Of a stretch of DNA of 64,000 bases, positions 1 to 64,000 are shown piece after piece; the stretch's first letter is position 1, and each line of letters starts with the position of its first letter. The translations under genes were made by a program, and so were the position numbers. This DNA comes from Bacteroidales bacterium. Lineage in GTDB: Bacteria > Bacteroidota > Bacteroidia > Bacteroidales > Prolixibacteraceae. Location of the stretch: the NCBI GenBank assembly GCA_012719495.1, contig JAAYAG010000119.1:62001-126000 (forward strand), read 5' to 3'. Under the pieces are notes generated by a model, which ran no database searches, was not told where the DNA came from, and saw only the letters and a list, made by a program, of their open reading frames with translations.

Positions 1-646
1 AGGCCCTCAGGATCATGCTTTCCATGTCGGCAACTTTAAAAAGTGCCTTGCCCGGCATAGCCAATTCGCCAACCTGCGCATATTTAACAAGCAAAGTACC
101 ATTTATAGGACTTGCAATACGGCATTTCAGCAACTGATCGTCGAGCTGTGCCACCTGAATTTCCATGGTAGCTACATCATCGCTTATACCGCGATTCGAA
201 ATATCTAATGTCGATTTTTGAGCTGCAAGTTGTTTCTCAAGGACCACAATTTGAGCATTGATATCGTCGAGCATTTTTTGGTTGGCAGCATTGGCCTTCA
301 CTAAATTTTCGGCTCGCTGCTTCTCTGTTTTGGCCGTTGCAATTTGTTGCTGAACAGCCGCTATTTGTTTGTTAACTTCGGGCCTGCGGCTTTGAAGTGC
401 GTTTATGCTTGACAATAACTGTTGTTTCTTCAGAAAAAGCTGGAGCGTATCAATCAGAACAACTTCGTTGCCGGGTTGCAACAACTCACCCTCCTGAGCA
501 CCGAACTGCAAAATCTTGCCACTGGCCTCCGACGAGACCATTATTTCTGTTGCCTCAAATGTTCCTGATGCATCATACTGTTCGTTGCTTTTCCCGCATG
601 AATAAAGGAAAACTAAGCTTGCTATAATTATGCCTATCCTGTTCAT
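1..646 (-). CDS. HlyD-family efflux periplasmic adaptor lipoprotein (partial, 3' end outside window)
   Basis: Reading the minus strand from the ATG at 646 gives an open frame with no stop to the window edge. The protein begins with a short hydrophobic segment ending in a lipobox (YSC, Cys17), so it is probably anchored to the inner membrane as a lipoprotein. Then comes a biotinyl-lipoyl-like half (about 28-70, with GxxLxxGxxVxxID-type spacing), a long Gln/Ala/Lys-rich coiled-coil hairpin (about 75-165) and the second lipoyl half around 180-205. This is the membrane fusion protein that joins an inner membrane pump to an outer membrane TolC-like channel. It starts 12 bp after the TolC-family stop, so both are one operon. 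Which pump it serves lies beyond the left edge; in Bacteroidota this tetR-tolC-hlyD order often continues into ABC-2 transporter genes, but that is inference. Confidence 0.88.
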   Translation of the reverse strand, partial: MNRIGIIIASLVFLYSCGKSNEQYDASGTFEATEIMVSSEASGKILQFGAQEGELLQPGNEVVLIDTLQLFLKKQQLLSSINALQSRRPEVNKQIAAVQQQIATAKTEKQRAENLVKANAANQKMLDDINAQIVVLEKQLAAQKSTLDISNRGISDDVATMEIQVAQLDDQLLKCRIASPINGTLLVKYAQVGELAMPGKALFKVADMESMILRA

Positions 647-658
647 ATCACTGAAAAT

Positions 659-1948
659 TTAATTGTTTACTGTGTTTTTTAAGTTATAAATCACCATCAG
701 CAACTGCACCTCGTGCAATGCTTTCAACCTTTTAGCCTGATCTTCGGCATTCATTTCGCGAACCAGATCGGTTGTTGTAAGTACTCCGTTTTCAACCTTT
801 GCCGATGCTGTTTTTTTGATTCTTGTCCGCAATTCAATAATCTCATCGTCGTTGGCCATTACCGCTTTCAGTTTTTCAATTTCGGTTTTTTGCTGGCTAG
901 ACTGAAGTTGGTTGTTAAAGAGGAAAGTCTCTTTTTGGACATCAACGGCATGTTTACCAAGCGCCAATTTTCCAAGGTTATTTTTCTGAGAATAGAAGCC
1001 GCTCAAACTCCACGACAAGCGCACTCCGCCAATGTAGAAAGGCGAAAAACCATCGGAAAACATGTTCAGTCCGGGCTTGCCGTAACCCCCTTGGAAGAAA
1101 GCTCCAATACGCGGCATGTTTCCTGCATTGAGCAACGTTTCCTGACTGTCGTAGAGTTTATATTGGGCATCGAAGAGGCTGAGTTCGGGACGATTGTTGC
1201 CAGGTGCGTTCACTACAGCATAATCCAAATCGGGCTTCACCAATGTGGTTTGCCCATCGAGCTTTTGGGCGGTAAGCGCACCTAAGATGGTAAGATAAGC
1301 CTGACGGGTACTTTTCATTTCGGTTTCGCGCTGCAGGACATTAAGCTGCTCGACATTAAGCACATCGAGGTCGGTTTGGTTGGCTACACCGTTCTGAACG
1401 CCCGATTCAATTTTCTTATAGTTGGTTTGAAGTTCCGATTTCAGTATTTCGGTTTGTTTCAACTGTTCGTCAATGAGCAATATTCCAAAGAAAACCTGGT
1501 TCACCCGTTCGTTGAGGGCAAAGAGTTCAACGTCGAGTTTTTTCCGGTCGATTTCGGCTCCGGCTTCGGTAATTTTCTTTTGTGCCGATATTACGCCACC
1601 ATCCCAAATTAACTGATTGGCTTCGAGAACCGCCTGATACTGGTCGTTGCTCAGCGTAGGGAACGACACTTCCTTTCCCGACATTTGGCTAAGCATTTGA
1701 CTCAAAATTGGCGGTATTTCAGTCACATCCGATTGGTAAGTTGCCTTAACCGCAACCGAAACCTGTGGTAAATAGCCTTTGTTGGCATTACTGATATTGT
1801 ATTGCCGGGTCTGCTCAATTAAATCGAACTGCTTCACCATCGGGTAGTTTTCGCGCGCCTTTTGCTGGCATTGCTCCAACGTAATCTGCCCATTAACTAG
1901 CATTGGAAAAGTCAGCAATAAGAAAATAAGTTGAATAATTGTCTTCAT
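659..1948 (-). CDS. TolC-family outer membrane efflux protein
   Basis: The 429-residue protein starts with a clear signal peptide (hydrophobic residues 5-18, then NGQ) followed by two repeats rich in heptad-like Gln/Glu/Lys/Leu, the pattern of outer membrane efflux proteins that form a trimeric beta-barrel with a long periplasmic alpha-helical tunnel. Length is normal for the family. It sits between the TetR regulator upstream (64 bp gap holding an operator) and the HlyD adaptor downstream (12 bp gap), so it is the exit duct of a tripartite exporter. Substrate cannot be read from the sequence. Regulation is probably by the adjacent TetR protein through the palindrome 30-50 bp upstream of this start. 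Confidence 0.93.
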   Translation of the reverse strand: MKTIIQLIFLLLTFPMLVNGQITLEQCQQKARENYPMVKQFDLIEQTRQYNISNANKGYLPQVSVAVKATYQSDVTEIPPILSQMLSQMSGKEVSFPTLSNDQYQAVLEANQLIWDGGVISAQKKITEAGAEIDRKKLDVELFALNERVNQVFFGILLIDEQLKQTEILKSELQTNYKKIESGVQNGVANQTDLDVLNVEQLNVLQRETEMKSTRQAYLTILGALTAQKLDGQTTLVKPDLDYAVVNAPGNNRPELSLFDAQYKLYDSQETLLNAGNMPRIGAFFQGGYGKPGLNMFSDGFSPFYIGGVRLSWSLSGFYSQKNNLGKLALGKHAVDVQKETFLFNNQLQSSQQKTEIEKLKAVMANDDEIIELRTRIKKTASAKVENGVLTTTDLVREMNAEDQAKRLKALHEVQLLMVIYNLKNTVNN

Positions 1949-1974
1949 ATCTTTTCTATTCGTAGTTTAATTTT

Positions 1975-2007
1975 TCAATTTAATAGATCTATTAAATTCA
2001 CATCAAA
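1975..2007 (-). promoter_or_regulatory. Putative promoter of tolC-hlyD overlapping operator O1
   Basis: On the minus strand TTTG (2007-2004) is followed after 21 nt by TAAATTGA (1982-1975), two mismatches from the Bacteroidota -7 consensus TAnnTTTG. The operator fills the spacer between the two boxes and the layout copies that of the tetR promoter. It would allow tolC-hlyD to be transcribed separately from tetR. Confidence 0.5.
1980..1995. promoter_or_regulatory. TetR operator O1, upstream of tolC-hlyD
   Basis: A perfect inverted repeat TTAATAG-AT-CTATTAA lies here; perfect symmetry extends over 1977-1998 (22 bp). The same two arms with a different central dinucleotide occur upstream of tetR at 2661-2676. 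The site lies in the 64 bp gap between tetR and tolC, inside a plausible promoter reading leftwards. It is inferred to be the binding site of the neighbouring TetR protein. Confidence 0.75.
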
Positions 2008-2012
2008 AAAAA

Positions 2013-2633
2013 TTATGGCATTAAGCTGCGCATTAAAATGAGTATGTTTTCTTGTTTGCGTTGTTGAATAATCACATTAAAAAGTTCGTCGCTTGTATTG
2101 GTCATTTTTTGAAATATTGGCCTGATTATAAACGGTGTTAAGTTGAGCGATAGCACCGTAAGTAGGATGCTTATTGGTGTAACATTCCGTATTCGTCCTT
2201 TATCAATTTCATTTTGCAGGTCGTTGGCAAAGCGTTCCATTAATGTCAGTGGTAGCATTTGAAACTTCTGGGTTAAGAGCTCCAATCGTTTAGGATTTGT
2301 CAAAAGTTCATTTAAAAACAAAAAAGGAAGCTGAGGATTTTCCACCATAATATCGAAATGGTTTTCGACCAATTTTCTGAGCCGCTCTTCAAACGGTTGA
2401 GTAGGATCGTCCATTTTAAGGATTGCTGAGAGCATTAATTGAGCTTTACGTTCAAATATCGATTCAAAGAGTTTCTCTTTTGTCCGGAAATAGTAATGCA
2501 CCAACGCCTGATTACAACCTACTTTGCGAGCTATTTCGGTTGTTGAAGTTAATGCAAACCCTTTCTCCATAAACAGCTTTTCAGCTACTTCGATAATTTG
2601 CTGTTCGGTCGATTGATCACTCTTTACATCCAT
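2013..2633 (-). CDS. TetR/AcrR-family transcriptional repressor
   Basis: A 206-residue protein with the TetR N-terminal DNA-binding domain at about 10-56: the helix-turn-helix reads ...TSTTEIARKVG...ALVHYYFRTKEKLFESIF, the classic pattern in which the recognition helix is followed by YYFxxKExL. The rest (about 75-206) is a helical ligand-binding and dimerisation domain, too divergent to name a ligand. It is the first gene of a tetR-tolC-hlyD operon, and identical-arm palindromes lie upstream of it and of tolC. The likely role is an autoregulated repressor of the efflux genes that releases DNA when a toxic compound binds. Confidence 0.93.
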   Translation of the reverse strand: MDVKSDQSTEQQIIEVAEKLFMEKGFALTSTTEIARKVGCNQALVHYYFRTKEKLFESIFERKAQLMLSAILKMDDPTQPFEERLRKLVENHFDIMVENPQLPFLFLNELLTNPKRLELLTQKFQMLPLTLMERFANDLQNEIDKGRIRNVTPISILLTVLSLNLTPFIIRPIFQKMTNTSDELFNVIIQQRKQENILILMRSLMP

Positions 2634-2655
2634 CTTAACATCAAAATTTAATACC

Positions 2656-2687
2656 CAAATTTAATAGCTCTATTAATTTCATGCAAT
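2656..2687 (-). promoter_or_regulatory. Promoter of tetR
   Basis: Minus strand ATTG (2687-2684), 20 nt spacer, then TAAATTTG (2663-2656), an exact match to the Bacteroidota -7 box TAnnTTTG. Predicted transcription start is near 2650, giving a leader of about 17 nt to the ATG at 2633. Operator O2 occupies the spacer. Confidence 0.65.
2661..2676. promoter_or_regulatory. TetR operator O2, upstream of tetR
   Basis: Inverted repeat TTAATAG-CT-CTATTAA with the same 7-nt arms as O1 at 1980-1995. It ends 28 bp before the tetR start codon and lies between the -33 and -7 boxes of the tetR promoter, the arrangement expected for autorepression. Confidence 0.75.
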
Positions 2688-2776
2688 GTAAAGCTATTCT
2701 ATTCTTATTTCAAAATTTAATGAAGATTTTTTTTCCTGAATTCGTAAAACTTTACATACTCCTATCATCTTTATTC

Positions 2777-2784
2777 TATTTTTG
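2777..2784 (+). promoter_or_regulatory. -7 promoter box for the pullulanase gene
   Basis: TATTTTTG matches TAnnTTTG exactly and lies 49 bp before the start codon. No good TTTG box is seen at the usual distance; TTTA at 2751-2754 is the nearest candidate, so the -33 element is weak. Confidence 0.4.
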
Positions 2785-2833
2785 TTAGCTGTAAAAATCT
2801 CTGAAAATAAATGAAGAGTACCAGTAATCAGCT

Positions 2834-4792
2834 ATGAATTGGACATTTGGTCATATCGATTTTTCTACTTACCCAGCGTATAATGATCAACCATTGGGAA
2901 TAAAGTATTCAAAAGAAAATACAACATTACGCCTATGGGCTCCTACTGCACAACGGGTAATTTTCCGCACCTATACAAAAGGCGACGGAGGAAAGTTGAT
3001 TGATGTTCTCCAAATGTCGAGAGAAGATGCCGGCGTATGGTTTGTAAAAATTGACGGAGATAACCATGGTCTCTACTACACCATACAATGCCAGATTGAA
3101 GAGAAATGGATGGACGAAATTCCAGATCCGTACGCTTTTGCCGTTGGAGTAAATGGCCGCAGAGGAATGATTTGCGATTTTTCGCGCACAAACCCTACAG
3201 GTTGGGATGCTGATAAAAATATTCTGCCCGAACACTATACCGACATGATTTTGTATGAGTTGCATGTCCGTGATTTCAGTATTGATGAATTTTCGGGAAT
3301 AAAAAATAAAGGGAAATACTTGGCTTTTACAGAACGGGGCACCCGGTCGCCTGAAGGCCTAAAAACCGGAATTGACCATTTGATAGAAATGGGTATTACT
3401 CATGTTCATTTGCTTCCTGTGTTCGATTTTCTTACTGTTGATGAAAACCATTTCAACAGCAACGAATACAATTGGGGCTATGATCCGCTCAATTATAATG
3501 TGCCCGAAGGCTCTTATTCTACTAATCCACACATGGGTGATGTGCGAATCAAAGAGTTCAAACAACTGGTAAAAGCCCTTCACGATGCCAACATCGGAGT
3601 TATTATGGATGTAGTTTATAATCACACAGGACTTATTCATCATTCATATTTTAACCAAACCTTTCCTGGGTATTATTACCGGCAACGCGACAATGGAACG
3701 TTCAGCGATGCAAGTGGATGCGGTACCGAAATTGCATCAGAACGCTCAATGGTGAGAAAGTTTATTGTCGATTCTATTCTTTTCTGGGCCAATGAATACC
3801 ATATCGACGGGTTTCGTTTCGACTTAATGGGTGTTTTCGACATTGAGACCATGAATACTATTCGGCATGAACTTGACCAAATAGATCCGGGCATGGTAAT
3901 GTATGGTGAAGGGTGGACCGGAGGAGAGAGTCCTCTTGATGAAAAGTTTAGGGCTGTAAAAAGTAACGCTCCCCGGCTCAACCGCATTGCGGTGTTCAAC
4001 GATGATTTTCGCGACGCATTGAAAGGTAACTGGGGAACACCCACGAGCCTCGGTTTTGCCAGTGGGCAAACTCTTAACGAGGAAACAGTGAAGTATGGAA
4101 TTGTTGCTGCTACAAACCATCCGCAGATCATTTATAGTTATGTGGCAACCACAAAATGGGCTTGGTCGTTGGCTCCTTCGCAAAGCATCAATTATGTATC
4201 GTGTCACGATAATTTTACTTTATACGACAAACTGAAATTATCACGACCTGATGCCTCGCTTTTCGATTTGGCACGAATGGCTTGTTTGGCTGGCGGATTA
4301 CTGTTGACTTCGCAAGGGGTGCCATTCTTGCATGCAGGGGTCGAGATGCTCAGAACCAAGCAAGGGAGTGGGAATAGTTATAATCTGGGCGACAATATTA
4401 ATCAGATTGACTGGAGCCGGAAAGCCTTGTTTTCTTATGTCTCTGACTATTTTAAGAGACTAATATCGATACGAAAGAAACATCCTGCTTTTCGGATGAC
4501 ATCAACCGCACAGATTCAACAACATCTGAAGTTTTCGAAGCATTATATGCCCGGTGTTGTCGCGTACGAATTGCTTGATAGTGCCAATGGAGACTCCTGG
4601 AATCATATATTACTGATATTCAACAATAACTCTTCGCCAATTGTTTTCCCGGTAAAGCGGGGACGATGGATTGAAATTGCCAGCGGGCTCGCAGTCGACG
4701 AAGAAGGCCTTGGCTCGCATGTTACAACATCAGCTTTTGTTCCCCCCTTATCGATGTTGTTATGGGTGAAAGACCCAAATTTCATACTCTGA
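2834..4792 (+). CDS. pulA: Type I pullulanase (cytoplasmic debranching enzyme, GH13)
   Basis: A 652-residue protein that hydrolyses alpha-1,6 branch points of glycogen, pullulan or limit dextrins. Order of parts: CBM48-like N-terminal beta domain (about 20-115), GH13 catalytic barrel (about 130-560) and a C-terminal beta domain. The type I pullulanase signature YNWGYDP is at 212-218, followed by NVPEGSYS. Catalytic residues visible are the nucleophile Asp330 in GFRFDLMG, the acid/base Glu359 in YGEGW, and a CHDN motif near 456. There is no signal peptide, so it probably acts on intracellular glycogen or imported dextrins. It stands alone, between the divergent tetR operon and an MFS transporter gene. 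Family assignment is firm; the physiological substrate is inferred. Confidence 0.95.
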   Translation: MNWTFGHIDFSTYPAYNDQPLGIKYSKENTTLRLWAPTAQRVIFRTYTKGDGGKLIDVLQMSREDAGVWFVKIDGDNHGLYYTIQCQIEEKWMDEIPDPYAFAVGVNGRRGMICDFSRTNPTGWDADKNILPEHYTDMILYELHVRDFSIDEFSGIKNKGKYLAFTERGTRSPEGLKTGIDHLIEMGITHVHLLPVFDFLTVDENHFNSNEYNWGYDPLNYNVPEGSYSTNPHMGDVRIKEFKQLVKALHDANIGVIMDVVYNHTGLIHHSYFNQTFPGYYYRQRDNGTFSDASGCGTEIASERSMVRKFIVDSILFWANEYHIDGFRFDLMGVFDIETMNTIRHELDQIDPGMVMYGEGWTGGESPLDEKFRAVKSNAPRLNRIAVFNDDFRDALKGNWGTPTSLGFASGQTLNEETVKYGIVAATNHPQIIYSYVATTKWAWSLAPSQSINYVSCHDNFTLYDKLKLSRPDASLFDLARMACLAGGLLLTSQGVPFLHAGVEMLRTKQGSGNSYNLGDNINQIDWSRKALFSYVSDYFKRLISIRKKHPAFRMTSTAQIQQHLKFSKHYMPGVVAYELLDSANGDSWNHILLIFNNNSSPIVFPVKRGRWIEIASGLAVDEEGLGSHVTTSAFVPPLSMLLWVKDPNFIL

Positions 4793-4902
4793 GTTTCACT
4801 ATTTCCGTGCGATAAAAAAAATAGGAAGAGCTAGCTGTTTTCTCCATTTTTTTTTGAAAGTTTGTGATCATTAAGTTAACCGAAATTTTAAGCCATTAAT
4901 TT

Positions 4903-6306
4903 ATGGACAATATCCGAAAATCGCTCCGCGACTCAAAATCGGCACGCTGGTTTGTACTGGTACTCGTGTCGTTTACCATGATGTGTATGTACTATCTGAC
5001 GGATGCAATGGCTCCGTTACAGCAGAATCTTCAAACCAATTTAAACTGGACAGCAACCGACTATGGTTTGTTTACAAGTGGTTATGGTTGGTTCAATGTA
5101 TTTTTGTTGATGCTGGTTTTTGGTGGGATGATCCTCGACAAACTGGGAACCCGCATTACCGGGATTCTGGCTATTTTCATTATGCTGGTTGGCGCCGGAA
5201 TAAAGTACTGGGCCATTTCAGGTCATTTTTCCGGAATGTACCACCTGAACATCGGTTCATGGCAAGCACTGGGCGATACACCAAAATCGGCGGTAATGGC
5301 TGGTTTGGGTTTCGGTATCTTCGGTGTAGGTTGCGAAATGTTTGGTATCACAGCCAACAAAGCAGTTGTTCGCTGGTTCAAGGGAAAAGAGATGGCCCTG
5401 GCTATCGGCCTAAACACCTCTACCGGAAGAATTGGTACTGCACTGGCCATGTTTACTCCGCTGCCATTATACAACCTTACAAAAAATGTCAGCACACCGG
5501 TGTTGGTTGCCATGCTGCTTCTGGGGCTTGGGTTGCTGGTTTTCTTATTTTTTACAGTTCTCGACCGTAAACTCGATAAAGAAGAAAGTGATGCAGGGGT
5601 TGAAAAGGAAGAAGAATTCAAGTTCTCAGATATTGGCGATATTGCTAAAAACCGCGCGTTCTGGTTCATCGCCATACTTTGTGTGCTGTTCTATTCAGCC
5701 GTATTCCCTTTCATCAAATTTGCTACAAACCTCATCGTTCAGAAATTCTCGGTTACCGATACGTTTGCAGGATATATCCCGGCATTGTTGCCTTTCAGCG
5801 CATTGTTGTTAACCCCACTTTTTGGCGGCATTTCCGATAAAAAAGGAAAAGCAGCATCCATTATGGTCATGGGTTCTATTCTACTTGTCATCGTACACCT
5901 GCTGTTTTCCATACCATCGCTCAATAGTTTCCCCATTGCCATTGGGTTGGTTTTGTTGCTTGGAATTGCTTTTTCGCTGGTTCCTTCAGCCATGTGGCCT
6001 TCGGTGGCCAAAATTATTCCTATCAGCAAGCTGGGCACAGCCTATGCCATGATTTTTTGGGTTCAGAATATCGGATTAATGCTGGTGCCACTACTGATTG
6101 GTTCCGTGCTTGACAAATACTGTATCATTGGAACTGTTTCAAAAATGGTGGATGGAAAAGAGCTGCAACTGACGCAGTATAACTACACCCTGCCAATGCT
6201 GATATTTGCTTTCTTTGGATTTCTGGCCATTGGATTTGCCTATTTATTGAAATTTGAAGATCGCAAAATGGGTTATGGACTTGAAAAACCGAATATTAAA
6301 GAGTAA
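4903..6306 (+). CDS. Major facilitator superfamily transporter
   Basis: A 467-residue inner membrane protein with about twelve hydrophobic segments split by a charged central loop (about 221-248, rich in Glu/Lys) and the MFS loop-2 pattern GGMILDKLGTRITG at about 73-86, repeated in the second half as GGISDKKGKAAS. The first half includes an unusual insert with YWAISGHFSG...LGDTPKSA. It resembles the broad OFA/NNP-like anion transporter branch of MFS, but the substrate cannot be read from the sequence. The gene starts 110 bp after pullulanase and ends in a strong hairpin, so it is probably its own unit or the end of a pullulanase unit. A link with sugar metabolism is only positional. Confidence 0.88.
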   Translation: MDNIRKSLRDSKSARWFVLVLVSFTMMCMYYLTDAMAPLQQNLQTNLNWTATDYGLFTSGYGWFNVFLLMLVFGGMILDKLGTRITGILAIFIMLVGAGIKYWAISGHFSGMYHLNIGSWQALGDTPKSAVMAGLGFGIFGVGCEMFGITANKAVVRWFKGKEMALAIGLNTSTGRIGTALAMFTPLPLYNLTKNVSTPVLVAMLLLGLGLLVFLFFTVLDRKLDKEESDAGVEKEEEFKFSDIGDIAKNRAFWFIAILCVLFYSAVFPFIKFATNLIVQKFSVTDTFAGYIPALLPFSALLLTPLFGGISDKKGKAASIMVMGSILLVIVHLLFSIPSLNSFPIAIGLVLLLGIAFSLVPSAMWPSVAKIIPISKLGTAYAMIFWVQNIGLMLVPLLIGSVLDKYCIIGTVSKMVDGKELQLTQYNYTLPMLIFAFFGFLAIGFAYLLKFEDRKMGYGLEKPNIKE

Positions 6307-6351
6307 TTATCAGAATTAATCGCCAAGAAACCGGTTATTTTCAATATTAAA

Positions 6352-6396
6352 CAATAGGGTTTCAAACTTTTTTTAGAACTGTTTGGAACCCTATTG
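6352..6396 (+). terminator. Hairpin terminator after the MFS gene
   Basis: Arms at 6352-6367 and 6381-6396 pair over 16 bp with one G-U pair around a 13-nt loop. The following tract (GGTATTTTAAAA) is only weakly T-rich, so efficiency is uncertain. Confidence 0.55.
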
Positions 6397-6424
6397 GTAT
6401 TTTAAAAAATGGCTCTACCTTTTG
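6394..6424 (+). promoter_or_regulatory. Putative promoter of the MarR gene
   Basis: TTG (6394-6396), 19 nt, then TACCTTTTG (6416-6424), which matches TAnnTTTG apart from one extra base. It ends 1 nt before the palindrome at 6426, so a bound regulator would cover the transcription start. The upstream box lies inside the terminator hairpin of the preceding gene. Confidence 0.4.
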
Positions 6425-6425
6425 C

Positions 6426-6445
6426 ATAGGTAATATATTACCTAT
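6426..6445. promoter_or_regulatory. MarR operator M1 (20-bp perfect palindrome)
   Basis: The 20 bases from 6426 to 6445 are a perfect palindrome with outer arms ATAGGTAATA and TATTACCTAT. It ends 7 bp before the MarR start codon. A 17-of-20 match recurs at 6901-6920 just before the next gene, which argues for a real binding site of the MarR protein. Confidence 0.75.
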
Positions 6446-6452
6446 TTCTATC

Positions 6453-6887
6453 ATGAAAGAGAAGGAAAATATTTTTGGATTATTACTATTTGTTGCCCAA
6501 CGATGGACTGTCAATGGCGATGCACTCTTAACTCAAAAAGCCGGCATTACTACCAAACAGTGGATGCTACTGGTTATTTTGATTAAGAATTTTAATGACA
6601 AGCAACCAACTATTTCCGAAACAGCAAAAGTTTTTGGTACCTCGAGGCAAAACCTGAAGCAGGTTGCTGAATCTCTTCAAAAGAAAGCATTTATTGACAT
6701 TAAACCCGACGCAAACGATTTTCGCATTCAACGGATTTCACTTACCGGAAAACACGAACATTTTTTTCTAGGCGAAGAAAACGAACAGTGGCAAAAGGAT
6801 TTCATCAACAGCTTGTTTGAAGGTTTTACAGAAGAAGAATTAAAAATGTTCAATGGCTTTATGGATAGGTTGAGCCTAAATTTCTAA
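6453..6887 (+). CDS. MarR-family transcriptional regulator
   Basis: A 144-residue protein with the MarR winged-helix arrangement: an N-terminal helix, a helix-turn-helix around 52-80 (TISETAKVFGTSRQNLKQVAESLQKKAFI) and a wing near 84-95 (DANDFRIQRISLT). Such proteins bind palindromic DNA as dimers and respond to small phenolic or oxidising ligands. The start codon is 7 bp after a perfect 20-bp palindrome, and a related palindrome precedes the next gene, so it is inferred to repress itself and the exported protein downstream. The ligand is unknown. Confidence 0.85.
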   Translation: MKEKENIFGLLLFVAQRWTVNGDALLTQKAGITTKQWMLLVILIKNFNDKQPTISETAKVFGTSRQNLKQVAESLQKKAFIDIKPDANDFRIQRISLTGKHEHFFLGEENEQWQKDFINSLFEGFTEEELKMFNGFMDRLSLNF

Positions 6888-6900
6888 AAATTTTAATCAG

Positions 6901-6920
6901 ATAGGCAATATATTACTCAT
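6901..6920. promoter_or_regulatory. MarR operator M2 (imperfect copy of M1)
   Basis: The bases ATAGGCAATATATTACTCAT match M1 at 17 of 20 positions and end 10 bp before the start of the exported DUF6544-like protein. The placement mirrors that of M1 relative to the MarR start. Confidence 0.65.
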
Positions 6921-6930
6921 TTATAAAGCG

Positions 6931-7755
6931 ATGAAAATAACATTTAAAATTACATTTATTATGGCTCTGGGATTTATAACATCGTGCGCTTCAACGAGGA
7001 GCATTTACAAGAAAGAATTGAGTGAGCGTTTTAAACAACCACTTAAAGAAACCCGTATCATTACAGAAACCGATCTCGCTAAATTACCGGTTCCGGTGGC
7101 CAACTATCTGCGGTATTGCGGTTGGTTGGGAAAAGAAATCCCTCGTAACTTTTACTGCAAGTTTGATGGCCCTTTCTTTGTCAAAAAAGGAAAACCAATG
7201 AAATTCGACATTGAGCAATACAGTTGGCTCGATTCTCCAACCCGTCTTTTCCGGATGAAGAACTGGATGGTAAGTGGTCGCCACCGCATGGATCACCGGG
7301 GTGCATTTATGCTGATTAAAGTGTTCGACCGTTTCAAGGTAGCCGACGCTTCGGGTGCCGAAATGAACAAGGCTGAATTAGTCACCTACCTCAACGACCT
7401 TTGCATTCTTGCTCCGGGTGGACTGATTGAGGCGCCTATCGTATGGGAAACAATTGATAATCTAACAGTGAAAGCAACCATTACTGAATTGGGAAATACT
7501 GTGTCTGCAACAATTTACTTCAACGAAAAAGGGGAATTACTCAATTTCATTAGCACCGACCGCTTTTTTACTTCCGATGGAAAAAATCCGAAAAATTACC
7601 CGTGGTCAACTCCAATGAAAGATTATATCGAGGCAGATGGGTATAAACGCCCGGGTTATGGCGAAGCAATCTGGGACATGCCCGACGGAAAGTTCAACTA
7701 TGCGCAATTCAATTTGAAAGAGGTAAAATACAACCTAGTAAAACCACTGGAATAA
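6931..7755 (+). CDS. Exported lipoprotein of the DUF6544 type
   Basis: A 274-residue protein with a lipoprotein signal (hydrophobic 7-17, then TSC with Cys19). The body has the pattern LPVPVANYLRYCGWLGKEIP, then FDIEQYSWLDSPTRLFRMKNWM and later NDLCILAPGGLIEAPIVWE, which I recognise as resembling DUF6544/DUF6920-type proteins of unknown function; the name is from memory of the motif pattern and not from a search. The gene follows the MarR regulator by 43 bp and has its own MarR-type palindrome, so it is the probable target. It ends in a strong hairpin shared with the convergent DPP III gene. A role in envelope or solvent stress is only a guess. Confidence 0.65.
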   Translation: MKITFKITFIMALGFITSCASTRSIYKKELSERFKQPLKETRIITETDLAKLPVPVANYLRYCGWLGKEIPRNFYCKFDGPFFVKKGKPMKFDIEQYSWLDSPTRLFRMKNWMVSGRHRMDHRGAFMLIKVFDRFKVADASGAEMNKAELVTYLNDLCILAPGGLIEAPIVWETIDNLTVKATITELGNTVSATIYFNEKGELLNFISTDRFFTSDGKNPKNYPWSTPMKDYIEADGYKRPGYGEAIWDMPDGKFNYAQFNLKEVKYNLVKPLE

Positions 7756-7760
7756 AATAA

Positions 7761-7796
7761 AAAGAAGGTTGATTCAAATCTGAGTCAACCTTCTTT
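7761..7796. terminator. Bidirectional terminator between convergent genes
   Basis: Arms 7761-7775 and 7782-7796 pair over 15 bp (one G-U pair) with a 6-nt loop. The minus strand runs into CTTTTTATTTT, so it serves best for the DPP III gene, while the plus strand has only a short T run. Confidence 0.8.
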
Positions 7797-7817
7797 CAAT
7801 TATCTTATTATAAACTA

Positions 7818-9869
7818 CTAGTTATACACTGGCAACCACGAATGTTCTTTTGCGTAACGCATCATCTGTTCGGCATAACCTTCAGTATAGTCGAGGGTAA
7901 TGTTGGAAATTTTACCGTTTGCATCGGTTTCAACGTTGTAAACAGGGTTCACAAAGCCAGAGTATGGGGCAAGGTTCAATTTGGAATACCTTTCAATAAC
8001 TTCGGCATGTAATTCCTGATCAATTTTTACTGCATAATTTTCAACAAGGTTCTTTGCTGCTTCAAAGTCACCTTCTGACTTTACTCGTTGTATCTCAGAC
8101 AAAAGTTCACCAAAGAGGGTCCTTACTCTATTATAATCGTTAATTACAAAGTAGGTTTTCCCTTCTTTCATCTTTTTCTCGATTACATTATTGGCAGTCC
8201 CTTTTTCAAAAACCCATTTCGAGATTAACTGACGGTTGCGCATGTGCGATTGTTCAATGTTGTCGCCAAGTTTAATGCGGGTTAACTGGGTCATTAAGCC
8301 GTTTCTGATGTAGTCATCGTAAGCTGCTTTATACGCTTCAGCATCGGGCAACAAACCCAACTCAACCATTTTTTTGTCGCCCATGTAATAAAGCGCAAAT
8401 AAGTCGGCACGTGCTTCTTCAATTACAGAACCGTATGCTTTAAGTTCGTCGCCGGAAACACCTGGCAACAATTGTCCTGAACCATGTCCTAAGCATTCGT
8501 GCATGTCGGTATGCAAATTATCGGCCTGGAAACCATATATTTTCTCATTTTCAATTTCTTTTTCAGAATAGGCAAATTCTTCCATAAAACCATTTCCTTC
8601 GGCTGCTTTTGAATAAGCATAGGTAATGTTCTCTATGGTTACCGATTTGGAACCATGTTCTTTACGAATCCAATCGGCATTGGGGAGGTTGATACCAATA
8701 GGGGTAGCAGGATAGCAATCGCCACCCAACATTGCTGCGGTAATTACCTTAGCGGTAACACCTTTAACCGTTTCTTTTTTGAAGCGTTTATCCACTGGCG
8801 AATTATCTTCGAACCATTGGGCATTGGCACTAATTATTTCGGTACGTTTTGTCGCTTCAATATTTTTGAAATTGACCACACTTTCCCAGCTCGCTTTTAA
8901 GCCCAGCGGATCGCCATAGGTTTCGATAAAGCCGTTAACAAAATCGATACGTGATTGCTGATCGGCCAACCAAGCAACATTATATTTGTCGAAAGTTTTA
9001 AGGTCGCCTGTTTTATAGTAGTCAATCAGATAGGTAATTACTGTTTTCTGCTGATCATTTTCGGCAACAGTAAGTGCTTTTTCAAGCCAGTATACAATTT
9101 TGTCGATGGCTTCACCATATTTTCCGCCCGATTTCCAAACCTCTTCGGTTAGTTTGCCATCTTTTTTCTCCAAGGTACTATTTAATCCGTACGAGATAGG
9201 CTCTTGGTCGTTAGGGTTTTTCATGGCTGCATAAAACGCTTCGGTTTCAGCTTGTGTAATTCCATCACCATAATAATTGCAGGCCGATGTCGCAATTAAA
9301 TCTTGTCCTTCGGCTTGGTTTACCCGTTTGAAGTCAACATTCATGTCGAAGATTATTGGCTCTATGCGGGCGTTAAAGGTCTCTTTGTTTTCTCCTTCTT
9401 TCAGCGGAAGTTTTTCAGCATCGATTCCGGCCAGCAATTCGGCAAAAAAAGACGCGTTAAACCCTGGATCAATTTTATCAGAAGAGTAATGATGGTGAAT
9501 TCCGTTTGAGAACCAAACCCGTTTTAGGTAAATCTCGAATGCTTTGAAATTTTCGCTGTTTCTGTCGCCTTTATAGTTCTCATAAATAGCTTCCAATGTG
9601 CGCCTTACAGTAAGGTTGTACTTGTAGTTCTGGTCGAAAATAATATCCCGTCCTTCAATGGCAGCTTGTGAAAGATAGTAAATGAGTTCTTTCTGAGGCA
9701 ATGTCAATTCTTCGAAGCCAAGAACCGGGTAGCGCAATATTTTCAGATCGGCAAATTGCTCGATAAAAAATTGAAAACTGGAATCTTTGGGTTCTTCTTT
9801 TGGGGAAGGTGTTTTGCAGCTTGTCATGGCTAATACAGTTACGATGATTAATAACAATGGTGTTCTCAT
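7818..9869 (-). CDS. Dipeptidyl-peptidase III family lipoprotein (M49 metallopeptidase)
   Basis: With the start at 9869 the protein has 683 residues and a lipoprotein signal ending AMTSC (Cys18), so it is probably envelope-anchored. The zinc motif HECLGH is at about 457-462 and the third-ligand motif EEARAD at about 484-489, which identify the M49 family that removes dipeptides from peptide N termini. The Cys in place of the usual Leu in HELLGH is known from Bacteroidetes members. The longer frame to 9929 was rejected because that start falls inside the promoter and would bury the signal peptide. A clean promoter lies at 9906-9937. The gene is alone on its strand, convergent with the MarR pair. 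Confidence 0.92.
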   Translation of the reverse strand: MRTPLLLIIVTVLAMTSCKTPSPKEEPKDSSFQFFIEQFADLKILRYPVLGFEELTLPQKELIYYLSQAAIEGRDIIFDQNYKYNLTVRRTLEAIYENYKGDRNSENFKAFEIYLKRVWFSNGIHHHYSSDKIDPGFNASFFAELLAGIDAEKLPLKEGENKETFNARIEPIIFDMNVDFKRVNQAEGQDLIATSACNYYGDGITQAETEAFYAAMKNPNDQEPISYGLNSTLEKKDGKLTEEVWKSGGKYGEAIDKIVYWLEKALTVAENDQQKTVITYLIDYYKTGDLKTFDKYNVAWLADQQSRIDFVNGFIETYGDPLGLKASWESVVNFKNIEATKRTEIISANAQWFEDNSPVDKRFKKETVKGVTAKVITAAMLGGDCYPATPIGINLPNADWIRKEHGSKSVTIENITYAYSKAAEGNGFMEEFAYSEKEIENEKIYGFQADNLHTDMHECLGHGSGQLLPGVSGDELKAYGSVIEEARADLFALYYMGDKKMVELGLLPDAEAYKAAYDDYIRNGLMTQLTRIKLGDNIEQSHMRNRQLISKWVFEKGTANNVIEKKMKEGKTYFVINDYNRVRTLFGELLSEIQRVKSEGDFEAAKNLVENYAVKIDQELHAEVIERYSKLNLAPYSGFVNPVYNVETDANGKISNITLDYTEGYAEQMMRYAKEHSWLPVYN

Positions 9870-9905
9870 GTTGATATTATTTTTGATTTGTCGTGTAATT
9901 GGCTT

Positions 9906-9937
9906 CAAAAATAGAGATACAAAAAGCAAAACACAAA
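9906..9937 (-). promoter_or_regulatory. Promoter of the DPP III gene
   Basis: Minus strand TTTG (9937-9934), exactly 20 nt, then TATTTTTG (9913-9906): a full match to both Bacteroidota boxes. Predicted start is near 9899, a 30-nt leader to the ATG at 9869. Confidence 0.75.
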
Positions 9938-10012
9938 TGATTAATTTTAAAATACTAAGGTTATTTGTACCTATTTTCTTATTTTGCGTAGGATTACGGC
10001 AGAATTTGTATT

Positions 10013-10480
10013 ATGAGTGAGAATGTTTTTATGTCGAGAGCAATTTCGCTTGCCAAAAAGAATGTGTTGGCTGGCGGAGGTCCTTTCGGTGCAATAATTG
10101 TAAAAGATGGTCACATAATTGCTGAAGGAGTCAATCAGGTAACTTTGCGGAACGACCCAACTGCACACGCCGAAGTTCAGGCTATTCGAGAGGCTTGCCG
10201 TGTTTTATGCACTTTCGATCTTTCGGGATGTGAAATATACACCTCGTGCGAACCTTGCCCCATGTGCTTTTCTGCAATTTATTGGGCTCACCTCAAATCG
10301 GTATATTATGCTGCCGACCATTCAGATGCTGAAAAGGCAGGTTTTGCTGATGCACATATCTATCGCGAAATTGAATTGGATGAAGAAAAACGGTCAGTAA
10401 GATTCATCAATATCGATCATTCCCATAAGTTGCTTCCTTTCGAATGCTGGACCGATAATAACGACAAAACCGAATATTAA
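10013..10480 (+). CDS. guaD: Guanine deaminase (cytidine-deaminase fold)
   Basis: A 155-residue nucleoside-deaminase-fold enzyme expected to convert guanine to xanthine and ammonia. Zinc and proton-shuttle residues are clear: His52 and Glu54 in TAHAEVQAIR, and Cys82 and Cys85 in SCEPCPMC. It follows the Bacillus GuaD pattern closely, including GGPFGAIIVKDG, YTSCEPCPMC, AIYWA, the AxHxDAEKAGFxD stretch and the C-terminal PFECW. This fits guanine deaminase better than tRNA adenosine deaminase TadA. Its stop codon overlaps the start of the 3-methyladenine glycosylase gene by one base (TAATG), so the two are translationally coupled; the pairing suggests purine damage and salvage but is not proof. 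Confidence 0.88.
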   Translation: MSENVFMSRAISLAKKNVLAGGGPFGAIIVKDGHIIAEGVNQVTLRNDPTAHAEVQAIREACRVLCTFDLSGCEIYTSCEPCPMCFSAIYWAHLKSVYYAADHSDAEKAGFADAHIYREIELDEEKRSVRFINIDHSHKLLPFECWTDNNDKTEY

Positions 10481-11022
10481 TGGGGAATAGTGCTATTGTC
10501 GATCTGTCTTTTTTTCGTCGCGATGTGCTAAGAGTCGCTCCTGAACTTGTGGGCAAAATAATTGCCCGTGATTTTGGTTCGGGATTAGTTAAGCGCTACC
10601 GAATTACAGAGGTTGAGGCTTATCGTGGAGAAGAAGATCTTGCCTGCCATGCCAGTAAAGGGCGTACTGCTCGAACCGAGGTGATGTATCACCATGGAGG
10701 TAAAGTATATGTTTATTTGATCTATGGTATGTACTGGATGCTCAATATAGTAACTGGAGAAGAAGGATGTCCTTCTGCTGTATTGATCCGGGGCATTGAG
10801 GAAGTTGTTGGGCCGGGAAAAGTTGGGAGGGAATTAGGGATTGACCGAAGCTTTTATGGTCGTTTGCTTGAACCTGAATCTTTGCTGTGGATTGAAGAAG
10901 ATGGGTGCCGTTGCGAGGTGGTTTCAACGCCCCGTATCGGAGTCGCCTACGCCGGGCCTTTTTGGGCTAATAAACCATGGCGTTTTGTCGATAAAGATCA
11001 TTTCACAAAGTTTAAGAGTTAA
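10480..11022 (+). CDS. DNA-3-methyladenine glycosylase (AAG/MPG family)
   Basis: A 180-residue base-excision repair enzyme of the alkyladenine glycosylase fold. Visible family features are the start-proximal region LVGKIIARDFGSG, the active-site stretch TEVEAYRGEEDLACHAS with the catalytic Glu, TARTEVMYHHGGKVYVYLIYGMYWMLNIV, and the C-terminal RIGVAYAGPFWANKPWRF. It removes alkylated purines such as 3-methyladenine, and hypoxanthine in some members. The start overlaps the guaD stop by one base. Length is close to the bacterial family norm. Confidence 0.93.
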   Translation: MGNSAIVDLSFFRRDVLRVAPELVGKIIARDFGSGLVKRYRITEVEAYRGEEDLACHASKGRTARTEVMYHHGGKVYVYLIYGMYWMLNIVTGEEGCPSAVLIRGIEEVVGPGKVGRELGIDRSFYGRLLEPESLLWIEEDGCRCEVVSTPRIGVAYAGPFWANKPWRFVDKDHFTKFKS

Positions 11023-11049
11023 GGTGGTGTTTTCGAACATTTGAATTAC

Positions 11050-11057
11050 TATTTTTG
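11050..11057 (+). promoter_or_regulatory. -7 promoter box for the C-terminal processing protease
   Basis: TATTTTTG matches TAnnTTTG exactly, 46 bp before the start codon at 11104. The upstream box is not convincing. Confidence 0.4.
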
Positions 11058-11103
11058 TCGGCTGTGTTTTTGTTGATTATACATTTGAAAAACAAAGAAT
11101 AAA

Positions 11104-12768
11104 ATGAAGAAATGGAATAGAAAATTAATTGTCGGAGGTTCGGCCCTGTTTGTTGCAGGTTTTTTGCTTATGGGACTGAACAATATCGACAATAAGAATT
11201 TCGAAATTGCTAAAAACCTTGATATTTATTTTTCTCTGTTCAGAGAGCTCAATACTTTTTATGTTGATGAAATAGATGCCGGAAAACTCGTGAAAGAAAG
11301 TATCGACGATATGCTTACTTCTCTCGATCCATATACCACTTACATTCCGGAAAGTGATATTGAAGACTTCCGTTTTATGACAACTGGTGAATATGGGGGT
11401 ATTGGGGCGCTCATTAGCAAACATGGCGATGAGATCATGATTTCGGAACCATACGAAAATTTTCCAGCCCATAAATCGGGGCTCAGGGCCGGCGATGTAC
11501 TCCTCGAAGTCTCGGGAAAATCTACTGCCGGTATGTCAACCGAAGATGTAAGTAACTTGCTTAAGGGTTCTGCAGGTCAGGAAATTAAAGTTAAAATTAA
11601 ACGGTATGGTGAAAAGAAACCCCTCGAATTAAATATAGTCAGGGAAAAGATTGTTATTGATCCAATTAGCTATTACGGAATGCTCGATGATGAAACTGGA
11701 TATATTTATTTATCGAACTTTACGAAGGATTGTGGCGAGAAAGTTAAAAAGACATTTCTTGAATTAAAAGAAGAAAAGGGAGCCAAAAAGCTTATTCTCG
11801 ACTTGCGTGGCAATCCTGGTGGTTTGCTCATGGAAGCAGTCAATATCTGTAACATATTTATTCCTAAAGACCAGGAGGTTGTGAGCACAAAAGGTAAAGT
11901 TTCGGAATGGGATAAATCATACAAAACAACCGGTGCCCCTGTCGACACATTGATTCCTATCGCCGTAATTGTGAACCGTGGCTCTGCTTCGGCATCTGAA
12001 ATTGTGGCTGGTACCATTCAAGACCTCGACCGTGGTGTGATAATTGGTTCGAGAACTTTCGGTAAAGGGCTTGTGCAAACAACCCGTGATCTTAGCTATA
12101 ATACAAAACTTAAGGTGACTACCGCAAAATATTACATTCCCAGTGGACGCTGTATTCAGGCGCTTGACTATTCCCATCGCAACGAGGACGGTAGTGTTGG
12201 GCATATCCCCGATTCGCTCATTAGTGAATTCTCTACCCGTAATGGACGAAAAGTATATGATGGGGGAGGTGTTGTACCCGATATTCTTGTCGAAGAAAAA
12301 AGCCTTAGCAATTTATCAGTTGGCCTCATTACTCAGTTTAAAATGTTCGATTATGCCACAAAATTCAGAACCGAAAATGCAGCTATCAAGTCAGTTGGGG
12401 CTTTTGATATCAATGATTCAATTTATTCTGATTTCGTGAATTATGTAGAAAAATCGAATTTCACTTATACCTCAGAAACACAGGAAGTACTTAAAGAACT
12501 ACGTGAATCGGCAAAAGAAGAAAAATATCTCGATTTGGCTGAAGAACAAATAAAAGCACTCGAAAAGACATTGACTCCTGATCTCGATCGCGATTTAAAC
12601 CGTTTCAGGGAAGAGATTTCGTTGTTGCTTAAGAATGAAATTATTGCACGTTATTTCTATCAAAAAGGGTCGACACAAGCCACACTTGAAACTGACGATG
12701 CAGTGAAGAAGGCAAAAGAGATATTGGCAAACAGCGCCGATTATAAAAAAACACTTCTGCCGAAGTAA
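11104..12768 (+). CDS. C-terminal processing peptidase (S41A, CtpA/Prc type)
   Basis: A 554-residue exported serine protease that trims proteins from their C termini in the periplasm. An N-terminal hydrophobic segment (about 9-25) acts as signal or anchor. A PDZ domain spans about 90-170 (GEYGGIGALI, SGLRAGDVLLEVSG). The S41 domain follows: substrate-site ILDLRGNPGG at about 231-240, the catalytic Ser within NRGSASASEI at about 291-300 (Ser296 by alignment from memory) and the Lys321 of FGKGLVQ. A helical C-terminal extension of about 120 residues is typical of Bacteroidota members. The gene has its own promoter box and is followed by a hairpin terminator. Confidence 0.94.
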   Translation: MKKWNRKLIVGGSALFVAGFLLMGLNNIDNKNFEIAKNLDIYFSLFRELNTFYVDEIDAGKLVKESIDDMLTSLDPYTTYIPESDIEDFRFMTTGEYGGIGALISKHGDEIMISEPYENFPAHKSGLRAGDVLLEVSGKSTAGMSTEDVSNLLKGSAGQEIKVKIKRYGEKKPLELNIVREKIVIDPISYYGMLDDETGYIYLSNFTKDCGEKVKKTFLELKEEKGAKKLILDLRGNPGGLLMEAVNICNIFIPKDQEVVSTKGKVSEWDKSYKTTGAPVDTLIPIAVIVNRGSASASEIVAGTIQDLDRGVIIGSRTFGKGLVQTTRDLSYNTKLKVTTAKYYIPSGRCIQALDYSHRNEDGSVGHIPDSLISEFSTRNGRKVYDGGGVVPDILVEEKSLSNLSVGLITQFKMFDYATKFRTENAAIKSVGAFDINDSIYSDFVNYVEKSNFTYTSETQEVLKELRESAKEEKYLDLAEEQIKALEKTLTPDLDRDLNRFREEISLLLKNEIIARYFYQKGSTQATLETDDAVKKAKEILANSADYKKTLLPK

Positions 12769-12825
12769 GCCTTTTCTGTAAAAAATATGTTTAACTCAGT
12801 GACAGTTCGCTGGATCTGAGAGATG

Positions 12826-12874
12826 GGGAAACAACCTGTTCGGTTTATTTTTGGACGAAGGTTGTTTTCCTTTT
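12826..12874 (+). terminator. Terminator after the C-terminal processing protease
   Basis: Arms 12826-12836 and 12860-12870 pair over 11 bp with one G-U pair, followed by TTTT and T-rich sequence. Confidence 0.7.
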
Positions 12875-12916
12875 ATCTAATTGTTAACTTGTGAGGTAAG
12901 TGCAGGTTGGCTGGAG

Positions 12917-12944
12917 TTGGATATCCATTTCGAGATTATTTTTG
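12917..12944 (+). promoter_or_regulatory. Putative promoter of mdh
   Basis: TTG at 12917-12919 and the exact -7 box TATTTTTG at 12937-12944, spacer 17 nt, slightly short. The start codon is 50 bp downstream. Confidence 0.5.
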
Positions 12945-12993
12945 TTGCTGACAGAAATCAAAAATTATTAAATTTTTTAAATACAGAATCAAT

Positions 12994-13920
12994 ATGAAAG
13001 TAACAGTTGTTGGAGCAGGCGCCGTTGGTGCTAGTTGTGCAGAGTATATCGCTATTAAAGATTTCGCTGATGAGATTGTATTGATCGACATCAAAGAAGG
13101 TTTTGCTGAAGGAAAAGCAATGGATTTGATGCAGACTGCATCGCTGAACGGTTTCGATTCTACCATTACAGGAACAACAAACGATTATTCGAAGACAGCT
13201 AACAGTGATGTTGCTGTTATTACTAGTGGTATTCCCCGTAAACCAGGAATGACCCGTGAAGAATTGATCGATATCAATGCCGGGATCGTTAAAACGGTAG
13301 CCGAAAACCTGATTAAATATTCGCCTAACGTGATATTAATTGTGGTGAGCAACCCTATGGACACCATGGCTTATTTGGCTCACAAAGCAACTGGTCTTCC
13401 TAAAAACCGTATCATCGGGATGGGTGGAGCGTTAGACAGTGCACGTTTTAAATTCCGCCTTGCCGAAGCGCTGGGATGCCCGCAGTCTGATGTTGATGGA
13501 ATCGTTATAGGCGGTCACTCTGATACAGGTATGGTGCCTCTGATTGAAAAGGCAGTACGCAATAGTGTGCCTGTTTCAGAATTCCTTTCTGAAGAAAAAA
13601 TGGCTGAAGTGGTTGAAGCTACAAAAGTTGGTGGCGCTACATTAACCAAATTGCTCGGAACCAGCGCATGGTATGCACCAGGAGCTGCTGTATCGGAATT
13701 GGTAAAAGCTATTGCTCTCGATTCTAAGAAATTATTCCCTTGTTCTGCTCTTTTGGAAGGAGAATACGGGTTGACCGACATTTCGCTTGGTGTACCTTGT
13801 ATTTTGGGTAAAAACGGAATTGAATCGATCGTTGAGATTGCTCTTTCTGATGCTGAGAAAGAAAAATTGGTTGCAAGTGCCGCAGGTGTTAGAGAAGTAA
13901 ACAATTTGTTGACTGTATAA
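12994..13920 (+). CDS. mdh: Malate dehydrogenase (LDH-like type)
   Basis: A 308-residue NAD-dependent enzyme of the TCA cycle, converting malate and oxaloacetate. The Rossmann motif GAGAVG is at residues 7-12, the NAD-selecting acid is in VLIDIKEG, the substrate-binding arginines are in GIPRKPGMTREEL, the Asn in VVSNPMDTM and the catalytic His in IGGHSDTGMVP. The PRKPGMTR loop with Arg at the discriminating position favours malate over lactate. It is a single-gene unit with its own promoter and a strong terminator. Confidence 0.96.
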   Translation: MKVTVVGAGAVGASCAEYIAIKDFADEIVLIDIKEGFAEGKAMDLMQTASLNGFDSTITGTTNDYSKTANSDVAVITSGIPRKPGMTREELIDINAGIVKTVAENLIKYSPNVILIVVSNPMDTMAYLAHKATGLPKNRIIGMGGALDSARFKFRLAEALGCPQSDVDGIVIGGHSDTGMVPLIEKAVRNSVPVSEFLSEEKMAEVVEATKVGGATLTKLLGTSAWYAPGAAVSELVKAIALDSKKLFPCSALLEGEYGLTDISLGVPCILGKNGIESIVEIALSDAEKEKLVASAAGVREVNNLLTV

Positions 13921-13940
13921 TATTTCGGTTTATTTTATAT

Positions 13941-13975
13941 AAAAAGCCATCGTTAGAGATAACGATGGCTTTTTT
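13941..13975. terminator. Terminator after mdh (bidirectional)
   Basis: A perfect 15-bp stem (13941-13955 with 13960-13974) and GAGA tetraloop, ending in six T on the plus strand and five on the minus strand, so it can also stop transcription of the convergent manC gene. Confidence 0.9.
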
Positions 13976-14037
13976 GTGTGGATATCTTTTGTTTTTGTGC
14001 TAAAATCTGCACAGATATTATTCCTGTTTGAAATCTT

Positions 14038-15126
14038 TTAGATGTATTTGTCGCCTTTCGACATTTTTATGTCGTTCACGATCTGGCGTATTTGCTGCTC
14101 ATCTTCTTTTTTGCAGATCATCAGTGTGTTGTCGGCTTCAACAACAATAAATCCCTCAAGGCCATTAATCACAGTGAGTTTATCTCCCGAAACATTTACA
14201 ATGCATTCTTTGGTATTGTAGAGTTGTATGTTTTTGCCGTTCAGCGCATTGCCATAAGTGTCTTTATTCGAGTTTTCCCAAAGTGAACCCCAGGTTCCCA
14301 AGTCGCTCCATCCAAAATCGGCACACAGGACAAAAACATTTTTCGCTTTTTCCATCAGTCCGTAATCGATTGAAATGTTGGGACATTCGGAGTACGTTTT
14401 GCTGAGGAATGCTTTTTCACTAGGTGTGAAGTAGTATTTATTTCCTTTGGAAAACAGGTCGTTAACTTCAGGAAGGTGCTTTTCAAGAGCAGAAATTATC
14501 GATCGGAGCGACCAGATAAAAATCCCTGAATTCCAATAAAATTCCCCACTATCGAGAAAAACTCGGGCCATTTTAAGATCGGGCTTCTCAGTAAATGTTT
14601 TCACCCTATAAAGATTTGTAATATCCATGAAATCAACCTTGTCGCTTACCTGTATATACCCATAGCCGGTCTCGGGGCGATGGGGGGTAATGCCTAAGGT
14701 GAGTAGGGCATCATTCTGGGTTACAAAGTTTATCCCATTTTTTATCTGGTCAATAAATTCATCTTCGCGGGAAATGAGGTGATCAGAAGGAGCAACAATA
14801 ATCGTAGCATTTTCTTCGCGGCATTTTATTTTATGACAGGCATAAGCAATACATGGTGCAGTGTTCCGTCGCAGGGGTTCCGAGAGTATCTGCTCTGGTT
14901 TTAGCGCTGGAAGTTGCTCTAAAACAGTGTCTTTATATTCAGCATTGGTTACCACCAGAAAGTTTTCGGCAGGGCAAACAGGAAGAAAGCGCCTGAAAGT
15001 TTGCTGAATCAGGGTTTCTCCGGTTCCTAATATGTCAATAAACTGTTTCGGACGTGAGGTTTTGCTAAGTGGCCAAAAACGGCTTCCGATTCCGCCGGCC
15101 ATAATTACGCAATATGTTTTGTTCAT
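14038..15126 (-). CDS. manC: Mannose-1-phosphate guanylyltransferase
   Basis: A 362-residue nucleotidyltransferase that makes GDP-mannose from mannose-1-phosphate and GTP, feeding polysaccharide and glycan synthesis. The start carries the pyrophosphorylase signature MAGGIGSRFWPLSKTSRPKQF (residues 10-30 with GGxGxRxxPxxxxxxPK), then VAPSDHLI, ETGYGYIQ, VKTFTEKPD and YWNSGIFIW, all typical of the GMP/ManC family. There is no C-terminal phosphomannose isomerase domain, consistent with the short single-function form. It shares a bidirectional terminator with mdh. Confidence 0.93.
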   Translation of the reverse strand: MNKTYCVIMAGGIGSRFWPLSKTSRPKQFIDILGTGETLIQQTFRRFLPVCPAENFLVVTNAEYKDTVLEQLPALKPEQILSEPLRRNTAPCIAYACHKIKCREENATIIVAPSDHLISREDEFIDQIKNGINFVTQNDALLTLGITPHRPETGYGYIQVSDKVDFMDITNLYRVKTFTEKPDLKMARVFLDSGEFYWNSGIFIWSLRSIISALEKHLPEVNDLFSKGNKYYFTPSEKAFLSKTYSECPNISIDYGLMEKAKNVFVLCADFGWSDLGTWGSLWENSNKDTYGNALNGKNIQLYNTKECIVNVSGDKLTVINGLEGFIVVEADNTLMICKKEDEQQIRQIVNDIKMSKGDKYI

Positions 15127-15264
15127 TTCAATAATAATAGAATAATGGCCGAATTTAAAACATATAAAGCCAAATCACAAATGGAAAGAGGGGCAGGAAA
15201 GGCTATTTTTGATCAAGGTTCGTTTCGCTATGTTGAAAAACCATGGTGAAAATTTCTTTTCCCG

Positions 15265-16047
15265 TTAAGCCGAAACTTCGAATGGAATACCAAGCTGGCT
15301 TTCTGCTTTTTGGGCAATATCATATAATTCTTCGGAACTTACCTTTATTAGATTCTCTTCGGGAGTGTCGCGGTCAATAGAATAGATCATTACTTTTTCA
15401 GGCTTGATTTTTTTTAAGGCTGCAATCCATGCTTCCAGTTCTTCTTCGCTGGTGTTATCGAACCTGTTTTTATTGTGTTCGCCACGCAAAAACAGGGTTT
15501 GAATGATGAGCTTGCCCTCGAAACTCATCAAATATCCTATCATTTTTTCAAGAGAAAAGTAACCAGTGGGCTTATTCATTACCCGTATTGTTTTTTCTAT
15601 TCCAGAATCGAGTTTTAGGATATTATCGTCAACTTTTTTCAGGGCTTCCACTACCGATGGTTTATGGGTCATTGTTGAATTGGAGAGTACTGCAACGCGT
15701 GCCTTGGGGGTCAGCATGTCCCGTAGTTCTAATGTGTCGTCAATAATCAATGGAAAATCGGGGTGTAGGGTGGGTTCCCCATTCCCGGCAAAAGTTATCA
15801 CGTCGGGCAATTCGCCATCTGCAACCATTTGCTTAAGTTTCTTTTCAAGCAGATCCTTGACTGTTTCTCGACTGGGAAGTTGTGGTCTGAATGTTTTGTC
15901 TTCACCATTCCATCCACATTCGCAATATACGCAGTTGTACGAGCAGAATTTGCTGTCGTTGGGGAGCAGGTTAATCCCTAACGAAATTCCGAGACGACGG
16001 CTTCTTACGGGCCCAAAGATGGTTTTATCGAAAAGGAATGTTGTCAT
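15265..16047 (-). CDS. Radical SAM protein (COG0731-like)
   Basis: With the ATG at 16047 this gives about 260 residues. The [4Fe-4S]-SAM motif is FCSYNCVYCECGW at about residues 34-46 (Cys-x3-Cys-x2-Cys), preceded by GPVRSRRLGISLGINLLP. Further family features are FAGNGEPTLHP, KLDSGIEKT and IQTLFLRGEHNKN. This resembles the small Fe-S oxidoreductases of COG0731, relatives of the tRNA wybutosine enzyme TYW1, but the substrate in bacteria is not established and no partner gene helps. The open frame extends to 16065, but a -7 promoter box at 16063-16070 overlaps that start, so the internal ATG is preferred. Confidence 0.85.
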   Translation of the reverse strand: MTTFLFDKTIFGPVRSRRLGISLGINLLPNDSKFCSYNCVYCECGWNGEDKTFRPQLPSRETVKDLLEKKLKQMVADGELPDVITFAGNGEPTLHPDFPLIIDDTLELRDMLTPKARVAVLSNSTMTHKPSVVEALKKVDDNILKLDSGIEKTIRVMNKPTGYFSLEKMIGYLMSFEGKLIIQTLFLRGEHNKNRFDNTSEEELEAWIAALKKIKPEKVMIYSIDRDTPEENLIKVSSEELYDIAQKAESQLGIPFEVSA

Positions 16048-16062
16048 AATTTTCAGTTTCTG

Positions 16063-16070
16063 CAAAGATA
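16063..16070 (-). promoter_or_regulatory. -7 promoter box of the radical SAM gene
   Basis: Minus strand TATCTTTG, an exact TAnnTTTG match, ending 15 nt before the ATG at 16047. No clear -33 box was seen. Confidence 0.45.
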
Positions 16071-16155
16071 GAAATAATGCATAAGGAGCCAGAAATAGCT
16101 TGGCTGGTTCCGGTTTTTTGCTTAGCGTTTTTGGTAATTAATTAAGTTTAGGGTT

Positions 16156-17355
16156 TTATGACAATTTTTTTAACTTGGCGTTTTTACTGAGTTGAAGGGT
16201 TTTCAAATCAATACCTGTTATAAGGTTTAACCCGGGCTTTTTTCCTTTTTCTATTGTTCCTGCCCAGTCATCGATTGAAAGGGCACGTGCGCCGTTTTTG
16301 CAGCCCCAAGTCAGTAATTCTTCCAGACTGATATTTGCATAGTTTTCCGCAATGGTTTTCATCTCTTCCAGTATCGAAAGTTGATGGTTTGATGCTAAAC
16401 TGTCGGTTCCGATGCAAACATTTAATTTGCTGTCTTTTAATTTCTTATATTCTGGAAGACAACCTTCGATGTAAAGGTTGGAGTTTGGGCAGGTTGCCCA
16501 GAATGTATTGTTTGTCTGGCGCATACTTTTAAGCATAGTTAAATGTTCCTCAGTAAGATAGGTGTTATGCACCAACAATAAAGGCACCGATGATGGTATT
16601 TTTTGAAGTATGGCTTCAGTTGAGGTTAATGCTGTTGGATGCCAGCTTGAAACATCTATTTTCAGGTTGTCGCGGTAGTGTGCAATAAGTTCCCCATCTT
16701 GGTGTGCAAACATTTTGTCTTCTTCTTTCGACTCTTGGTGATGTACAGAAAGGGTTGAATTTTTTTCAAGGGTTTTTGCCAAAATTAGTTCCCATAGTGC
16801 ATCACTCACCGAATAAGGGGCATGGGCAGTAATCGACCATGAAAGCTTGCCCGCATCACAAAGATAGCTTACAAAGCCTGCATATTCCATTGCCCGTTGT
16901 GCCCTTTCTTTACTGAAACCAAAACATTCGATGAAGGTGTGGTAGTATATGTTACTCAGTTCTTTAGTTTCAAGCGAAGTAGTTCCGTTGCTAATGTCGC
17001 CTACCGCAACAATTCCATTAAGGTACATGTTTCGGTCTGCTTTTTTTATGGCTTCGTCCTGTAATGCTTCGTTCTGTTTTCGTTGAAAAAATATTTGTTT
17101 TATAAAGGCTGCAAGCCCTTGTTTAGGTGCAATTTTATCTTTCAGGTGCGAAAGTTCAAGATGGCAGTGGGCATTCACAAAGCCTGGGCAAAGAATCCCG
17201 GAATAATATTCAAGTCCTTCTATTTCTGATAATTCCCCATTTGTATCGATCACATCGAGAATGGTTCCTTGTTCGTCGAGTACAACGATGCCGTTTTTTA
17301 GAATCTTACCGGCTAGCGTGTAGATATAGGTGGCCGAAATCTTTCTTTCCTTCAT
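16156..17355 (-). CDS. Amidohydrolase, possible aminodeoxyfutalosine deaminase
   Basis: A 399-residue metal-dependent hydrolase of the chlorohydrolase/SsnA-like amidohydrolase group. The N-terminal beta domain is followed by the metal motif GFVNAHCHLELSH near 58-70, then SITAHAPYSVS, SVHHQESKEED, LLLVHNTYL and the metal Asp in CIGTDSLASNH. Such enzymes deaminate ring amines. The sequence GFVNAHCHLELS is characteristic of the group that includes 6-aminodeoxyfutalosine deaminase of the futalosine menaquinone pathway, common in Bacteroidota; this specific role is inference because no mqn gene is nearby. The gene follows the DUF4296 gene by about 107 bp on the same strand. Confidence 0.78.
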   Translation of the reverse strand: MKERKISATYIYTLAGKILKNGIVVLDEQGTILDVIDTNGELSEIEGLEYYSGILCPGFVNAHCHLELSHLKDKIAPKQGLAAFIKQIFFQRKQNEALQDEAIKKADRNMYLNGIVAVGDISNGTTSLETKELSNIYYHTFIECFGFSKERAQRAMEYAGFVSYLCDAGKLSWSITAHAPYSVSDALWELILAKTLEKNSTLSVHHQESKEEDKMFAHQDGELIAHYRDNLKIDVSSWHPTALTSTEAILQKIPSSVPLLLVHNTYLTEEHLTMLKSMRQTNNTFWATCPNSNLYIEGCLPEYKKLKDSKLNVCIGTDSLASNHQLSILEEMKTIAENYANISLEELLTWGCKNGARALSIDDWAGTIEKGKKPGLNLITGIDLKTLQLSKNAKLKKLS

Positions 17356-17462
17356 TTGCCAAACTTCATAAAGTGTTGGAAATAGAAATAACTTACAAGA
17401 TGCTGATTAGTTGAAAAATTACCTGTCTTTCCTGGGTTGTAATATTTTATAGAAACATAGTT

Positions 17463-17861
17463 TCATTTTCCTTTTTTGTCAACGTCGTTATCAGTTTCTT
17501 TTCCGGAAATTTCTTCGCTCATGCGTTCCATGCGACTGATAACTTCTGTATATATTTTATCAAATTCGCGTGGATGACGAGAATAGTAAAGGGTGGTATT
17601 AACCATCTCCTGTTCTTCAATTTTGTGTTTCTTCAATACCGAAAGGTAAGCATCTTTTGATTGCAGGCTGTCGAGCCCGAAGCGGTAGCGGTCTTGGGTT
17701 ACGGCTTCTGCTATGTGTATGTCGGCAAGTACCTCGATGAACTTCTCACGCGAAAGAGTATTTCTGGGCTTGGGGTCTCTGAAACAACTGCTCATAGCAG
17801 CAAGTACTGCTAAGGTAATCAGTATTTTTTCATACTTGATGTTGTTGAATTTCAATGGCAT
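17463..17861 (-). CDS. DUF4296-family lipoprotein
   Basis: A 132-residue protein with a lipoprotein signal (hydrophobic 13-22, then SSC, Cys26) and the DUF4296 core LSREKFIEVLADIHIAEAVTQDR, followed by a helical region with YLSVLKKHKIEEQEMVNTTLYYSRHPREFDKIYTEV and a charged tail. The family is nearly confined to Bacteroidota and its function is unknown. It begins 12 bp after radA ends and is probably cotranscribed with it. Confidence 0.85.
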   Translation of the reverse strand: MPLKFNNIKYEKILITLAVLAAMSSCFRDPKPRNTLSREKFIEVLADIHIAEAVTQDRYRFGLDSLQSKDAYLSVLKKHKIEEQEMVNTTLYYSRHPREFDKIYTEVISRMERMSEEISGKETDNDVDKKGK

Positions 17862-17873
17862 GATTTATAGATT

Positions 17874-19238
17874 TTAGCTGCGAAACAAGCTTTTCAATGT
17901 TTCGCCTACATTTTTTACACGATTTATTTTGATTCTAAATTTCTTTGGATCAATGCCTTTATTGGCATATGGAATATAAATTTCAGAAAAACCAAGTTTT
18001 GCAGCTTCTCCAATTCGCTGTTCTACACGGCTTACTGGCCGAACTTCTCCGGTAAGGCCAACTTCGCCCGAAAAACACACATTAGGGTTTATGGCCACAT
18101 CGAAATTCGACGAAAGTACAGCACAAATTATGGCAAGGTCAGAGGCAGGGTCGGCTATGCGTATTCCTCCGGCAATATTTAAAAAAACATCTTTTGTAAC
18201 AAGTTTAAATCCAGCTCTTTTTTCTAATACTGCCAGGAGCATGTTCAGTCGGCGAAGGTCAAAACCGGTTGCCGAACGCTGCGGCATTCCGTAAGCAGCA
18301 GAGCTTACAAGTGCCTGCACTTCGATAAGAAACGGCCTTACCCCTTCAATCGCTGCGGCAACAGCTGTTCCGCTTAATCCCTGGTGTTCACTGTTGAGCA
18401 GCAGTTCCGATGGATTGGTTACTTCCCTCAGCCCGTCGCCTTTCATCTCGAAAATACCTATTTCACTGGTTGATCCAAACCTGTTTTTACTGGCTCTAAG
18501 TATCCTGTACATGTAGTTTCGGTCTCCTTCAAACTGAAGTACGGTATCTACAACATGTTCAAGAACTTTGGGGCCTGCTATGCTTCCTTCCTTGTTAATG
18601 TGGCCAATGAGAATTACCGGAATGCTTTGTGCTTTGGCTTTTTTCATTATTCCGGCGGTACATTCCCTAATTTGTGCAACACTGCCGGCTCCCGATTCAA
18701 TTGCTTCGGTGCTAACTGTTTGTATCGAGTCGATTATGAGCAACGAAGGCTTGATATGGTCAATTTGAGCGAGGATGTTCTCTAGCGATGTTTCGCTTAG
18801 GAAAAGGCAACTTTCATTCTCTGCTGTTAGGCGAGTTGAGCGGAGCTTAATTTGCTCAAGGCTTTCTTCACCTGAAATATATAGGGTAAGCCTATTCTTT
18901 ACGTTGAGAGCTACTTGTAATGCCAATGTCGATTTTCCAATGCCGGGCTCACCACCAAGAAGTGTTATTGATCCGGGTACCAACCCGCCGCCTAGAACCC
19001 GATCGAATTCGTGGTTCGATGACGAGAACCTATCGGTTTTCCCAATGGGGATCTCGCTCAACATCAGTGGCTTTTGTAGGAGCGATATATTTGCCGGCGA
19101 TGATGTGCTCTTGCCGCCCGTAACTTCCAGTTCTTCGATATAAGTGTTCCATTCGCCGCACGACGGACAACGGCCAACCCATTTTGGAGAAGTTACCCCA
19201 CAGGCCTGGCATACATATATGGTTTTTGTTTTTGCCAT
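17874..19238 (-). CDS. radA: DNA repair protein RadA (Sms)
   Basis: A 454-residue RecA-related ATPase that promotes branch migration and DNA unwinding during recombinational repair. Parts in order: an N-terminal four-cysteine zinc finger (CQACG...CPSCGEW, about 10-31), Walker A GGEPGIGKSTLALQ at about 93-106, Walker B LLIIDSIQT, the RadA-specific KNRFG motif at about 250, and a C-terminal Lon-protease-like domain ending near residue 454. It is followed closely by a DUF4296 gene. A -7 promoter box lies only 4 nt upstream of the ATG, implying a leaderless or nearly leaderless mRNA. Confidence 0.96.
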   Translation of the reverse strand: MAKTKTIYVCQACGVTSPKWVGRCPSCGEWNTYIEELEVTGGKSTSSPANISLLQKPLMLSEIPIGKTDRFSSSNHEFDRVLGGGLVPGSITLLGGEPGIGKSTLALQVALNVKNRLTLYISGEESLEQIKLRSTRLTAENESCLFLSETSLENILAQIDHIKPSLLIIDSIQTVSTEAIESGAGSVAQIRECTAGIMKKAKAQSIPVILIGHINKEGSIAGPKVLEHVVDTVLQFEGDRNYMYRILRASKNRFGSTSEIGIFEMKGDGLREVTNPSELLLNSEHQGLSGTAVAAAIEGVRPFLIEVQALVSSAAYGMPQRSATGFDLRRLNMLLAVLEKRAGFKLVTKDVFLNIAGGIRIADPASDLAIICAVLSSNFDVAINPNVCFSGEVGLTGEVRPVSRVEQRIGEAAKLGFSEIYIPYANKGIDPKKFRIKINRVKNVGETLKSLFRS

Positions 19239-19242
19239 AAGC

Positions 19243-19250
19243 CAAAGATA
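19243..19250 (-). promoter_or_regulatory. -7 promoter box of radA, abutting the start codon
   Basis: Minus strand TATCTTTG-GCTT-ATG: an exact TAnnTTTG box separated by 4 nt from the radA start. No clear -33 box. If used, transcription starts at or within a few bases of the start codon. Confidence 0.45.
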
Positions 19251-19323
19251 ATAAGAATTCGGATGATGCAGTTTTCCGTCGCTTAAAAAGCATTTGCTGC
19301 CCTGCAGTTTACTTTCTGGCTGA

Positions 19324-20415
19324 TCATTTATGCTCCCGCATTAACTCAATACCAGTGTAGTACAAGTCGTATCCGCCATTACCACCTGGCCGGTTTGATG
19401 AAAAAATAAGCACGTCGTTTTCATATTCTTCAGCTTTAACTACCCTGGCTCTGTATTCATCGTAAGGTGAATTTATGGGTTCTCCAAAATTAACAGGTGT
19501 GCTCCATTTCCCATCTTTTAAAATAGAATAATAAAAGTCGTAACCCCCAAGACCTCCTGGCCGGTTTGAGCTGAAAACCATTAGGTTACTGGTTGTCGAC
19601 GGACAACGGTCGTCTTGTGCGCTGTTTAATTCTGTAATTGGGGTTTTCCCATTTTCACTGGCTTGTAACAAAAACGAATCGAGGTTTTCATTTTGTGGAA
19701 TATCAATCTTATAGAGGTCATAATTGCCCGTTTCGTCGGTACAAAATACTAGCTGAAAAATGCTTGTTTCAGCTTCAATGCCTGATGGCAGAAAAGAAGA
19801 AAAGTCTTCGGTAAGCAATGTAAAGTAACCTTCGTTAAATTGTTGATTGCTAGCAAAATTAAGGTCGACAATTTTATCTTTCAATTCTGATATTAAGTTT
19901 TCACTGTAAGTTCCTTTTTCATCAAAAGTTAGCATTCGTAAATCAAGGGTTCCCTTTTGGTCGTCGGAATAGAACAGATAATATCTTATGAATTGATTGT
20001 TGTTTTGTTCATTTTTAATCAGACGGCGATAAAATGTAGGACCATATTCATTTGCATCGGTGCGGGTAGCTTCAGCCATTTTGTTATACAATTCATCTTG
20101 TCCATAAAGGTTGTCTGCTGCATCGAATTTTCCGTTTTCCTGATTCCATATAAAGGTGAATATTTTTGAATTAAGGTCGTAAGAACCTCCCTGGGTGTTT
20201 CGGTTCGAAGCGAATGTTAGAAAGTTAGTGCAACGCAACAACCTCAAATCCATGTTGATTTCGTCATAAATACTATTGACAATTTCGAGATTGCAAACCG
20301 AATCGGGGAAGTATCCTTTTGTGTATTTCTTGCTCGGTTTTTCATAACAACTTTGTAAACTTAACGCGGATATGAGTGCGAAGTAGCATACTGCTGATAG
20401 GATTTTTGTTTTCAT
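19324..20415 (-). CDS. Lipoprotein with PD40 (WD40-like/TolB-like) repeats
   Basis: A 363-residue protein with a lipoprotein signal ending LQSC (Cys23). The body carries beta-propeller-type PD40 repeats: the pattern FSSNRPGGLGGYDFYYS appears near 278-294, recurs as FSSNRPGGNGGYDLYYT near 340-356, and a weaker FASNRNTQGGSYDLN occurs near 70. In Bacteroidota such repeats occur in OmpA-linked lipoproteins and in T9SS-associated proteins, but here there is no OmpA domain, so a function cannot be named. It is divergent from the T9SS-tailed lipase-like gene; the start codons are within about 140 bp. Confidence 0.82.
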   Translation of the reverse strand: MKTKILSAVCYFALISALSLQSCYEKPSKKYTKGYFPDSVCNLEIVNSIYDEINMDLRLLRCTNFLTFASNRNTQGGSYDLNSKIFTFIWNQENGKFDAADNLYGQDELYNKMAEATRTDANEYGPTFYRRLIKNEQNNNQFIRYYLFYSDDQKGTLDLRMLTFDEKGTYSENLISELKDKIVDLNFASNQQFNEGYFTLLTEDFSSFLPSGIEAETSIFQLVFCTDETGNYDLYKIDIPQNENLDSFLLQASENGKTPITELNSAQDDRCPSTTSNLMVFSSNRPGGLGGYDFYYSILKDGKWSTPVNFGEPINSPYDEYRARVVKAEEYENDVLIFSSNRPGGNGGYDLYYTGIELMREHK

Positions 20416-20553
20416 GTGGTTGTCTTTTTTGGGTTAAAGATGCATCTGGTTGGCAATAGGTTGCGAAGATGTGAAAAAAAAATTGTTTTTTCTTTATCAA
20501 TTTCATGTTTTGGTTTAACCTTCGATTTATGTAACTTCACAAAAACCTTTCGT

Positions 20554-23517
20554 ATGACACGGGAAAGAGAACAAAATCACCCATTCAGGATTTGGCAAAA
20601 AGATAAGGTTATTGTCCTGAATATCACACATGGTTCAATGCATGTTTTGTCATTCTTTGCCAGTGTGTTATTGTTTGTTGTGATGTTTTTTCATCCTGTT
20701 TTTTCAACAGCGCAAACAACATTAAAGGGCATTGCCGATGGTGTTGCACCAATTAAAATAGTGCAACAGAGCGAAATCGATTATTTGTTTATCGAAGATC
20801 CTGCTCCAGATTTGCCGTTAGAAGGAAGAATTCCCATTCTCTTTGTCCATGGCTGGAATTTTAACGGGGCACCTGCACCTCCGGGAGGTGATGCCTTTGT
20901 TGCTTATGCCGGTTTTTTTCTGGCCGATAATGAATTGAGTAGATTTTATAAGCCATATATTGTAAGATATTGGTCAAATGCTTTGCCTGTGACCGAGTTG
21001 GCTGGTTTGCTTCGCGACAAAATGGATATAATGGGGTTGAATGAAAAACCGTATGTCCTTTTGGCGCATAGTATGGGCGGACTCATTTCTCGCTCTCTCA
21101 TGAATGAACACATTTTCACCCGGGGAAAATATGCAGGGATTACCTGTGGAGAACTTGCCCGGTTGCTCATTACATTGGGCACTCCGCATCATGGTTCTCC
21201 AATGGCTAATTACACTTCCCGTAACGATCGTCTTGACCCTATTCGCGATATTGCTATGGTTGCGTTGTTACTGTCTATTGAAGAATTCGTTTTTTCTAAG
21301 ACTCCATATAATAAAGTGAATAGAAGCGACTTGCGGTGGGATAACTATGATAATCTTATGAATTATTCTAAATATCCTGATGAAAAAAACGTTTGGCTGA
21401 CAAATCTCAATTCGTATACCCTTTTCGATTCAAAATTGGTTTGTTATGCAGGAAATATTGCAGGTGAGCTCGTGCCACCGCCTTATGATAACACCGACAA
21501 GCAGTATAAGATGGCAGCATACGTACAGCGCCGGATCTTTAATTTCAATAATGATGGGATTGTGCCCCGGCAAAGTGCTCTTTTTGATGGACATTTGCCA
21601 AAGAAAACCCGATATTTCGAAAATTACGATCATGCTCAAATTGTGCGGGGTAAAACAGGGGAAACAATACTTCAGGACTCTCTTCGGAAGGATCTGCTCG
21701 AGGTCGTTCCGCCTCTGCTTGTTTCGCCTTCGCAGGAAAACATTATCGTTAAACATGGCGAGCTGTTCGAAATTCAGTGGGCGAATCCTTCGCCAGTTGA
21801 GCTGGTCAATATCTATTTTTCAGCCAATAATGGACTCACGTTTACAAAAATTGCCTCTAATATCGATGCTCAAATTCAGTCGTATCAATGGCAAGTTCCC
21901 GATACCAATTCGGTAAACTGTATTATTAGGGTAGAAAAAGCGGGCGAAGAAGGGTTGTTTTCTCAATCAGAACAGCCGTTCACAATATATCACAACAAAC
22001 TCGATGTTAAAAATCCTGTTGCAGGAAATTATCTTGTTCAGGAAAGAGAAAATGTTATTTCCTGGGAGCAAAGTGGGGTTGCCAGCGAGGTTAAAATTAC
22101 GTATCACGACGAAAGAAATGGAATTTCGAAGGTGATCAACGCAAACTTCCCTGCAAATAATGGGTTGAATACTTTTTTCTGGACGCCAGAAATACCACTT
22201 CCGGCAAGCGATTCTGCCTATATTTCTTTCGAGATGCTGGATGCCCGGCATGGAAGCGATACCGAAAATTATATATTTAACTCAGCTCATTTTATGATGC
22301 TTGATTTTCCAAAGGTTACCTTTCTGTCTCCTGTTGAGAATCCTGTAGATTTTGATGGAAAGGAAGGGGAAAAGCTCGATATAAACAACAATTACACTAT
22401 TGGATATGAAACAGAAGGAGAAATTAAGTTCGTGAAGATTAGCCTTTGCGATTCGTCAAAAAACATCATTGAAATAGTTCGTCGTAAAAACCATACCCCC
22501 GGTATAAAATCAACAAATTCTATTTCGTGGAGAGTACCTGAGTTGTATGGCGATAAGTATTTCCTATATATCGAAGCTGGCCTGCGCGAAAGCGAAATAA
22601 CTTGCAGTGCTTACACCCCGTATTCTTTCAGGATCAATAAATCGCTTGAACTTTTATCGCCTCTACCTAATGATCGCGATATTTCTTGTTTGCCATGTTT
22701 TTCGGTAGTTCCGCTCAGTGGAGCGACATCGTATTACTTCGAAATTTGTGATTCAATATCGGGTGGAAAGGATTATTTAAAATCATTTTCTTCGGAAGAC
22801 GGAGAGGTGTGTTTCTCCAATTCTGTTACCGACGAACTTGTTGCGGGGAGTTCCTATCGGCTTACTGCATGGGCCTGGATTGATTCATTAAAATCATACC
22901 CTTTGCAAACATTCTTTTCAACCTCGGCTCAAAAACCTCAATTGTTCAGTCTTTTAAGTCCTGCTGTAGACGATACTTTGTGGAGTGAACGGGTTGAGTT
23001 TTCGTGGGAGAGGGCTGTTGGCGCCAACGATTATTTGCTACAGTTGTTTCATGAGGACAACCTTTTGTTTTCGAAAGAACTTGCCCGTACCGATACTGTT
23101 TTTGTATTGTCGATGGCTCCGGAGGGTTACCGTGATACTATTTTTGTAAATGTATCAGCCAGGAATACTTGGGGCGAGCAAATCGTTGAAAGCTGGTTTT
23201 TTAACAAGGATCGGGTTACTACACCTCATTTGATGTTCGAAAATGCTTCATTTGGGTTATCGTGTTTTCCTAACCCTATGTTGAATAATGCTGAAATTAC
23301 TTTTACCTTGCCTGAAGCAAATTGTCGGCTTAAGGTTGATCTGTCATTGTTTTCTATTGAAGGAAAAGTTGCATCCAGTTTATTTGATGGAATGCTCAAT
23401 GGGGGAAAACATGCTTTTGAAATTAACACCAGCCAACTTCAACTTCCTGCCGGTGTGTATTTCTTACTATTGAATGTAGATGGAAAACGTGAAGTGAAAA
23501 AAATAGCGATAGATTGA
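20554..23517 (+). CDS. Secreted lipase-like alpha/beta hydrolase with T9SS sorting tail
   Basis: About 987 residues. An N-terminal hydrophobic signal ending in STAQ lies just after a charged stretch; starts at 20554 and 20638 are both possible, and the open frame to 20416 is less likely. An alpha/beta-hydrolase domain follows with the oxyanion stretch ILFVHGWNFNG and nucleophile elbow LAHSMGGL (Ser codon at 21070), then LGTPHHGSPM, as in PGAP1/lipase-class esterases. The remaining two thirds is a series of fibronectin/Ig-like beta domains, and the end (GVYFLLLNVDGKREVKKIAID preceded by NPM..AEITFTLP) is a type A T9SS sorting domain. So it is exported by T9SS and anchored or released outside. 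Substrate unknown. Confidence 0.82.
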   Translation: MTREREQNHPFRIWQKDKVIVLNITHGSMHVLSFFASVLLFVVMFFHPVFSTAQTTLKGIADGVAPIKIVQQSEIDYLFIEDPAPDLPLEGRIPILFVHGWNFNGAPAPPGGDAFVAYAGFFLADNELSRFYKPYIVRYWSNALPVTELAGLLRDKMDIMGLNEKPYVLLAHSMGGLISRSLMNEHIFTRGKYAGITCGELARLLITLGTPHHGSPMANYTSRNDRLDPIRDIAMVALLLSIEEFVFSKTPYNKVNRSDLRWDNYDNLMNYSKYPDEKNVWLTNLNSYTLFDSKLVCYAGNIAGELVPPPYDNTDKQYKMAAYVQRRIFNFNNDGIVPRQSALFDGHLPKKTRYFENYDHAQIVRGKTGETILQDSLRKDLLEVVPPLLVSPSQENIIVKHGELFEIQWANPSPVELVNIYFSANNGLTFTKIASNIDAQIQSYQWQVPDTNSVNCIIRVEKAGEEGLFSQSEQPFTIYHNKLDVKNPVAGNYLVQERENVISWEQSGVASEVKITYHDERNGISKVINANFPANNGLNTFFWTPEIPLPASDSAYISFEMLDARHGSDTENYIFNSAHFMMLDFPKVTFLSPVENPVDFDGKEGEKLDINNNYTIGYETEGEIKFVKISLCDSSKNIIEIVRRKNHTPGIKSTNSISWRVPELYGDKYFLYIEAGLRESEITCSAYTPYSFRINKSLELLSPLPNDRDISCLPCFSVVPLSGATSYYFEICDSISGGKDYLKSFSSEDGEVCFSNSVTDELVAGSSYRLTAWAWIDSLKSYPLQTFFSTSAQKPQLFSLLSPAVDDTLWSERVEFSWERAVGANDYLLQLFHEDNLLFSKELARTDTVFVLSMAPEGYRDTIFVNVSARNTWGEQIVESWFFNKDRVTTPHLMFENASFGLSCFPNPMLNNAEITFTLPEANCRLKVDLSLFSIEGKVASSLFDGMLNGGKHAFEINTSQLQLPAGVYFLLLNVDGKREVKKIAID

Positions 23518-23868
23518 TTATATCAGCATATTTGTTTCTGTATCAGGAAAAACCAAGCTGGGTTTAAACGATTTGGCTTCTTCAAAATCCATCATGGCAT
23601 AAGAAATAATAATAACGATATCGCCAACAGCAACTTTTCGGGCAGCGGGGCCGTTGAGGCAAATAACGCCGCTTCCACGTTTCCCTTTAATTACGTATGT
23701 TTCGAGGCGTTCACCGTTGTTGAGGTTTACTACCTGTACTTTCTCATTCTCGATAAGGTTTGCTGCGTCCATTAACGCTTCGTCAATGGTTATACTACCC
23801 ACATACTGCAGGTTAGCTTCGGTTACCGAAACCTTATGAATTTTCGATTTGCAAACTTCAATAAACAT
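23518..23868 (-). CDS. panD: Aspartate 1-decarboxylase
   Basis: A 116-residue pyruvoyl enzyme that makes beta-alanine from aspartate for pantothenate synthesis. The self-cleavage site Gly24-Ser25 is in YVGSITID, with the catalytic Lys9, and later [24 protein letters not shown] and DIVIIISYA complete the family pattern. The gene starts 3 bp after panC, forming a panC-panD unit. The convergent lipase-like gene ends one base before its stop, so there is no spacer for a terminator. Confidence 0.96.
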
Positions 23869-23871
23869 TGT

Positions 23872-24711
23872 TTAAAACATTACGTTGTCAATTAACCTCA
23901 CTTTACCACAATGAACAGCTATGCAGCCAATTTTGTTGACTTTTTCATCCCAGTTATTTATAGGTTGAAGAGTTGTGTCGTTAACAATTTCAAAATACTC
24001 GGTATCGAGGTAGGGATTATTGTTGATGGTTTCAGTTACCCATTTTTTAAGGCTTTCAACATCGTAGTTATCCTTCAGTTTAACAGCATCGAAAAGAGTT
24101 TTCGAGATTACTGTTGCATTTTCACGCTGTTCCTTGCTAAGTAACTTGTTTCTTGAGCTCATGGCCAACCCGTCGGCCTCGCGAACAATCGCACAAGGAA
24201 CGATAGTGATCGGATAGTTCATCATATTTACCATTTTTTTAATAATGGCAAGTTGTTGAAAATCTTTCAATCCGAAATAGGCATTGTCGGGACGTACGGC
24301 ATCAAAAAGCTTGCTTACTATTTGTGCAACCCCATTAAAATGGCCAGGGCGGTATACACCCTCCATAACATTTTCAATATCACCAAAATTGAATGCCCGG
24401 GTGTCAGGTTCAGGATACATTTCTTCAGCTGTTGGTGCAAAGATCAAATTGCACTTCGTTTTTTCCAAAAGGGCAACATCGGCACCTAAATCGCGTGGGT
24501 AACGCTCTAAATCTTCTTTATTATTGAATTGGGTGGGATTCACAAAAATACTGACCACAACAAAACTACATTCTTCTCCGGCACGCTTAACCAACGAAAT
24601 ATGTCCTTGATGCAACGCTCCCATGGTAGGGACAAAACCAATTTTTGAACCACTAACTCTTTGGTTGTCAATGATTTTGCTAAGATCTTTAATCGTTCTA
24701 ACTACTTCCAT
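23872..24711 (-). CDS. panC: Pantothenate synthetase
   Basis: A 279-residue ligase that joins pantoate and beta-alanine using ATP. The nucleotidyltransferase motif PTMGALHQGHIS (about 28-39) carries the HIGH-like HQGH, and the second motif is GLAMSSRNKLL near 183-193. Other conserved stretches are FVNPTQFNNKEDLERYPR, RPGHFNGVAQIVSKLF and AYFGLKDFQQLAII. It is followed at once by panD. A possible promoter on the minus strand is at 24729-24760. Confidence 0.96.
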   Translation of the reverse strand: MEVVRTIKDLSKIIDNQRVSGSKIGFVPTMGALHQGHISLVKRAGEECSFVVVSIFVNPTQFNNKEDLERYPRDLGADVALLEKTKCNLIFAPTAEEMYPEPDTRAFNFGDIENVMEGVYRPGHFNGVAQIVSKLFDAVRPDNAYFGLKDFQQLAIIKKMVNMMNYPITIVPCAIVREADGLAMSSRNKLLSKEQRENATVISKTLFDAVKLKDNYDVESLKKWVTETINNNPYLDTEYFEIVNDTTLQPINNWDEKVNKIGCIAVHCGKVRLIDNVMF

Positions 24712-24728
24712 TTTTCAAAAATGAATTG

Positions 24729-24760
24729 CAAAGTAAATAAATAAATAGCGAATTTAACAA
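24729..24760 (-). promoter_or_regulatory. Possible promoter of panC-panD
   Basis: Minus strand TTG (24760-24758), 21 nt, then TTACTTTG (24736-24729), one mismatch to TAnnTTTG. Leader would be about 11-15 nt. Confidence 0.35.
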
Positions 24761-24805
24761 GATAACACCCAATCTTTTGCCTAATGTTACTGTTGTATTT
24801 ACGGA

Positions 24806-24835
24806 TTGATTATTCATGTAATTTTACTACTTTTG
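24806..24835 (+). promoter_or_regulatory. Promoter of the glycogen-synthase-like gene
   Basis: ATTG ending at 24808, 19 nt, then the exact box TACTTTTG (24828-24835). Predicted transcription start near 24842, about 20 nt before the ATG. Confidence 0.7.
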
Positions 24836-24862
24836 CAAAATCAATTTGTTGGTTAATTAGAA

Positions 24863-25672
24863 ATGGAAAAGAAAAAGGTATTGTTTGTCTTTGAGGAAAT
24901 CACTCCTTACTTACCCGAATCTGAAAAGTCAATTATTGGCCGATACCTTCCACAGGGAATCCAGGAAAGAGGAAAAGAAATTCGTACATTCATGCCCCGA
25001 TATGGCTGTGTTAACGAGCGGCGCAATCAATTGCACGAAGTGATTCGTTTGTCGGGAATGAACCTTGTGATCAATGATACCGACCATCCTTTAATTATTA
25101 AAGTGGCTTCGATTCAGGCTGCGCGAATGCAGGTGTATTTTATCGATAACGATGATTATTTCCATCGTAAATTTGTTATGACTGATGACGATGGCAATCC
25201 TTTCGACGATAACGATGAACGGGCAATCTTTTTTGGGCGCGGAGTGCTCGAAACAGCTATTAAACTGCGTTGGGCTCCAGATTTGGTTCATTGTCACGGA
25301 TGGTTCAGTGCCATTGTTCCGATTTTGATTAAACGTACTTTTGCCGATGATCCTCTTTTTCAGGACGCAAAAGTGGTAATTTCTGTTTATAACGACACAT
25401 TTGATAAACCTTTTGATGAGATACTTCCGGAGAAAGTGCAAAATGATGAAATTACACCTGACGATGTTACCATCCTCAAGGAAGCTTCTTACAAAAGTTT
25501 TTACAAGCTAGCCATTCAATATTGCGATGGAATTGTACTTGGAAGTGACCGAATAGATAAGGAAATCGAAGAATGTATTGCCAAAAGCGGGAAGCCTGTG
25601 CTGAGTTATCAAACAGAAGAGACTTACATTGAGGCGTATAACGATTTTTACGATAAAATTTTAAATCAATAA
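24863..25672 (+). CDS. Glycogen/starch-synthase N-terminal-domain protein (half-length GT5)
   Basis: A 269-residue protein matching only the N-terminal Rossmann-like domain of GT5 glycogen synthases: KVLFVFEEITPYLPESE, IRTFMPRYGCVNERRNQLHEVIRLSG, VYFIDNDDYFHRK, APDLVHCHGWFSAIVPILIK and VVISVYND. Full GT5 enzymes have about 470-550 residues with a second domain that binds ADP-glucose; that domain is absent and no continuation lies downstream before glmS. The GT5 KxGG substrate loop is replaced (SEKSIIGRYLP). It may be inactive or act with a partner. The placement divergent from panC and before glmS looks like a stable gene, with its own promoter and terminator, not a fresh truncation. Confidence 0.8.
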   Translation: MEKKKVLFVFEEITPYLPESEKSIIGRYLPQGIQERGKEIRTFMPRYGCVNERRNQLHEVIRLSGMNLVINDTDHPLIIKVASIQAARMQVYFIDNDDYFHRKFVMTDDDGNPFDDNDERAIFFGRGVLETAIKLRWAPDLVHCHGWFSAIVPILIKRTFADDPLFQDAKVVISVYNDTFDKPFDEILPEKVQNDEITPDDVTILKEASYKSFYKLAIQYCDGIVLGSDRIDKEIEECIAKSGKPVLSYQTEETYIEAYNDFYDKILNQ

Positions 25673-25681
25673 ACATATCAC

Positions 25682-25709
25682 AGAGAAAGTTTTACTTTCT
25701 CTTTTTTTT
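25682..25709 (+). terminator. Terminator between the GT5-like gene and glmS
   Basis: An 8-bp stem AGAGAAAG/CTTTCTCT (25682-25689 with 25695-25702), 5-nt loop, then a run of T. Confidence 0.8.
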
Positions 25710-25735
25710 GTTTTTTATCCCTAATAAAATAAAGT

Positions 25736-27580
25736 ATGTGCGGAATTGTTGGATATATTGGTGGCAAAAATGCCTACCCATTACTCATGAAAGGCCTGAA
25801 AAGATTAGAATATCGTGGTTACGACTCTTCTGGAATTGCCTTAATTCAAAATCAGAAAATTAATGTTTACAAAAAGAAAGGAAAAGTAAACGAACTGAAA
25901 GTTTACTGTTCCGATAAAGATGTGTCGGGGAACATTGGCATGGCTCATACGCGGTGGGCAACCCATGGTGAACCTAACGATATTAATGCCCACCCCCATA
26001 CCTCCATGAAAGGATTATTCACTATCATTCACAATGGGATAATTGAAAACTATGACAAACTGCGTCGCGACTTAGCGTTGAAAGGATATACTTTTTATGG
26101 GCAAACCGACACTGAGGTGCTGGCAAACTTGATAGAATACATGTATGTAAAGGGCGAGTCTGTAAATGCAGAACTTGCAGTTCGAATGGCTTTATCCAGG
26201 GTAATTGGTGCTTATGGGCTTGTTGTAATGTGTAGTGAAGAACCCGATAGGCTAATTGCCGCCCGGAAAAGTAGTCCTTTAGCCATAGGAATTGGACAAG
26301 GCGAATTTTTCATCGGTTCTGATGCAACTCCGATGATTGAATATACGAGGAACGTTGTTTACCTGAACGATAACGATGTAGCCATATTGTCGAGGAATAG
26401 TTTTACCCTGAAAACTGTCGATAACGACGAAGAAATTACTCCCGAAATTCAGCAACTCGAACTCAGTGTGGGTGAGATTGAAAAGAATGGGTATGACCAC
26501 TTTATGCTGAAAGAAATATTTGAACAGCCTAAAACTATTTCAGATTCGTTTAAAGGCCGTATCAACCCAGTAACCAAAGAAGTGTTCTTGGGCGGGCTTT
26601 CCGAGGTCATGCCGCGTATTCTTGATGCACGCCGCATTATTATTATTGCTTGCGGAACATCATGGCATGCTGCCCTCATCGGGGAGTATTTGATTGAAGA
26701 GTATGCGCAGATCCCTGTTGAAGTTGAATATGCCTCAGAATACAGATACCGCAAGCCTATTATTAACAAAGACGATGTGGTTTTGGCCATAAGCCAGAGT
26801 GGAGAAACCGCCGATACCTTGGCTGCAATACGTATGGTTAAAGAAAGAGGGGCCTTGGTGCTGGGAATTTGCAATGTGGTGGGTTCCAGCATTGCACGCG
26901 AAACCGATGCAGGTATTTATACTCATGCCGGAGTAGAAATAGGGGTTGCTTCAACTAAAGCATTTACTGCTCAGGTTACTGTAATTACCTTGTTGGCAAT
27001 GCGGCTGGCACGTAAACATAAAACAATATCCGACGAACGATACTTCTCCATTATCAACGACTTACTTGCAGTACCCGATAAAATTGAAACGATATTGATG
27101 TCGCATTTGAAGATTCGTGACATAGCCTCGAAATATACCACCAGCATCAATTCTTTATATTTAGGAAGAGGTTACCTTTTCCCTGTTGCGCTCGAAGGTG
27201 CTTTGAAATTAAAAGAAATTTCCTATATCCACGCCGAAGGATATGCCGCTGGCGAGATGAAACACGGTCCAATTGCCTTGGTCGATACAAATCTGCCTGT
27301 AATTGTGGTTGCCGCAAAAGACAGGTATTACGAGAAGATCGTTAGCAATATCCAAGAAGTTAAGGCGCGTAAAGGGAACATTATTGCTGTAATAACCGAA
27401 GGCGACAATGAGCTCAGGAATATGGTAAACGATATTTTCGAAATTCCGAAGTCAGATCCCGTACTTTCACCCTTGCTCGCCATTGTCCCCTTGCAGCTTT
27501 TTGCCTATTATCTTGCGGTGCTAAAAGGGTGCGATGTTGATCAGCCTCGAAATCTGGCCAAATCAGTTACTGTAGAGTAA
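25736..27580 (+). CDS. glmS: Glutamine-fructose-6-phosphate aminotransferase (isomerizing)
   Basis: A 614-residue enzyme that makes glucosamine-6-phosphate from fructose-6-phosphate and glutamine, the entry to peptidoglycan and LPS amino sugars. The N-terminal glutaminase starts MCGIVGYIG with catalytic Cys2, then RLEYRGYDSSGIA and AHTRWATHGEPN. Two SIS domains follow (ACGTSWHAALIGEYL and LYLGRGYLFPVALEGALKLKEISYIHAEGYAAGEMKHGPIAL regions), and the end is QPRNLAKSVTVE with the conserved Lys near the C terminus. No glmS ribozyme-like element was looked for beyond the short 5' gap of 27 bp, which is too small to hold one. Confidence 0.97.
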   Translation: MCGIVGYIGGKNAYPLLMKGLKRLEYRGYDSSGIALIQNQKINVYKKKGKVNELKVYCSDKDVSGNIGMAHTRWATHGEPNDINAHPHTSMKGLFTIIHNGIIENYDKLRRDLALKGYTFYGQTDTEVLANLIEYMYVKGESVNAELAVRMALSRVIGAYGLVVMCSEEPDRLIAARKSSPLAIGIGQGEFFIGSDATPMIEYTRNVVYLNDNDVAILSRNSFTLKTVDNDEEITPEIQQLELSVGEIEKNGYDHFMLKEIFEQPKTISDSFKGRINPVTKEVFLGGLSEVMPRILDARRIIIIACGTSWHAALIGEYLIEEYAQIPVEVEYASEYRYRKPIINKDDVVLAISQSGETADTLAAIRMVKERGALVLGICNVVGSSIARETDAGIYTHAGVEIGVASTKAFTAQVTVITLLAMRLARKHKTISDERYFSIINDLLAVPDKIETILMSHLKIRDIASKYTTSINSLYLGRGYLFPVALEGALKLKEISYIHAEGYAAGEMKHGPIALVDTNLPVIVVAAKDRYYEKIVSNIQEVKARKGNIIAVITEGDNELRNMVNDIFEIPKSDPVLSPLLAIVPLQLFAYYLAVLKGCDVDQPRNLAKSVTVE

Positions 27581-27622
27581 CTTTTTTCAGCAACATAAGC
27601 TCTCTATATTACATTATGGAAT

Positions 27623-27655
27623 ACAAAAAAACCTGCCGTCGAGCAGGTTTTTGTA
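27623..27655. terminator. Bidirectional terminator between glmS and the phosphate transporter
   Basis: Stem AAAAACCTGC with GCAGGTTTTT (27627-27636 and 27643-27652) and a 6-nt loop, with A and T runs on each side, so it can serve both converging genes. Confidence 0.88.
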
Positions 27656-27669
27656 TGTGTGTTTTGTTC

Positions 27670-29931
27670 TTAATCAACATATGGTTTTGTTTCTTCAACA
27701 AAATCGCGTTGAGCTTTCACAACGTTTATTAAGTTGAGCAGCAAGGTTTTTGTTTCGGAAATGATGTTGAAGTATAAAATTGAATTACGGGTAGATACGG
27801 CCTTATTCTTAATCCTTTTTATATGGCTCTTTTCAAGTTCCTTAAGTTTGTTGACCAATGCAACACGCTTTTCAATAAGTTCATCTATCTCGTCGAACCG
27901 TTTTTCGCGTAGAATATATATCGAATAATTGAAAAAGTCATTAAGGCTGCCTCTGAACTGGTTGAATTCTTCAATTTGTTCTTCATCGAAAGCTTTGTGT
28001 TTGTTTTCAAAATGGGTATACACCGGTTTAATCGTGTAATTCAGCGAGTGAGCCATTTCGCGAAGATAGTCGACTACCTGAACATAGAAATGGCCGGTAT
28101 CTATCTGGTCTTGTTGTAACTTTTCGATAGTTTTGAAAACGTTGTCTTTCCACTTCTTAGCTTTCTTGTCAATTTCTTCTGCTTCGGCAACTGCGCTTTT
28201 TAATTGTAGCCTGTCGTCGTTGAAAAAGCCCTCGAAACAGAGGTAATAGGCTTTTGATGTGGATATTATTGACTTGAGTGCATTCTTATTACATTTTTCG
28301 AGTATTTTTTGTGCCGAGAAATTTTGTTCCAGAGCATCTTCTTCCTCAATCGCTTCTGCTTTGATTTTTTCACGGCGTTTGAAGATAATTGTCGACCGTA
28401 AAATTAAGAACAAGGCAAGGGCGATAAGTATGGCTATGGCTATGATTCCGCCCCAGTTAATGATGCGGGCGACAAAGAAAGCAACGGTAAAGGTGATAAC
28501 TGCAGTAAGAAACCAGCCAGCAATTACGGCAACTACGCCCGATATTCGGTATACTGCTGATTCGCGGCCCCAGGCCCTGTCGGCCAGTGAGGTACTCATG
28601 GCAACCATAAATGTTACATAAGTGGTTGACAAGGGAAGCTTTAATGAAGTTCCAATTGAAATTAGCACCGCGGCTACCAATAAGTTTGATGCGGCACGAA
28701 GCTTGTCGAATGCCGGTCTTTCACTGGCCGCAATGGTTTTATCTTCAGGAACAGTTTGAAATTGGCGTTCAATAAAATTTGAAACTTTTACTGGAACAAT
28801 TCTCGATACCATATCGCTTGTTCTCATGCTAACCCCCACAATAAGTCTCGAAAATGCTGATGAGCTAAATCGTTCTTCTCCTTCCGTTTGCCTCGAAAGA
28901 TCAACAGAAGTTTTTATAACAGAACGAGCTTTTTTTGATGAAATTAGAGTTACTACCATTATGATGCCTGCAATAACAAGCATTATGGTTGGTGTTTTAA
29001 CCTCCCCCTGAAGGGATATCATGTTGAACGAATCGGCCGGGACTCCTGATGCCACCCAGCTTTTATATGCGGCAAATCCGGCTAAAGGGACACCAATAAA
29101 ATTTACTAAGTCGTTGCCGGCGAAAGCCCATGCAAGGGCAAATGTTCCTGCTAATACAACAACTTTAAGGATATCTATTTTGAAGAGCCAATACAACCCT
29201 TGTAACAAAATAGATAAGCCTATAAAGCAATATATAAGAATCGATTTCATGTTGGCTGAAATCCATTCGTAATTTTCGGGTGTCATAAATGAAGCATCTT
29301 TTGCTCCTTTAATGATCATGAAATAGATGATAAATGTGATGGCCAAACTACCATATATCCCACCTAAATATTTTAGACGACTTTCGTAACGAAATGAGAA
29401 TAAGAATCTTGTGATCCAGTGTATTAATACCCCTACAATAAAAGAGATCACCACCGAAGTGAGTATGCCCACTATGATCATCAATGCTTTCTCTGAGTTG
29501 ATGTATTTACTTAATTCTGTAAATGCTTCTCCAACTTGGGCCATTTTAACCAGCGATACAGAAACTGCAGCTCCAAGGAGTTCAAAAACAATTGATACTG
29601 TAGTGGAAGTGGGAAACCCGAAAGTGTTGAAAAGATCAAGGATAATTACATCGGTGATCATAACCGCAAGGAAAATGACCATGATCTCAGAAAACACGAA
29701 CATCTCGGGGTGAAAAATTCCTTTTCGGGCAATTTCCATCATGCCGTTCGAAAAAGTTGAACCTATAAGAATTCCCAGACCGGCAATGCCAAAAATTAAC
29801 CATTTGGGGGCCGATTTTGATCCAATGGCCGAGTTGAGAAAGTTAACAGCATCGTTCGAAACACCAACGATTAAATCGGATATAGCAAGCGCGAACAATA
29901 CAACGGTAAGAATTAAATAGAAGTCACTCAT
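27670..29931 (-). CDS. PiT-family inorganic phosphate transporter with PhoU-like C-terminal domain
   Basis: A 753-residue inner membrane phosphate transporter. The two inverted PiT signatures are visible: VGVSNDAVNFLNSAIGSKSAP near 23-43 and AFAGNDLVNFIGVPLAGFAAYKSW near 268-291, with a third conserved stretch GTSLKLPLSTTYVTFMVAMSTSLADRAWGRE. About 500 residues of membrane segments are followed by a soluble helical tail (about 535-753) that resembles PhoU/DUF47 proteins, which in other bacteria is a separate gene. Divergent from it is a PhoR/PhoB-like two-component pair, which supports a phosphate role. Confidence 0.9.
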   Translation of the reverse strand: MSDFYLILTVVLFALAISDLIVGVSNDAVNFLNSAIGSKSAPKWLIFGIAGLGILIGSTFSNGMMEIARKGIFHPEMFVFSEIMVIFLAVMITDVIILDLFNTFGFPTSTTVSIVFELLGAAVSVSLVKMAQVGEAFTELSKYINSEKALMIIVGILTSVVISFIVGVLIHWITRFLFSFRYESRLKYLGGIYGSLAITFIIYFMIIKGAKDASFMTPENYEWISANMKSILIYCFIGLSILLQGLYWLFKIDILKVVVLAGTFALAWAFAGNDLVNFIGVPLAGFAAYKSWVASGVPADSFNMISLQGEVKTPTIMLVIAGIIMVVTLISSKKARSVIKTSVDLSRQTEGEERFSSSAFSRLIVGVSMRTSDMVSRIVPVKVSNFIERQFQTVPEDKTIAASERPAFDKLRAASNLLVAAVLISIGTSLKLPLSTTYVTFMVAMSTSLADRAWGRESAVYRISGVVAVIAGWFLTAVITFTVAFFVARIINWGGIIAIAILIALALFLILRSTIIFKRREKIKAEAIEEEDALEQNFSAQKILEKCNKNALKSIISTSKAYYLCFEGFFNDDRLQLKSAVAEAEEIDKKAKKWKDNVFKTIEKLQQDQIDTGHFYVQVVDYLREMAHSLNYTIKPVYTHFENKHKAFDEEQIEEFNQFRGSLNDFFNYSIYILREKRFDEIDELIEKRVALVNKLKELEKSHIKRIKNKAVSTRNSILYFNIISETKTLLLNLINVVKAQRDFVEETKPYVD

Positions 29932-30111
29932 TATTTACAGGTGTTAAGTATGGTTTTGCCCATTTTAAAGCCCGCACAAAGCTACGTCCAATTCTGAAGC
30001 CAAAAGTTTTTACTTTTTTAAAAAAATGTTAAGGAATAGTAAAGTCAAGTTGTTCTTGGCAATTGCTGTTCAATTTGTTTTGCTGAGAGTTATGGCTTAA
30101 ATTAAAATTAA

Positions 30112-30142
30112 TTGTCAGTGTAGTTTTTCATTTCTAATTTAG
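30112..30142 (+). promoter_or_regulatory. Possible promoter of the histidine kinase gene
   Basis: TTG (30112-30114), 20 nt, then TAATTTAG (30135-30142), one mismatch to TAnnTTTG. The leader would be about 12-15 nt. Confidence 0.4.
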
Positions 30143-30160
30143 CGAAAAAAATGTCGGTTT

Positions 30161-31207
30161 ATGAAGAGTTTACGCCCTCGGGCTATTGCGGTATGGACTT
30201 CGGTCATTGTTTCATTGGTTTTTTCGGTTGCAGCTTATTTCCTTTTTCTCGTATGGGGAGATAGTCCGCTGGTATTGATCATGTTTTTTGTGATTTCTTT
30301 TTTCCTTGTTTTCATGGGTGCCAATATTTTTCTGAACCATCTTATTGAAAAGAGGTTAAAACCAATATTCAAAATTATTAGGGATGTTCCTGTTGAAGAA
30401 GTAAGAAAAGCCAGGGAATATTCAAGAAAACGAAACTTGAATATCGATGTGAACGATGAAGTAACGTTATGGGCAACACAAAAACAGGCCGAAATCCAAA
30501 AATTAAAAGAGTTGGAACGCTATCGGAAGGAGTTTGTTGGAAATGTTTCTCACGAGCTGAAAACCCCGATTTTTAATATTCAGGGATACATTCTCACCCT
30601 TCTCGATGGAGGGATAGATGATCCCCGCATTAACCATCTGTATCTTCAACGTACTGTTAAAAGCATCGACCGAATGATTTCGATTGTTGAAGATCTAGAG
30701 TCGATCAATAAGCTTGAATCGGGTGAACTGAAACTTAAAATGGAAAATTTCGATTTTGTCCGTTTAGTTGAAGACGTGTTCGAAATTGAATTATTAATGG
30801 CACAAGAGCGTAAAATTAACCTTGAATTCTCGACTCGTACCGACAAACCCGTAAAGGTTTATGCCGACAAAAAGAGAATTATGGAAGTAGTTAGTAATCT
30901 TGTTGTTAATAGTATTAAATACGGAAAAAAAGGTGGTTATGTTCGCGTTGGGTTCTTCGACCTTGATGACCATATTGTTGTAGAGGTTTCTGATAACGGG
31001 ATAGGGGTAGATAAAGATCATTTGCCCCGTATTTTCGAGCGCTTCTATCGTGTCGACAAGCATCGCTCTCGCGAGCAAGGCGGAACAGGGCTGGGCCTGG
31101 CCATTGTGAAGCACATTATCGAGGCTCACAATCAAACCATCAACGTAAAAAGCCAGCCCGAGGTGGGCACAACCTTCACATTTACCTTACAAAAGGCGGT
31201 GAATTGA
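30161..31207 (+). CDS. Sensor histidine kinase, PhoR-like
   Basis: A 348-residue membrane kinase. Two transmembrane segments near 10-30 and 37-58 with almost no periplasmic loop, then the dimerisation domain with phospho-acceptor His131 in FVGNVSHELKTPIFNIQGYI, and the ATPase domain with N box (EVVSNLVVNSIKYG), G1 (VEVSDNGIGV), F box and G2 (GGTGLGLAIVKHI). The N-terminal part (about 58-115) resembles the short HAMP/PhoR-type linker. A near absence of an external sensor loop is typical of PhoR-type kinases that sense through a transporter. It precedes the response regulator and is divergent from a phosphate transporter; PhoR is therefore the likely identity but is inferred. Confidence 0.88.
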   Translation: MKSLRPRAIAVWTSVIVSLVFSVAAYFLFLVWGDSPLVLIMFFVISFFLVFMGANIFLNHLIEKRLKPIFKIIRDVPVEEVRKAREYSRKRNLNIDVNDEVTLWATQKQAEIQKLKELERYRKEFVGNVSHELKTPIFNIQGYILTLLDGGIDDPRINHLYLQRTVKSIDRMISIVEDLESINKLESGELKLKMENFDFVRLVEDVFEIELLMAQERKINLEFSTRTDKPVKVYADKKRIMEVVSNLVVNSIKYGKKGGYVRVGFFDLDDHIVVEVSDNGIGVDKDHLPRIFERFYRVDKHRSREQGGTGLGLAIVKHIIEAHNQTINVKSQPEVGTTFTFTLQKAVN

Positions 31208-31277
31208 CTTTTTTTCTCTAAGTTTATTTATTATAAAACCCATTTTCTATCTTTATCAACAATTAAAATTGAAGATT

Positions 31278-31973
31278 ATGAGCGAAGAAAAGAAAATATT
31301 GTTGGTCGATGACGAAATCGACATCCTCGAATTCATAAGTTATAATCTTGAAAAAGAAGGGTATAAAGTGTATACCGCACAAAACGGGAAAGATGCCATT
31401 CGAATTGCTGAAAAGAAAGAACCCGACCTTATTATTCTCGACGTAATGATGCCTGAAATGGACGGAATTGTTACCTGTGAAGAGATTCGGAAGATTCCCA
31501 AGCTTAAAAGTACTATTATTGCCTTTCTTACTGCTCGTAGCGAAGACTATTCACAAATTGCCGGTTTCGAAGCCGGTGCCGATGATTATATTACAAAACC
31601 TATTCGTCCCAAAGTGCTTCTTAGCAGGGTGAAAGCCTTGTTGAAGCGAACACAGGTTGTTGAAGAAGAAGAAAAGGTAGCCGACGATACAACCATCAAC
31701 ATTGGTAGCCTATCGATCGACAGGGAGCGTTACATGATTTCTGTTGCCGGACAGGAAATGATCCTTCCGAGAAAAGAATTCGAACTCCTCTCGTTGCTCG
31801 CTTCAAAACCTGGTAAAGTGTTTACACGCGAAGAAATTTACTCGTCGGTGTGGGGCGAACAGGTTATTGTTGGCGACCGTACCATCGATGTTCATATTCG
31901 TAAGTTGCGTGAGAAAATTGGTGAAGACCATATCAAAACCTTAAAAGGAATTGGTTACAAGTTTGTTGACTGA
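31278..31973 (+). CDS. Response regulator, OmpR/PhoB type
   Basis: About 231 residues with the ATG start at 31278; an upstream TTG at 31269 is possible. The receiver domain holds the acidic pair Asp11-Asp12, phospho-acceptor Asp55 in LIILDVMMPEMDG, the Thr in FLTARSED and the Lys in DDYITKPIRPK. The C-terminal winged-helix domain (about 135-231) has the OmpR/PhoB pattern LPRKEFELLSLLASKPGKVFTREEIYSSVWGE...RTIDVHIRKLREKIG...IKTLKGIGYKFVD. The gene follows the kinase by about 70 bp, so they form a pair. Confidence 0.95.
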   Translation: MSEEKKILLVDDEIDILEFISYNLEKEGYKVYTAQNGKDAIRIAEKKEPDLIILDVMMPEMDGIVTCEEIRKIPKLKSTIIAFLTARSEDYSQIAGFEAGADDYITKPIRPKVLLSRVKALLKRTQVVEEEEKVADDTTINIGSLSIDRERYMISVAGQEMILPRKEFELLSLLASKPGKVFTREEIYSSVWGEQVIVGDRTIDVHIRKLREKIGEDHIKTLKGIGYKFVD

Positions 31974-32032
31974 TTTTTTTTACTGGAAAAACCTTACCTA
32001 GTTTCTATGAAACATTTATGAAGTTCATCGTA

Positions 32033-32464
32033 ATGAAAAAATCATTACTAATTATTCTTTTGCTCGTTATTATCTGGAGTTGTAAACAAAAAAGTAACGA
32101 TGAATATGCTATAAATAAGCCATATAGAAAAGATAGTGCAGCGTTGGCACCTTCTGTTTTGGCAAAGGCAGATACTATTCAGACGCCAGAAGTAGTGTTT
32201 GACCCTTCTTCATTAAGGCCTGCCAGTGCAGATGATAAGTACTTTATTGTAATTGCCAGTTTTTCTGTTGAAAAATATGCGTTGGCCATGAAAGACGAAT
32301 TGGAACAAAAAGGTTTTTCACCAGTTATTGTAGAAATTAACAACGATGGTTGGAATAAACTGGCAATTAGTTCGTACAAAAGTTTTAGCGAGGCCGAAAA
32401 GGCATTAACCCGCATTCGCCAGGCGAAAGGGCGCTTTGCCGATGCCCGGCTGGTTGTTAAATAA
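32033..32464 (+). CDS. SPOR-domain lipoprotein
   Basis: About 143 residues with the ATG at 32033; an in-frame ATG at 32018 would add five residues. A lipoprotein signal ends WSCKQKS (Cys17). The C-terminal 75 residues fit the SPOR peptidoglycan-binding fold: YFIVIASFSVEKYALAMKDELEQKGFSPVIVEINNDGWNKLAISSYKSFSEAEKALTRIRQ. SPOR domains bind denuded glycan strands at the division site. The 3' end overlaps the convergent membrane-protein gene by 8 bp. Confidence 0.82.
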   Translation: MKKSLLIILLLVIIWSCKQKSNDEYAINKPYRKDSAALAPSVLAKADTIQTPEVVFDPSSLRPASADDKYFIVIASFSVEKYALAMKDELEQKGFSPVIVEINNDGWNKLAISSYKSFSEAEKALTRIRQAKGRFADARLVVK

Positions 32465-33074
32465 GGATGAGAAAAGAAAACATCACAGACGCACCAGTTA
32501 CGAATCCGGTATAGATTTCAGCATCGCTGTGGTGTTCAAGAAAAATTTTGGCACTTGCAGTAATTCCTGCAATAATGCTTATCAAAAGTAAAGCGGGTAC
32601 AAGGTCCATTCCGTACCTGAAATTAAGAGCTATAAGTGCCCCCCACAAGCCTCCAAGGGAGAAAGTGTGCTCCGAAATATTCCAGCGAAAAGAAATAAGA
32701 AAAAGTAAAATAGTTAGCAAACAAGCCCCGAATAATAAAATTCGGAAAACACCTGCAACCGGAAGTTTTGATAAAAATTGAGCACCAACAAAAAGGCTTA
32801 ATGCGGTAAAGAGCGACAGCATTACTTTGTTATTCTTGTTCCCTTCTGTTTTTAAAAGGCGGTGGTTCAGAGCAGAAATCAGGGAATAGAGTAACGGCAG
32901 TAAACAACTCGAAAATACCACTACCGCAAGCAGTACCATTTTTAATCTGAAAGAGTAAAACTCAACTCCAGGTATATGGTTCATTAACAATACGAATCCC
33001 AACGAAGGAACCAGTAATGGACTGAAAACCCATGAGACAAATTTGGCGCTGTTGCGTATAATTGTGTTCTCCAT
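32457..33074 (-). CDS. PAP2-like integral membrane protein with degenerate active site
   Basis: About 205 residues with roughly six hydrophobic segments. The last third resembles the phosphatidic acid phosphatase type 2 fold: FRWNISEHTFSLGG stands where P-SGH normally is and AKIFLEHHSDAEIYTGF where SR-x5-H-x3-D normally is. The SGH has become SEH, and the SR is AK, so the canonical triad is not intact. Many Bacteroidota carry such proteins annotated as PAP2 family without the motif. Start at 33074 is preferred because the frame extension to 33083 lies in a -7 box. Function unknown. Confidence 0.65.
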   Translation of the reverse strand: MENTIIRNSAKFVSWVFSPLLVPSLGFVLLMNHIPGVEFYSFRLKMVLLAVVVFSSCLLPLLYSLISALNHRLLKTEGNKNNKVMLSLFTALSLFVGAQFLSKLPVAGVFRILLFGACLLTILLFLISFRWNISEHTFSLGGLWGALIALNFRYGMDLVPALLLISIIAGITASAKIFLEHHSDAEIYTGFVTGASVMFSFLILI

Positions 33075-33080
33075 ACCTTG

Positions 33081-33088
33081 CAAATGTA
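33081..33088 (-). promoter_or_regulatory. -7 promoter box of the PAP2-like gene
   Basis: Minus strand TACATTTG, an exact TAnnTTTG match, ending 6 nt before the ATG at 33074. No clear -33 box. Confidence 0.4.
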
Positions 33089-33263
33089 AAAATTATGCGC
33101 TAATCCTTTCGTATCGCATATACATTTGTATGCATCGATGACGTTTTGTAACACTCACTTTTCTTTTTTTCCATGTAAAGTTAATTTTCTTTTTTGCTAC
33201 TGACACACTGTTGTCATTCCCGGAGTTTTCCTTTGTCCCGATGTTTAATTAAAAAGAATAGCC

Positions 33264-33791
33264 ATGAAAACATTACCTACATTTTGTGTAGTTCTATTAA
33301 CCGTATTTTTAGTATTAACCAATCAAAGAATTAATGCCATGGAAAAAAAGAGTGTGGAAAAAGCCACTGTATTAATGTGTTCTCTTGAGTCGAGTTTGGC
33401 TACATTAACAAACGATGTTGGAACGCTTGCCAACGATTTGCAAAAAATGGCCAGCGACCTGAACCTCGAAATTATTGGGCCTCAGTTTTGGCAATATACC
33501 AACTCTGATGGACAACCCAATACAAAATTTCTCCTCGACATTTGTATCCCTGTGAAAGAAGCCAAAGGAAACCCAGGTCGGTTTAAATTTGTTGAATTGC
33601 CTGTTTTTAATTGTATTTCAGAAATCCACAAAGGGCCATGGAATACAATGATGAACGCCTATCAAAAAATTATGGGTGAAGTAACCAGAAAATCGATTCC
33701 GTTTTCAGGAGTAAGCCGCGAGGTGTATATTCTTAGTGATTTCGAAAATCAGGAGAATTGCATTACCGAAATACAATTTGAGATTTACTGA
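33264..33791 (+). CDS. Exported GyrI-like/effector-binding-domain protein
   Basis: A 175-residue protein with an N-terminal signal peptide (hydrophobic 6-19, LTNQRINA) and a domain of the GyrI-like/AraC effector-binding type: an N-terminal helical stretch, then IIGPQFWQYTN...DICIPVKEAKG, VELPVFNCISEIHKGPWNTMMNAYQKIMGEV, SGVSREVYILSDFENQENCITEIQFEIY. Cytoplasmic relatives bind small cationic or hydrophobic compounds. An exported version is unusual. There is no neighbouring regulator in an operon, as the gene is flanked by a convergent membrane protein gene and a WYL regulator with a hairpin between. Confidence 0.7.
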   Translation: MKTLPTFCVVLLTVFLVLTNQRINAMEKKSVEKATVLMCSLESSLATLTNDVGTLANDLQKMASDLNLEIIGPQFWQYTNSDGQPNTKFLLDICIPVKEAKGNPGRFKFVELPVFNCISEIHKGPWNTMMNAYQKIMGEVTRKSIPFSGVSREVYILSDFENQENCITEIQFEIY

Positions 33792-33817
33792 TTATAAGCT
33801 ATCAGTAGAGTAGTGAA

Positions 33818-33877
33818 GGAAACAGGCAACATCTGGATTGCGGTCAATTGAGCCCGGTTCAGGGGGTGCCTGTTTCC
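33818..33877 (+). terminator. Hairpin after the GyrI-like gene
   Basis: Perfect 11-bp arms GGAAACAGGCA and TGCCTGTTTCC (33818-33828, 33867-33877) with a 38-nt loop, then TGTTTTG. The long loop makes this a weak terminator candidate. Confidence 0.45.
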
Positions 33878-33960
33878 TGTTTTGATTCTGTCTGTGCTTC
33901 ATTCCGTTTCGTATCTTCTTTTTTTCAACTACTTTTAAAACCTGTTTCTAAGCTTTTAAA

Positions 33961-34917
33961 ATGAACCGGATTGACAGGCTAAATGCCATATTAATTCAAC
34001 TTCAGAGCAAACGGATTGTTAAGGCACATGAAATTGCCGGCCGTTTCGACATTAGCCTTCGCACGGTGTATCGAGATATTAGGGCACTTGAAGAAGCAGG
34101 GATTCCTATTGGTGCTGAAGCAGGAGTTGGTTATTATTTGATGGAAAACTTTCATCTACCTCCAGTTATGTTTACCCACGACGAAGCTGCTGCATTGCTT
34201 TTTGGTGAAAAGCTTATTGAAAAAATGAGCGATGAGAAAGTGAAAACCGATTTTTGTTCTGCGCTTTACAAAATCAAGGCCATATTAAAACCCGGCGAAA
34301 AAGACCATCTGGAAAAACTATACGACCGTATAACCGTATTCAATCGTAATGGTCGTGAAACTACTTGTAACTATTTGTATCTATATGAAATACAACAGGC
34401 ATTGGCCAATAAGCAAATGTTGAAGATTGAATATGAGTCGAAATATGCGGAAGAAAAAACCTGCAGGATAGTGGAGCCCATTGGACTTTGTAATTACAGC
34501 CAACGTTGGCATCTTATGGCATGGTGCAAGTTAAGATCCGACTATCGCGATTTCCGGCTGGACAGGATAGTTTCGCTCGAACTGATCAACGAATTTTTTA
34601 CTGAAAAGCAACATCCATCAGTTGAAGAATACCTGAGGTTGGTAAACCCTATGCCTAACGAAGTTACTATTTCGATATTGGTGCCCAAAGAGAGGGTAAA
34701 ATACCTCGACGATTCAAAATATTGGTATGGTTTTGTTGGACAAGAAGATGTAGGTGGGCATGTTAGGATGCAATTTGCAAACGACGAACTGCATGGCTTT
34801 GCTATTTGGCTGCTCAACACAGGCAGCTTTGCCAAAGTTGAAAAACCAGTGGAACTTACCTCAATTCTTCAGTCTTTCATCAAACAAATGGTTTCCAATT
34901 ATCAGGAATTGTTATAA
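33961..34917 (+). CDS. YafY-type regulator with HTH and WYL domain
   Basis: A 318-residue transcription factor. N-terminal helix-turn-helix (about 7-55) reads RLNAILIQLQSKRIVKAHEIAGRFDISLRTVYRDIRALEEAGIPI, the DeoR-like YafY pattern. The middle and C-terminal part is a WYL domain (about 140-315) with ...IVEPIGLCNYSQRWHLMAWCKLRSDYRDFRLDRI, in which the defining Trp-Tyr-Leu is Trp-His-Leu. WYL domains bind nucleotides or nucleic acids in DNA damage and phage defence regulators, but no defence genes are next to it. It is a single gene. Confidence 0.9.
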   Translation: MNRIDRLNAILIQLQSKRIVKAHEIAGRFDISLRTVYRDIRALEEAGIPIGAEAGVGYYLMENFHLPPVMFTHDEAAALLFGEKLIEKMSDEKVKTDFCSALYKIKAILKPGEKDHLEKLYDRITVFNRNGRETTCNYLYLYEIQQALANKQMLKIEYESKYAEEKTCRIVEPIGLCNYSQRWHLMAWCKLRSDYRDFRLDRIVSLELINEFFTEKQHPSVEEYLRLVNPMPNEVTISILVPKERVKYLDDSKYWYGFVGQEDVGGHVRMQFANDELHGFAIWLLNTGSFAKVEKPVELTSILQSFIKQMVSNYQELL

Positions 34918-35092
34918 TTCTTTATATTGACTTGTCTTCGATTTATCAAAACCTTAACACTCTATTTTTTCTTGCTTGATGTAGATTTGGTATTCTTGCA
35001 GCCATTTTCTAAAAAACATTCTTTCGGTTAACGGAACTTTCAGTTAATGATGTTTGTTTGTACCTTGTTTGAATATCAATAGATGTTGAATT

Positions 35093-35851
35093 ATGAATCA
35101 GGAATTGGGAAAAATTGCTGATGTGCTTCTCGAAACAGGAGCCTTGCTCATGGGGGCAGGGGCGAATACGGGTAGAATTCGGGTAACTGTGAACCGAATT
35201 GCACATTCGCTTGGTTATCAGGTTGAGTTGCTGATTACGCATCGGGCGCTAATGGTAAGTGTTATCGATGACGAGGGGGAAACGTTTACCAGTAAACTAA
35301 AACGCACTCCACCGCATGGAGTTAATTTTAAAGTGCTTTCTGGAATTAGTCGAATGAGTTGGCGGGTTCAGGACGAAGATTGGGAGCTCGATCGCATAAA
35401 TGAAGAATTAAATCGGCTGAAATCTTTGCCTCATTATCCCCGATGGCTGATCCTTTTGCTGGTTAGTCTTGCCGGAGCTTCTTTCTGCCGATTGTTTGGT
35501 GGTGGAGGGATTGAAATGCTGGTAGCTTTTATTGCTACTTTTTCGGGCTTGTTTGTTCGGCAAGAAGCTGTCAAGAAGAATTTCAACCTATTTATCTGTG
35601 TGTTGATGGCCGCTGCTGTGGCTTCGCTTATTGCCGGGGCTGCTGTTAAATTGGGAATTGGAAAAGCGCCCGAACTGGCTTTTGCTACATCGGTGTTGTT
35701 CCTGGTGCCTGGGGTGCCGCTTATTAATTCTTTTACCGATCTTATCGATGGAAATGTATCTACCGGGATTGTGCGTGGAGTGAATGGCTTTATGATCGCT
35801 TTTTGTATCGCGTTGGGGATGATGTTGGCCATGGTTTTATATAAAATTTGA
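35093..35851 (+). CDS. Threonine/serine exporter, ThrE N-terminal-domain membrane protein
   Basis: A 252-residue protein with an N-terminal soluble stretch (GALLMGAGANTGRIRVTVNRIAHSLGYQVELLITHRALMVSV) characteristic of the DUF1212/ThrE family (PF06738), then about five membrane segments ending LVPGVPLINSFTDLIDGNVSTGIVRGVNGFMIA. It is one half of a two-protein ThrE-type amino acid or organic acid exporter; the other half is encoded 4 bp downstream. The substrate in Bacteroidota is not established. Confidence 0.88.
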   Translation: MNQELGKIADVLLETGALLMGAGANTGRIRVTVNRIAHSLGYQVELLITHRALMVSVIDDEGETFTSKLKRTPPHGVNFKVLSGISRMSWRVQDEDWELDRINEELNRLKSLPHYPRWLILLLVSLAGASFCRLFGGGGIEMLVAFIATFSGLFVRQEAVKKNFNLFICVLMAAAVASLIAGAAVKLGIGKAPELAFATSVLFLVPGVPLINSFTDLIDGNVSTGIVRGVNGFMIAFCIALGMMLAMVLYKI

Positions 35852-35855
35852 CGAA

Positions 35856-36344
35856 ATGGAAGAAGCATTTTTAATACTCGAAAAAGGTTTTTGGGCGGGA
35901 ATAGCTGCTCTTGGTTTTGGAGTTTTATTCAACGTGCCTCAAAGAACACTTTGGGCAATTGCCTGGATTGGGGCTCTTGGAAGTTTTGTGAAATTTGTTC
36001 TTTTGGAGATCGATGTCAATATAATTTTTGCTTCACTTGCGGGCGCATCTCTTGTCGGAATTGTAAGTATTCCTTTGGCTCATGAGATTCATTCGCCACC
36101 TCTTATTTTTTCTATTCCTGCGGTTATCCCAATGGTGCCGGGTGCATTGGCTTATCAGATGATGATCGGGTTAATGAAAATAGCAGTTCATACTACTGAG
36201 ACAGGAATGGAAGTTGTACTTACCGACACCTTTCAGGCTGCCATGAAAGCTACTTTCATTCTTCTTTCCCTCGCTGTTGGCGTAGCTGTACCGATGTTGG
36301 TTACCCGAAAAGAGTCGGCAAAAAGGATTCGCATCAAGTTATAG
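35856..36344 (+). CDS. ThrE C-terminal-domain membrane protein (second half of exporter)
   Basis: A 162-residue integral membrane protein with about four to five hydrophobic segments and the motif FSIPAVIPMVPGALAYQMM near 85-103, matching the PF12821 ThrE C-terminal half (YjjB-like). It starts 4 bp after the first-half gene, so both must be made together; in Corynebacterium ThrE the two domains are fused in one chain. The following gene, queG, begins 13 bp later and may be cotranscribed. Confidence 0.85.
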   Translation: MEEAFLILEKGFWAGIAALGFGVLFNVPQRTLWAIAWIGALGSFVKFVLLEIDVNIIFASLAGASLVGIVSIPLAHEIHSPPLIFSIPAVIPMVPGALAYQMMIGLMKIAVHTTETGMEVVLTDTFQAAMKATFILLSLAVGVAVPMLVTRKESAKRIRIKL

Positions 36345-36357
36345 GTTCCGGTTTTAT

Positions 36358-37305
36358 ATGCACGTTGAAATGGATATTGCCCGTCGCTCTGAATTAATTA
36401 GGAATAAAGCCCTTTCGTTGGGTTTTTCGGCTTGCGGCTTTGCCAATGTTGAGAAGCTGGTTGAGCAAGAACAGGGCTTAAGAGATTATCTTGAAAACAA
36501 TTATTACGGCGAGATGACCTACATGGCTAATCATTTCGACAAGCGCCTCGATCCTTCGCTTTTAGTTCCCGGGGCAAAATCGGCAATTGTTGTTCTTTTG
36601 AATTATTTCCCCAAAAAAGTACTTTCCAATGAAACAGGCCTTATGCTTTCAAAATATGCCTATGGGGAAGACTATCACGAGGTTGTTAAGGGTAAATTAG
36701 CCAAGCTTTTCGATTTTATTGGGGCGGAAATTGCTCCTGTTCAAGGCAGGTATTTTTGTGATTCTGCACCTGTTTTGGAACGGGCTTGGGCTGTGAAAGC
36801 GGGTTTAGGGTGGATTGGGAAGAACGGGTTACTTATTAACCCCAAGTTTGGCTCGTTTGTCTTTATTGGTGAACTTTTTGTCGATACTGAGCTTGAATAT
36901 GATCAGCCATACGATAAAGAACATTGTGGAAATTGTACTCGTTGTTTAAACTCGTGCCCCTCTTCAGCCTTTGTTGCTCCTTATCGGCTTGATGCCCGAA
37001 AGTGTATTTCTTATCTAACAATTGAGCTTAAGGGGGAAGTCCCGGAAAAATTAAAACCAGCATTAAAAAACAGGATTTTTGGTTGTGATATCTGTCAGGA
37101 TGTTTGTCCTTGGAATCAAAAGCTCTCTCCTCATGATGTTCACGAGTTTGCTCCTAAACAAGAATTGCTTGAATTCACATCCTCTGATTGGGAAAATATT
37201 ACACATGAAGGTTTTACTGCTTTGTTTTCTAAATCAGCATTAAAACGTGCAGGGTATTCAAAGTTGAAGCAAAATATTGCCAGTGTGATGTCTGTCGACA
37301 ATTAG
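36358..37305 (+). CDS. queG: Epoxyqueuosine reductase
   Basis: A 315-residue cobalamin-dependent enzyme that makes queuosine in tRNA by reducing epoxyqueuosine. The first part holds the catalytic Asp in RYFCDSAPVLERAWAVKAGLGWIGKNG, and two [4Fe-4S] clusters are visible: CGNCTRCLNSCPSSAF and CDICQDVCPWNQKL near 190-250. The ATG at 36358 gives a normal length. It follows the ThrE pair at a short distance. Confidence 0.95.
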   Translation: MHVEMDIARRSELIRNKALSLGFSACGFANVEKLVEQEQGLRDYLENNYYGEMTYMANHFDKRLDPSLLVPGAKSAIVVLLNYFPKKVLSNETGLMLSKYAYGEDYHEVVKGKLAKLFDFIGAEIAPVQGRYFCDSAPVLERAWAVKAGLGWIGKNGLLINPKFGSFVFIGELFVDTELEYDQPYDKEHCGNCTRCLNSCPSSAFVAPYRLDARKCISYLTIELKGEVPEKLKPALKNRIFGCDICQDVCPWNQKLSPHDVHEFAPKQELLEFTSSDWENITHEGFTALFSKSALKRAGYSKLKQNIASVMSVDN

Positions 37306-37396
37306 TCGGATACAATCGGACTTTCATAAGATAAATCAAAAGCAACTGTGGGGTAATTTTTCTGTCAATAGTTGTAACGTTAATGATGAAAACGCG

Positions 37397-39709
37397 ATGA
37401 AAAAATCACTCTTGTTGTATTTTTTAATTTTATCAATATCGCTTTTGGGAAATCCATCTTTTAGGGTTAGCGGTACTGTTAGCGATGCCACATCGGGGGA
37501 AGATTTGATTGGTGCCTCGGTGTATGTAAAGCAGATAAAGCATGGGACTACAACTAATACATATGGGTTTTATACCATGAGTATGTCCCCGGGCCTTTAT
37601 TCATTTTCCGTAAGTTTTTTAGGGTACGAAACTCTTGAATATACTTTGGCTGTTGAGCGCGATATGGTTTATAACATAAAGCTCAATCCAAGATCTGAAG
37701 AAATTGGCGAAATAGTGGTCAGTACCGAGGCCCGCAATCAGAATATTGTAAGTAATGAAATGGGTACGGTAAAATTATCGCCCCAAGCCATTAAAGTTAT
37801 TCCGGTAATTTTCGGGGAGCAAGATGTGTTGAAAACCATACAGTTACTTCCGGGGGTGTCTTCCTCAGGCGAAGGGAGCACTGGCTTTTTTGTTCGTGGG
37901 GGGCAGGCCGATCAGAACCTTGTTTTGCTCGACGATGCCCAGGTTTTCAATTCTGGTCATTTGCTAGGGTTTTTCTCGGTTTTCAACTCTGATGTAGTGA
38001 ACGACGTAAAGCTATACAAAGGCGGTGTTCCTGCTAATTTTGGTGGACGATCTTCTTCAGTACTCGATGTCCGTATGCGCGAAGGCAACAGTGAACACTT
38101 TTCTGCATCTGGAGGATTGGGGTTAATATCCAGTAGGTTGACACTGGAAGGGCCTATTGTTAAAAATATAAGTTCGTTTCTTTTGTCGGGCCGCCGCACC
38201 TATGCCGATTTATTTCTTTTGTTGGCCGATAATGAAATACTGCGCAAAAGCAAACTATATTTTTACGACTTAAATGCAAAAATCCATGTCGATTTTGGAG
38301 ATAAAGACCGACTTTTTCTTTCAGGCTATCTCGGTCGCGATGCGTTGAAAACTGACATTATGGGTTTCGACTGGGGCAATAAAGTGGGAACCATGCGCTG
38401 GTTTCATCAATTTTCGCCCCGGTTTGTTAGCAACACTTCACTTATTTACAACGATTATGATTATAAGACTGCTGCAAACCTCGACTTTTCATTCGACCTG
38501 AAAGCCGGAGTGATTGGGCAGAATGTGAAGCAGCGTTTTATCTGGTACATCAACAACGATAACACGGTTTCTTTTGGAGTTGAAGCAACCCGTTATGTTT
38601 TTAAGCCTGGTAACCTGAAGCTTGTACTGCCCGACGACAATGCGCAATCATTTGTGGCTTCTCAAAAGCAAGGCATTGAGACTGCTGCATATATCTCAAA
38701 TGAACAGAAAGTTGGATCAAGGTTTAGCATTGGGTACGGACTGCGTGTGTCTGGATTTACACGAGTTGGAAAGGGTACGGAATATCAGTTTGATGTTAAA
38801 GGAGAGCTTGCCGATTCTTCAATGTACGGGGAGGGCGAATTTTATAGTCCATACTGGTACGTCGAACCTCGGCTGAATACCTCATTAATTCTAAATGAAA
38901 ATGCCAGCATAAAGGCGGGTTATAATCGGTTATCGCAATATATTCATTTATTGCAGAATGCAACTTCCGGTACTCCTATAGATTTGTGGGTGCCCAGTTC
39001 TCCAAATGTAAAACCACAGTTAGCCGATCAGGTCAGCTTGGGTTTCTTTCGGAATTTTAACAATCATATCTATCAGTTTTCTGCCGAAACATATTATAAG
39101 TGGATGTATAATCAGATTGATTATAAGACTGGTGCCGAAATAATTTTAAACGAAATGGTTGAGGGAGAACTCCTGTATGGTACCGGTAAAGCTTATGGGC
39201 TTGAATTGATGTTGGAAAAAGCTGAGGGAAAATTAACCGGTTGGATTTCATATACGTTATCCCGTTCCTTAAAGCAAATCGATGGGATTAACAACAATCA
39301 TTGGTACCCGGCCAGGCAAGACCGTATTCACGATTTGGCTATCGTTGGAATCTATCGGTTAAATCCTAAGTGGACTATCTCGGCCAACTGGATTTATTAT
39401 ACCGGGAATGCTGTTACTTTCCCTGCCGGAAAGTATTATTTTGATGGGAAAACAGTAAATCTATACACCGAGCGTAACGGATACAGGATGCCTGATTATC
39501 ATCGCCTCGATATTGGCGCTACATGGCTTCTGGCGGAGAAAAAAAATTATCGGTCTGAGTTGAATTTCTCAGTCTACAATGCCTATGGACACAAGAATGC
39601 TTATAATTATATTTTTACCGAAGATTCTGATAATCCAGGAAAAACAAAAACCGTAATGGTTTATTTGTTTTCGGTACTCCCTTCGGTTACTTGGAATTTT
39701 AAATTTTAG
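37397..39709 (+). CDS. TonB-dependent receptor with carboxypeptidase-like regulatory domain
   Basis: A 770-residue outer membrane receptor. Signal peptide (residues 1-18), a carboxypeptidase-D-like domain (VSGTVSDATSGEDLIGASVYVKQIKHGTTTNTYGFYTMSM, about 24-100), a plug (EQDVLKTIQLLPGVSSSGEGSTGFFVRGGQADQNLVLLDDAQVFN) and a beta-barrel ending in FKF, with the final aromatic residue expected for barrel insertion. It differs from SusC in length and in the lack of the SusC plug signature. A DUF4249 lipoprotein gene follows by 56 bp, the common partner arrangement, so the two probably form a transport pair for an unknown ligand. Confidence 0.92.
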   Translation: MKKSLLLYFLILSISLLGNPSFRVSGTVSDATSGEDLIGASVYVKQIKHGTTTNTYGFYTMSMSPGLYSFSVSFLGYETLEYTLAVERDMVYNIKLNPRSEEIGEIVVSTEARNQNIVSNEMGTVKLSPQAIKVIPVIFGEQDVLKTIQLLPGVSSSGEGSTGFFVRGGQADQNLVLLDDAQVFNSGHLLGFFSVFNSDVVNDVKLYKGGVPANFGGRSSSVLDVRMREGNSEHFSASGGLGLISSRLTLEGPIVKNISSFLLSGRRTYADLFLLLADNEILRKSKLYFYDLNAKIHVDFGDKDRLFLSGYLGRDALKTDIMGFDWGNKVGTMRWFHQFSPRFVSNTSLIYNDYDYKTAANLDFSFDLKAGVIGQNVKQRFIWYINNDNTVSFGVEATRYVFKPGNLKLVLPDDNAQSFVASQKQGIETAAYISNEQKVGSRFSIGYGLRVSGFTRVGKGTEYQFDVKGELADSSMYGEGEFYSPYWYVEPRLNTSLILNENASIKAGYNRLSQYIHLLQNATSGTPIDLWVPSSPNVKPQLADQVSLGFFRNFNNHIYQFSAETYYKWMYNQIDYKTGAEIILNEMVEGELLYGTGKAYGLELMLEKAEGKLTGWISYTLSRSLKQIDGINNNHWYPARQDRIHDLAIVGIYRLNPKWTISANWIYYTGNAVTFPAGKYYFDGKTVNLYTERNGYRMPDYHRLDIGATWLLAEKKNYRSELNFSVYNAYGHKNAYNYIFTEDSDNPGKTKTVMVYLFSVLPSVTWNFKF

Positions 39710-39765
39710 CAGGGTATAATCCCGAAATAATTCAGAATATAAATGATTATAGTAAGTTTTTAGCA

Positions 39766-40557
39766 ATGAAAATGAACAATCTTATTACATTTACAGTACT
39801 TCTGGTTTTGTTTGCTGCATGTCAGGAAGATGTGGTTCTCGATTTGAACAAGACTGAAAAAAAACTTGTAGTTGAGGCGTATGTGAGCAATGAATTTCCT
39901 TGTGCAAATGTTTCTTTATCATATAGTCTGGATTTCTACGATGAAGTAATTCAAGAGAAATTGGATAATGCCACAGTAAACCTCACTGACGAAAACGGTC
40001 AAGTTACTGTTTTAGATCTTAACAATGCGAGAGAGTTTGTGCCCGTTAGTTTTATCCCCAATTTTGGTCTTAATTATACGTTGAACATAAGTCTTGGTGA
40101 TCAGATTATCCAATCGCAAGCCACGTTGCCGTTTCCGGTTCCAATTGTCGATGTCTCTTTCGTGCCCAATCCGTTTTATAGTTCTCCCGACAGTTTAAAT
40201 TTGTATGTAACGCTTGCCGATCAAATTGATCGGGATAACTTTTTTAGGCTGAAAGTTCGTAGATTGAGCGAAGAAGATTCGGGCGAATATTCACTGTTTG
40301 ATGATTCTTTTGGGAATGGGGGATTGGTAACATTGCCCGTGTATTTCAGAAACTTTTCTGCAGGAGATACTGTTGTTGTTGAATTGTTCAACCTTAGTGA
40401 GGAAGCTTTTAATTATTATGCATGGCTTTCGGAAAACGACCGGGCAACATTGAATACTATTGCACCCGGAAATCCAACAAGCAATGTCCCCGAAAATGTC
40501 TTAGGGTGTTTTATAGCATACGCTGTCGATCGCGATACTGTAATCGCAAGATTTTAG
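39766..40557 (+). CDS. DUF4249-family lipoprotein, partner of the TonB receptor
   Basis: A 263-residue surface or periplasmic lipoprotein with a signal ending AACQED (Cys19) and the family opening VLDLNKTEKKLVVEAYVSNEFPCANVSLSYSLDFYD, then repeated beta-strand stretches (NATVNLTDENGQVTVLDL, YTLNISLGDQIIQSQATLPFPVPIVDVSF). DUF4249 proteins are typically encoded after a TonB-dependent receptor, as here, and are thought to help it recognise or deliver a ligand. Function is not established. It is convergent with yifB with only 13 bp between stop codons. Confidence 0.85.
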   Translation: MKMNNLITFTVLLVLFAACQEDVVLDLNKTEKKLVVEAYVSNEFPCANVSLSYSLDFYDEVIQEKLDNATVNLTDENGQVTVLDLNNAREFVPVSFIPNFGLNYTLNISLGDQIIQSQATLPFPVPIVDVSFVPNPFYSSPDSLNLYVTLADQIDRDNFFRLKVRRLSEEDSGEYSLFDDSFGNGGLVTLPVYFRNFSAGDTVVVELFNLSEEAFNYYAWLSENDRATLNTIAPGNPTSNVPENVLGCFIAYAVDRDTVIARF

Positions 40558-40570
40558 GTGTTTTGTATTG

Positions 40571-42112
40571 CTATTTCTCTCCCCAATTTTCACGGTCGAG
40601 GCTCCGGTACTGAATAGCTTCCGAAAGGTGATGTGCCAGCACGTTCTCGCTTCCTTCCAAATCGGCAATTGTGCGCGAAACCTTTAGAATACGGTCGTAC
40701 GCACGGGCCGATAACCCCAATTTTTCCATCGCTGTTTTCAATAATTGCGAACCGGCTTCATCGGGTTGCGAGTATGTTCGGAGTTGTTTTGAGCTCATTT
40801 GTGCATTGCAATAGGTGCCATTTTCATCCTTAAACCGAAAAGCTTGTGCCTCGCGTGCTCGTATTACACGTTGGCGTATTTCGCAACTGCCTTCGGCACG
40901 GGGTTGGTTTTGTAGTTTGTCGAAGGGAACAGGAATTACTTCCAGATGGATATCGATACGATCGAGGAGCGGACCCGATATGCGGTTTAGATATTTGGCT
41001 ACCATTCCGGGTGCACATACGCAATCGCGAGTTGGGTGATTGTAATAGCCACATGGGCATGGGTTCATACTGGCTACTAACATCACACTTGAGGGATATT
41101 CAACCGAAAATTTTGCCCGCGAGATTGTAATTCTTCGGTCTTCGAGGGGCTGTCTCATAACTTCTAATACCGCTCGTTTAAATTCAGGAAGCTCGTCGAG
41201 AAAGAGTACCCCGTTGTGAGCTAACGATATTTCGCCAGGCTGAGGATATGTGCCACCTCCAACGAGGGCAACGTCAGAAATAGTGTGGTGCGGGCTCCTG
41301 AACGGGCGTTGTGTCATAAGCGATGTTTCACTGTCAATTTGTCCGGCAACCGAATGGATTTTTGTTGTTTCGAGGGCTTCGTGAAGGGTAAATGGAGGTA
41401 ATATGGTAGGTATGCGTTTTGCCAGCATGGTTTTTCCTGACCCGGGAGGGCCAATCATAATAATGTTATGGCCACCGGCTGCAGCAACTTCAAGGGCGCG
41501 CTTGACGTTCTCCTGGCCTTTCACGTCAGAGAAATCGAGGTCGGAATGCATCACATTTTCAAAAAATTCTTTCCGGGTATCAACAATGGTCTGTTCCAGC
41601 TCTTTTTCTTCGTTGAAGAATTCAATCACTTCAGCAATTGAATCAGCACCATAAATTTTGAGTTTATCAACTACTGCGGCTTCTCGCGCATTGGCTTTTG
41701 GAAGAATAAAGCCTTCGAACCCTTCTTGCCGTGCTTTTATGGCGATGGGAAGTACCCCTCTAATAGGCTGCAGGCTGCCGTCGAGTGAAAGTTCTCCCAT
41801 AACTACAAAACGGTCGAGTTTATCGGCTTTTATTTGTTCCGAAGCGGCTAGTATGCCAATGGCAATGGGCAGGTCGTACGATGAGCCTTCCTTGCGGATA
41901 TCGGCCGGGGCCATATTGATTATGATTTTTTGTTTGGGCCATTTAAAGCCTGTTTCGTGCAGTGCCGATTCAATGCGTTGTTGGCTTTCTTTTATTGCAT
42001 TATCGGGTAACCCAACAATGTGAAATTTAATGCCTTGCGACGAGGTTACTTCAATAGTTATGGTTAGGGCATCTATTCCCTGAACAGCACTCCCAAATGT
42101 TTTTACTAACAT
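40571..42112 (-). CDS. YifB-family Mg-chelatase-like AAA ATPase
   Basis: A 513-residue protein with an N-terminal Lon-protease-like S5 domain (about 1-170, IVMGELSLDG region), a Walker A motif GPPGSGKTMLAKRIPTILPP at about 218-237, the Walker B HNGVLFLDELPEF and a Mg-chelatase C-terminal domain with SARAYDRILKVSRTIADLEGSENV. The zinc-like CPCGYYNHPTRDCVCAPG insertion is typical. YifB/ComM proteins act in homologous recombination as DNA branch-migration helicases during natural transformation in some bacteria. No competence genes are adjacent. Confidence 0.93.
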   Translation of the reverse strand: MLVKTFGSAVQGIDALTITIEVTSSQGIKFHIVGLPDNAIKESQQRIESALHETGFKWPKQKIIINMAPADIRKEGSSYDLPIAIGILAASEQIKADKLDRFVVMGELSLDGSLQPIRGVLPIAIKARQEGFEGFILPKANAREAAVVDKLKIYGADSIAEVIEFFNEEKELEQTIVDTRKEFFENVMHSDLDFSDVKGQENVKRALEVAAAGGHNIIMIGPPGSGKTMLAKRIPTILPPFTLHEALETTKIHSVAGQIDSETSLMTQRPFRSPHHTISDVALVGGGTYPQPGEISLAHNGVLFLDELPEFKRAVLEVMRQPLEDRRITISRAKFSVEYPSSVMLVASMNPCPCGYYNHPTRDCVCAPGMVAKYLNRISGPLLDRIDIHLEVIPVPFDKLQNQPRAEGSCEIRQRVIRAREAQAFRFKDENGTYCNAQMSSKQLRTYSQPDEAGSQLLKTAMEKLGLSARAYDRILKVSRTIADLEGSENVLAHHLSEAIQYRSLDRENWGEK

Positions 42113-42245
42113 AGCTCGAGGTTTTGAGGTCTAAATTACAAAAAATGTTGTGTCAAAATCATTTACCCTGTTTAAATGTGAATTATATATTGGAAAATTA
42201 TGGTCGGCTTTGTTTTTCTTTTTGAATATGGCTTCTTTTAAGTCG

Positions 42246-42276
42246 TTTCTGAACCATGAAAAAAGGCTTATCTTTG
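42246..42276 (+). promoter_or_regulatory. Promoter of the small C-anchored protein gene and mutL
   Basis: TTTC (42246-42249), 19 nt, then TATCTTTG (42269-42276), an exact -7 box. The transcription start would be near 42283, excluding the extended frame that begins at 42278. Confidence 0.6.
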
Positions 42277-42295
42277 TTTGATCAAAAGAGAATTT

Positions 42296-42580
42296 ATGGG
42301 AAACTTTTTTAAATTGCAAAAACCACGTCAGTTCAAGGTTGAGCCGCGTTACTGGGATCCTGAAAAGGAAAAACGGGAGGCTCGTGAGCGCCGAATCCGT
42401 TCCGATTTAGGCCTTCTGGATGAATCGGGAGCATATCGCCCGTATATCAGCCGCGAAGATTTTCGAAAAGGTTTTTCAAACGGCCGTTGGATGGATAAAA
42501 AGCAGCGCCAACGTTCGAATAACCGGTTGCTCTTTATTATTCTTTTGTTGGCTGCTTTAGCCTTCTTTATGTTGCGTTAA
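42296..42580 (+). CDS. Small conserved protein with a C-terminal membrane anchor
   Basis: A 94-residue protein: a charged, basic N-terminal part (FKVEPRYWDPEKEKREARERRIRSDLG, then PYISREDFRKGF) and a single hydrophobic C-terminal segment LLFIILLLAALAFFML. It would be anchored with the charged part in the cytoplasm. I recognise the layout as common upstream of mutL in Bacteroidota, where it has no assigned function. The start at 42296 is set by the promoter at 42269-42276; mutL begins 11 bp after the stop. Confidence 0.72.
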   Translation: MGNFFKLQKPRQFKVEPRYWDPEKEKREARERRIRSDLGLLDESGAYRPYISREDFRKGFSNGRWMDKKQRQRSNNRLLFIILLLAALAFFMLR

Positions 42581-42591
42581 ACTTTTCTGCC

Positions 42592-44448
42592 GTGTCCGAT
42601 ATTATCCATCTTTTGCCCGATTCTGTAGCCAACCAGATTGCCGCCGGCGAGGTCATTCAACGCCCTGCCTCGGTGGTGAAAGAACTTGTTGAAAACGCGA
42701 TAGATGCTGGTGCTACAAAAATTACCGTGCAGGCTAAAGATTCTGGCCGGACCTTCATTCAAGTAACCGATAACGGCAAGGGAATGTCGCCAACCGATGC
42801 CCGTATGGCTTTCGAAAGGCATGCCACTTCAAAAATCAGGGAGGCTAACGATTTGTTTGCCATTCGTACTATGGGGTTTCGGGGCGAAGCGTTGGCTTCG
42901 ATTGCCTCGGTTGCCGATGTTGAACTGAAAACCCGCAGGCACGACGACGAGGTGGGAACTTTCATCCATATTTCTGGTTCTGAACTTATTTCGCAAGAGG
43001 TTATTTCTTGTTCCGAGGGTACAACCTTCATGGTTAAAAACCTGTTTTTCAATGTTCCGGCGCGGCGTAAGTTTCTGAAGTCGAACAATACCGAATTGCG
43101 GCATATCATTTCTGAATTGCAACGAGTGGCTCTTGCGACCCCTGAAGTTGGGTTTTCGCTATACCATAATGGAACAGTTGTTTTTGAATTGCCTGCTGGG
43201 AACTTCCGCAAACGGATTGTTAGTTTGTTCGGTAACTCGATGAATCAGAGCCTTGTGCCTGTTCAGACCGAAACCTCAATAGCCCGTATTTTTGGATTTA
43301 TTGGCCAACCAAAGTTTGCCCGGCGAACGTTTGGTGAGCAATATTTCTTTGTGAATGGGCGATATATGAAACACCCGTTCTTCCATAAAGCAGTGATTCA
43401 GGGCTACGAAAAAATCCTGCCTCCTGATCTGATTCCTTCGTATTTTATTTGTTTCGAGGTGGATCCGGGAAGTATCGATATCAATATTCATCCGACCAAA
43501 ACCGAAATTAAATTTGAGTCGGAAAGTGCTGTTTGGCAGATGCTTCATGCGGCTGTGCGCGAAGCTTTAGGAAAATTCAATGTAGGGCCAAGCATCGATT
43601 TCGATCAGGAAGGGAACCCGGGAATACCCATATCCCCAAAATCGACTGATGGGCTTGTCTTTCCCTCCATTCAATATAATCCGAATTATAATCCGTTCGA
43701 TTCAGAACCTGCTTCAGTGAGTTATCGTAAGTCAGGATTTTCGAATTCTGACAGTAATTTGGAAAACTGGAAAGATTTATATCCTTCCCCAATGTCTGAT
43801 GCAACGTTCGATGTAAAACCCGATGACGAAGTTACTCAGCAACAGTTTTTTGCCGATACGAAAGATTCTTCGCTGGCATTTGATGATTCTAAGAAGTTTA
43901 TTCAGTTGAAAAACAGATATATACTTACTCCTGTGAAATCGGGGTTGATGGTCATTGACCAGCGAAGGGCGCATCAACGGATTTTGTATGAGCAGTTTCT
44001 TTCTATAATGGCTCATCATGAGGGGGTTAGTCAGCAACTTCTCTTTTCTCAAACTATTGAGCTTAATAGTTCAGATGCTGCAATATTACGTTCTATGTTC
44101 GATGACCTGAATACTATCGGTTTCGATATTCGCGAGTTTGGTCCCGATACGTTTATCCTCAATGGGGTTCCCGGTGTTTTAGGCGACATTGATGCAAAAG
44201 GCATGATTGAAACGTTTCTCGAAGAGTTTAAATCTAGTGTATTCGATATAAAAGAAAAAGCCCGTGAGCGGCTCGCTTGCTCGTTGGCCAAGGCTTCGGC
44301 TATAGAATATGGCTATCAGCTTTCGAAAGAAGCCGTAAGTTGCTTGATTGACTCGTTGTTTGCTTGTCAGTCACCAAACTATTCACCAACGGGAAAGCCT
44401 GTGGTTGATATTATTCCGTTCGATGAGTTTGAAAAAAGAATGAAGTAA
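42592..44448 (+). CDS. mutL: DNA mismatch repair protein MutL (altered endonuclease motifs)
   Basis: A 618-residue ATPase that couples mismatch recognition by MutS to strand removal. The GTG start follows the small gene by 11 bp. The GHKL ATPase is intact: KELVENAIDAGA, TDNGKGM, FRGEALASIASV and the INIHPTKTEIKF linker. The C-terminal domain has unusual metal-site sequences: the DQHA-x2-E-x4-E motif reads DQRRAHQRILYE from residue 456, so the His and the Glu are Arg458 and Gln462, and the CPHGRP-type motif is YSPTGKP. These departures suggest a lost or changed nicking activity. Confidence 0.93.
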   Translation: MSDIIHLLPDSVANQIAAGEVIQRPASVVKELVENAIDAGATKITVQAKDSGRTFIQVTDNGKGMSPTDARMAFERHATSKIREANDLFAIRTMGFRGEALASIASVADVELKTRRHDDEVGTFIHISGSELISQEVISCSEGTTFMVKNLFFNVPARRKFLKSNNTELRHIISELQRVALATPEVGFSLYHNGTVVFELPAGNFRKRIVSLFGNSMNQSLVPVQTETSIARIFGFIGQPKFARRTFGEQYFFVNGRYMKHPFFHKAVIQGYEKILPPDLIPSYFICFEVDPGSIDINIHPTKTEIKFESESAVWQMLHAAVREALGKFNVGPSIDFDQEGNPGIPISPKSTDGLVFPSIQYNPNYNPFDSEPASVSYRKSGFSNSDSNLENWKDLYPSPMSDATFDVKPDDEVTQQQFFADTKDSSLAFDDSKKFIQLKNRYILTPVKSGLMVIDQRRAHQRILYEQFLSIMAHHEGVSQQLLFSQTIELNSSDAAILRSMFDDLNTIGFDIREFGPDTFILNGVPGVLGDIDAKGMIETFLEEFKSSVFDIKEKARERLACSLAKASAIEYGYQLSKEAVSCLIDSLFACQSPNYSPTGKPVVDIIPFDEFEKRMK

Positions 44449-44474
44449 TTGACATGTTGGCAGTATTATCATTC

Positions 44475-44482
44475 TATTTTTG
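44475..44482 (+). promoter_or_regulatory. -7 promoter box for the rhomboid pair
   Basis: TATTTTTG, an exact match, 72 bp before the first rhomboid start. TTG elements exist at 44449 and 44457 but their spacers (23 and 15 nt) are off. Confidence 0.4.
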
Positions 44483-44553
44483 TGTCAAACTTAATGGCTC
44501 GATAATTGTTAAACAGATAATTACTAGTAGAAAAATGATTAAATAATTAACAT

Positions 44554-45390
44554 ATGGCATCTTCATTTCGGTCATCTGGTACACAAATACCTCCGGTTAC
44601 CAAGAACCTTATCATTATCAATGCGATTATGTTGTTTGCGACATATCTTCTTGAGCCAAAGGGTCTTAGTCTTACACGGTATCTGGGGTTGCATTATCCT
44701 CAGTCTGAGTATTTTCATTTCTATCAATTTATTACTCACATGTTTATGCATGGGGGAATTACCCACCTGTTCTTCAATATGTTTGCCTTGTGGATGTTTG
44801 GACGCGTGCTGGAAAGTGTTTGGGGGCCAAAGCGTTTCCTGATTTTTTATTTTGTTACAGGCTTGGGTGCTGCTGCATTGCATACTTTTGTTAATTATCT
44901 TGAAATTAGTCCAATAGCTCATGCGGTTTCCGCTTTTTCAAATACTCCTTCAGCCGACTTGTTTTCGTCATTTGTTAACAAAAATCAATCAGCAATAAAG
45001 GAGATGGGATTCAACTTACCGGGTATTATCGACTTTGCTACAGCATGGCTTGATAATCCGACATCAACTTCTTACGAAGGAGAATCTGTTGCGTTTATGC
45101 AGCAATTTCTTTCCATGAAAATGAATATTCCTACTGTTGGGGCTTCGGGGGCTGTATATGGTGTTTTGCTCGGTTTTGGTATGCTTTTCCCGAATACTCA
45201 GTTGATGCTCCTTTTCCCTCCAATTCCTATCAAAGCAAAGTGGATGGTTATTGCTTACGGTGCATTGGAATTGGTGCTTGGGCTCTCGATGACTGGTAGT
45301 AATATTGCCCATTTTGCTCACCTTGGTGGAATGATTTTCGGGTTTTTCATGATAAAATATTGGAACAAAACGACCAATACTTTTTATTAA
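44554..45390 (+). CDS. Rhomboid-family intramembrane serine protease
   Basis: A 278-residue membrane protease with the rhomboid core: HMFMHGGITHLFFNMFALWMFGRVLE near 62-87, the nucleophile GASGAVYG with Ser198, and the catalytic His256 in HFAHLGGMIFG. Between the second and third core segments there is an insert of roughly 70 residues (about 115-190), apparently a loop or amphipathic stretch with polar content. The intact Ser-His dyad indicates an active enzyme that cleaves membrane proteins. It is followed by a second rhomboid gene. Confidence 0.93.
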   Translation: MASSFRSSGTQIPPVTKNLIIINAIMLFATYLLEPKGLSLTRYLGLHYPQSEYFHFYQFITHMFMHGGITHLFFNMFALWMFGRVLESVWGPKRFLIFYFVTGLGAAALHTFVNYLEISPIAHAVSAFSNTPSADLFSSFVNKNQSAIKEMGFNLPGIIDFATAWLDNPTSTSYEGESVAFMQQFLSMKMNIPTVGASGAVYGVLLGFGMLFPNTQLMLLFPPIPIKAKWMVIAYGALELVLGLSMTGSNIAHFAHLGGMIFGFFMIKYWNKTTNTFY

Positions 45391-45446
45391 TCATTTTTTT
45401 TGAATAAGATTGTTGTGGTAAGAAACAGATTAATAATTTGTTGAGT

Positions 45447-46358
45447 ATGAATATTTGGGAAGAATTGAAAAGCACTTTTAAGCATGGCTCGGTACTTACA
45501 CGCTTAATATATGTAAACCTTGCTGTTTTTTTGGCAGTGCGCATTCTTCATGTTTTTTTATTTCTTTTCAAGGTTGATTTCGATTTTCTGCAATGGCTGG
45601 CACTACCATCAGACATCTCGCAGTTAGCTTCTCGTCCGTGGACATTAGTCACCTACATGTTTCTCCATTTCGATTTTTTGCATATTCTTATGAATTTGCT
45701 CTGGCTTTATTGGTTTGGAAAAATTTTCCTTATGTATTTCGATGAGCAAAAACTCTTTGGTACTTATGTCGCAGGGGGTATTACTGGTGGCGTTTTGTAT
45801 GTTCTTGCATTTAATTTCTTTCCCGCTTTTGCCGAAATTGCCCATCAAACGATTTTGCTGGGAGCTTCTGCATCTATTATTGCCATAGTGGTGGCGGCAG
45901 CAGTATATGTCCCTAATCTTTCTGTTAATTTATTACTTATCAGTTCAATATTTGGTCCAATCAAGATTGTCTGGATTGCTTTGTTTTCGCTTCTGATATA
46001 TTTTCTGAGCATAACAGGCTCTAATGCCGGAGGGAATATTGCTCATTTGGGCGGTGCACTCTGGGGTTTCATTTACATGTCTCAGCTGAAGCATGGGCGT
46101 GATTTTATGAAAGGTTTTAACCGCTTCCTTTTTTCCTTTGGTTCCTGGTTTCAGTCGAGAAAGACAATGCGCGTAAGTTATCGGCGTAAATCGGTTCAGC
46201 GCATGTCTGACCGTGAATACAATCTCAAGAAAAAGACTGAAAAAGAAAACATTAATACTATTCTCGATAAAATCAGCAAAACCGGTTACGATAGCTTGTC
46301 GAAACATGAAAAGGAAATTCTTTTCAAAATGGGCAGTAACAAAGGCCGCCCTAATTGA
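45447..46358 (+). CDS. Second rhomboid-family protease with C-terminal cytoplasmic tail
   Basis: About 303 residues from the ATG at 45447. The core keeps MFLHFDFLHILMNLLWLYWFGKIF, then LLGASASIIAIVVAA with candidate nucleophile Ser141 and NIAHLGGALWGFIYM with His200. The usual GxSG motif is GASA, an Ala in the last position. A soluble basic C-terminal tail of about 90 residues follows (KKKTEKENINTILDKISKTGYDSLSKHEKEILFKMG), resembling DUF6576, a domain found on Bacteroidota rhomboids. It forms a tandem pair with the first gene, 56 bp apart; the two may differ in substrate. Confidence 0.88.
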   Translation: MNIWEELKSTFKHGSVLTRLIYVNLAVFLAVRILHVFLFLFKVDFDFLQWLALPSDISQLASRPWTLVTYMFLHFDFLHILMNLLWLYWFGKIFLMYFDEQKLFGTYVAGGITGGVLYVLAFNFFPAFAEIAHQTILLGASASIIAIVVAAAVYVPNLSVNLLLISSIFGPIKIVWIALFSLLIYFLSITGSNAGGNIAHLGGALWGFIYMSQLKHGRDFMKGFNRFLFSFGSWFQSRKTMRVSYRRKSVQRMSDREYNLKKKTEKENINTILDKISKTGYDSLSKHEKEILFKMGSNKGRPN

Positions 46359-46415
46359 TAGCAGTATCCTTAGCAAGGGAAAACATCTCCAACTTAATTC
46401 TAAATGTGTTTGTCG

Positions 46416-48773
46416 TTAGTGTGCTGAAATTTTTACCGTTTTAGATTTTTCTCCTTTCCTGATGTTTATTATGCACACTGAATTTACTGCAACTTTTTCA
46501 AGGTCTATTTCATAGAAACCCGGGCCCGCTTGACTATTGTAAAGTTCTTCTCCCAGAAGATTGAAGACACTAATCCTACAATTCGGTTCCAGTCCGTTTA
46601 TTTCTATTTTATTTGTCAATGGCAGGTGTTTGACTGTAATTTCATTCTCAAAAACTTGTGCCGAAACTGACGATAGGATATTGATAGTGGCACTGTCGCT
46701 GAGCGTGTCCATGCGGGCAGTAACGGTGTATTCTCCGGCATCCGAGGCTGTAAAGTATCCATCCTGATCGATGGTTCCCCCGCTGCATTCCCATGTGAGC
46801 TCAACATCGGCCAATTGATCGAATTGATTTTTGCCTGTTGCTGAAAATTTCTTTCTAACGCCCGTTTTCCCTGTAGCACTTTTTGGTGATACGCTAATCG
46901 ATACGGTTTTGCAAATTGCAGGGTTTTCTAGCGGTATTTCACTAGTCGACAGATAAACATTGTCGATGCCTAAGGTTGAAATAGTTCCGCCTGACATGGT
47001 AAAAATATTGTCGCAGGCCGAAAGGTTCAGCCCTTGAGCTGTCAAAACGGCCATGGGGACCGCTATATGATGCCACTTTCCGTCGCGAATGAAGCCATAG
47101 GGGTCATTTTTCCCATCGAATGTTATTTCGCCCTTAGAGGAATTTGCTCCGTTTACAGTAACCCTGAAAAGTTCGCCAGATGTTGTTCTCAACGAGAAAT
47201 GAAGATAGCCGTTGGCAAAATTTTCAAAATTCAATGGGGAAGAAGCAAAAAAACCGAAGCCCCACCAACCAGCACCCCCTTGCGAACGAAGCGAAAGTAC
47301 GTCAGTTCCCTCGTAAGCCGGTAAGTTATTTGTAAAAGAGACGGTGTTGTCCCAGTTGTACAAAAAACCGGAGACGTTATTTACTTCGAATTTTTCAGAT
47401 ATTATGGGGTTGTTAGTGTAGATCCCATAGACTCCCGAAACCGGAATCGTTTCGCTGTACACTATTTCATCTATAGAAAAATAACCATCACCAGGGTGAT
47501 TGCCCTTAATGATGAGCATACTTTTTAAAGATTGTATATCAACTGTTTCGTCTATTTCAGATATGGGTAAATAGACTAAGTTCCATGTTCCGTCGTTCAC
47601 AATAGGGAGAGATGTTCCTTCGCCCATGGGTATGAATGCTTCATTCCCACGAGTATCGGCCACTCCAAGTTGAAATGTACCCGACAAGTTGGTTTTCATA
47701 TAGAACTGAATGCTCCCGTTGCGGTAGTTTGTCATATTCCTCGCGAGGCCTGAGATTAATGCCAGCTGGTAATTGCTTTGCTGATTAACCTGGTACGACA
47801 AAACCTCGTTACCTGCATAAGGAGTTTCATTTGGGTTGGTTTCTATTTTGGTTTCCTGGGCGAAAATGTCGTAATTGAGAACCATTCGCATGTCGGCAGG
47901 CTGGTTTTCTTCAAAAATGCCAAAAATCCCGTAAAGAGGAAGGTTATCAGTCGAAAAGTCATCGCTTTCCTGATATACTTTCACCCAATCGACATAAAGG
48001 CTGGCAGGAAAATCTGCTGTGATTTCGCCAATATCGTAAATGCCCGGTACCGAACCCCCAACGGCCATGTTGAAGATTAAATACTGTTGGAAATCCCTGA
48101 ATTCTTCGGTGTCATTTCCCGTAATGCCCATGGAAAAGTATGGTGTGGCCGAGTTGTTAAAGTAGATCGAGATGTTGTTTTCGTCCCAAATCATTGTATG
48201 CGTGAAATAGCCATCAGAAAGGTCTTCGTTGGTGGTAAATTCTTTTCCGTAATCGCGCGGGTATGGCCCCCAGAAAAGATGCGACCCGATGAAACGGTTT
48301 GGGTCTCCGTTTTGAATCCCTGTTGAATGTCCCATCTCAAGGATATCAATTTCACCACAATCGGGCCAGCCAGTGGGGGTGTAGCCTAGTGTCCAGAATG
48401 CTGGCCACAATCCGTTGGCGAGGTTGGGTATTTTTATCGAAGCTTCAATTTTTCCTCTTTTAAAGGCAAATTTTCCTTTGGTATTTACTCTGCCCGAAGT
48501 GAAATGGTATCCGTTGTATTCTTCTTTCTTCGCTGTAATAATGAGGCAATTGTTGCCTGTACCGTCGTTGCCGACCGTGACATTTTCTTTTTTGTAATGT
48601 TGGAATTCTCGGTTCGACCCGGTGTTCCAGACACCTACTTTTTGCTCGATATTCCATTTCGACGAATCGAGCGTTGTGCCGTTAAAATTGTCTTCCCAGA
48701 CCAATTGGTAGTTTTGACCAATGGCCATGAAAGGGAGCAAGAGAATTGCGACGAGGAAGATTGAATTTTTCAT
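46416..48773 (-). CDS. Secreted GH16 beta-glucanase (laminarinase-like) with T9SS tail
   Basis: About 785 residues from the ATG at 48773, with a signal peptide ending MAIGQ. The GH16 domain (about 21-255) holds the active site GEIDILEMGHS with Glu141, Asp143 and Glu146 and the family start LVWEDNFNGTTLDSSKWNIE. After it come carbohydrate-binding-like beta-sandwich regions (two similar stretches each with the GVYGI... or GIFGI... opening, about 285-620), an Ig-like domain (about 625-695, VSPKSATGKTGVRKKFSATGKNQF) and a C-terminal tail (CRISVFNLLGEELYNSQAG...KSKTVKISAH) of the T9SS type. It probably degrades laminarin-like beta-1,3-glucans outside the cell. The substrate choice among GH16 classes is inferred. 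Confidence 0.9.
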   Translation of the reverse strand: MKNSIFLVAILLLPFMAIGQNYQLVWEDNFNGTTLDSSKWNIEQKVGVWNTGSNREFQHYKKENVTVGNDGTGNNCLIITAKKEEYNGYHFTSGRVNTKGKFAFKRGKIEASIKIPNLANGLWPAFWTLGYTPTGWPDCGEIDILEMGHSTGIQNGDPNRFIGSHLFWGPYPRDYGKEFTTNEDLSDGYFTHTMIWDENNISIYFNNSATPYFSMGITGNDTEEFRDFQQYLIFNMAVGGSVPGIYDIGEITADFPASLYVDWVKVYQESDDFSTDNLPLYGIFGIFEENQPADMRMVLNYDIFAQETKIETNPNETPYAGNEVLSYQVNQQSNYQLALISGLARNMTNYRNGSIQFYMKTNLSGTFQLGVADTRGNEAFIPMGEGTSLPIVNDGTWNLVYLPISEIDETVDIQSLKSMLIIKGNHPGDGYFSIDEIVYSETIPVSGVYGIYTNNPIISEKFEVNNVSGFLYNWDNTVSFTNNLPAYEGTDVLSLRSQGGAGWWGFGFFASSPLNFENFANGYLHFSLRTTSGELFRVTVNGANSSKGEITFDGKNDPYGFIRDGKWHHIAVPMAVLTAQGLNLSACDNIFTMSGGTISTLGIDNVYLSTSEIPLENPAICKTVSISVSPKSATGKTGVRKKFSATGKNQFDQLADVELTWECSGGTIDQDGYFTASDAGEYTVTARMDTLSDSATINILSSVSAQVFENEITVKHLPLTNKIEINGLEPNCRISVFNLLGEELYNSQAGPGFYEIDLEKVAVNSVCIINIRKGEKSKTVKISAH

Positions 48774-49001
48774 AGTATACCACATGTTTCGTGTTGAGTA
48801 GCTAAAGTATCCATTTTTAGGATCGGGAATATTACCTCAATAAGCGAATTTACGGGTTGATGTGTTTTTGTGAAATTATTGAAGCCTTTGTTTTGATACT
48901 TGGATTGATTGTTTAAGCTTGTTTGTCAATGTAGTTGGTTTCTTGTCCTTCATTTCAATAAAATCTTATTTTTCCAAGAGATTTTCTGTGAATCAACAAA
49001 A
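48774..49001. other. Intergenic stretch with no recognised gene
   Basis: From the GH16 start to the gcvP terminator the sequence is AT-rich with no open frame of note, no clear TAnnTTTG promoter for GH16 and no RNA motif that I could recognise. The gene-free interval runs on to 49151 and contains the hairpin at 49002-49029 and the repeat at 49047-49141. Confidence 0.5.
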
Positions 49002-49029
49002 AGCCCCTCCTGATTTCTCAAGCGGGGCT
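49002..49029 (-). terminator. Hairpin terminator downstream of gcvP
   Basis: AGCCCC (49002-49007) pairs with GGGGCT (49024-49029); on the minus strand it is followed by TTTTTG. It lies 120 bp beyond the gcvP stop codon. Confidence 0.7.
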
Positions 49030-49046
49030 CACTAAATTCTTCCGAC

Positions 49047-49141
49047 AAACACAAAGGACATCAAGTTTTGTCACAAAGGGAACAATATTTTTGTGCCTTC
49101 ATATCCAACTGGTGGTATCATTTCTTTGTGCCTTCGTGTTT
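49047..49141. repeat. Imperfect inverted repeat, possible small dispersed element
   Basis: The left end AAACACAAAGGACATCAAG (49047-49065) is similar to the reverse complement of the right end AAACACGAAGGCACAAAG (49141-49124). Inside, TTTGTGCCTTC occurs twice in direct orientation (49090-49100 and 49125-49135). This is like the small CTTTGTGTC-type repeats scattered in some Bacteroidota genomes; whether it recurs elsewhere cannot be seen here. Confidence 0.4.
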
Positions 49142-49151
49142 TATTTCTTTT

Positions 49152-52019
49152 CTATTTGTAATCTTCAACCGGAGCACAGGTGCAAACCAAATTTCGGTCG
49201 CCGTAAGCATCGTCGATACGGGTAACGTAAGGCCAGAATTTGTTCTCGCGGATCCACTCAAGCGGATAAGCTGCTTTCGTACGGGCATAGCTGTGGTTCC
49301 ATTCGTCGTCAACACACATAAACTGGGTGTGCGGAGCATTTTTCAACACATTGTCGTCTTTGTCGGCCACGCCGGTTTCAACTTCTTTAATCTCGTTGAA
49401 AATAGAATTCATGGTTTCGATAAACCGATCAAGTTCCTGTAACGATTCACTTTCGGTTGGTTCAACCATCAGCGTTCCGTGAACAGGGAACGACAGTGTT
49501 GGTGCATGAAACCCGTAGTCCATCAACCGTTTCGAAATGTCCGTTTCTGTAATTCCCGATGCTTGTTTCAGATGGCGGGCTTCTAAAATCATTTCGTGCG
49601 CCACACGACCGTTTTCGCCTGTATAGAGAATTCCGTAATTATCTTTCAAATGGTGGGCAATGTAGTTGGCATTCAGAATAGCCACTTCGGTAGCTTTGCG
49701 CAGACCGTCACCCCCAAGCATTTTTATGTATCCGTAAGTAATTGGCAGAACCGAGGCACTTCCCCATGGGGCTGCCGATACAGCATGAATTCCGACATGT
49801 CCGTTGTTCATCACCGAGTGCGATGGAAGGAATTCAACCAAATGAGCTTTACAGGCAATTGGCCCAACACCAGGTCCTCCGCCTCCGTGAGGAATAGCAA
49901 AGGTTTTGTGCAGATTGAGGTGGCAAATGTCGGCCCCAATATTTCCCGGCGAAGTTAATCCTACCTGCGCGTTCATATTGGCACCATCCATATAAACCTG
50001 ACCACCAAATTGATGAATAATTTTGCATACTTCGGTAACCGATGCTTCGAAAACACCGTGGGTCGAAGGATAAGTAATCATCAGGCACGCCAAATCGTCT
50101 TTATGTTCTTCAGCTTTTTGCTTCAGGGCTTCAACATCGATGTTGCCGCGCTCGTCGCAAGGAGTTACAACCACTTCCATGCCTGCCATCGCGGCGCTGG
50201 CTGGGTTTGTTCCGTGTGCCGACGAAGGAATGAGGCAGACTTTGCGATGTTCGTCGCCACGGCTTTTGTGGTAAGCCATAATCACCATCAGCCCGGCATA
50301 TTCGCCAGCGGCTCCTGAATTTGGCATTAAGCTAACATCAGCAAAACCAGTGATTTGGGCTAGGTCCGATTTTAACTCTTCCATCATGATCTGGTATCCC
50401 ATTGCCTGATTTTTTGGCACATAAGGGTGTATGCCGCTAAATTCGATCCAGCTTAATGGGAGCATTTCGGTAGCTGCGTTCAGTTTCATGGTGCACGAGC
50501 CAAGTGAAATCATGGAGTGGGTTAACGAAATATCGCGGTTTTCAAGTTTCTTGATGTAACGCATCATTTCGGTTTCCGAACGGTAACGGTTGAAAACGTC
50601 TAGCTGAAGGTATTCGCTTTTGCGGGAAAATTTCTCGTTGATCAAGCATTCTTCAGGATAGTCGGAAAACGTTGGAACAGGTTTGTTGGCTGCTTTTGCA
50701 AACACTTCAACAATCCAGTTGATATCTTCTACATTGGTTGTTTCATCAATACTTAAACCCACTTCGCCATTGTCGAAATAGCGGAAATTCATCTTCAATT
50801 CGAGCGAAAGCCATTCAATATCTTCACGTTTCACATGGCGTGGAAGGCTAAAGCGTACGGTATCGAAGAAAAATTTGTTCTGCTGTTTGTACCCCAATTT
50901 TTCAATCTCTTCGGAAAGAAGGTTGGCAATGGAGTAAATACGGGCAGCTATTGAATAAATTCCGCGAGGCCCGTGGTAAACGGCGTAGAACCCGGCCATT
51001 GTTGCCAGCAAAGCTTGAGCTGTACAGATATTTGAAGTTGCTTTTTCTCTTTTAATATGTTGCTCGCGGGTTTGCAGAGCCATGCGCAGAGCGCGGTTTC
51101 CGTTGGCATCTTTCGACACGCCAATAATGCGGCCGGGCATGCTGCGTTTGTATTCATCTTTTGTGGCGAAAAAGGCAGCATGAGGGCCACCATAGCCCAT
51201 TGGAACGCCAAAACGCTGACTGCTACCGAAACAGATATCGGCACCCCATTCACCGGGAGGCACAAGCAGGGCAAGGCTTAGAAGGTCGGCGGCAACAGCT
51301 ACTTTGCATTCGTTTTTGTGAGCGGTTTCTACAAGGGCAGAATAATCTTCGATATTCCCTTCAGAATTTGGATATTGAACAATTACCCCAAAAACCTTAT
51401 CGTTAAAACCAAAATTCTTATAGTTATCAACTTTTACCTCAATACCAAGCGGCTCGGAACGTGTAAGAATAACATCGAGGGTTTGTGGCCATATTTTTTC
51501 GTCAACAAAAAGAATGTTTGCACCATTTTTCTTTTGATCTCTTGAGCGTAAAGAGAACATCATGATCATTGCTTCGGCAGCGGCAGTAGCCTCGTCGAGC
51601 AACGATGCATTTGCAAGTTCCATGCCGGTAAAATCGCAAACCATGGTCTGGTAATTGAGCAGTGCTTCAAGGCGGCCTTGCGAAATTTCGGCCTGATATG
51701 GTGTGTACGATGTGTACCAAACGGGATTTTCGAACACATTGCGAAGGATTACTGCCGGTGTAATTACGTCGTAATAGCCCATGCCAATGTATGTGTTGAA
51801 CACTTTGTTCTTTTGGGCCAGGTCGTGAATTTTTCGGTAGTACTGGCGTTCCGATAACCCGGGGCCAAGATCGAGCGGTTTTTCGAGACGGATATTTTTT
51901 GGTACGGTTTGATCAATCAGTTCATCCATCGATTTAACACCGATGGTTTTCAACATTTGGTCAATCTCTTGAGAACGTGGCCCGATGTGGCGCCACCCGA
52001 ATTTATCGTTCTTAATCAC
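49152..52019 (-). CDS. gcvP: Glycine dehydrogenase (decarboxylating), P protein
   Basis: A 955-residue PLP enzyme, the single-chain P protein of the glycine cleavage system, which decarboxylates glycine and passes the aminomethyl group to the lipoyl H protein. The start codon is GTG. N-terminal IGPRSQEIDQMLKTIG and GYYDVITPAVILRNVFENPVWYTSYTPYQAEISQGRLEALLNYQ, PLP-lysine motif NLHKTFAIPHGGGGPG, and MNSIFNEIKEVE near the C terminus are typical. gcvT and gcvH are not in the window. A -7 box lies at 52052-52059. Confidence 0.97.
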   Translation of the reverse strand: MIKNDKFGWRHIGPRSQEIDQMLKTIGVKSMDELIDQTVPKNIRLEKPLDLGPGLSERQYYRKIHDLAQKNKVFNTYIGMGYYDVITPAVILRNVFENPVWYTSYTPYQAEISQGRLEALLNYQTMVCDFTGMELANASLLDEATAAAEAMIMMFSLRSRDQKKNGANILFVDEKIWPQTLDVILTRSEPLGIEVKVDNYKNFGFNDKVFGVIVQYPNSEGNIEDYSALVETAHKNECKVAVAADLLSLALLVPPGEWGADICFGSSQRFGVPMGYGGPHAAFFATKDEYKRSMPGRIIGVSKDANGNRALRMALQTREQHIKREKATSNICTAQALLATMAGFYAVYHGPRGIYSIAARIYSIANLLSEEIEKLGYKQQNKFFFDTVRFSLPRHVKREDIEWLSLELKMNFRYFDNGEVGLSIDETTNVEDINWIVEVFAKAANKPVPTFSDYPEECLINEKFSRKSEYLQLDVFNRYRSETEMMRYIKKLENRDISLTHSMISLGSCTMKLNAATEMLPLSWIEFSGIHPYVPKNQAMGYQIMMEELKSDLAQITGFADVSLMPNSGAAGEYAGLMVIMAYHKSRGDEHRKVCLIPSSAHGTNPASAAMAGMEVVVTPCDERGNIDVEALKQKAEEHKDDLACLMITYPSTHGVFEASVTEVCKIIHQFGGQVYMDGANMNAQVGLTSPGNIGADICHLNLHKTFAIPHGGGGPGVGPIACKAHLVEFLPSHSVMNNGHVGIHAVSAAPWGSASVLPITYGYIKMLGGDGLRKATEVAILNANYIAHHLKDNYGILYTGENGRVAHEMILEARHLKQASGITETDISKRLMDYGFHAPTLSFPVHGTLMVEPTESESLQELDRFIETMNSIFNEIKEVETGVADKDDNVLKNAPHTQFMCVDDEWNHSYARTKAAYPLEWIRENKFWPYVTRIDDAYGDRNLVCTCAPVEDYK

Positions 52020-52051
52020 GGCAATAGAAATTTTAATGTGAATTTATGGTG

Positions 52052-52059
52052 CAAAGATA
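52052..52059 (-). promoter_or_regulatory. -7 promoter box of gcvP
   Basis: Minus strand TATCTTTG, exact match, 32 nt before the GTG start at 52019. The -33 region is weak. Confidence 0.4.
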
Positions 52060-52213
52060 GGTGATTTGCACTGCGAAAAAATGATTTTGGATAGGAGATA
52101 GTTATCCTGACGCAATAAGAAGTGTTTTATGTTTGTTACAAAAATATTATAGAGTGAAGTATTGTCAAAAAAATAGAAAATGCTTTCATAATCATAATTT
52201 GATCTTGTTTGTC

Positions 52214-52891
52214 CTACTGTAAAAATGGATTGAGGGCTTTTTCGTCGCCGATGGTTGTGGCAGGGCCATGACCGGGATATACAATTACGTCGTTGGGCAA
52301 GGTAAGTAACTTTTCTTTGATTCCCGAGATAAGGGTCTCGTAATGGCCTCCATGCAAATCGGTGCGGCCAATGCTGCCATTGAAAAGCACATCGCCTGTG
52401 ATTACAATCTGAGATTTTTCGTTATAAAAACAAATGCTTCCGGGCGAATGTCCGGGAACGGAAAGTACTTTAAATGTTGAGTTTCCGAAATGAACTTCAT
52501 CTCCATCGTTCAAAATGTAATCGGGCAGGGCAACTGGACTTACTCTCAATCCGAAAATGTTGGCTCTTTCCTGAACTTCTTCAATCCAAACATTGTCACC
52601 ATCATTGGCTTCCCATCGCAAATTGTAAGCTTCGCGGCAAATTTCCACGCCGAAAATATGATCAAAATGTCCGTGTGTGTTGACGAGCTTCACCGGCTTC
52701 AAATTTTTTGTTCTGATGAATCCATCGAGTTTTTCGAATTCCCGTTCATTGAAACACCCAGCGTCAATAATGGCACATTCGCCCGTTGCGTCCCAAATAA
52801 CATAGGTATTTTCTTGCACCGGATTGAATACGAAGGAGTGAACCTGCAACAGTGATTCTTGTGAAGGATTGAATTTGCTATTTGTGTTCAT
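52214..52891 (-). CDS. Metallo-beta-lactamase-fold hydrolase (glyoxalase II-like)
   Basis: A 225-residue binuclear-zinc hydrolase. The metal motif THGHFDHIFG near 73-82 (HxHxDH), then LSVPGHSPGSICFY, the Asp of VITGDVLFNGSIGRTDL and the C-terminal VYPGHGPATTIGDE are all present. Such proteins in this subfamily hydrolyse thioesters such as S-lactoylglutathione analogues, but the family is functionally wide and no substrate-specific domain is present. The start lies 14 bp downstream of pcm, so the two are likely cotranscribed. Confidence 0.88.
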   Translation of the reverse strand: MNTNSKFNPSQESLLQVHSFVFNPVQENTYVIWDATGECAIIDAGCFNEREFEKLDGFIRTKNLKPVKLVNTHGHFDHIFGVEICREAYNLRWEANDGDNVWIEEVQERANIFGLRVSPVALPDYILNDGDEVHFGNSTFKVLSVPGHSPGSICFYNEKSQIVITGDVLFNGSIGRTDLHGGHYETLISGIKEKLLTLPNDVIVYPGHGPATTIGDEKALNPFLQ

Positions 52892-52905
52892 TATTATTTT
52901 CTTTT

Positions 52906-53550
52906 TTAGTTTGTTCCTTTTAAGAGCGGAACAAAAGCAAAGTTTCCGAATGTTGTTTCTTCAAATGAATTCTCAGCCTTTCGTTCTATTAGGGTCATAA
53001 TTTGGTGATCGCCTTGCCCTACAGGAATTACCATTCTTCCCCCAATTTTTAGTTGCATTTTTAAATCTTCAGGGATAAAAGGGGCTCCTGCGGTGATGAC
53101 TATTCCGTCGAATGGGCCATATGTTGGCAATCCTTTATATCCATCGCCAAAAAAGAACCTTGGGTGATATCCCAACTGAGGCAAGAATTGCTGTGTTTTC
53201 AGAAAAAGTTCACGTTGTCTTTCAATCGTATATACCTGAGCTCCCATTTCTATCAGCACCGCAGCTTGGTAACCAGACCCTGTGCCTATCTCGAGTATTT
53301 TTGAATGCTGCTTAACTTGTAACAATTGGGTTTGAAAAGCAACAGTGTATGGTTGCGAAATGGTTTGTCCGGCACCTATAGGAAAGGCCTTGTCCTGATA
53401 GGCAAATTTTACAAAACTGCTTTCCATAAAAAGGTGACGCGGAATTTTACCTATTGCCTTAAGCACTTGCGGGTCGCTAATTCCTTTGCTTGCAATTTCT
53501 TCCACGAGGCGTTTGCGCATTCCTTTGTGTAGTATCGTATCGTTTATCAT
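52906..53550 (-). CDS. pcm: Protein-L-isoaspartate O-methyltransferase
   Basis: About 214 residues from the ATG at 53550. The enzyme methylates isoaspartyl residues so that aged proteins can be repaired. The conserved PIGAGQTISQPYTVAFQTQLL (substrate site), the SAM motif LEIGTGSGYQAAVL and later GDGYKGLPTYGPFDGIVITAGAPFIPE and GRMVIPVG are clear. A frame extension to 53571 was rejected since a -7 promoter box at 53569-53576 overlaps it. It is followed by the MBL-fold hydrolase gene at 14 bp. Confidence 0.93.
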   Translation of the reverse strand: MINDTILHKGMRKRLVEEIASKGISDPQVLKAIGKIPRHLFMESSFVKFAYQDKAFPIGAGQTISQPYTVAFQTQLLQVKQHSKILEIGTGSGYQAAVLIEMGAQVYTIERQRELFLKTQQFLPQLGYHPRFFFGDGYKGLPTYGPFDGIVITAGAPFIPEDLKMQLKIGGRMVIPVGQGDHQIMTLIERKAENSFEETTFGNFAFVPLLKGTN

Positions 53551-53568
53551 GGTCGATTTTACTTTGCT

Positions 53569-53576
53569 CAAAAATA
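53569..53576 (-). promoter_or_regulatory. -7 promoter box of pcm
   Basis: Minus strand TATTTTTG, an exact TAnnTTTG match. It supports the ATG at 53550 with a leader of about 14 nt. No clear -33 box. Confidence 0.45.
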
Positions 53577-53672
53577 GCCCTTACCTTTAATAAAATGACA
53601 TGAAAATTCATTTTTGAAAAAAATAATGGATTTATTTGGGATTAAATCTTGATTTTTACGAATTTGGAAGGC

Positions 53673-54521
53673 ATGATAAAATGCCTCCTCATAGGGTTTG
53701 ATAATGATGTTGAGAAGTATGCTACTTTTCTATCTCAGTCGCTTTATTTTCAAGAGCCCGACAGTTTCCTGCTGGATGCCTCCGAATGTTTTGACGGGGT
53801 GTTTTCTGATCATGAAAAATATCACGCATTCCTTTTGGTAAGTAAAATAGTCGATCCGTTGTCTCTTTTTCTCGAATTCATGAAGGCTGGGAAAAACCTG
53901 TACTTTGTCGATCAGGAAGGCTTTACTGCGAACGATTTGCCACTCTTGATGAATATGTTCGAAGAATCGGGAAGCTTATTATATCTCGAGATTAAAGAGC
54001 TTCATCGGCCATTGTTCGAAGATTTTATTACTGTTGATCCCAGCAGGATGCATTACAGTTACACAAAATCACTTGCCAGCAAAAAAGATATTAGGACAGC
54101 GCTTATTTCTGCGTTGGGCTTACTTTCGCTGCTTTCACCAGTTCCGGTAAAAAAAATCGATGTCAGCACAATCGATACAACAAGTCTTGGAAGACCGGCA
54201 ATTAAAGTTAGGTTGAAAATGTACGACAGTTCGGTTTGCTTTATCTTGCTCGATATCGATAATATGAACGATTACTTTGTGGAAATCGAATCGTCGAAAG
54301 GAAATTTTCACTTCAATGTTGCCGAGAGTTATATTGAAAATCAGACGGGAGACAAATTTTATTCTGATACAATGACTGATGATGGACTTCTCTTGCGTAC
54401 CATCGATGCATTTGCTATGAATATTATAATGAATTCAAAGCCCAGCTTCTCATTTCTTCATTACTTAACATGTGTTGGGCTTATTTTGAAGATTGAAAAC
54501 ATTTTAAAGAATAGCCTCTGA
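53673..54521 (+). CDS. Degenerate Gfo/Idh/MocA-like protein
   Basis: About 282 residues from the ATG at 53673; a TTG start at 53649 is possible. The general layout follows Gfo/Idh/MocA oxidoreductases: an N-terminal Rossmann-like stretch (MIKCLLIGFD), HAFLLVSKIVDPLSLFLEFMKAGKNLYFVDQEGFTANDLPLLMNMFEESGSLLYLEIKELHRPLFEDF, then an alpha/beta domain. The NAD-binding GxGxxG and the catalytic EKP of the family are missing (GFDND and VDQE). It has no recognisable active site and may be a structural or regulatory relic. It lies 103 bp before a polysaccharide-initiating sugar transferase on the same strand. Confidence 0.55.
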   Translation: MIKCLLIGFDNDVEKYATFLSQSLYFQEPDSFLLDASECFDGVFSDHEKYHAFLLVSKIVDPLSLFLEFMKAGKNLYFVDQEGFTANDLPLLMNMFEESGSLLYLEIKELHRPLFEDFITVDPSRMHYSYTKSLASKKDIRTALISALGLLSLLSPVPVKKIDVSTIDTTSLGRPAIKVRLKMYDSSVCFILLDIDNMNDYFVEIESSKGNFHFNVAESYIENQTGDKFYSDTMTDDGLLLRTIDAFAMNIIMNSKPSFSFLHYLTCVGLILKIENILKNSL

Positions 54522-54539
54522 ATTTCTCTTCAAAAAATT

Positions 54540-54547
54540 TAGTTTTG
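54540..54547 (+). promoter_or_regulatory. -7 promoter box of the sugar transferase gene
   Basis: TAGTTTTG, exact match, 78 bp before the start codon. The -33 region is not convincing. Confidence 0.35.
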
Positions 54548-54624
54548 CGCACAATATTAGAGTCAGGGCTTTCGTTTAGCCTTTAGCAATAGAGAAACTC
54601 TTTTTTTGACCAATTGAAGCTGCG

Positions 54625-56040
54625 ATGGATAAGCGAAAGCAAGTTGCAAAGTATATGTTGTTTGACGCCTTGGCTGCTGCTGGTGCGTGGGCATTGTTTT
54701 ATATATACCGGAAGTTGTATATCGAGAAAGGAGTATTCGATCAATTTGAAAACATTCACATTGATTCCAATTTTTGGCTCGCCCTCTTTGTAATTCCTGC
54801 ATTTTGGTTGGCATTATATTACGTATCTGGTTTTTATAAAGATATTTATCGCCGTTCAAGGCTCATCGATTTTGGTCATACTTTTTTTAGTTCGCTGGCT
54901 GGAGTTGTGGTAATATTTTTCACACTTATGCTCGACGATGCCATTTTAAATTATAAAAATTATTACGCTTCTTTTTTTACCCTTCTTTTACTTCATTTCT
55001 TCCTTACTCTTATCCCAAGGTTAATTCTGACAACGCGGACCAATTTTAAAATTCATACGCGCCAAATTGGGTTTAATACTGTAATTATTGGAAGTAATGA
55101 GCGGGCAGTGAAACTTTTCGAAGAAATGAATTCGATAGAGCGCCCTACTGGTAATATTTTTGTGGGGTTTGTTCAGCTCGATAGCCGGAATGGAAAATTG
55201 TTTGGGTCTAAATTGCCGTGTCTAGGTGTTGTTAAAGACTTGCCTAAAATTATTGATAATAATTCCATCGAAGAAATAGTTTTGGCAATTGAAACATCTG
55301 AACATAACAAGATTCAGGAAATATTGTCGGCTCTCGACTTTAGAAATGTTACAGTGAAAGCCATTCCCGATATGTTCGATATTTTATCGGGAACAGTTAA
55401 AACCAGTGCTATATATGCTAGTCCTTTGGTGAAAATTTCGAACGGAATTATGCCGGCATGGCAAGAAAACATGAAAAGGGTAATTGATATCGTAGGGTCG
55501 GTTTTTGCCCTGATAATTTTTGTTCCATTCTTTCCCTTTGTTTATATGGGGATTAAATCATCATCGAAAGGCCCAATTCTGTATGCTCAAAAAAGGGTTG
55601 GAAGGTACGGGAAGGAATTTACCATATACAAATTCCGCAGTATGGTTGTTGAGGCAGAGATCGAAGGTCCTGCTCTTTCTTCAGACAGCGACCCCCGGAT
55701 TACCCGTTTTGGTCAGTTTATGCGCCGCACACATGTTGACGAAATTCCTCAATTTTATAATGTTATCAAAGGTGATATGTCGTTGGTTGGTCCTCGTCCC
55801 GAACGTCAGTATTACATAAACGAGATCCGTAAAGTGGCTCCTCATTATATGCAGTTGCAGCGTATTCGCCCGGGAATTACCTCTTGGGGACAAGTAAAGT
55901 ATGGTTACGCATCAAACATTGAACAGATGGTCGAACGTATCCCGTACGATATCATTTATTTGAAAAATATTTCTCTGTACCTCGATTTTAAGATTCTTAT
56001 TTATACTCTTATAAACTGTTTTCAGGCAAAGGGGAAATAA
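54625..56040 (+). CDS. Undecaprenyl-phosphate sugar transferase (WbaP/WcaJ-type)
   Basis: A 471-residue polyprenyl-phosphate hexose-1-phosphate transferase that starts polysaccharide or glycan synthesis at the membrane. Four N-terminal membrane segments, a CoA-binding-like Rossmann domain (NTVIIGSNERAVKLFEEMNSIE, about 150-260), then the catalytic bacterial-transferase domain with the reentrant hydrophobic helix near 285-305, KFRSMVVEAE, SDSDPRITRFGQFMRRTHVDEIPQFYNVIKGDMSLVGPRPER and the GITSWGQVKYGY end. No other polysaccharide genes adjoin it in this window. Confidence 0.94.
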   Translation: MDKRKQVAKYMLFDALAAAGAWALFYIYRKLYIEKGVFDQFENIHIDSNFWLALFVIPAFWLALYYVSGFYKDIYRRSRLIDFGHTFFSSLAGVVVIFFTLMLDDAILNYKNYYASFFTLLLLHFFLTLIPRLILTTRTNFKIHTRQIGFNTVIIGSNERAVKLFEEMNSIERPTGNIFVGFVQLDSRNGKLFGSKLPCLGVVKDLPKIIDNNSIEEIVLAIETSEHNKIQEILSALDFRNVTVKAIPDMFDILSGTVKTSAIYASPLVKISNGIMPAWQENMKRVIDIVGSVFALIIFVPFFPFVYMGIKSSSKGPILYAQKRVGRYGKEFTIYKFRSMVVEAEIEGPALSSDSDPRITRFGQFMRRTHVDEIPQFYNVIKGDMSLVGPRPERQYYINEIRKVAPHYMQLQRIRPGITSWGQVKYGYASNIEQMVERIPYDIIYLKNISLYLDFKILIYTLINCFQAKGK

Positions 56041-56046
56041 TAACCG

Positions 56047-56598
56047 TTACTGAGAATAAGTGGCAATTTTCTTATAAATAGGCCCTTGCGGTCTTAGAAT
56101 ACTTTCGAAAAGGATAAACTCGGTGCAGCTAATTTGCTGAAAATAGTGATTTCTGAGATCGGATATAAGTTCCTGTAGTAGTTTTTTGTCACGTAGCCTC
56201 TTAATACGGCCGAGTGTTAGATGTGGGGTAAATGGTTTTTCTGGCAGTGAAATCCCACATTGGAGTAATTCATCGTTGATTTCTTCGGCAAGTTTGCTCA
56301 ACTCCTGCGTGGGTTTTATATCGGTAACAATAACCTTCGGATCGGCAAAATTTCGGAACAATTGTAGTCCTTCGATGTTGAAAATAATTGGGCTGGAAGG
56401 TTTCAAGTGGTGGAGTTTGTCCGCAATTATACGTGCTTTGTCTTCATCAACCTCACCAATAAACCGTAATGTGAGGTGGATGTTTTCTTCTTCAACCCAT
56501 TTAATGCTTTCGTCTGACAACTGCTCTTTTATCGAATCAAAGACATCGAGAAATTCTTCGCTTGGCTTTATATGGATTGCGATAAACAATCGTTTCAT
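56047..56598 (-). CDS. thpR: RNA 2',3'-cyclic phosphodiesterase
   Basis: A 183-residue 2H phosphoesterase with the two HxTx motifs HLTLRFIGEV (His41) and HLTLGRIKRL (His126), which open 2',3'-cyclic phosphates in RNA. Length and motif spacing are normal for ThpR. The start codon overlaps the stop of the upstream DUF4294 gene by 4 bp (ATGA), so translation is coupled. Confidence 0.92.
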   Translation of the reverse strand: MKRLFIAIHIKPSEEFLDVFDSIKEQLSDESIKWVEEENIHLTLRFIGEVDEDKARIIADKLHHLKPSSPIIFNIEGLQLFRNFADPKVIVTDIKPTQELSKLAEEINDELLQCGISLPEKPFTPHLTLGRIKRLRDKKLLQELISDLRNHYFQQISCTEFILFESILRPQGPIYKKIATYSQ

Positions 56599-57179
56599 AT
56601 TTTCCCTTTTTCAATATTTTGCACAATTTGCTCAATCACAAAATGTTTATATTCAGGATCGTACTCTTCTTTAAGGTCGTTTTTGAAAACTTTGGCAACT
56701 CCCTGCCAAAAAAATGCAGAGAACGAGCCTTTAATGCCTTTAATTAATTCATACGAACACGAGCCGGTTTCCCTGTCAATGAGCAAAAGCAAGTAACGCC
56801 CTTCAGAAATTGTCATGTGACGGATGTCATCTTCATGTTTTTTGAAAAGTTCTTTTTCAATCTTTTTTACATATTGTTTTCGCTCTTTTGGTTTTTTTAT
56901 TTTCAGGTACATCTCATTGTATTTCCGGAGCTCAACAGCTGCTTCTTTGGCGAAAGGATATACTTTTTTTATCTTTTTAACCATTCGGGCATATTCTCTT
57001 GAATTTATGTTGACCCCCTTTTTGGGGTAAACTTTTATTTCATCAAGTTCACGATAAACAATGCTGTCGGGGCTCTCCTCGCAGTAAGTCGCCGAATCCC
57101 ATAGTGTTATGTTATTCGCCTTACCTTCAATGGAAAAGATTAAAAATAATATTCCAATTATGAGTCCTTTTTTCATCAT
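56595..57179 (-). CDS. DUF4294-family exported protein
   Basis: About 194 residues from the ATG at 57179 (a second ATG follows directly). A signal peptide (GLIIGILFLIFSIEGKANN) is followed by ELDEIKVYPKKGVNINSREYARMVKKIKKVYPFAKEAAVELRKYNEMY and a lysine/glutamate-rich helical part, then MTISEGRYLLLLIDRETGSCSYELIKGIKGSFSAFFWQGVAKVF, the DUF4294 pattern known only from Bacteroidota. Function unknown. It precedes thpR with a 4-bp overlap. The frame extends to 57233, but a -7 box at 57195-57202 lies within it and excludes that start. Confidence 0.82.
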   Translation of the reverse strand: MMKKGLIIGILFLIFSIEGKANNITLWDSATYCEESPDSIVYRELDEIKVYPKKGVNINSREYARMVKKIKKVYPFAKEAAVELRKYNEMYLKIKKPKERKQYVKKIEKELFKKHEDDIRHMTISEGRYLLLLIDRETGSCSYELIKGIKGSFSAFFWQGVAKVFKNDLKEEYDPEYKHFVIEQIVQNIEKGKI

Positions 57180-57194
57180 TTTAAGTATTGAAAG

Positions 57195-57202
57195 CAAAGG
57201 TA
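57195..57202 (-). promoter_or_regulatory. -7 promoter box of the DUF4294-thpR operon
   Basis: Minus strand TACCTTTG, exact match, about 15 nt before the start at 57179. TTTG at 57221-57218 is only 15 nt upstream, too close for a good -33 box. Confidence 0.4.
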
Positions 57203-57390
57203 TAACAAAATGCCTGCCAAAATAACGTGACAACAGTCATTTTAATATCTCAGTATTTGGACAAGTTTTGCCTAATTTTACGCTTGAAAATTATAATACT
57301 AATTCTATTGGTCAATCACGCCCAATAAGAACGTTACATTTTGAAACAAAGTATTGTTCGCTTTGTTCTTTTTATCATGCGTAAATCAGT

Positions 57391-57398
57391 TAGTTTTG
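57391..57398 (+). promoter_or_regulatory. -7 promoter box of the arginine deiminase gene
   Basis: TAGTTTTG, exact match. It ends 24 nt before the ATG at 57423 and sits inside the frame extension to 57354. TTTG at 57362-57365 is 25 nt away, slightly far. Confidence 0.4.
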
Positions 57399-57422
57399 AA
57401 AATATCGGGAAAGGCTAAAAGT

Positions 57423-58679
57423 ATGAGTCAAGTAAGTGTTTTTTCAGAATTTGGAACCTTAGAAGGAGTAATTGTTCACACCCCTGGTGCAGAGGTTGAA
57501 AAAATGACTCCGCTTAGTGCAAAGCGTGCACTGTATAGCGACATTCTCAATTTGTCGGTTGCCCGCGAGGAATATTCTCTTTTTAAAGGGGTTTTGTCTC
57601 GATTTTCGCCGGTTTACGAAGTCAAAGATTTGTTAACAGCAGTTCTTGATAATAAAAAGGTTAAGCGGCAACTTTTATCTAAAATATGCGATTCTGAAGG
57701 TACACCTTATCTTTTCGATTACCTGTTATCTCAATCTGCGGATGAAACAACCCGCTTATTGCTCGAGGGGGTCGACATTACCCGTGACAACCTTACACGC
57801 TTCCTATCTGCAGAACGTTATAGCCTGGCTCCATTACATAATTTCTTTTTTACCCGCGATGCTTCCATGTCAATTTTCGATAATGTGCTTATTGCCAAAA
57901 TGGCTAACAGTATTCGTTTTCGTGAGTCAATGATTATGGATGCAATCTTCAGGCATCATCCCCTCTTTTCTGTGGAAACAGTTAACCCGTCGGAAACAGT
58001 GCATAGTAATTTATTGCCACAGTTAACTATTGAAGGGGGAGACGTATTGGTTCTCTGTGATCATGTTTTACTTGTTGGAACCGGGAGTCGCACTTCGACA
58101 CACGGAGTTGATTTTATTATTGAAGAGTTGAAAAAACGTAAGCTACCTCGGCAATTTATTATTGTTCAGGAACTTCCTCATTCTCCCGAGTCTTTCATTC
58201 ATCTCGATATGGTTTTTACTGTATTGGATCAAGAACATTGCATGATTTATAAACCCTTGATTCTTGGGCAAAATAGGTACCGTACAATATTAATTTCAAT
58301 TGCATATGATAAGGTTGAATCCATTAGTATAGAACAAAATATACCGGAAGCACTCGAAAAAATCGGTTACCATTTTAATATGGTTTATTGCGGGGGAGGC
58401 GACGATTGGAATCAGGAGCGTGAACAGTGGCATAGTGGGGCAAATTTTTTCGCACTTTCTCCGGGCATTGTTGTGGGTTACGAGCGTAATGTCCATACAA
58501 TTGAAGAACTTTCGAAACACGGTTTCGATGTTGTTACCGCAAAAAATATTATTGAAAACAGGGTTGGACTTCCAACTTCAAAAACAGTGATCACAATTCC
58601 TGGAGCCGAATTGGCACGAGGCGGGGGAGGTGCCCGTTGCATGAGCATGCCTGTAAAACGGAAACGAGTTGATTGGTAG
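57423..58679 (+). CDS. arcA: Arginine deiminase
   Basis: A 418-residue guanidino-group hydrolase that converts arginine to citrulline and ammonia. Family motifs: SVFSEFGTLEGVIVHTPGAEVEKMTP, FFFTRDASMSIFDNVLIAKM, the EGGDVLVL substrate site, HLDMVFTVLD and the nucleophile Cys406 in GGGGARCMSMPV near the C terminus. The start is the ATG at 57423, set by the promoter box at 57391; the frame to 57354 is unlikely. Ornithine carbamoyltransferase and carbamate kinase are not in the window. It is followed 6 bp later by a TrmH-family methyltransferase gene. Confidence 0.93.
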   Translation: MSQVSVFSEFGTLEGVIVHTPGAEVEKMTPLSAKRALYSDILNLSVAREEYSLFKGVLSRFSPVYEVKDLLTAVLDNKKVKRQLLSKICDSEGTPYLFDYLLSQSADETTRLLLEGVDITRDNLTRFLSAERYSLAPLHNFFFTRDASMSIFDNVLIAKMANSIRFRESMIMDAIFRHHPLFSVETVNPSETVHSNLLPQLTIEGGDVLVLCDHVLLVGTGSRTSTHGVDFIIEELKKRKLPRQFIIVQELPHSPESFIHLDMVFTVLDQEHCMIYKPLILGQNRYRTILISIAYDKVESISIEQNIPEALEKIGYHFNMVYCGGGDDWNQEREQWHSGANFFALSPGIVVGYERNVHTIEELSKHGFDVVTAKNIIENRVGLPTSKTVITIPGAELARGGGGARCMSMPVKRKRVDW

Positions 58680-58685
58680 AAGATT

Positions 58686-59222
58686 ATGCGTAAATTGAAA
58701 AATAGCGAAATGGCCCGTCTTAGTGGCGAGGCATATAAACAAGCCACAAAAAACGATGTAGTGCTTGTTCTTGATAACATAAGGAGCAGTAACAATATCG
58801 GTTCGTTTTTCAGAACAGCCGATGCATTGCTCGTTCAGTCGATATATTTATGCGGGTATACAGCGACCCCGCCTTCAAAAGATATTCACAAAACAGCCCT
58901 TGGTGCTGAAGATGTTGTTGATTGGGCTTATTTTGAAAATGCGAAAGAAGCAGTGATGCACTTGAGTGAAAAGGGATACTCTGTCTATGCCGTTGAGCAA
59001 GTAGAAAATAGTATTTTCTTGCACCAGTTCCATCCGGCATCCGATGCTAAAATTGCCCTGGTGTTTGGGAATGAAGTGTCAGGGGTTCAACAAGAGGTGA
59101 TTAATTGTTGCCATGGCGCTATTGAGATTCCTCAATTTGGAACAAAACACTCTTTCAATGTATCGGTAAGTGCAGGAATTGTAATTTGGGATGTTGTTTC
59201 GAAAATGAAATTATTAATGTAG
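58686..59222 (+). CDS. SpoU/TrmH-family RNA methyltransferase
   Basis: A 178-residue knotted SPOUT methyltransferase that adds a 2'-O-methyl group to tRNA or rRNA. Motif 1 is DNIRSSNNIGSFFRTADAL, motif 2 is IALVFGNEVSGVQ and motif 3 is IEIPQFGTKHSFNVSVSAGIVIWD. No substrate-binding extension is present, similar to minimal TrmL/TrmH proteins, so the target base is uncertain. It begins 6 bp after arginine deiminase and is probably cotranscribed. Confidence 0.92.
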   Translation: MRKLKNSEMARLSGEAYKQATKNDVVLVLDNIRSSNNIGSFFRTADALLVQSIYLCGYTATPPSKDIHKTALGAEDVVDWAYFENAKEAVMHLSEKGYSVYAVEQVENSIFLHQFHPASDAKIALVFGNEVSGVQQEVINCCHGAIEIPQFGTKHSFNVSVSAGIVIWDVVSKMKLLM

Positions 59223-59229
59223 GTTGTAA

Positions 59230-59679
59230 TCAATTCCGCACATAGACCTTGTTGCTTATTACTGTTGCCTTATATCTTTTTAGCGAATACGCGGCATCGC
59301 CTTCCACTGGTTGTCCGTTTGTAAATTCATATTGAGAATGACAGCACGGGCATTCGCCGTAGAAACTGTTGCCGGTGTTTGTTACAGAGCAACTGTCTTC
59401 CACTTCGAGGGTGCAGGCAGCATCGTAAGCTTTGAATATTGATTTGTCAGGGGTTACATAATCGTAGTACTCGCAGTAAACAATTACTCCGCCAAATCCT
59501 TCGCCTGGATAGAGCATTGAATAGCCCGGTGTAGCCAGATTGTTGTTAATATTCAAATCGACCGAAAAACTAACTTCTACATAAGGAATGTACTCTTCAC
59601 GATCTTCGCACGAAACAAGAATAAAGGAAAGAAAGACAAAAAGGTAAAATATATTTTTAAGCGATAGGATAATCCTCAT
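59230..59679 (-). CDS. Rieske-like lipoprotein lacking both histidine ligands
   Basis: A 149-residue lipoprotein (signal ending LVSC, Cys24). From about residue 55 it resembles a Rieske fold: GFGGVIVYCE, KAYDAACTLE, ECPCCHSQYEFTNGQPVEGDAAYSLKRYKATV, the last matching the Rieske CPCHGSxF...G...GPAxxxLxxY order. In true Rieske clusters two Cys and two His bind the 2Fe-2S cluster (CxH and CxxH). Here the first is Cys89-x-Leu91 and the second is Cys110-Pro-Cys-Cys113, so both histidines are replaced; Cys97 is a further candidate. It may bind another metal, a different cluster or none. Similar degenerate proteins occur in Bacteroidota. Confidence 0.65.
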   Translation of the reverse strand: MRIILSLKNIFYLFVFLSFILVSCEDREEYIPYVEVSFSVDLNINNNLATPGYSMLYPGEGFGGVIVYCEYYDYVTPDKSIFKAYDAACTLEVEDSCSVTNTGNSFYGECPCCHSQYEFTNGQPVEGDAAYSLKRYKATVISNKVYVRN

Positions 59680-59705
59680 TTTTGTGTAATTTTATTTCGT
59701 TGTTA

Positions 59706-59713
59706 CAAAACTA
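59706..59713 (-). promoter_or_regulatory. -7 promoter box of the Rieske-like gene
   Basis: Minus strand TAGTTTTG, exact match, 26 nt before the ATG at 59679. No -33 box seen. Confidence 0.35.
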
Positions 59714-59731
59714 ACTTATTATTGGGAAATT

Positions 59732-60229
59732 ATGGAAGATTTAATTCCTCTAATTATCGTAATAGCCATATCAATAATTGGTGCACTGGGCAAAAAAAAG
59801 AAACCGCCGGTGGTCAATCGTCAGGTGAATACCTCTTCAGAACGAGTTCGTGATGAGGATATTTTTAATTGGCTCGAAAAATTTGATGTTGACACACATA
59901 CGCCCCAAACGGCTCCGGCACCTCAGCGCGATGTTGAACCTGAAATTTTCACTTATGAAAATAGCCATATCGAAGAAGAACCCATAGACTATGTTGAACC
60001 GGAAAAAACAGTTGGAAAATATTCAGGATTCGACGGGTTCATTAGCCCCGAGGAGAGAGAAGCAATAATGAACAGAGAAGGAGGTTCGGTATACAAAAAA
60101 ACAGAAAAAGATAAAGCAAAACCAATGGTTTCTCCTTTGCAAGAAACCGTTGAAGAAGAGCAAGAGTCGGAATTCAATATTAGACAGGCTGTAATTTACA
60201 GTGAGATATTAAACCGAAAGTACGCTTAA
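59732..60229 (+). CDS. Conserved protein with an N-terminal membrane anchor
   Basis: A 165-residue protein with one N-terminal hydrophobic segment (DLIPLIIVIAISIIGALG) immediately followed by basic residues (KKKKPP), then a long acidic and Pro/Glu-rich, probably disordered part with TPQTAPAPQRDVEPEIFTYEN and IDYVEPEKT, and a short C-terminal FNIRQAVIYSEILNRKYA. The last segment resembles a conserved C-terminal stretch of small Bacteroidota membrane proteins. Function is unknown and no domain can be named. It is upstream of greA with its own promoter between them. Confidence 0.7.
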   Translation: MEDLIPLIIVIAISIIGALGKKKKPPVVNRQVNTSSERVRDEDIFNWLEKFDVDTHTPQTAPAPQRDVEPEIFTYENSHIEEEPIDYVEPEKTVGKYSGFDGFISPEEREAIMNREGGSVYKKTEKDKAKPMVSPLQETVEEEQESEFNIRQAVIYSEILNRKYA

Positions 60230-60274
60230 AAATTTTTAATGATTGGCGGGTATATTTTTTGATTTTTCCCGTTA

Positions 60275-60306
60275 TTGTTTTCGTAATTAAAAATTTATTA
60301 CTTTTG
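60275..60306 (+). promoter_or_regulatory. Promoter of greA
   Basis: TTG (60275-60277), 21 nt, then TACTTTTG (60299-60306), an exact -7 box. It lies inside the longer open frame that starts at 60259, which shows that greA starts at 60382. The leader is about 70 nt. Confidence 0.6.
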
Positions 60307-60381
60307 TTGAAAACTTGGAGTTCTGGTTCAGGCAACCGGAATTCTATTTTTTTTACCCATAATTCAAATTTATTTAATTCT

Positions 60382-60855
60382 ATGTCTGCAATAAATTACA
60401 TGACTGCCGAAGGGCTTAAGAAGCTTAAACAGGATCTTGATAATCTTGTTAAAGTAGAACGTCCGGCAATTTCGAAGCAAATTGGCGAAGCTATTGAGAA
60501 AGGCGATATTTCTGAAAATGCTGAATATGATGCAGCTAAAGATGCTCAGGGCATGCTCGAAGCTCGCATTGCTTTGCTTCAGTCACAAATTGCCAGCGCT
60601 AGAATTATCGACGAGTCGAAAATCGATACCTCTGTGGTGCAAATAATGAACATCGTTACCATTAAAAACAAAAAAACTAATGCAACGATGAAATATACTA
60701 TTGTATCTGAGCACGAAGCTGATTTAAAGGCCGGTAAAATTTCAATTAAAACACCAATAGCGAAAGGCTTGTTGGGTAAAAAAGTGGGCGATGTTGTTGA
60801 TATTCATGTGCCTTCTGGTGTTATTCCTTTCGAAATCATCGACATTTCAATTTAA
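60382..60855 (+). CDS. greA: Transcription elongation factor GreA
   Basis: A 157-residue protein that rescues backtracked RNA polymerase by stimulating transcript cleavage. The N-terminal coiled coil (NYMTAEGLKKLKQDLDNLVKVERPAISKQIGEAIEKGDISENAEYDAAKDAQGMLEARIALLQSQIASARIID) carries the acidic tip in DISENAEYDAAKD, and the FKBP-like C-terminal domain has TISIKTPIAKGLLGKKVGDVVDI. The length is that of the family. An open frame to 60259 was rejected because the promoter at 60275-60306 lies within it. A HIT-protein gene follows 11 bp after the stop. Confidence 0.95.
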   Translation: MSAINYMTAEGLKKLKQDLDNLVKVERPAISKQIGEAIEKGDISENAEYDAAKDAQGMLEARIALLQSQIASARIIDESKIDTSVVQIMNIVTIKNKKTNATMKYTIVSEHEADLKAGKISIKTPIAKGLLGKKVGDVVDIHVPSGVIPFEIIDISI

Positions 60856-60866
60856 TAATATTAGCT

Positions 60867-61262
60867 ATGTCTTCGATTTTTACAAAAATAGTTAGGGGTG
60901 AAATACCTTCGTATAAAATTGCTGAAGATGAATATTTCTACGCTTTTCTTGACATAAATCCGTTGGCTAAAGGACATACGTTGGTTATTCCCAAAAAAGA
61001 AGTTGATTATCTGTTCGACCTTGATATGGATACCTATCTTGGACTTCAACAATTTACTTATAATGTAGCTGTGGCTTTGAAGGAAGCGATTCCCTGTGTA
61101 AAGGTTGGTGTGGCCGTACTTGGCCTCGAAGTCCCTCATGCACACATTCATTTGGTGCCAATGCAAACCGAGCAGGACATTAATTTTGCCAACCCGAAAA
61201 AGAAATTCACACCCGAAGAGTTTGAATCAATACGACTTGCAATAGCAGCTTGTTTAAAATAA
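60867..61262 (+). CDS. HIT-family protein (nucleotide hydrolase)
   Basis: A 131-residue histidine-triad protein with SIFTKIVRGEIPSYKIAEDE at the start and the catalytic triad HAHIHLVPM (His91, His93, His95). HIT proteins act on nucleoside phosphoramidates and Ap4A-like substrates. It is 11 bp after greA, probably in one operon, and ends in a good terminator. Confidence 0.92.
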   Translation: MSSIFTKIVRGEIPSYKIAEDEYFYAFLDINPLAKGHTLVIPKKEVDYLFDLDMDTYLGLQQFTYNVAVALKEAIPCVKVGVAVLGLEVPHAHIHLVPMQTEQDINFANPKKKFTPEEFESIRLAIAACLK

Positions 61263-61283
61263 GCGAAGTATTTTTTTCGAAGG

Positions 61284-61318
61284 GGGAAAGCAAACTACGA
61301 GTTGTTTTCCCTTTTTTT
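61284..61318 (+). terminator. Terminator after the HIT gene
   Basis: Arms 61284-61293 and 61302-61311 pair over 10 bp with one G-U pair, loop 8 nt, then seven T. Confidence 0.82.
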
Positions 61319-61503
61319 ACATAAAACTCCTGAATTATTGTTAATTTTAGTTTCATTACAAATCAGAAGATATTGTATTTATAGGACGGTAGTAAAACGC
61401 CATGCAAGGTTTTGTTACAGGCCATTTCAATAATGAGTTTTAAAAACAATTTCTTATCTGGTTCAAGCAATTGAAATACAAAGAAATCTAATATGTCTTT
61501 TGT

Positions 61504-63018
61504 ATGAAACTTTTTCAAACATCTGCAATTTCTCAAATCGATAAGCTAACCATGCAGTATGAACCAATAACCGATATCGATTTGATGGAACGGGCTGCTA
61601 CCGTACTTTTCAATCGGTTTGTTGTTTCAGGGGTATCCGGGAAAATTGTTTTTTTTTGTGGCCCGGGCAATAATGGAGGCGACGGTTTAGCTCTTGCCCG
61701 TTTGTTATGCAGCCTGCCAGATATGTTCCAGCCGTTTGTTTATCTTTTCAATTTTGGACATTCGCTTTCTCCTTCAGCACAGATAAATCTTGATCGTTTG
61801 TTGGCATTGAAAAATGTTCCGGTAAAAAAACCTCGCGATATCGATGAATTGCTTATCGAAAAGAATGCAGTTATAGTTGATGCCCTTTTGGGGGCCGGGC
61901 TTAATCGCTCGTTAGAGGGTTTTGCTGCCGAGGTTGTAAGATTTATAAATAGTTCTGGTAGTAAGGTTGTTGCCATAGATGTGCCATCAGGTCTCTTAGG
62001 TGAAGACAATCGGAAAAATGATTCGGATTCTATAGTGAAGGCTCATCTTACGTATACTTTTCAGTTCCCCAAAATAAGTTTTCTTTTTCCCGAGAACAAT
62101 ATTTTTGTTGGCGATTGGCAATTGTTAGATATCGGTCTGCACCAGTTAGCCATTGAGCAAACACCTTCTTATTTTCATTATATTGAACATAGTGATTGTT
62201 CTAATTTTTTTAGACAGCGTGAAAAATTCTCGCATAAAGGAAATTACGGTCATGCTTTGTTGGTTGCCGGAGCTTACGGTAAAATGGGAGCTGCGGTTTT
62301 GTCTTCCAAATCGTGTTTGCGGTCAGGGGCTGGCTTGTTAACCGTTCATGTTCCGCACAAAACATATCCGGTTTTGCAGATTGCTGTTCCCGAAGCAATG
62401 TGTAGCATCGATCAATCGGACCTGATGTTTACTGAAGTTGCCGATTTGAAGCCATATGCTGCAATAGGGGTTGGGCCGGCCATTGGTTTGAAAGTAAATG
62501 CTCAGCGTGGTCTTCACAATCTTATTTCAAAGGTTGAAGTACCTCTTGTTCTCGATGCCGATGCCATAAATATTTTAGGGTTGAATCCGGATTGGCTTCG
62601 TTTTTTACCTCCCAATACTATTCTTACTCCTCATCCCAAGGAGTTTGAACGCATTGCCGGGAGTTGCGACTGTGCATACACGCGCATGGAAAAAGCTCTT
62701 GCTATGGCTAAAGAATTCAATATAATTGTTGTGTTAAAAGGAGCTCATACCATAATAGCATTGCCTTGTGGTAATGTTTGGTTCAACTCGACAGGAAATC
62801 CGGGAATGGCTACTGCGGGGAGTGGAGATGTTCTAACCGGAGTTATTCTTGGTCTTCTATCTCAGGGGTATACTCCGTCTGAAGCCGCAATACTTGGCGT
62901 TTATTTGCATGGGAGTGCCGGTGATTCCGCGAAGAAGGTAAAGGGTGAATATTCCCTAATTGCTTCTGATATTATAGAAAATTTGGCAGAAGCTTTTAAA
63001 AAATTTGAGTTGCAGTAA
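61504..63018 (+). CDS. nnrD: Bifunctional NAD(P)H-hydrate epimerase and ADP/ATP-dependent dehydratase
   Basis: A 504-residue enzyme that repairs hydrated NADH and NADPH. The N-terminal YjeF_N epimerase domain (about 1-215) has FFCGPGNNGGDGLALARLL, VDALLGAGLNRSLEG and VAIDVPSGL; the C-terminal carbohydrate-kinase-like dehydratase (about 235-500) has GNYGHALLVAGAYGKMGAAVLSSKSCLRSGAGLLTVHVP, ILTPHPKEFERI, VLKGAHTII and the catalytic-loop GNPGMATAGSGDVLTGVI. The start at 61504 is ATG. The gene stands alone after the greA-HIT operon. Confidence 0.95.
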   Translation: MKLFQTSAISQIDKLTMQYEPITDIDLMERAATVLFNRFVVSGVSGKIVFFCGPGNNGGDGLALARLLCSLPDMFQPFVYLFNFGHSLSPSAQINLDRLLALKNVPVKKPRDIDELLIEKNAVIVDALLGAGLNRSLEGFAAEVVRFINSSGSKVVAIDVPSGLLGEDNRKNDSDSIVKAHLTYTFQFPKISFLFPENNIFVGDWQLLDIGLHQLAIEQTPSYFHYIEHSDCSNFFRQREKFSHKGNYGHALLVAGAYGKMGAAVLSSKSCLRSGAGLLTVHVPHKTYPVLQIAVPEAMCSIDQSDLMFTEVADLKPYAAIGVGPAIGLKVNAQRGLHNLISKVEVPLVLDADAINILGLNPDWLRFLPPNTILTPHPKEFERIAGSCDCAYTRMEKALAMAKEFNIIVVLKGAHTIIALPCGNVWFNSTGNPGMATAGSGDVLTGVILGLLSQGYTPSEAAILGVYLHGSAGDSAKKVKGEYSLIASDIIENLAEAFKKFELQ

Positions 63019-63074
63019 TATGTTTTTGTTTTCGCTGTACGTTTTATCATATTTGTAGGAATAAACATTGTTGT

Positions 63075-64000
63075 ATGAAGTATAAAGTAATCATCATTAC
63101 GGCTTTTCTCCTTGCTTCTTTGGCTAGTTGGGCTGCCGATCAAAAAGAAAAAAAAGGCGATGACAAAATGTCTGGAGGTCAACCTTTTCCTATTGAGGGA
63201 GTTGTGTATGCCTTGCCCCGGACAGTGCTAAATGTACAAGTTACTATGGTTCGTGAGGAATATTGCCCAGGGCCTTATGCCGCCTTTGCAGAAAAATATC
63301 TTGGATATCAGGGGGTAAAACAAACCGGTGGTGAAAAGTGGAAGATAAAAGGGGTTGAAGTATCAGTCTCAGGTGAGGCGGATCCTGAGGCACTTTATAA
63401 AACCTATGGTACCTCTTCGGCTTTTGTTTCATTATTGCCCGATGGTATCCTTGCAGGCATTAATCTCTCTGAACCAGTAATCGCTTCAAACATTTCCGGA
63501 GCAGGAATGGTTGTATATTCTCAACTACCTTCGGTGCTTTTCCCCGATGTTTCTTCAGATGATCAGTATGATGTTCAGGTTAATCCTGAGACCGGCAGCG
63601 AACGTATAACGTTTAAAACTACTGAAGTTAAGGCTCGCGAAGCTGCTGACTACTTGTTCCGGTTGCGCCAGAAAAGAGCCTACTCTATACTTTCTCCTTC
63701 CGATGCTCTTCCTGAAGACGGCAAAGGTTTTGAGGTATTCGTTCAACAAGCAGAAAAACTTGAAAAAGAATATGTATCACTATTCCTTGGCAAAACTTTT
63801 TTTTCGGAGCATGTCTTTACCATTTCATATACTCCGGGAAACGAGTCGGTCAAAAACGATGTTCTTTTCCGTTTTTCAGAAGAGAAGGGTTTTTTGCCTA
63901 AAACCGATATTAGCGGGAAGCCGGTAACCATCGATCTGATAAAAGATAATAAGTTATATACTTCTGCTGAGGAAATTTCAAAACCAGCCGTGGCTCCTGT
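63075..64000 (+). CDS. DUF4831-family exported protein (partial, 3' end outside window)
   Basis: The frame from the ATG at 63075 runs open to the right edge (about 308 residues shown). A signal peptide (KVIIITAFLLASLASWAADQ) is followed by VEGVVYALPRTVLNVQVTMVREEYCPGPYAAFAEKYLGY, the opening of the DUF4831 family of Bacteroidota proteins of unknown function, and further DPEALYKTYGTSSAFVSLLPDGILAGIN and REAADYLFRLRQKR. The C terminus is not present in the window. It follows the NAD(P)H repair gene by about 56 bp. Confidence 0.82.
   Translation, partial: MKYKVIIITAFLLASLASWAADQKEKKGDDKMSGGQPFPIEGVVYALPRTVLNVQVTMVREEYCPGPYAAFAEKYLGYQGVKQTGGEKWKIKGVEVSVSGEADPEALYKTYGTSSAFVSLLPDGILAGINLSEPVIASNISGAGMVVYSQLPSVLFPDVSSDDQYDVQVNPETGSERITFKTTEVKAREAADYLFRLRQKRAYSILSPSDALPEDGKGFEVFVQQAEKLEKEYVSLFLGKTFFSEHVFTISYTPGNESVKNDVLFRFSEEKGFLPKTDISGKPVTIDLIKDNKLYTSAEEISKPAVAP

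Follow-up and report, generated by a model that had tools for sequence, protein, structure and literature searches.

The closest described systems to the locus analysed here are the autoregulated repressor operons of the MarR, SlyA and MepR type, in which a MarR-family regulator of the winged-helix fold has a palindromic site at its own promoter and the target gene lies directly 3′. The window (the whole 64-kb stretch of DNA that was analysed) shares these features, with a predicted winged-helix MarR that appears to have a palindromic site at its own promoter and a DUF6544 gene as its putative target (Table 1). We consider it probable that the two genes constitute an autorepressed marR-DUF6544 operon released by a ligand, in which the second site, O2, is a weaker auxiliary operator and DUF6544 is a lipoprotein of LolA/LolB type. 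The sites, their conservation and the gene order were read from the sequence, the folds and the promoter are predicted, and we infer repression (from the geometry of the sites), the ligand, the role of O2 and the function of DUF6544.

Table 1. Features of the marR-DUF6544 locus, in window coordinates
Feature	Position	Strand	Description and basis
Likely Bacteroidota-type promoter	6393..6424	+	ATTG (6393-6396), 19 nt, TACCTTTTG (6416-6424); by eye
O1 (site 1)	6426..6445	.	Perfect 20-bp palindrome ATAGGTAATATATTACCTAT, its own reverse complement; putative primary MarR operator
MarR-family regulator, 144 aa	6453..6887	+	MarR_2 profile and predicted structure
O2 (site 2)	6901..6920	.	ATAGGCAATATATTACTCAT, matching O1 at 17/20 positions, between marR and DUF6544; candidate auxiliary operator
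DUF6544 protein, 274 aa	6931..7755	+	Probable lipoprotein, predicted LolA/LolB-type fold; PF20181, E value 2.4e-62
Terminator-like hairpin (16 pairs) at the end of the operon	7761..7796	+	Terminator scan of 6200-7850

Putative operator sites and likely promoter in the window

The initial annotation had described a perfect 20-bp palindrome ahead of the MarR gene and a 17-of-20 copy ahead of the next gene. Both were confirmed, with 7 bp between O1 and the marR ATG (6453) and 10 bp between O2 and the ATG at 6931; O2 has three mismatches to O1, and one of its arms is altered (GCAA in place of GTAA). O1 is one of two perfect 20-bp palindromes in the 64-kb window, the other (at 1978) being unrelated. 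When the window was scored with a position matrix built from 29 sites of other genomes without those of the window (one of them, from L081, is identical to O1), O1 ranked first (31.7 bits) and O2 second (21.3 bits), and the third-best score in the 64 kb was 9.0.

A genome-wide motif scan, proposed in the initial annotation, covered 4,189,260 bases on 151 contigs of the same genome and found places within three mismatches of O1 only at O1 and O2. The control, O1 with its letters read backwards, also gave two places in this 4.19-Mb genome, so it is the location of the sites, and not their number, that is unusual. When 20 Mb of sequence was generated from a first-order Markov model of the window, it held no 20-mer within three mismatches and none reaching the matrix score of O2; this model is kinder than real genomes, as the backward control shows. 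O1 bears the marks of a MarR operator. A wider regulon in this genome was considered and rejected, there being no third place within three mismatches, a threshold that more diverged sites would escape.

The second perfect palindrome of the window, ATTTAATAGATCTATTAAAT (1978-1997), lies between a TetR-type gene (2013-2633, - strand) and the gene that follows it (659-1948, - strand), which by eye encodes an outer-membrane efflux protein. An 18/20 copy of the palindrome is found at 2659-2678, upstream of the TetR gene at a distance of 25 bp; shuffled sequences would be expected to give 0.00 matches. One window holds two regulator operons, MarR and TetR, in each of which a site precedes both of two genes.

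The promoter consensus of Bacteroidota is TTTG/TAnnTTTG. An exact TAnnTTTG box ends 5-9 nt 5′ of the operator core in 5/5 Bacteroidota orthologues; the window box, TACCTTTTG, is one base off TAnnTTTG, was unflagged by the script and was read by eye. A MarR dimer bound to O1, just 3′ of this -7 box, would cover the transcription start and would thereby block both the marR promoter and the co-transcribed DUF6544 gene, and a small ligand would release the dimer from O1. Activation of the operon by MarR, instead of repression, seems very improbable: the additional site that three orthologues have 56-58 bp 5′ of the first one would suit an activator, but the conserved site coincides with the -10 box in Bacillota and immediately follows the -7 box in Bacteroidota, positions at which bound MarR should obstruct polymerase. 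We give almost no credence to the idea that the palindromes are RNA hairpins in the leader and the gap rather than protein-binding DNA. O1 folds at -7.4 kcal/mol (z -1.63), a value at least equalled by 16 of 200 shuffles, but the fold of O2 is poorer than that of most shuffles (z +1.0, with 173/200 doing at least as well), many Bacillota sites contain the -10 box and so would not be part of an RNA made from that promoter, and the sites accompany the MarR gene and not DUF6544.

In the autorepressed operon that we favour, marR and DUF6544 are expected to share a single transcript, since the two genes overlap by 4 bp in 3/5 orthologues and have spacings of 4 and 9 bp in the other two. In the window they are separated by a gap of 43 bp that contains no terminator-like site. 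The scan of 6200-7850 returned two such sites against 1.4 expected from shuffles, namely the hairpin that closes the operon (Table 1) and one of six pairs inside marR (6558-6572). A link to the upstream pullulanase gene was rejected, as this gene stands ahead of marR and DUF6544 in G056 and the window but does not precede them in the other four orthologues.

The initial annotation had offered internal promoter control as one role for the second site. That O2 controls an internal promoter driving DUF6544 separately now appears improbable: O2 does lie just 5′ of a start codon, as O1 does for marR, and the gap is 43 bp here versus the overlap or 4-9 bp of the orthologues, but no TAnnTTTG box was seen by eye where O1 and the orthologue sites have it, and there is no sigma-70-type match in the gap. 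O2, if it has a role, would add to the repression of DUF6544, either as a roadblock to elongating polymerase or by holding a dimer near O1. An origin of O2 from a duplicated marR leader was rejected, its flanks matching at 7/30 (left) and 10/25 (right) positions, near background.

Conservation in Bacteroidota

MarR of the window type is rare in Bacteroidota. Among samples of relatives drawn from larger groups, near relatives gave MarR matches at E 1e-3 in 8/199 (five strong, window included), the family sample in 8/140 (the same five strong) and the order sample in 32/393 (two strong, the window and G499); in the phylum sample, searched at E 1e-12, the one match among 395 was the window itself. 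Four further genomes of the family encode MarR orthologues of 61-71 % identity, each followed by DUF6544 at 56-58 %, and a fifth orthologue (G499), from another family of the order, keeps the gene order, giving MarR directly followed by DUF6544 in 5/5 Bacteroidota orthologues. In G499 the operon seems to have a third gene (L145, 2764-3429), from an exported-protein family that neighbours DUF6544 in seven loci.

The core GTAAYATRTTAC precedes marR in 5/5 Bacteroidota orthologues. Their first sites differ from the O1 20-mer at two positions in G024, three in G078 and G003, and four in G056 and G499, and the last two are for this reason missed by a genome search limited to three mismatches. The further site 56-58 bp 5′ of the first belongs to G003 (where it has five mismatches), G024 and G078; in G499 a second site lies 167 bp 5′ of the first, and in G056 there is none, nothing else exceeding 3.4 bits in its 8.3-kb stretch. 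A site between marR and DUF6544, at the position of O2, is present in 0/5. As second sites vary in place among the orthologues, O2, 475 bp 3′ of O1, would be one of several placements. Loss of the palindromes from orthologous loci, which the initial annotation had named as evidence against its proposal, is thus found at the position of site 2 but not at site 1. Its claim that the palindromes tie DUF6544 to the regulator stands through site 1 and the conserved operon, whose gene pair recurs in Bacillota, and not through site 2. Judged by sequence, DUF6544 is securely linked to this MarR.

O2 itself is a real match to the putative operator but peculiar to this genome, the sole member of its genus among the relatives listed, and it may either act as an auxiliary operator or have no role. 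The second case, in which O1 is functional, O2 is decaying or fortuitous and DUF6544 is controlled from O1 alone, is possible, though we think it unlikely. It agrees with the absence of the position from all five orthologues and with the altered arm, but a match in exactly this gap would be a rare accident (about 1e-5 for a chance match inside one named 43-bp gap, estimated from two background places per 4.19 Mb), and the matrix score of O2 is in the range of orthologue first sites (22.1 bits in G056, 23.8 bits in G003). An auxiliary operator is the reading that we prefer.

The putative operator, its MarR and their neighbours in Bacillota

A single-sequence scan of genome contigs confirmed no relative, and a DUF6544 profile scan of genome contigs provided 80 loci (80 of 238 kept). 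A related MarR lies directly 5′ of DUF6544 in Anaerocolumna aminovalerica DSM 1283 (L118), a Halothermothrix MAG (L081), Desulfosporosinus (L088) and a Peptococcaceae genome (L101); in Anaerosolibacter (L068), a flavodoxin gene and two MarR genes of this kind lie a few genes 5′ of DUF6544. Tandem sites 20-22 bp apart precede MarR in each of these loci (in L068, the first of its two MarRs), and one of the pair in L081 is the identical 20-mer to O1. The putative operator is nearly the same in two distant phyla, Bacteroidota and Bacillota. Of 19 Bacillota upstream regions, 11 have a TTGAC(N) box at a distance of 17 nt from the TATATT of the core; the 19 comprise the five tandem-site loci (5/5 with the box) and 14 regions from the 30 MarR loci described below, chosen because the locus held a site (6/14).

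Variants of the site were also noted. The second MarR of L068 is preceded by ATATGCAATATATTGCTAAA (2243-2262), whose GCAA arms resemble the altered arm of O2 and may reflect a related specificity. Desulfosporosinus has another MarR of the family, with a tandem pair of variant sites spaced by 21 bp (L218, G530:C7, 1858-1898).

In the class to which the genome of L118 belongs, 36/341 genomes carry the MarR at E 1e-9, and 30 Bacillota MarR loci were taken from this search, with L118's own locus included as L188. Genes up to 1.8 kb 3′ of MarR matched the flavodoxin profile in 14 loci, FMN_bind in 8 and DUF6544 in 5, any of these in 23/30 and none of the three in 7/30; the partner profiles are home-made, some of the flavodoxin matches are weak and Pfam confirmation is on examples. 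A site was found in 18/30 loci at up to four mismatches and in 13/30 at up to three, leaving 12/30 without one at the four-mismatch limit. Nearly all of the sites at up to four mismatches (26/28) fall 0-150 bp before the MarR match; in L191 a site lies within the gene cluster, between two MarR genes. In L118, DUF6544, FMN_bind-type and flavodoxin-type genes are consecutive (3503-5793), 3′ of MarR and the tandem sites. The same three types are also consecutive in L099 (3953-5869), with no MarR match or site in the stretch examined.

The site goes with the MarR rather than with DUF6544. Among 94 loci from the DUF6544 searches (about 0.73 Mb, two duplicates skipped), a site of at least 15 bits occurs in 9/9 with this MarR nearby and 0/85 without it; the first count is partly circular because those loci supplied matrix sites, and the second is not. 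Across 11 whole genomes, 24 places lay within three mismatches versus 15 for the backward control, and by our own count 18/24 adjoin a MarR of the window MarR's family; in G056 and G499, at three mismatches, only the backward control matched.

Most DUF6544 genes are not beside this MarR, which is found within two genes and on the same strand in 9/93 loci (after removal of six stretches that were the same contigs, with other redundancy left in). The other commonest same-strand neighbours within two genes in these 93 loci are a nitroreductase-family protein (8), a 4Fe-4S protein with a weak flavodoxin match that we take to be EFR1-like (8), two small exported families (7 and 7; one with a sub-cut-off match to an outer-membrane barrel, the other without a Pfam match), a cyclic-nucleotide-binding-domain protein (6) and Flavodoxin_5 (6). 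A flavodoxin/4Fe-4S-type gene lies directly 3′ of DUF6544, without this MarR, in L048, L053, L057, L086, L093, L106, L109 and L123, and in several of these eight, genes for a small exported protein and a regulator that binds cyclic nucleotides lie 5′ of the pair.

Predicted functions and known systems

The window MarR scores just under the Pfam cut-off of 27 for MarR_2 (25.2 bits, E value 1.8e-5), and its orthologue in G499 (L145) is over it (39.9 bits). The AlphaFold model of a single chain (pLDDT 90.6) has a winged helix-turn-helix with flanking helices that would form the dimer. Its top Foldseek matches are MarR-family chains (E value about 1e-6, TM 0.6-0.8), and the best solved structure in a search with the MarR profile is 3nqo, a MarR-family regulator of C. 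difficile (E value 3.7e-11); the protein also matches phrog_11961 of PHROGs, with no function given there. Within the recognition helix, QNxK is kept in 11/11 aligned MarRs and the next Q in 10/11. By analogy with its family, the regulator is presumably ligand-responsive. Its sequence contains zero cysteines, which makes cysteine oxidation unlikely as the means of release, and cysteine-based sensing was rejected on this ground.

The DUF6544 protein matches PF20181 with 210.5 bits (cut-off 25), as do all 51 aligned sequences of the family (51/51). ITSC at residues 16-19 was read by eye as a lipobox, suggesting that the window protein is probably a lipoprotein; the Bacillota forms examined have an N-terminal hydrophobic stretch rather than a lipobox. 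Structure prediction, which the initial annotation had suggested for the exported protein, returned a confident model (mean pLDDT 93.7, 51 sequences) in which DUF6544 is predicted to be a LolA/LolB-type half-barrel of antiparallel strands closed by helices. In VIA-align, members of the LolA/LolB superfamily matched the model at Z 11.4-12.1 (160-193 residues aligned, rmsd 3.8-4.7), including the LolA-like 3bk5 (12.1) and 3buu (11.6), LolB 8cm1 (11.8) and P. gingivalis LolB 9tpm (11.8), with LolB 1iwm also among the matches. The best Foldseek match was P. gingivalis LolA3 (E value 2.4e-6), TM-scores being modest (0.39-0.57 over the five best).

DUF6544 differs from this superfamily in sequence, with identities of 6-10 % in the VIA-align rows, and a 10-row profile found no match to solved chains at E values up to 5. 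It also differs in occurring in Bacillota too and in carrying 22 residues that are invariant across the 51 sequences. Many of these residues are polar, a pattern that points to a specific site and would exceed the apparent need of a plain lipid carrier. With the modelled fold, this probable exported lipoprotein is likely to bind or process a hydrophobic compound in the envelope. The signal may be redox-active or an otherwise toxic lipophilic molecule, because in Bacillota flavodoxin and FMN_bind genes follow MarR relatives that share the operator core; this redox or lipophilic theme is drawn from the neighbours and the fold. As a tentative and rather doubtful extension, the MarR subfamily and its one nearly invariant operator could define, in both phyla, an undescribed envelope redox-detoxification regulon of DUF6544, FMN_bind and Flavodoxin_5. 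DUF6544 would then be an exported enzyme or carrier whose conserved polar site handles the lipophilic redox-active molecule sensed by MarR (e.g. a quinone or tetrapyrrole), and the window strain would have the DUF6544 part only behind its MarR, with an operator added within the operon for tighter control.

In the open-licence PubMed Central literature (5.39 million papers), neither DUF6544 nor DUF6920 gave a hit by name. The part of that literature covered by our searches gave no MarR-regulator paper for the operator core GTAATATATTAC, its longer form or two variants, and no paper on this system for MarR combined with flavodoxin and FMN_bind. With a likely operator, its putative repressor and a fold prediction, DUF6544 becomes a testable problem, and a ligand that releases MarR from GTAAYATRTTAC should point to the substrate of DUF6544 and to the role of the flavodoxin and FMN_bind neighbours in Bacillota.

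Of the named MarR families, BilQ (NCBIfam NF045593, named as a regulator of bilirubin use) shows weak similarity to the window MarR (14.2 bits) and to three of four Bacillota MarR relatives scanned (25-28 bits); its cut-off is 125 bits, no listed NCBIfam MarR cut-off was reached, and assignment to BilQ or another NCBIfam MarR equivalog was rejected. An autoregulating MarR operon is an ordinary, known mechanism, and its link to DUF6544 was not found in the literature searched. Compared with operons of the MarR, SlyA and MepR type, the window operon differs in its target, a DUF6544 gene, and in the extra site inside it.
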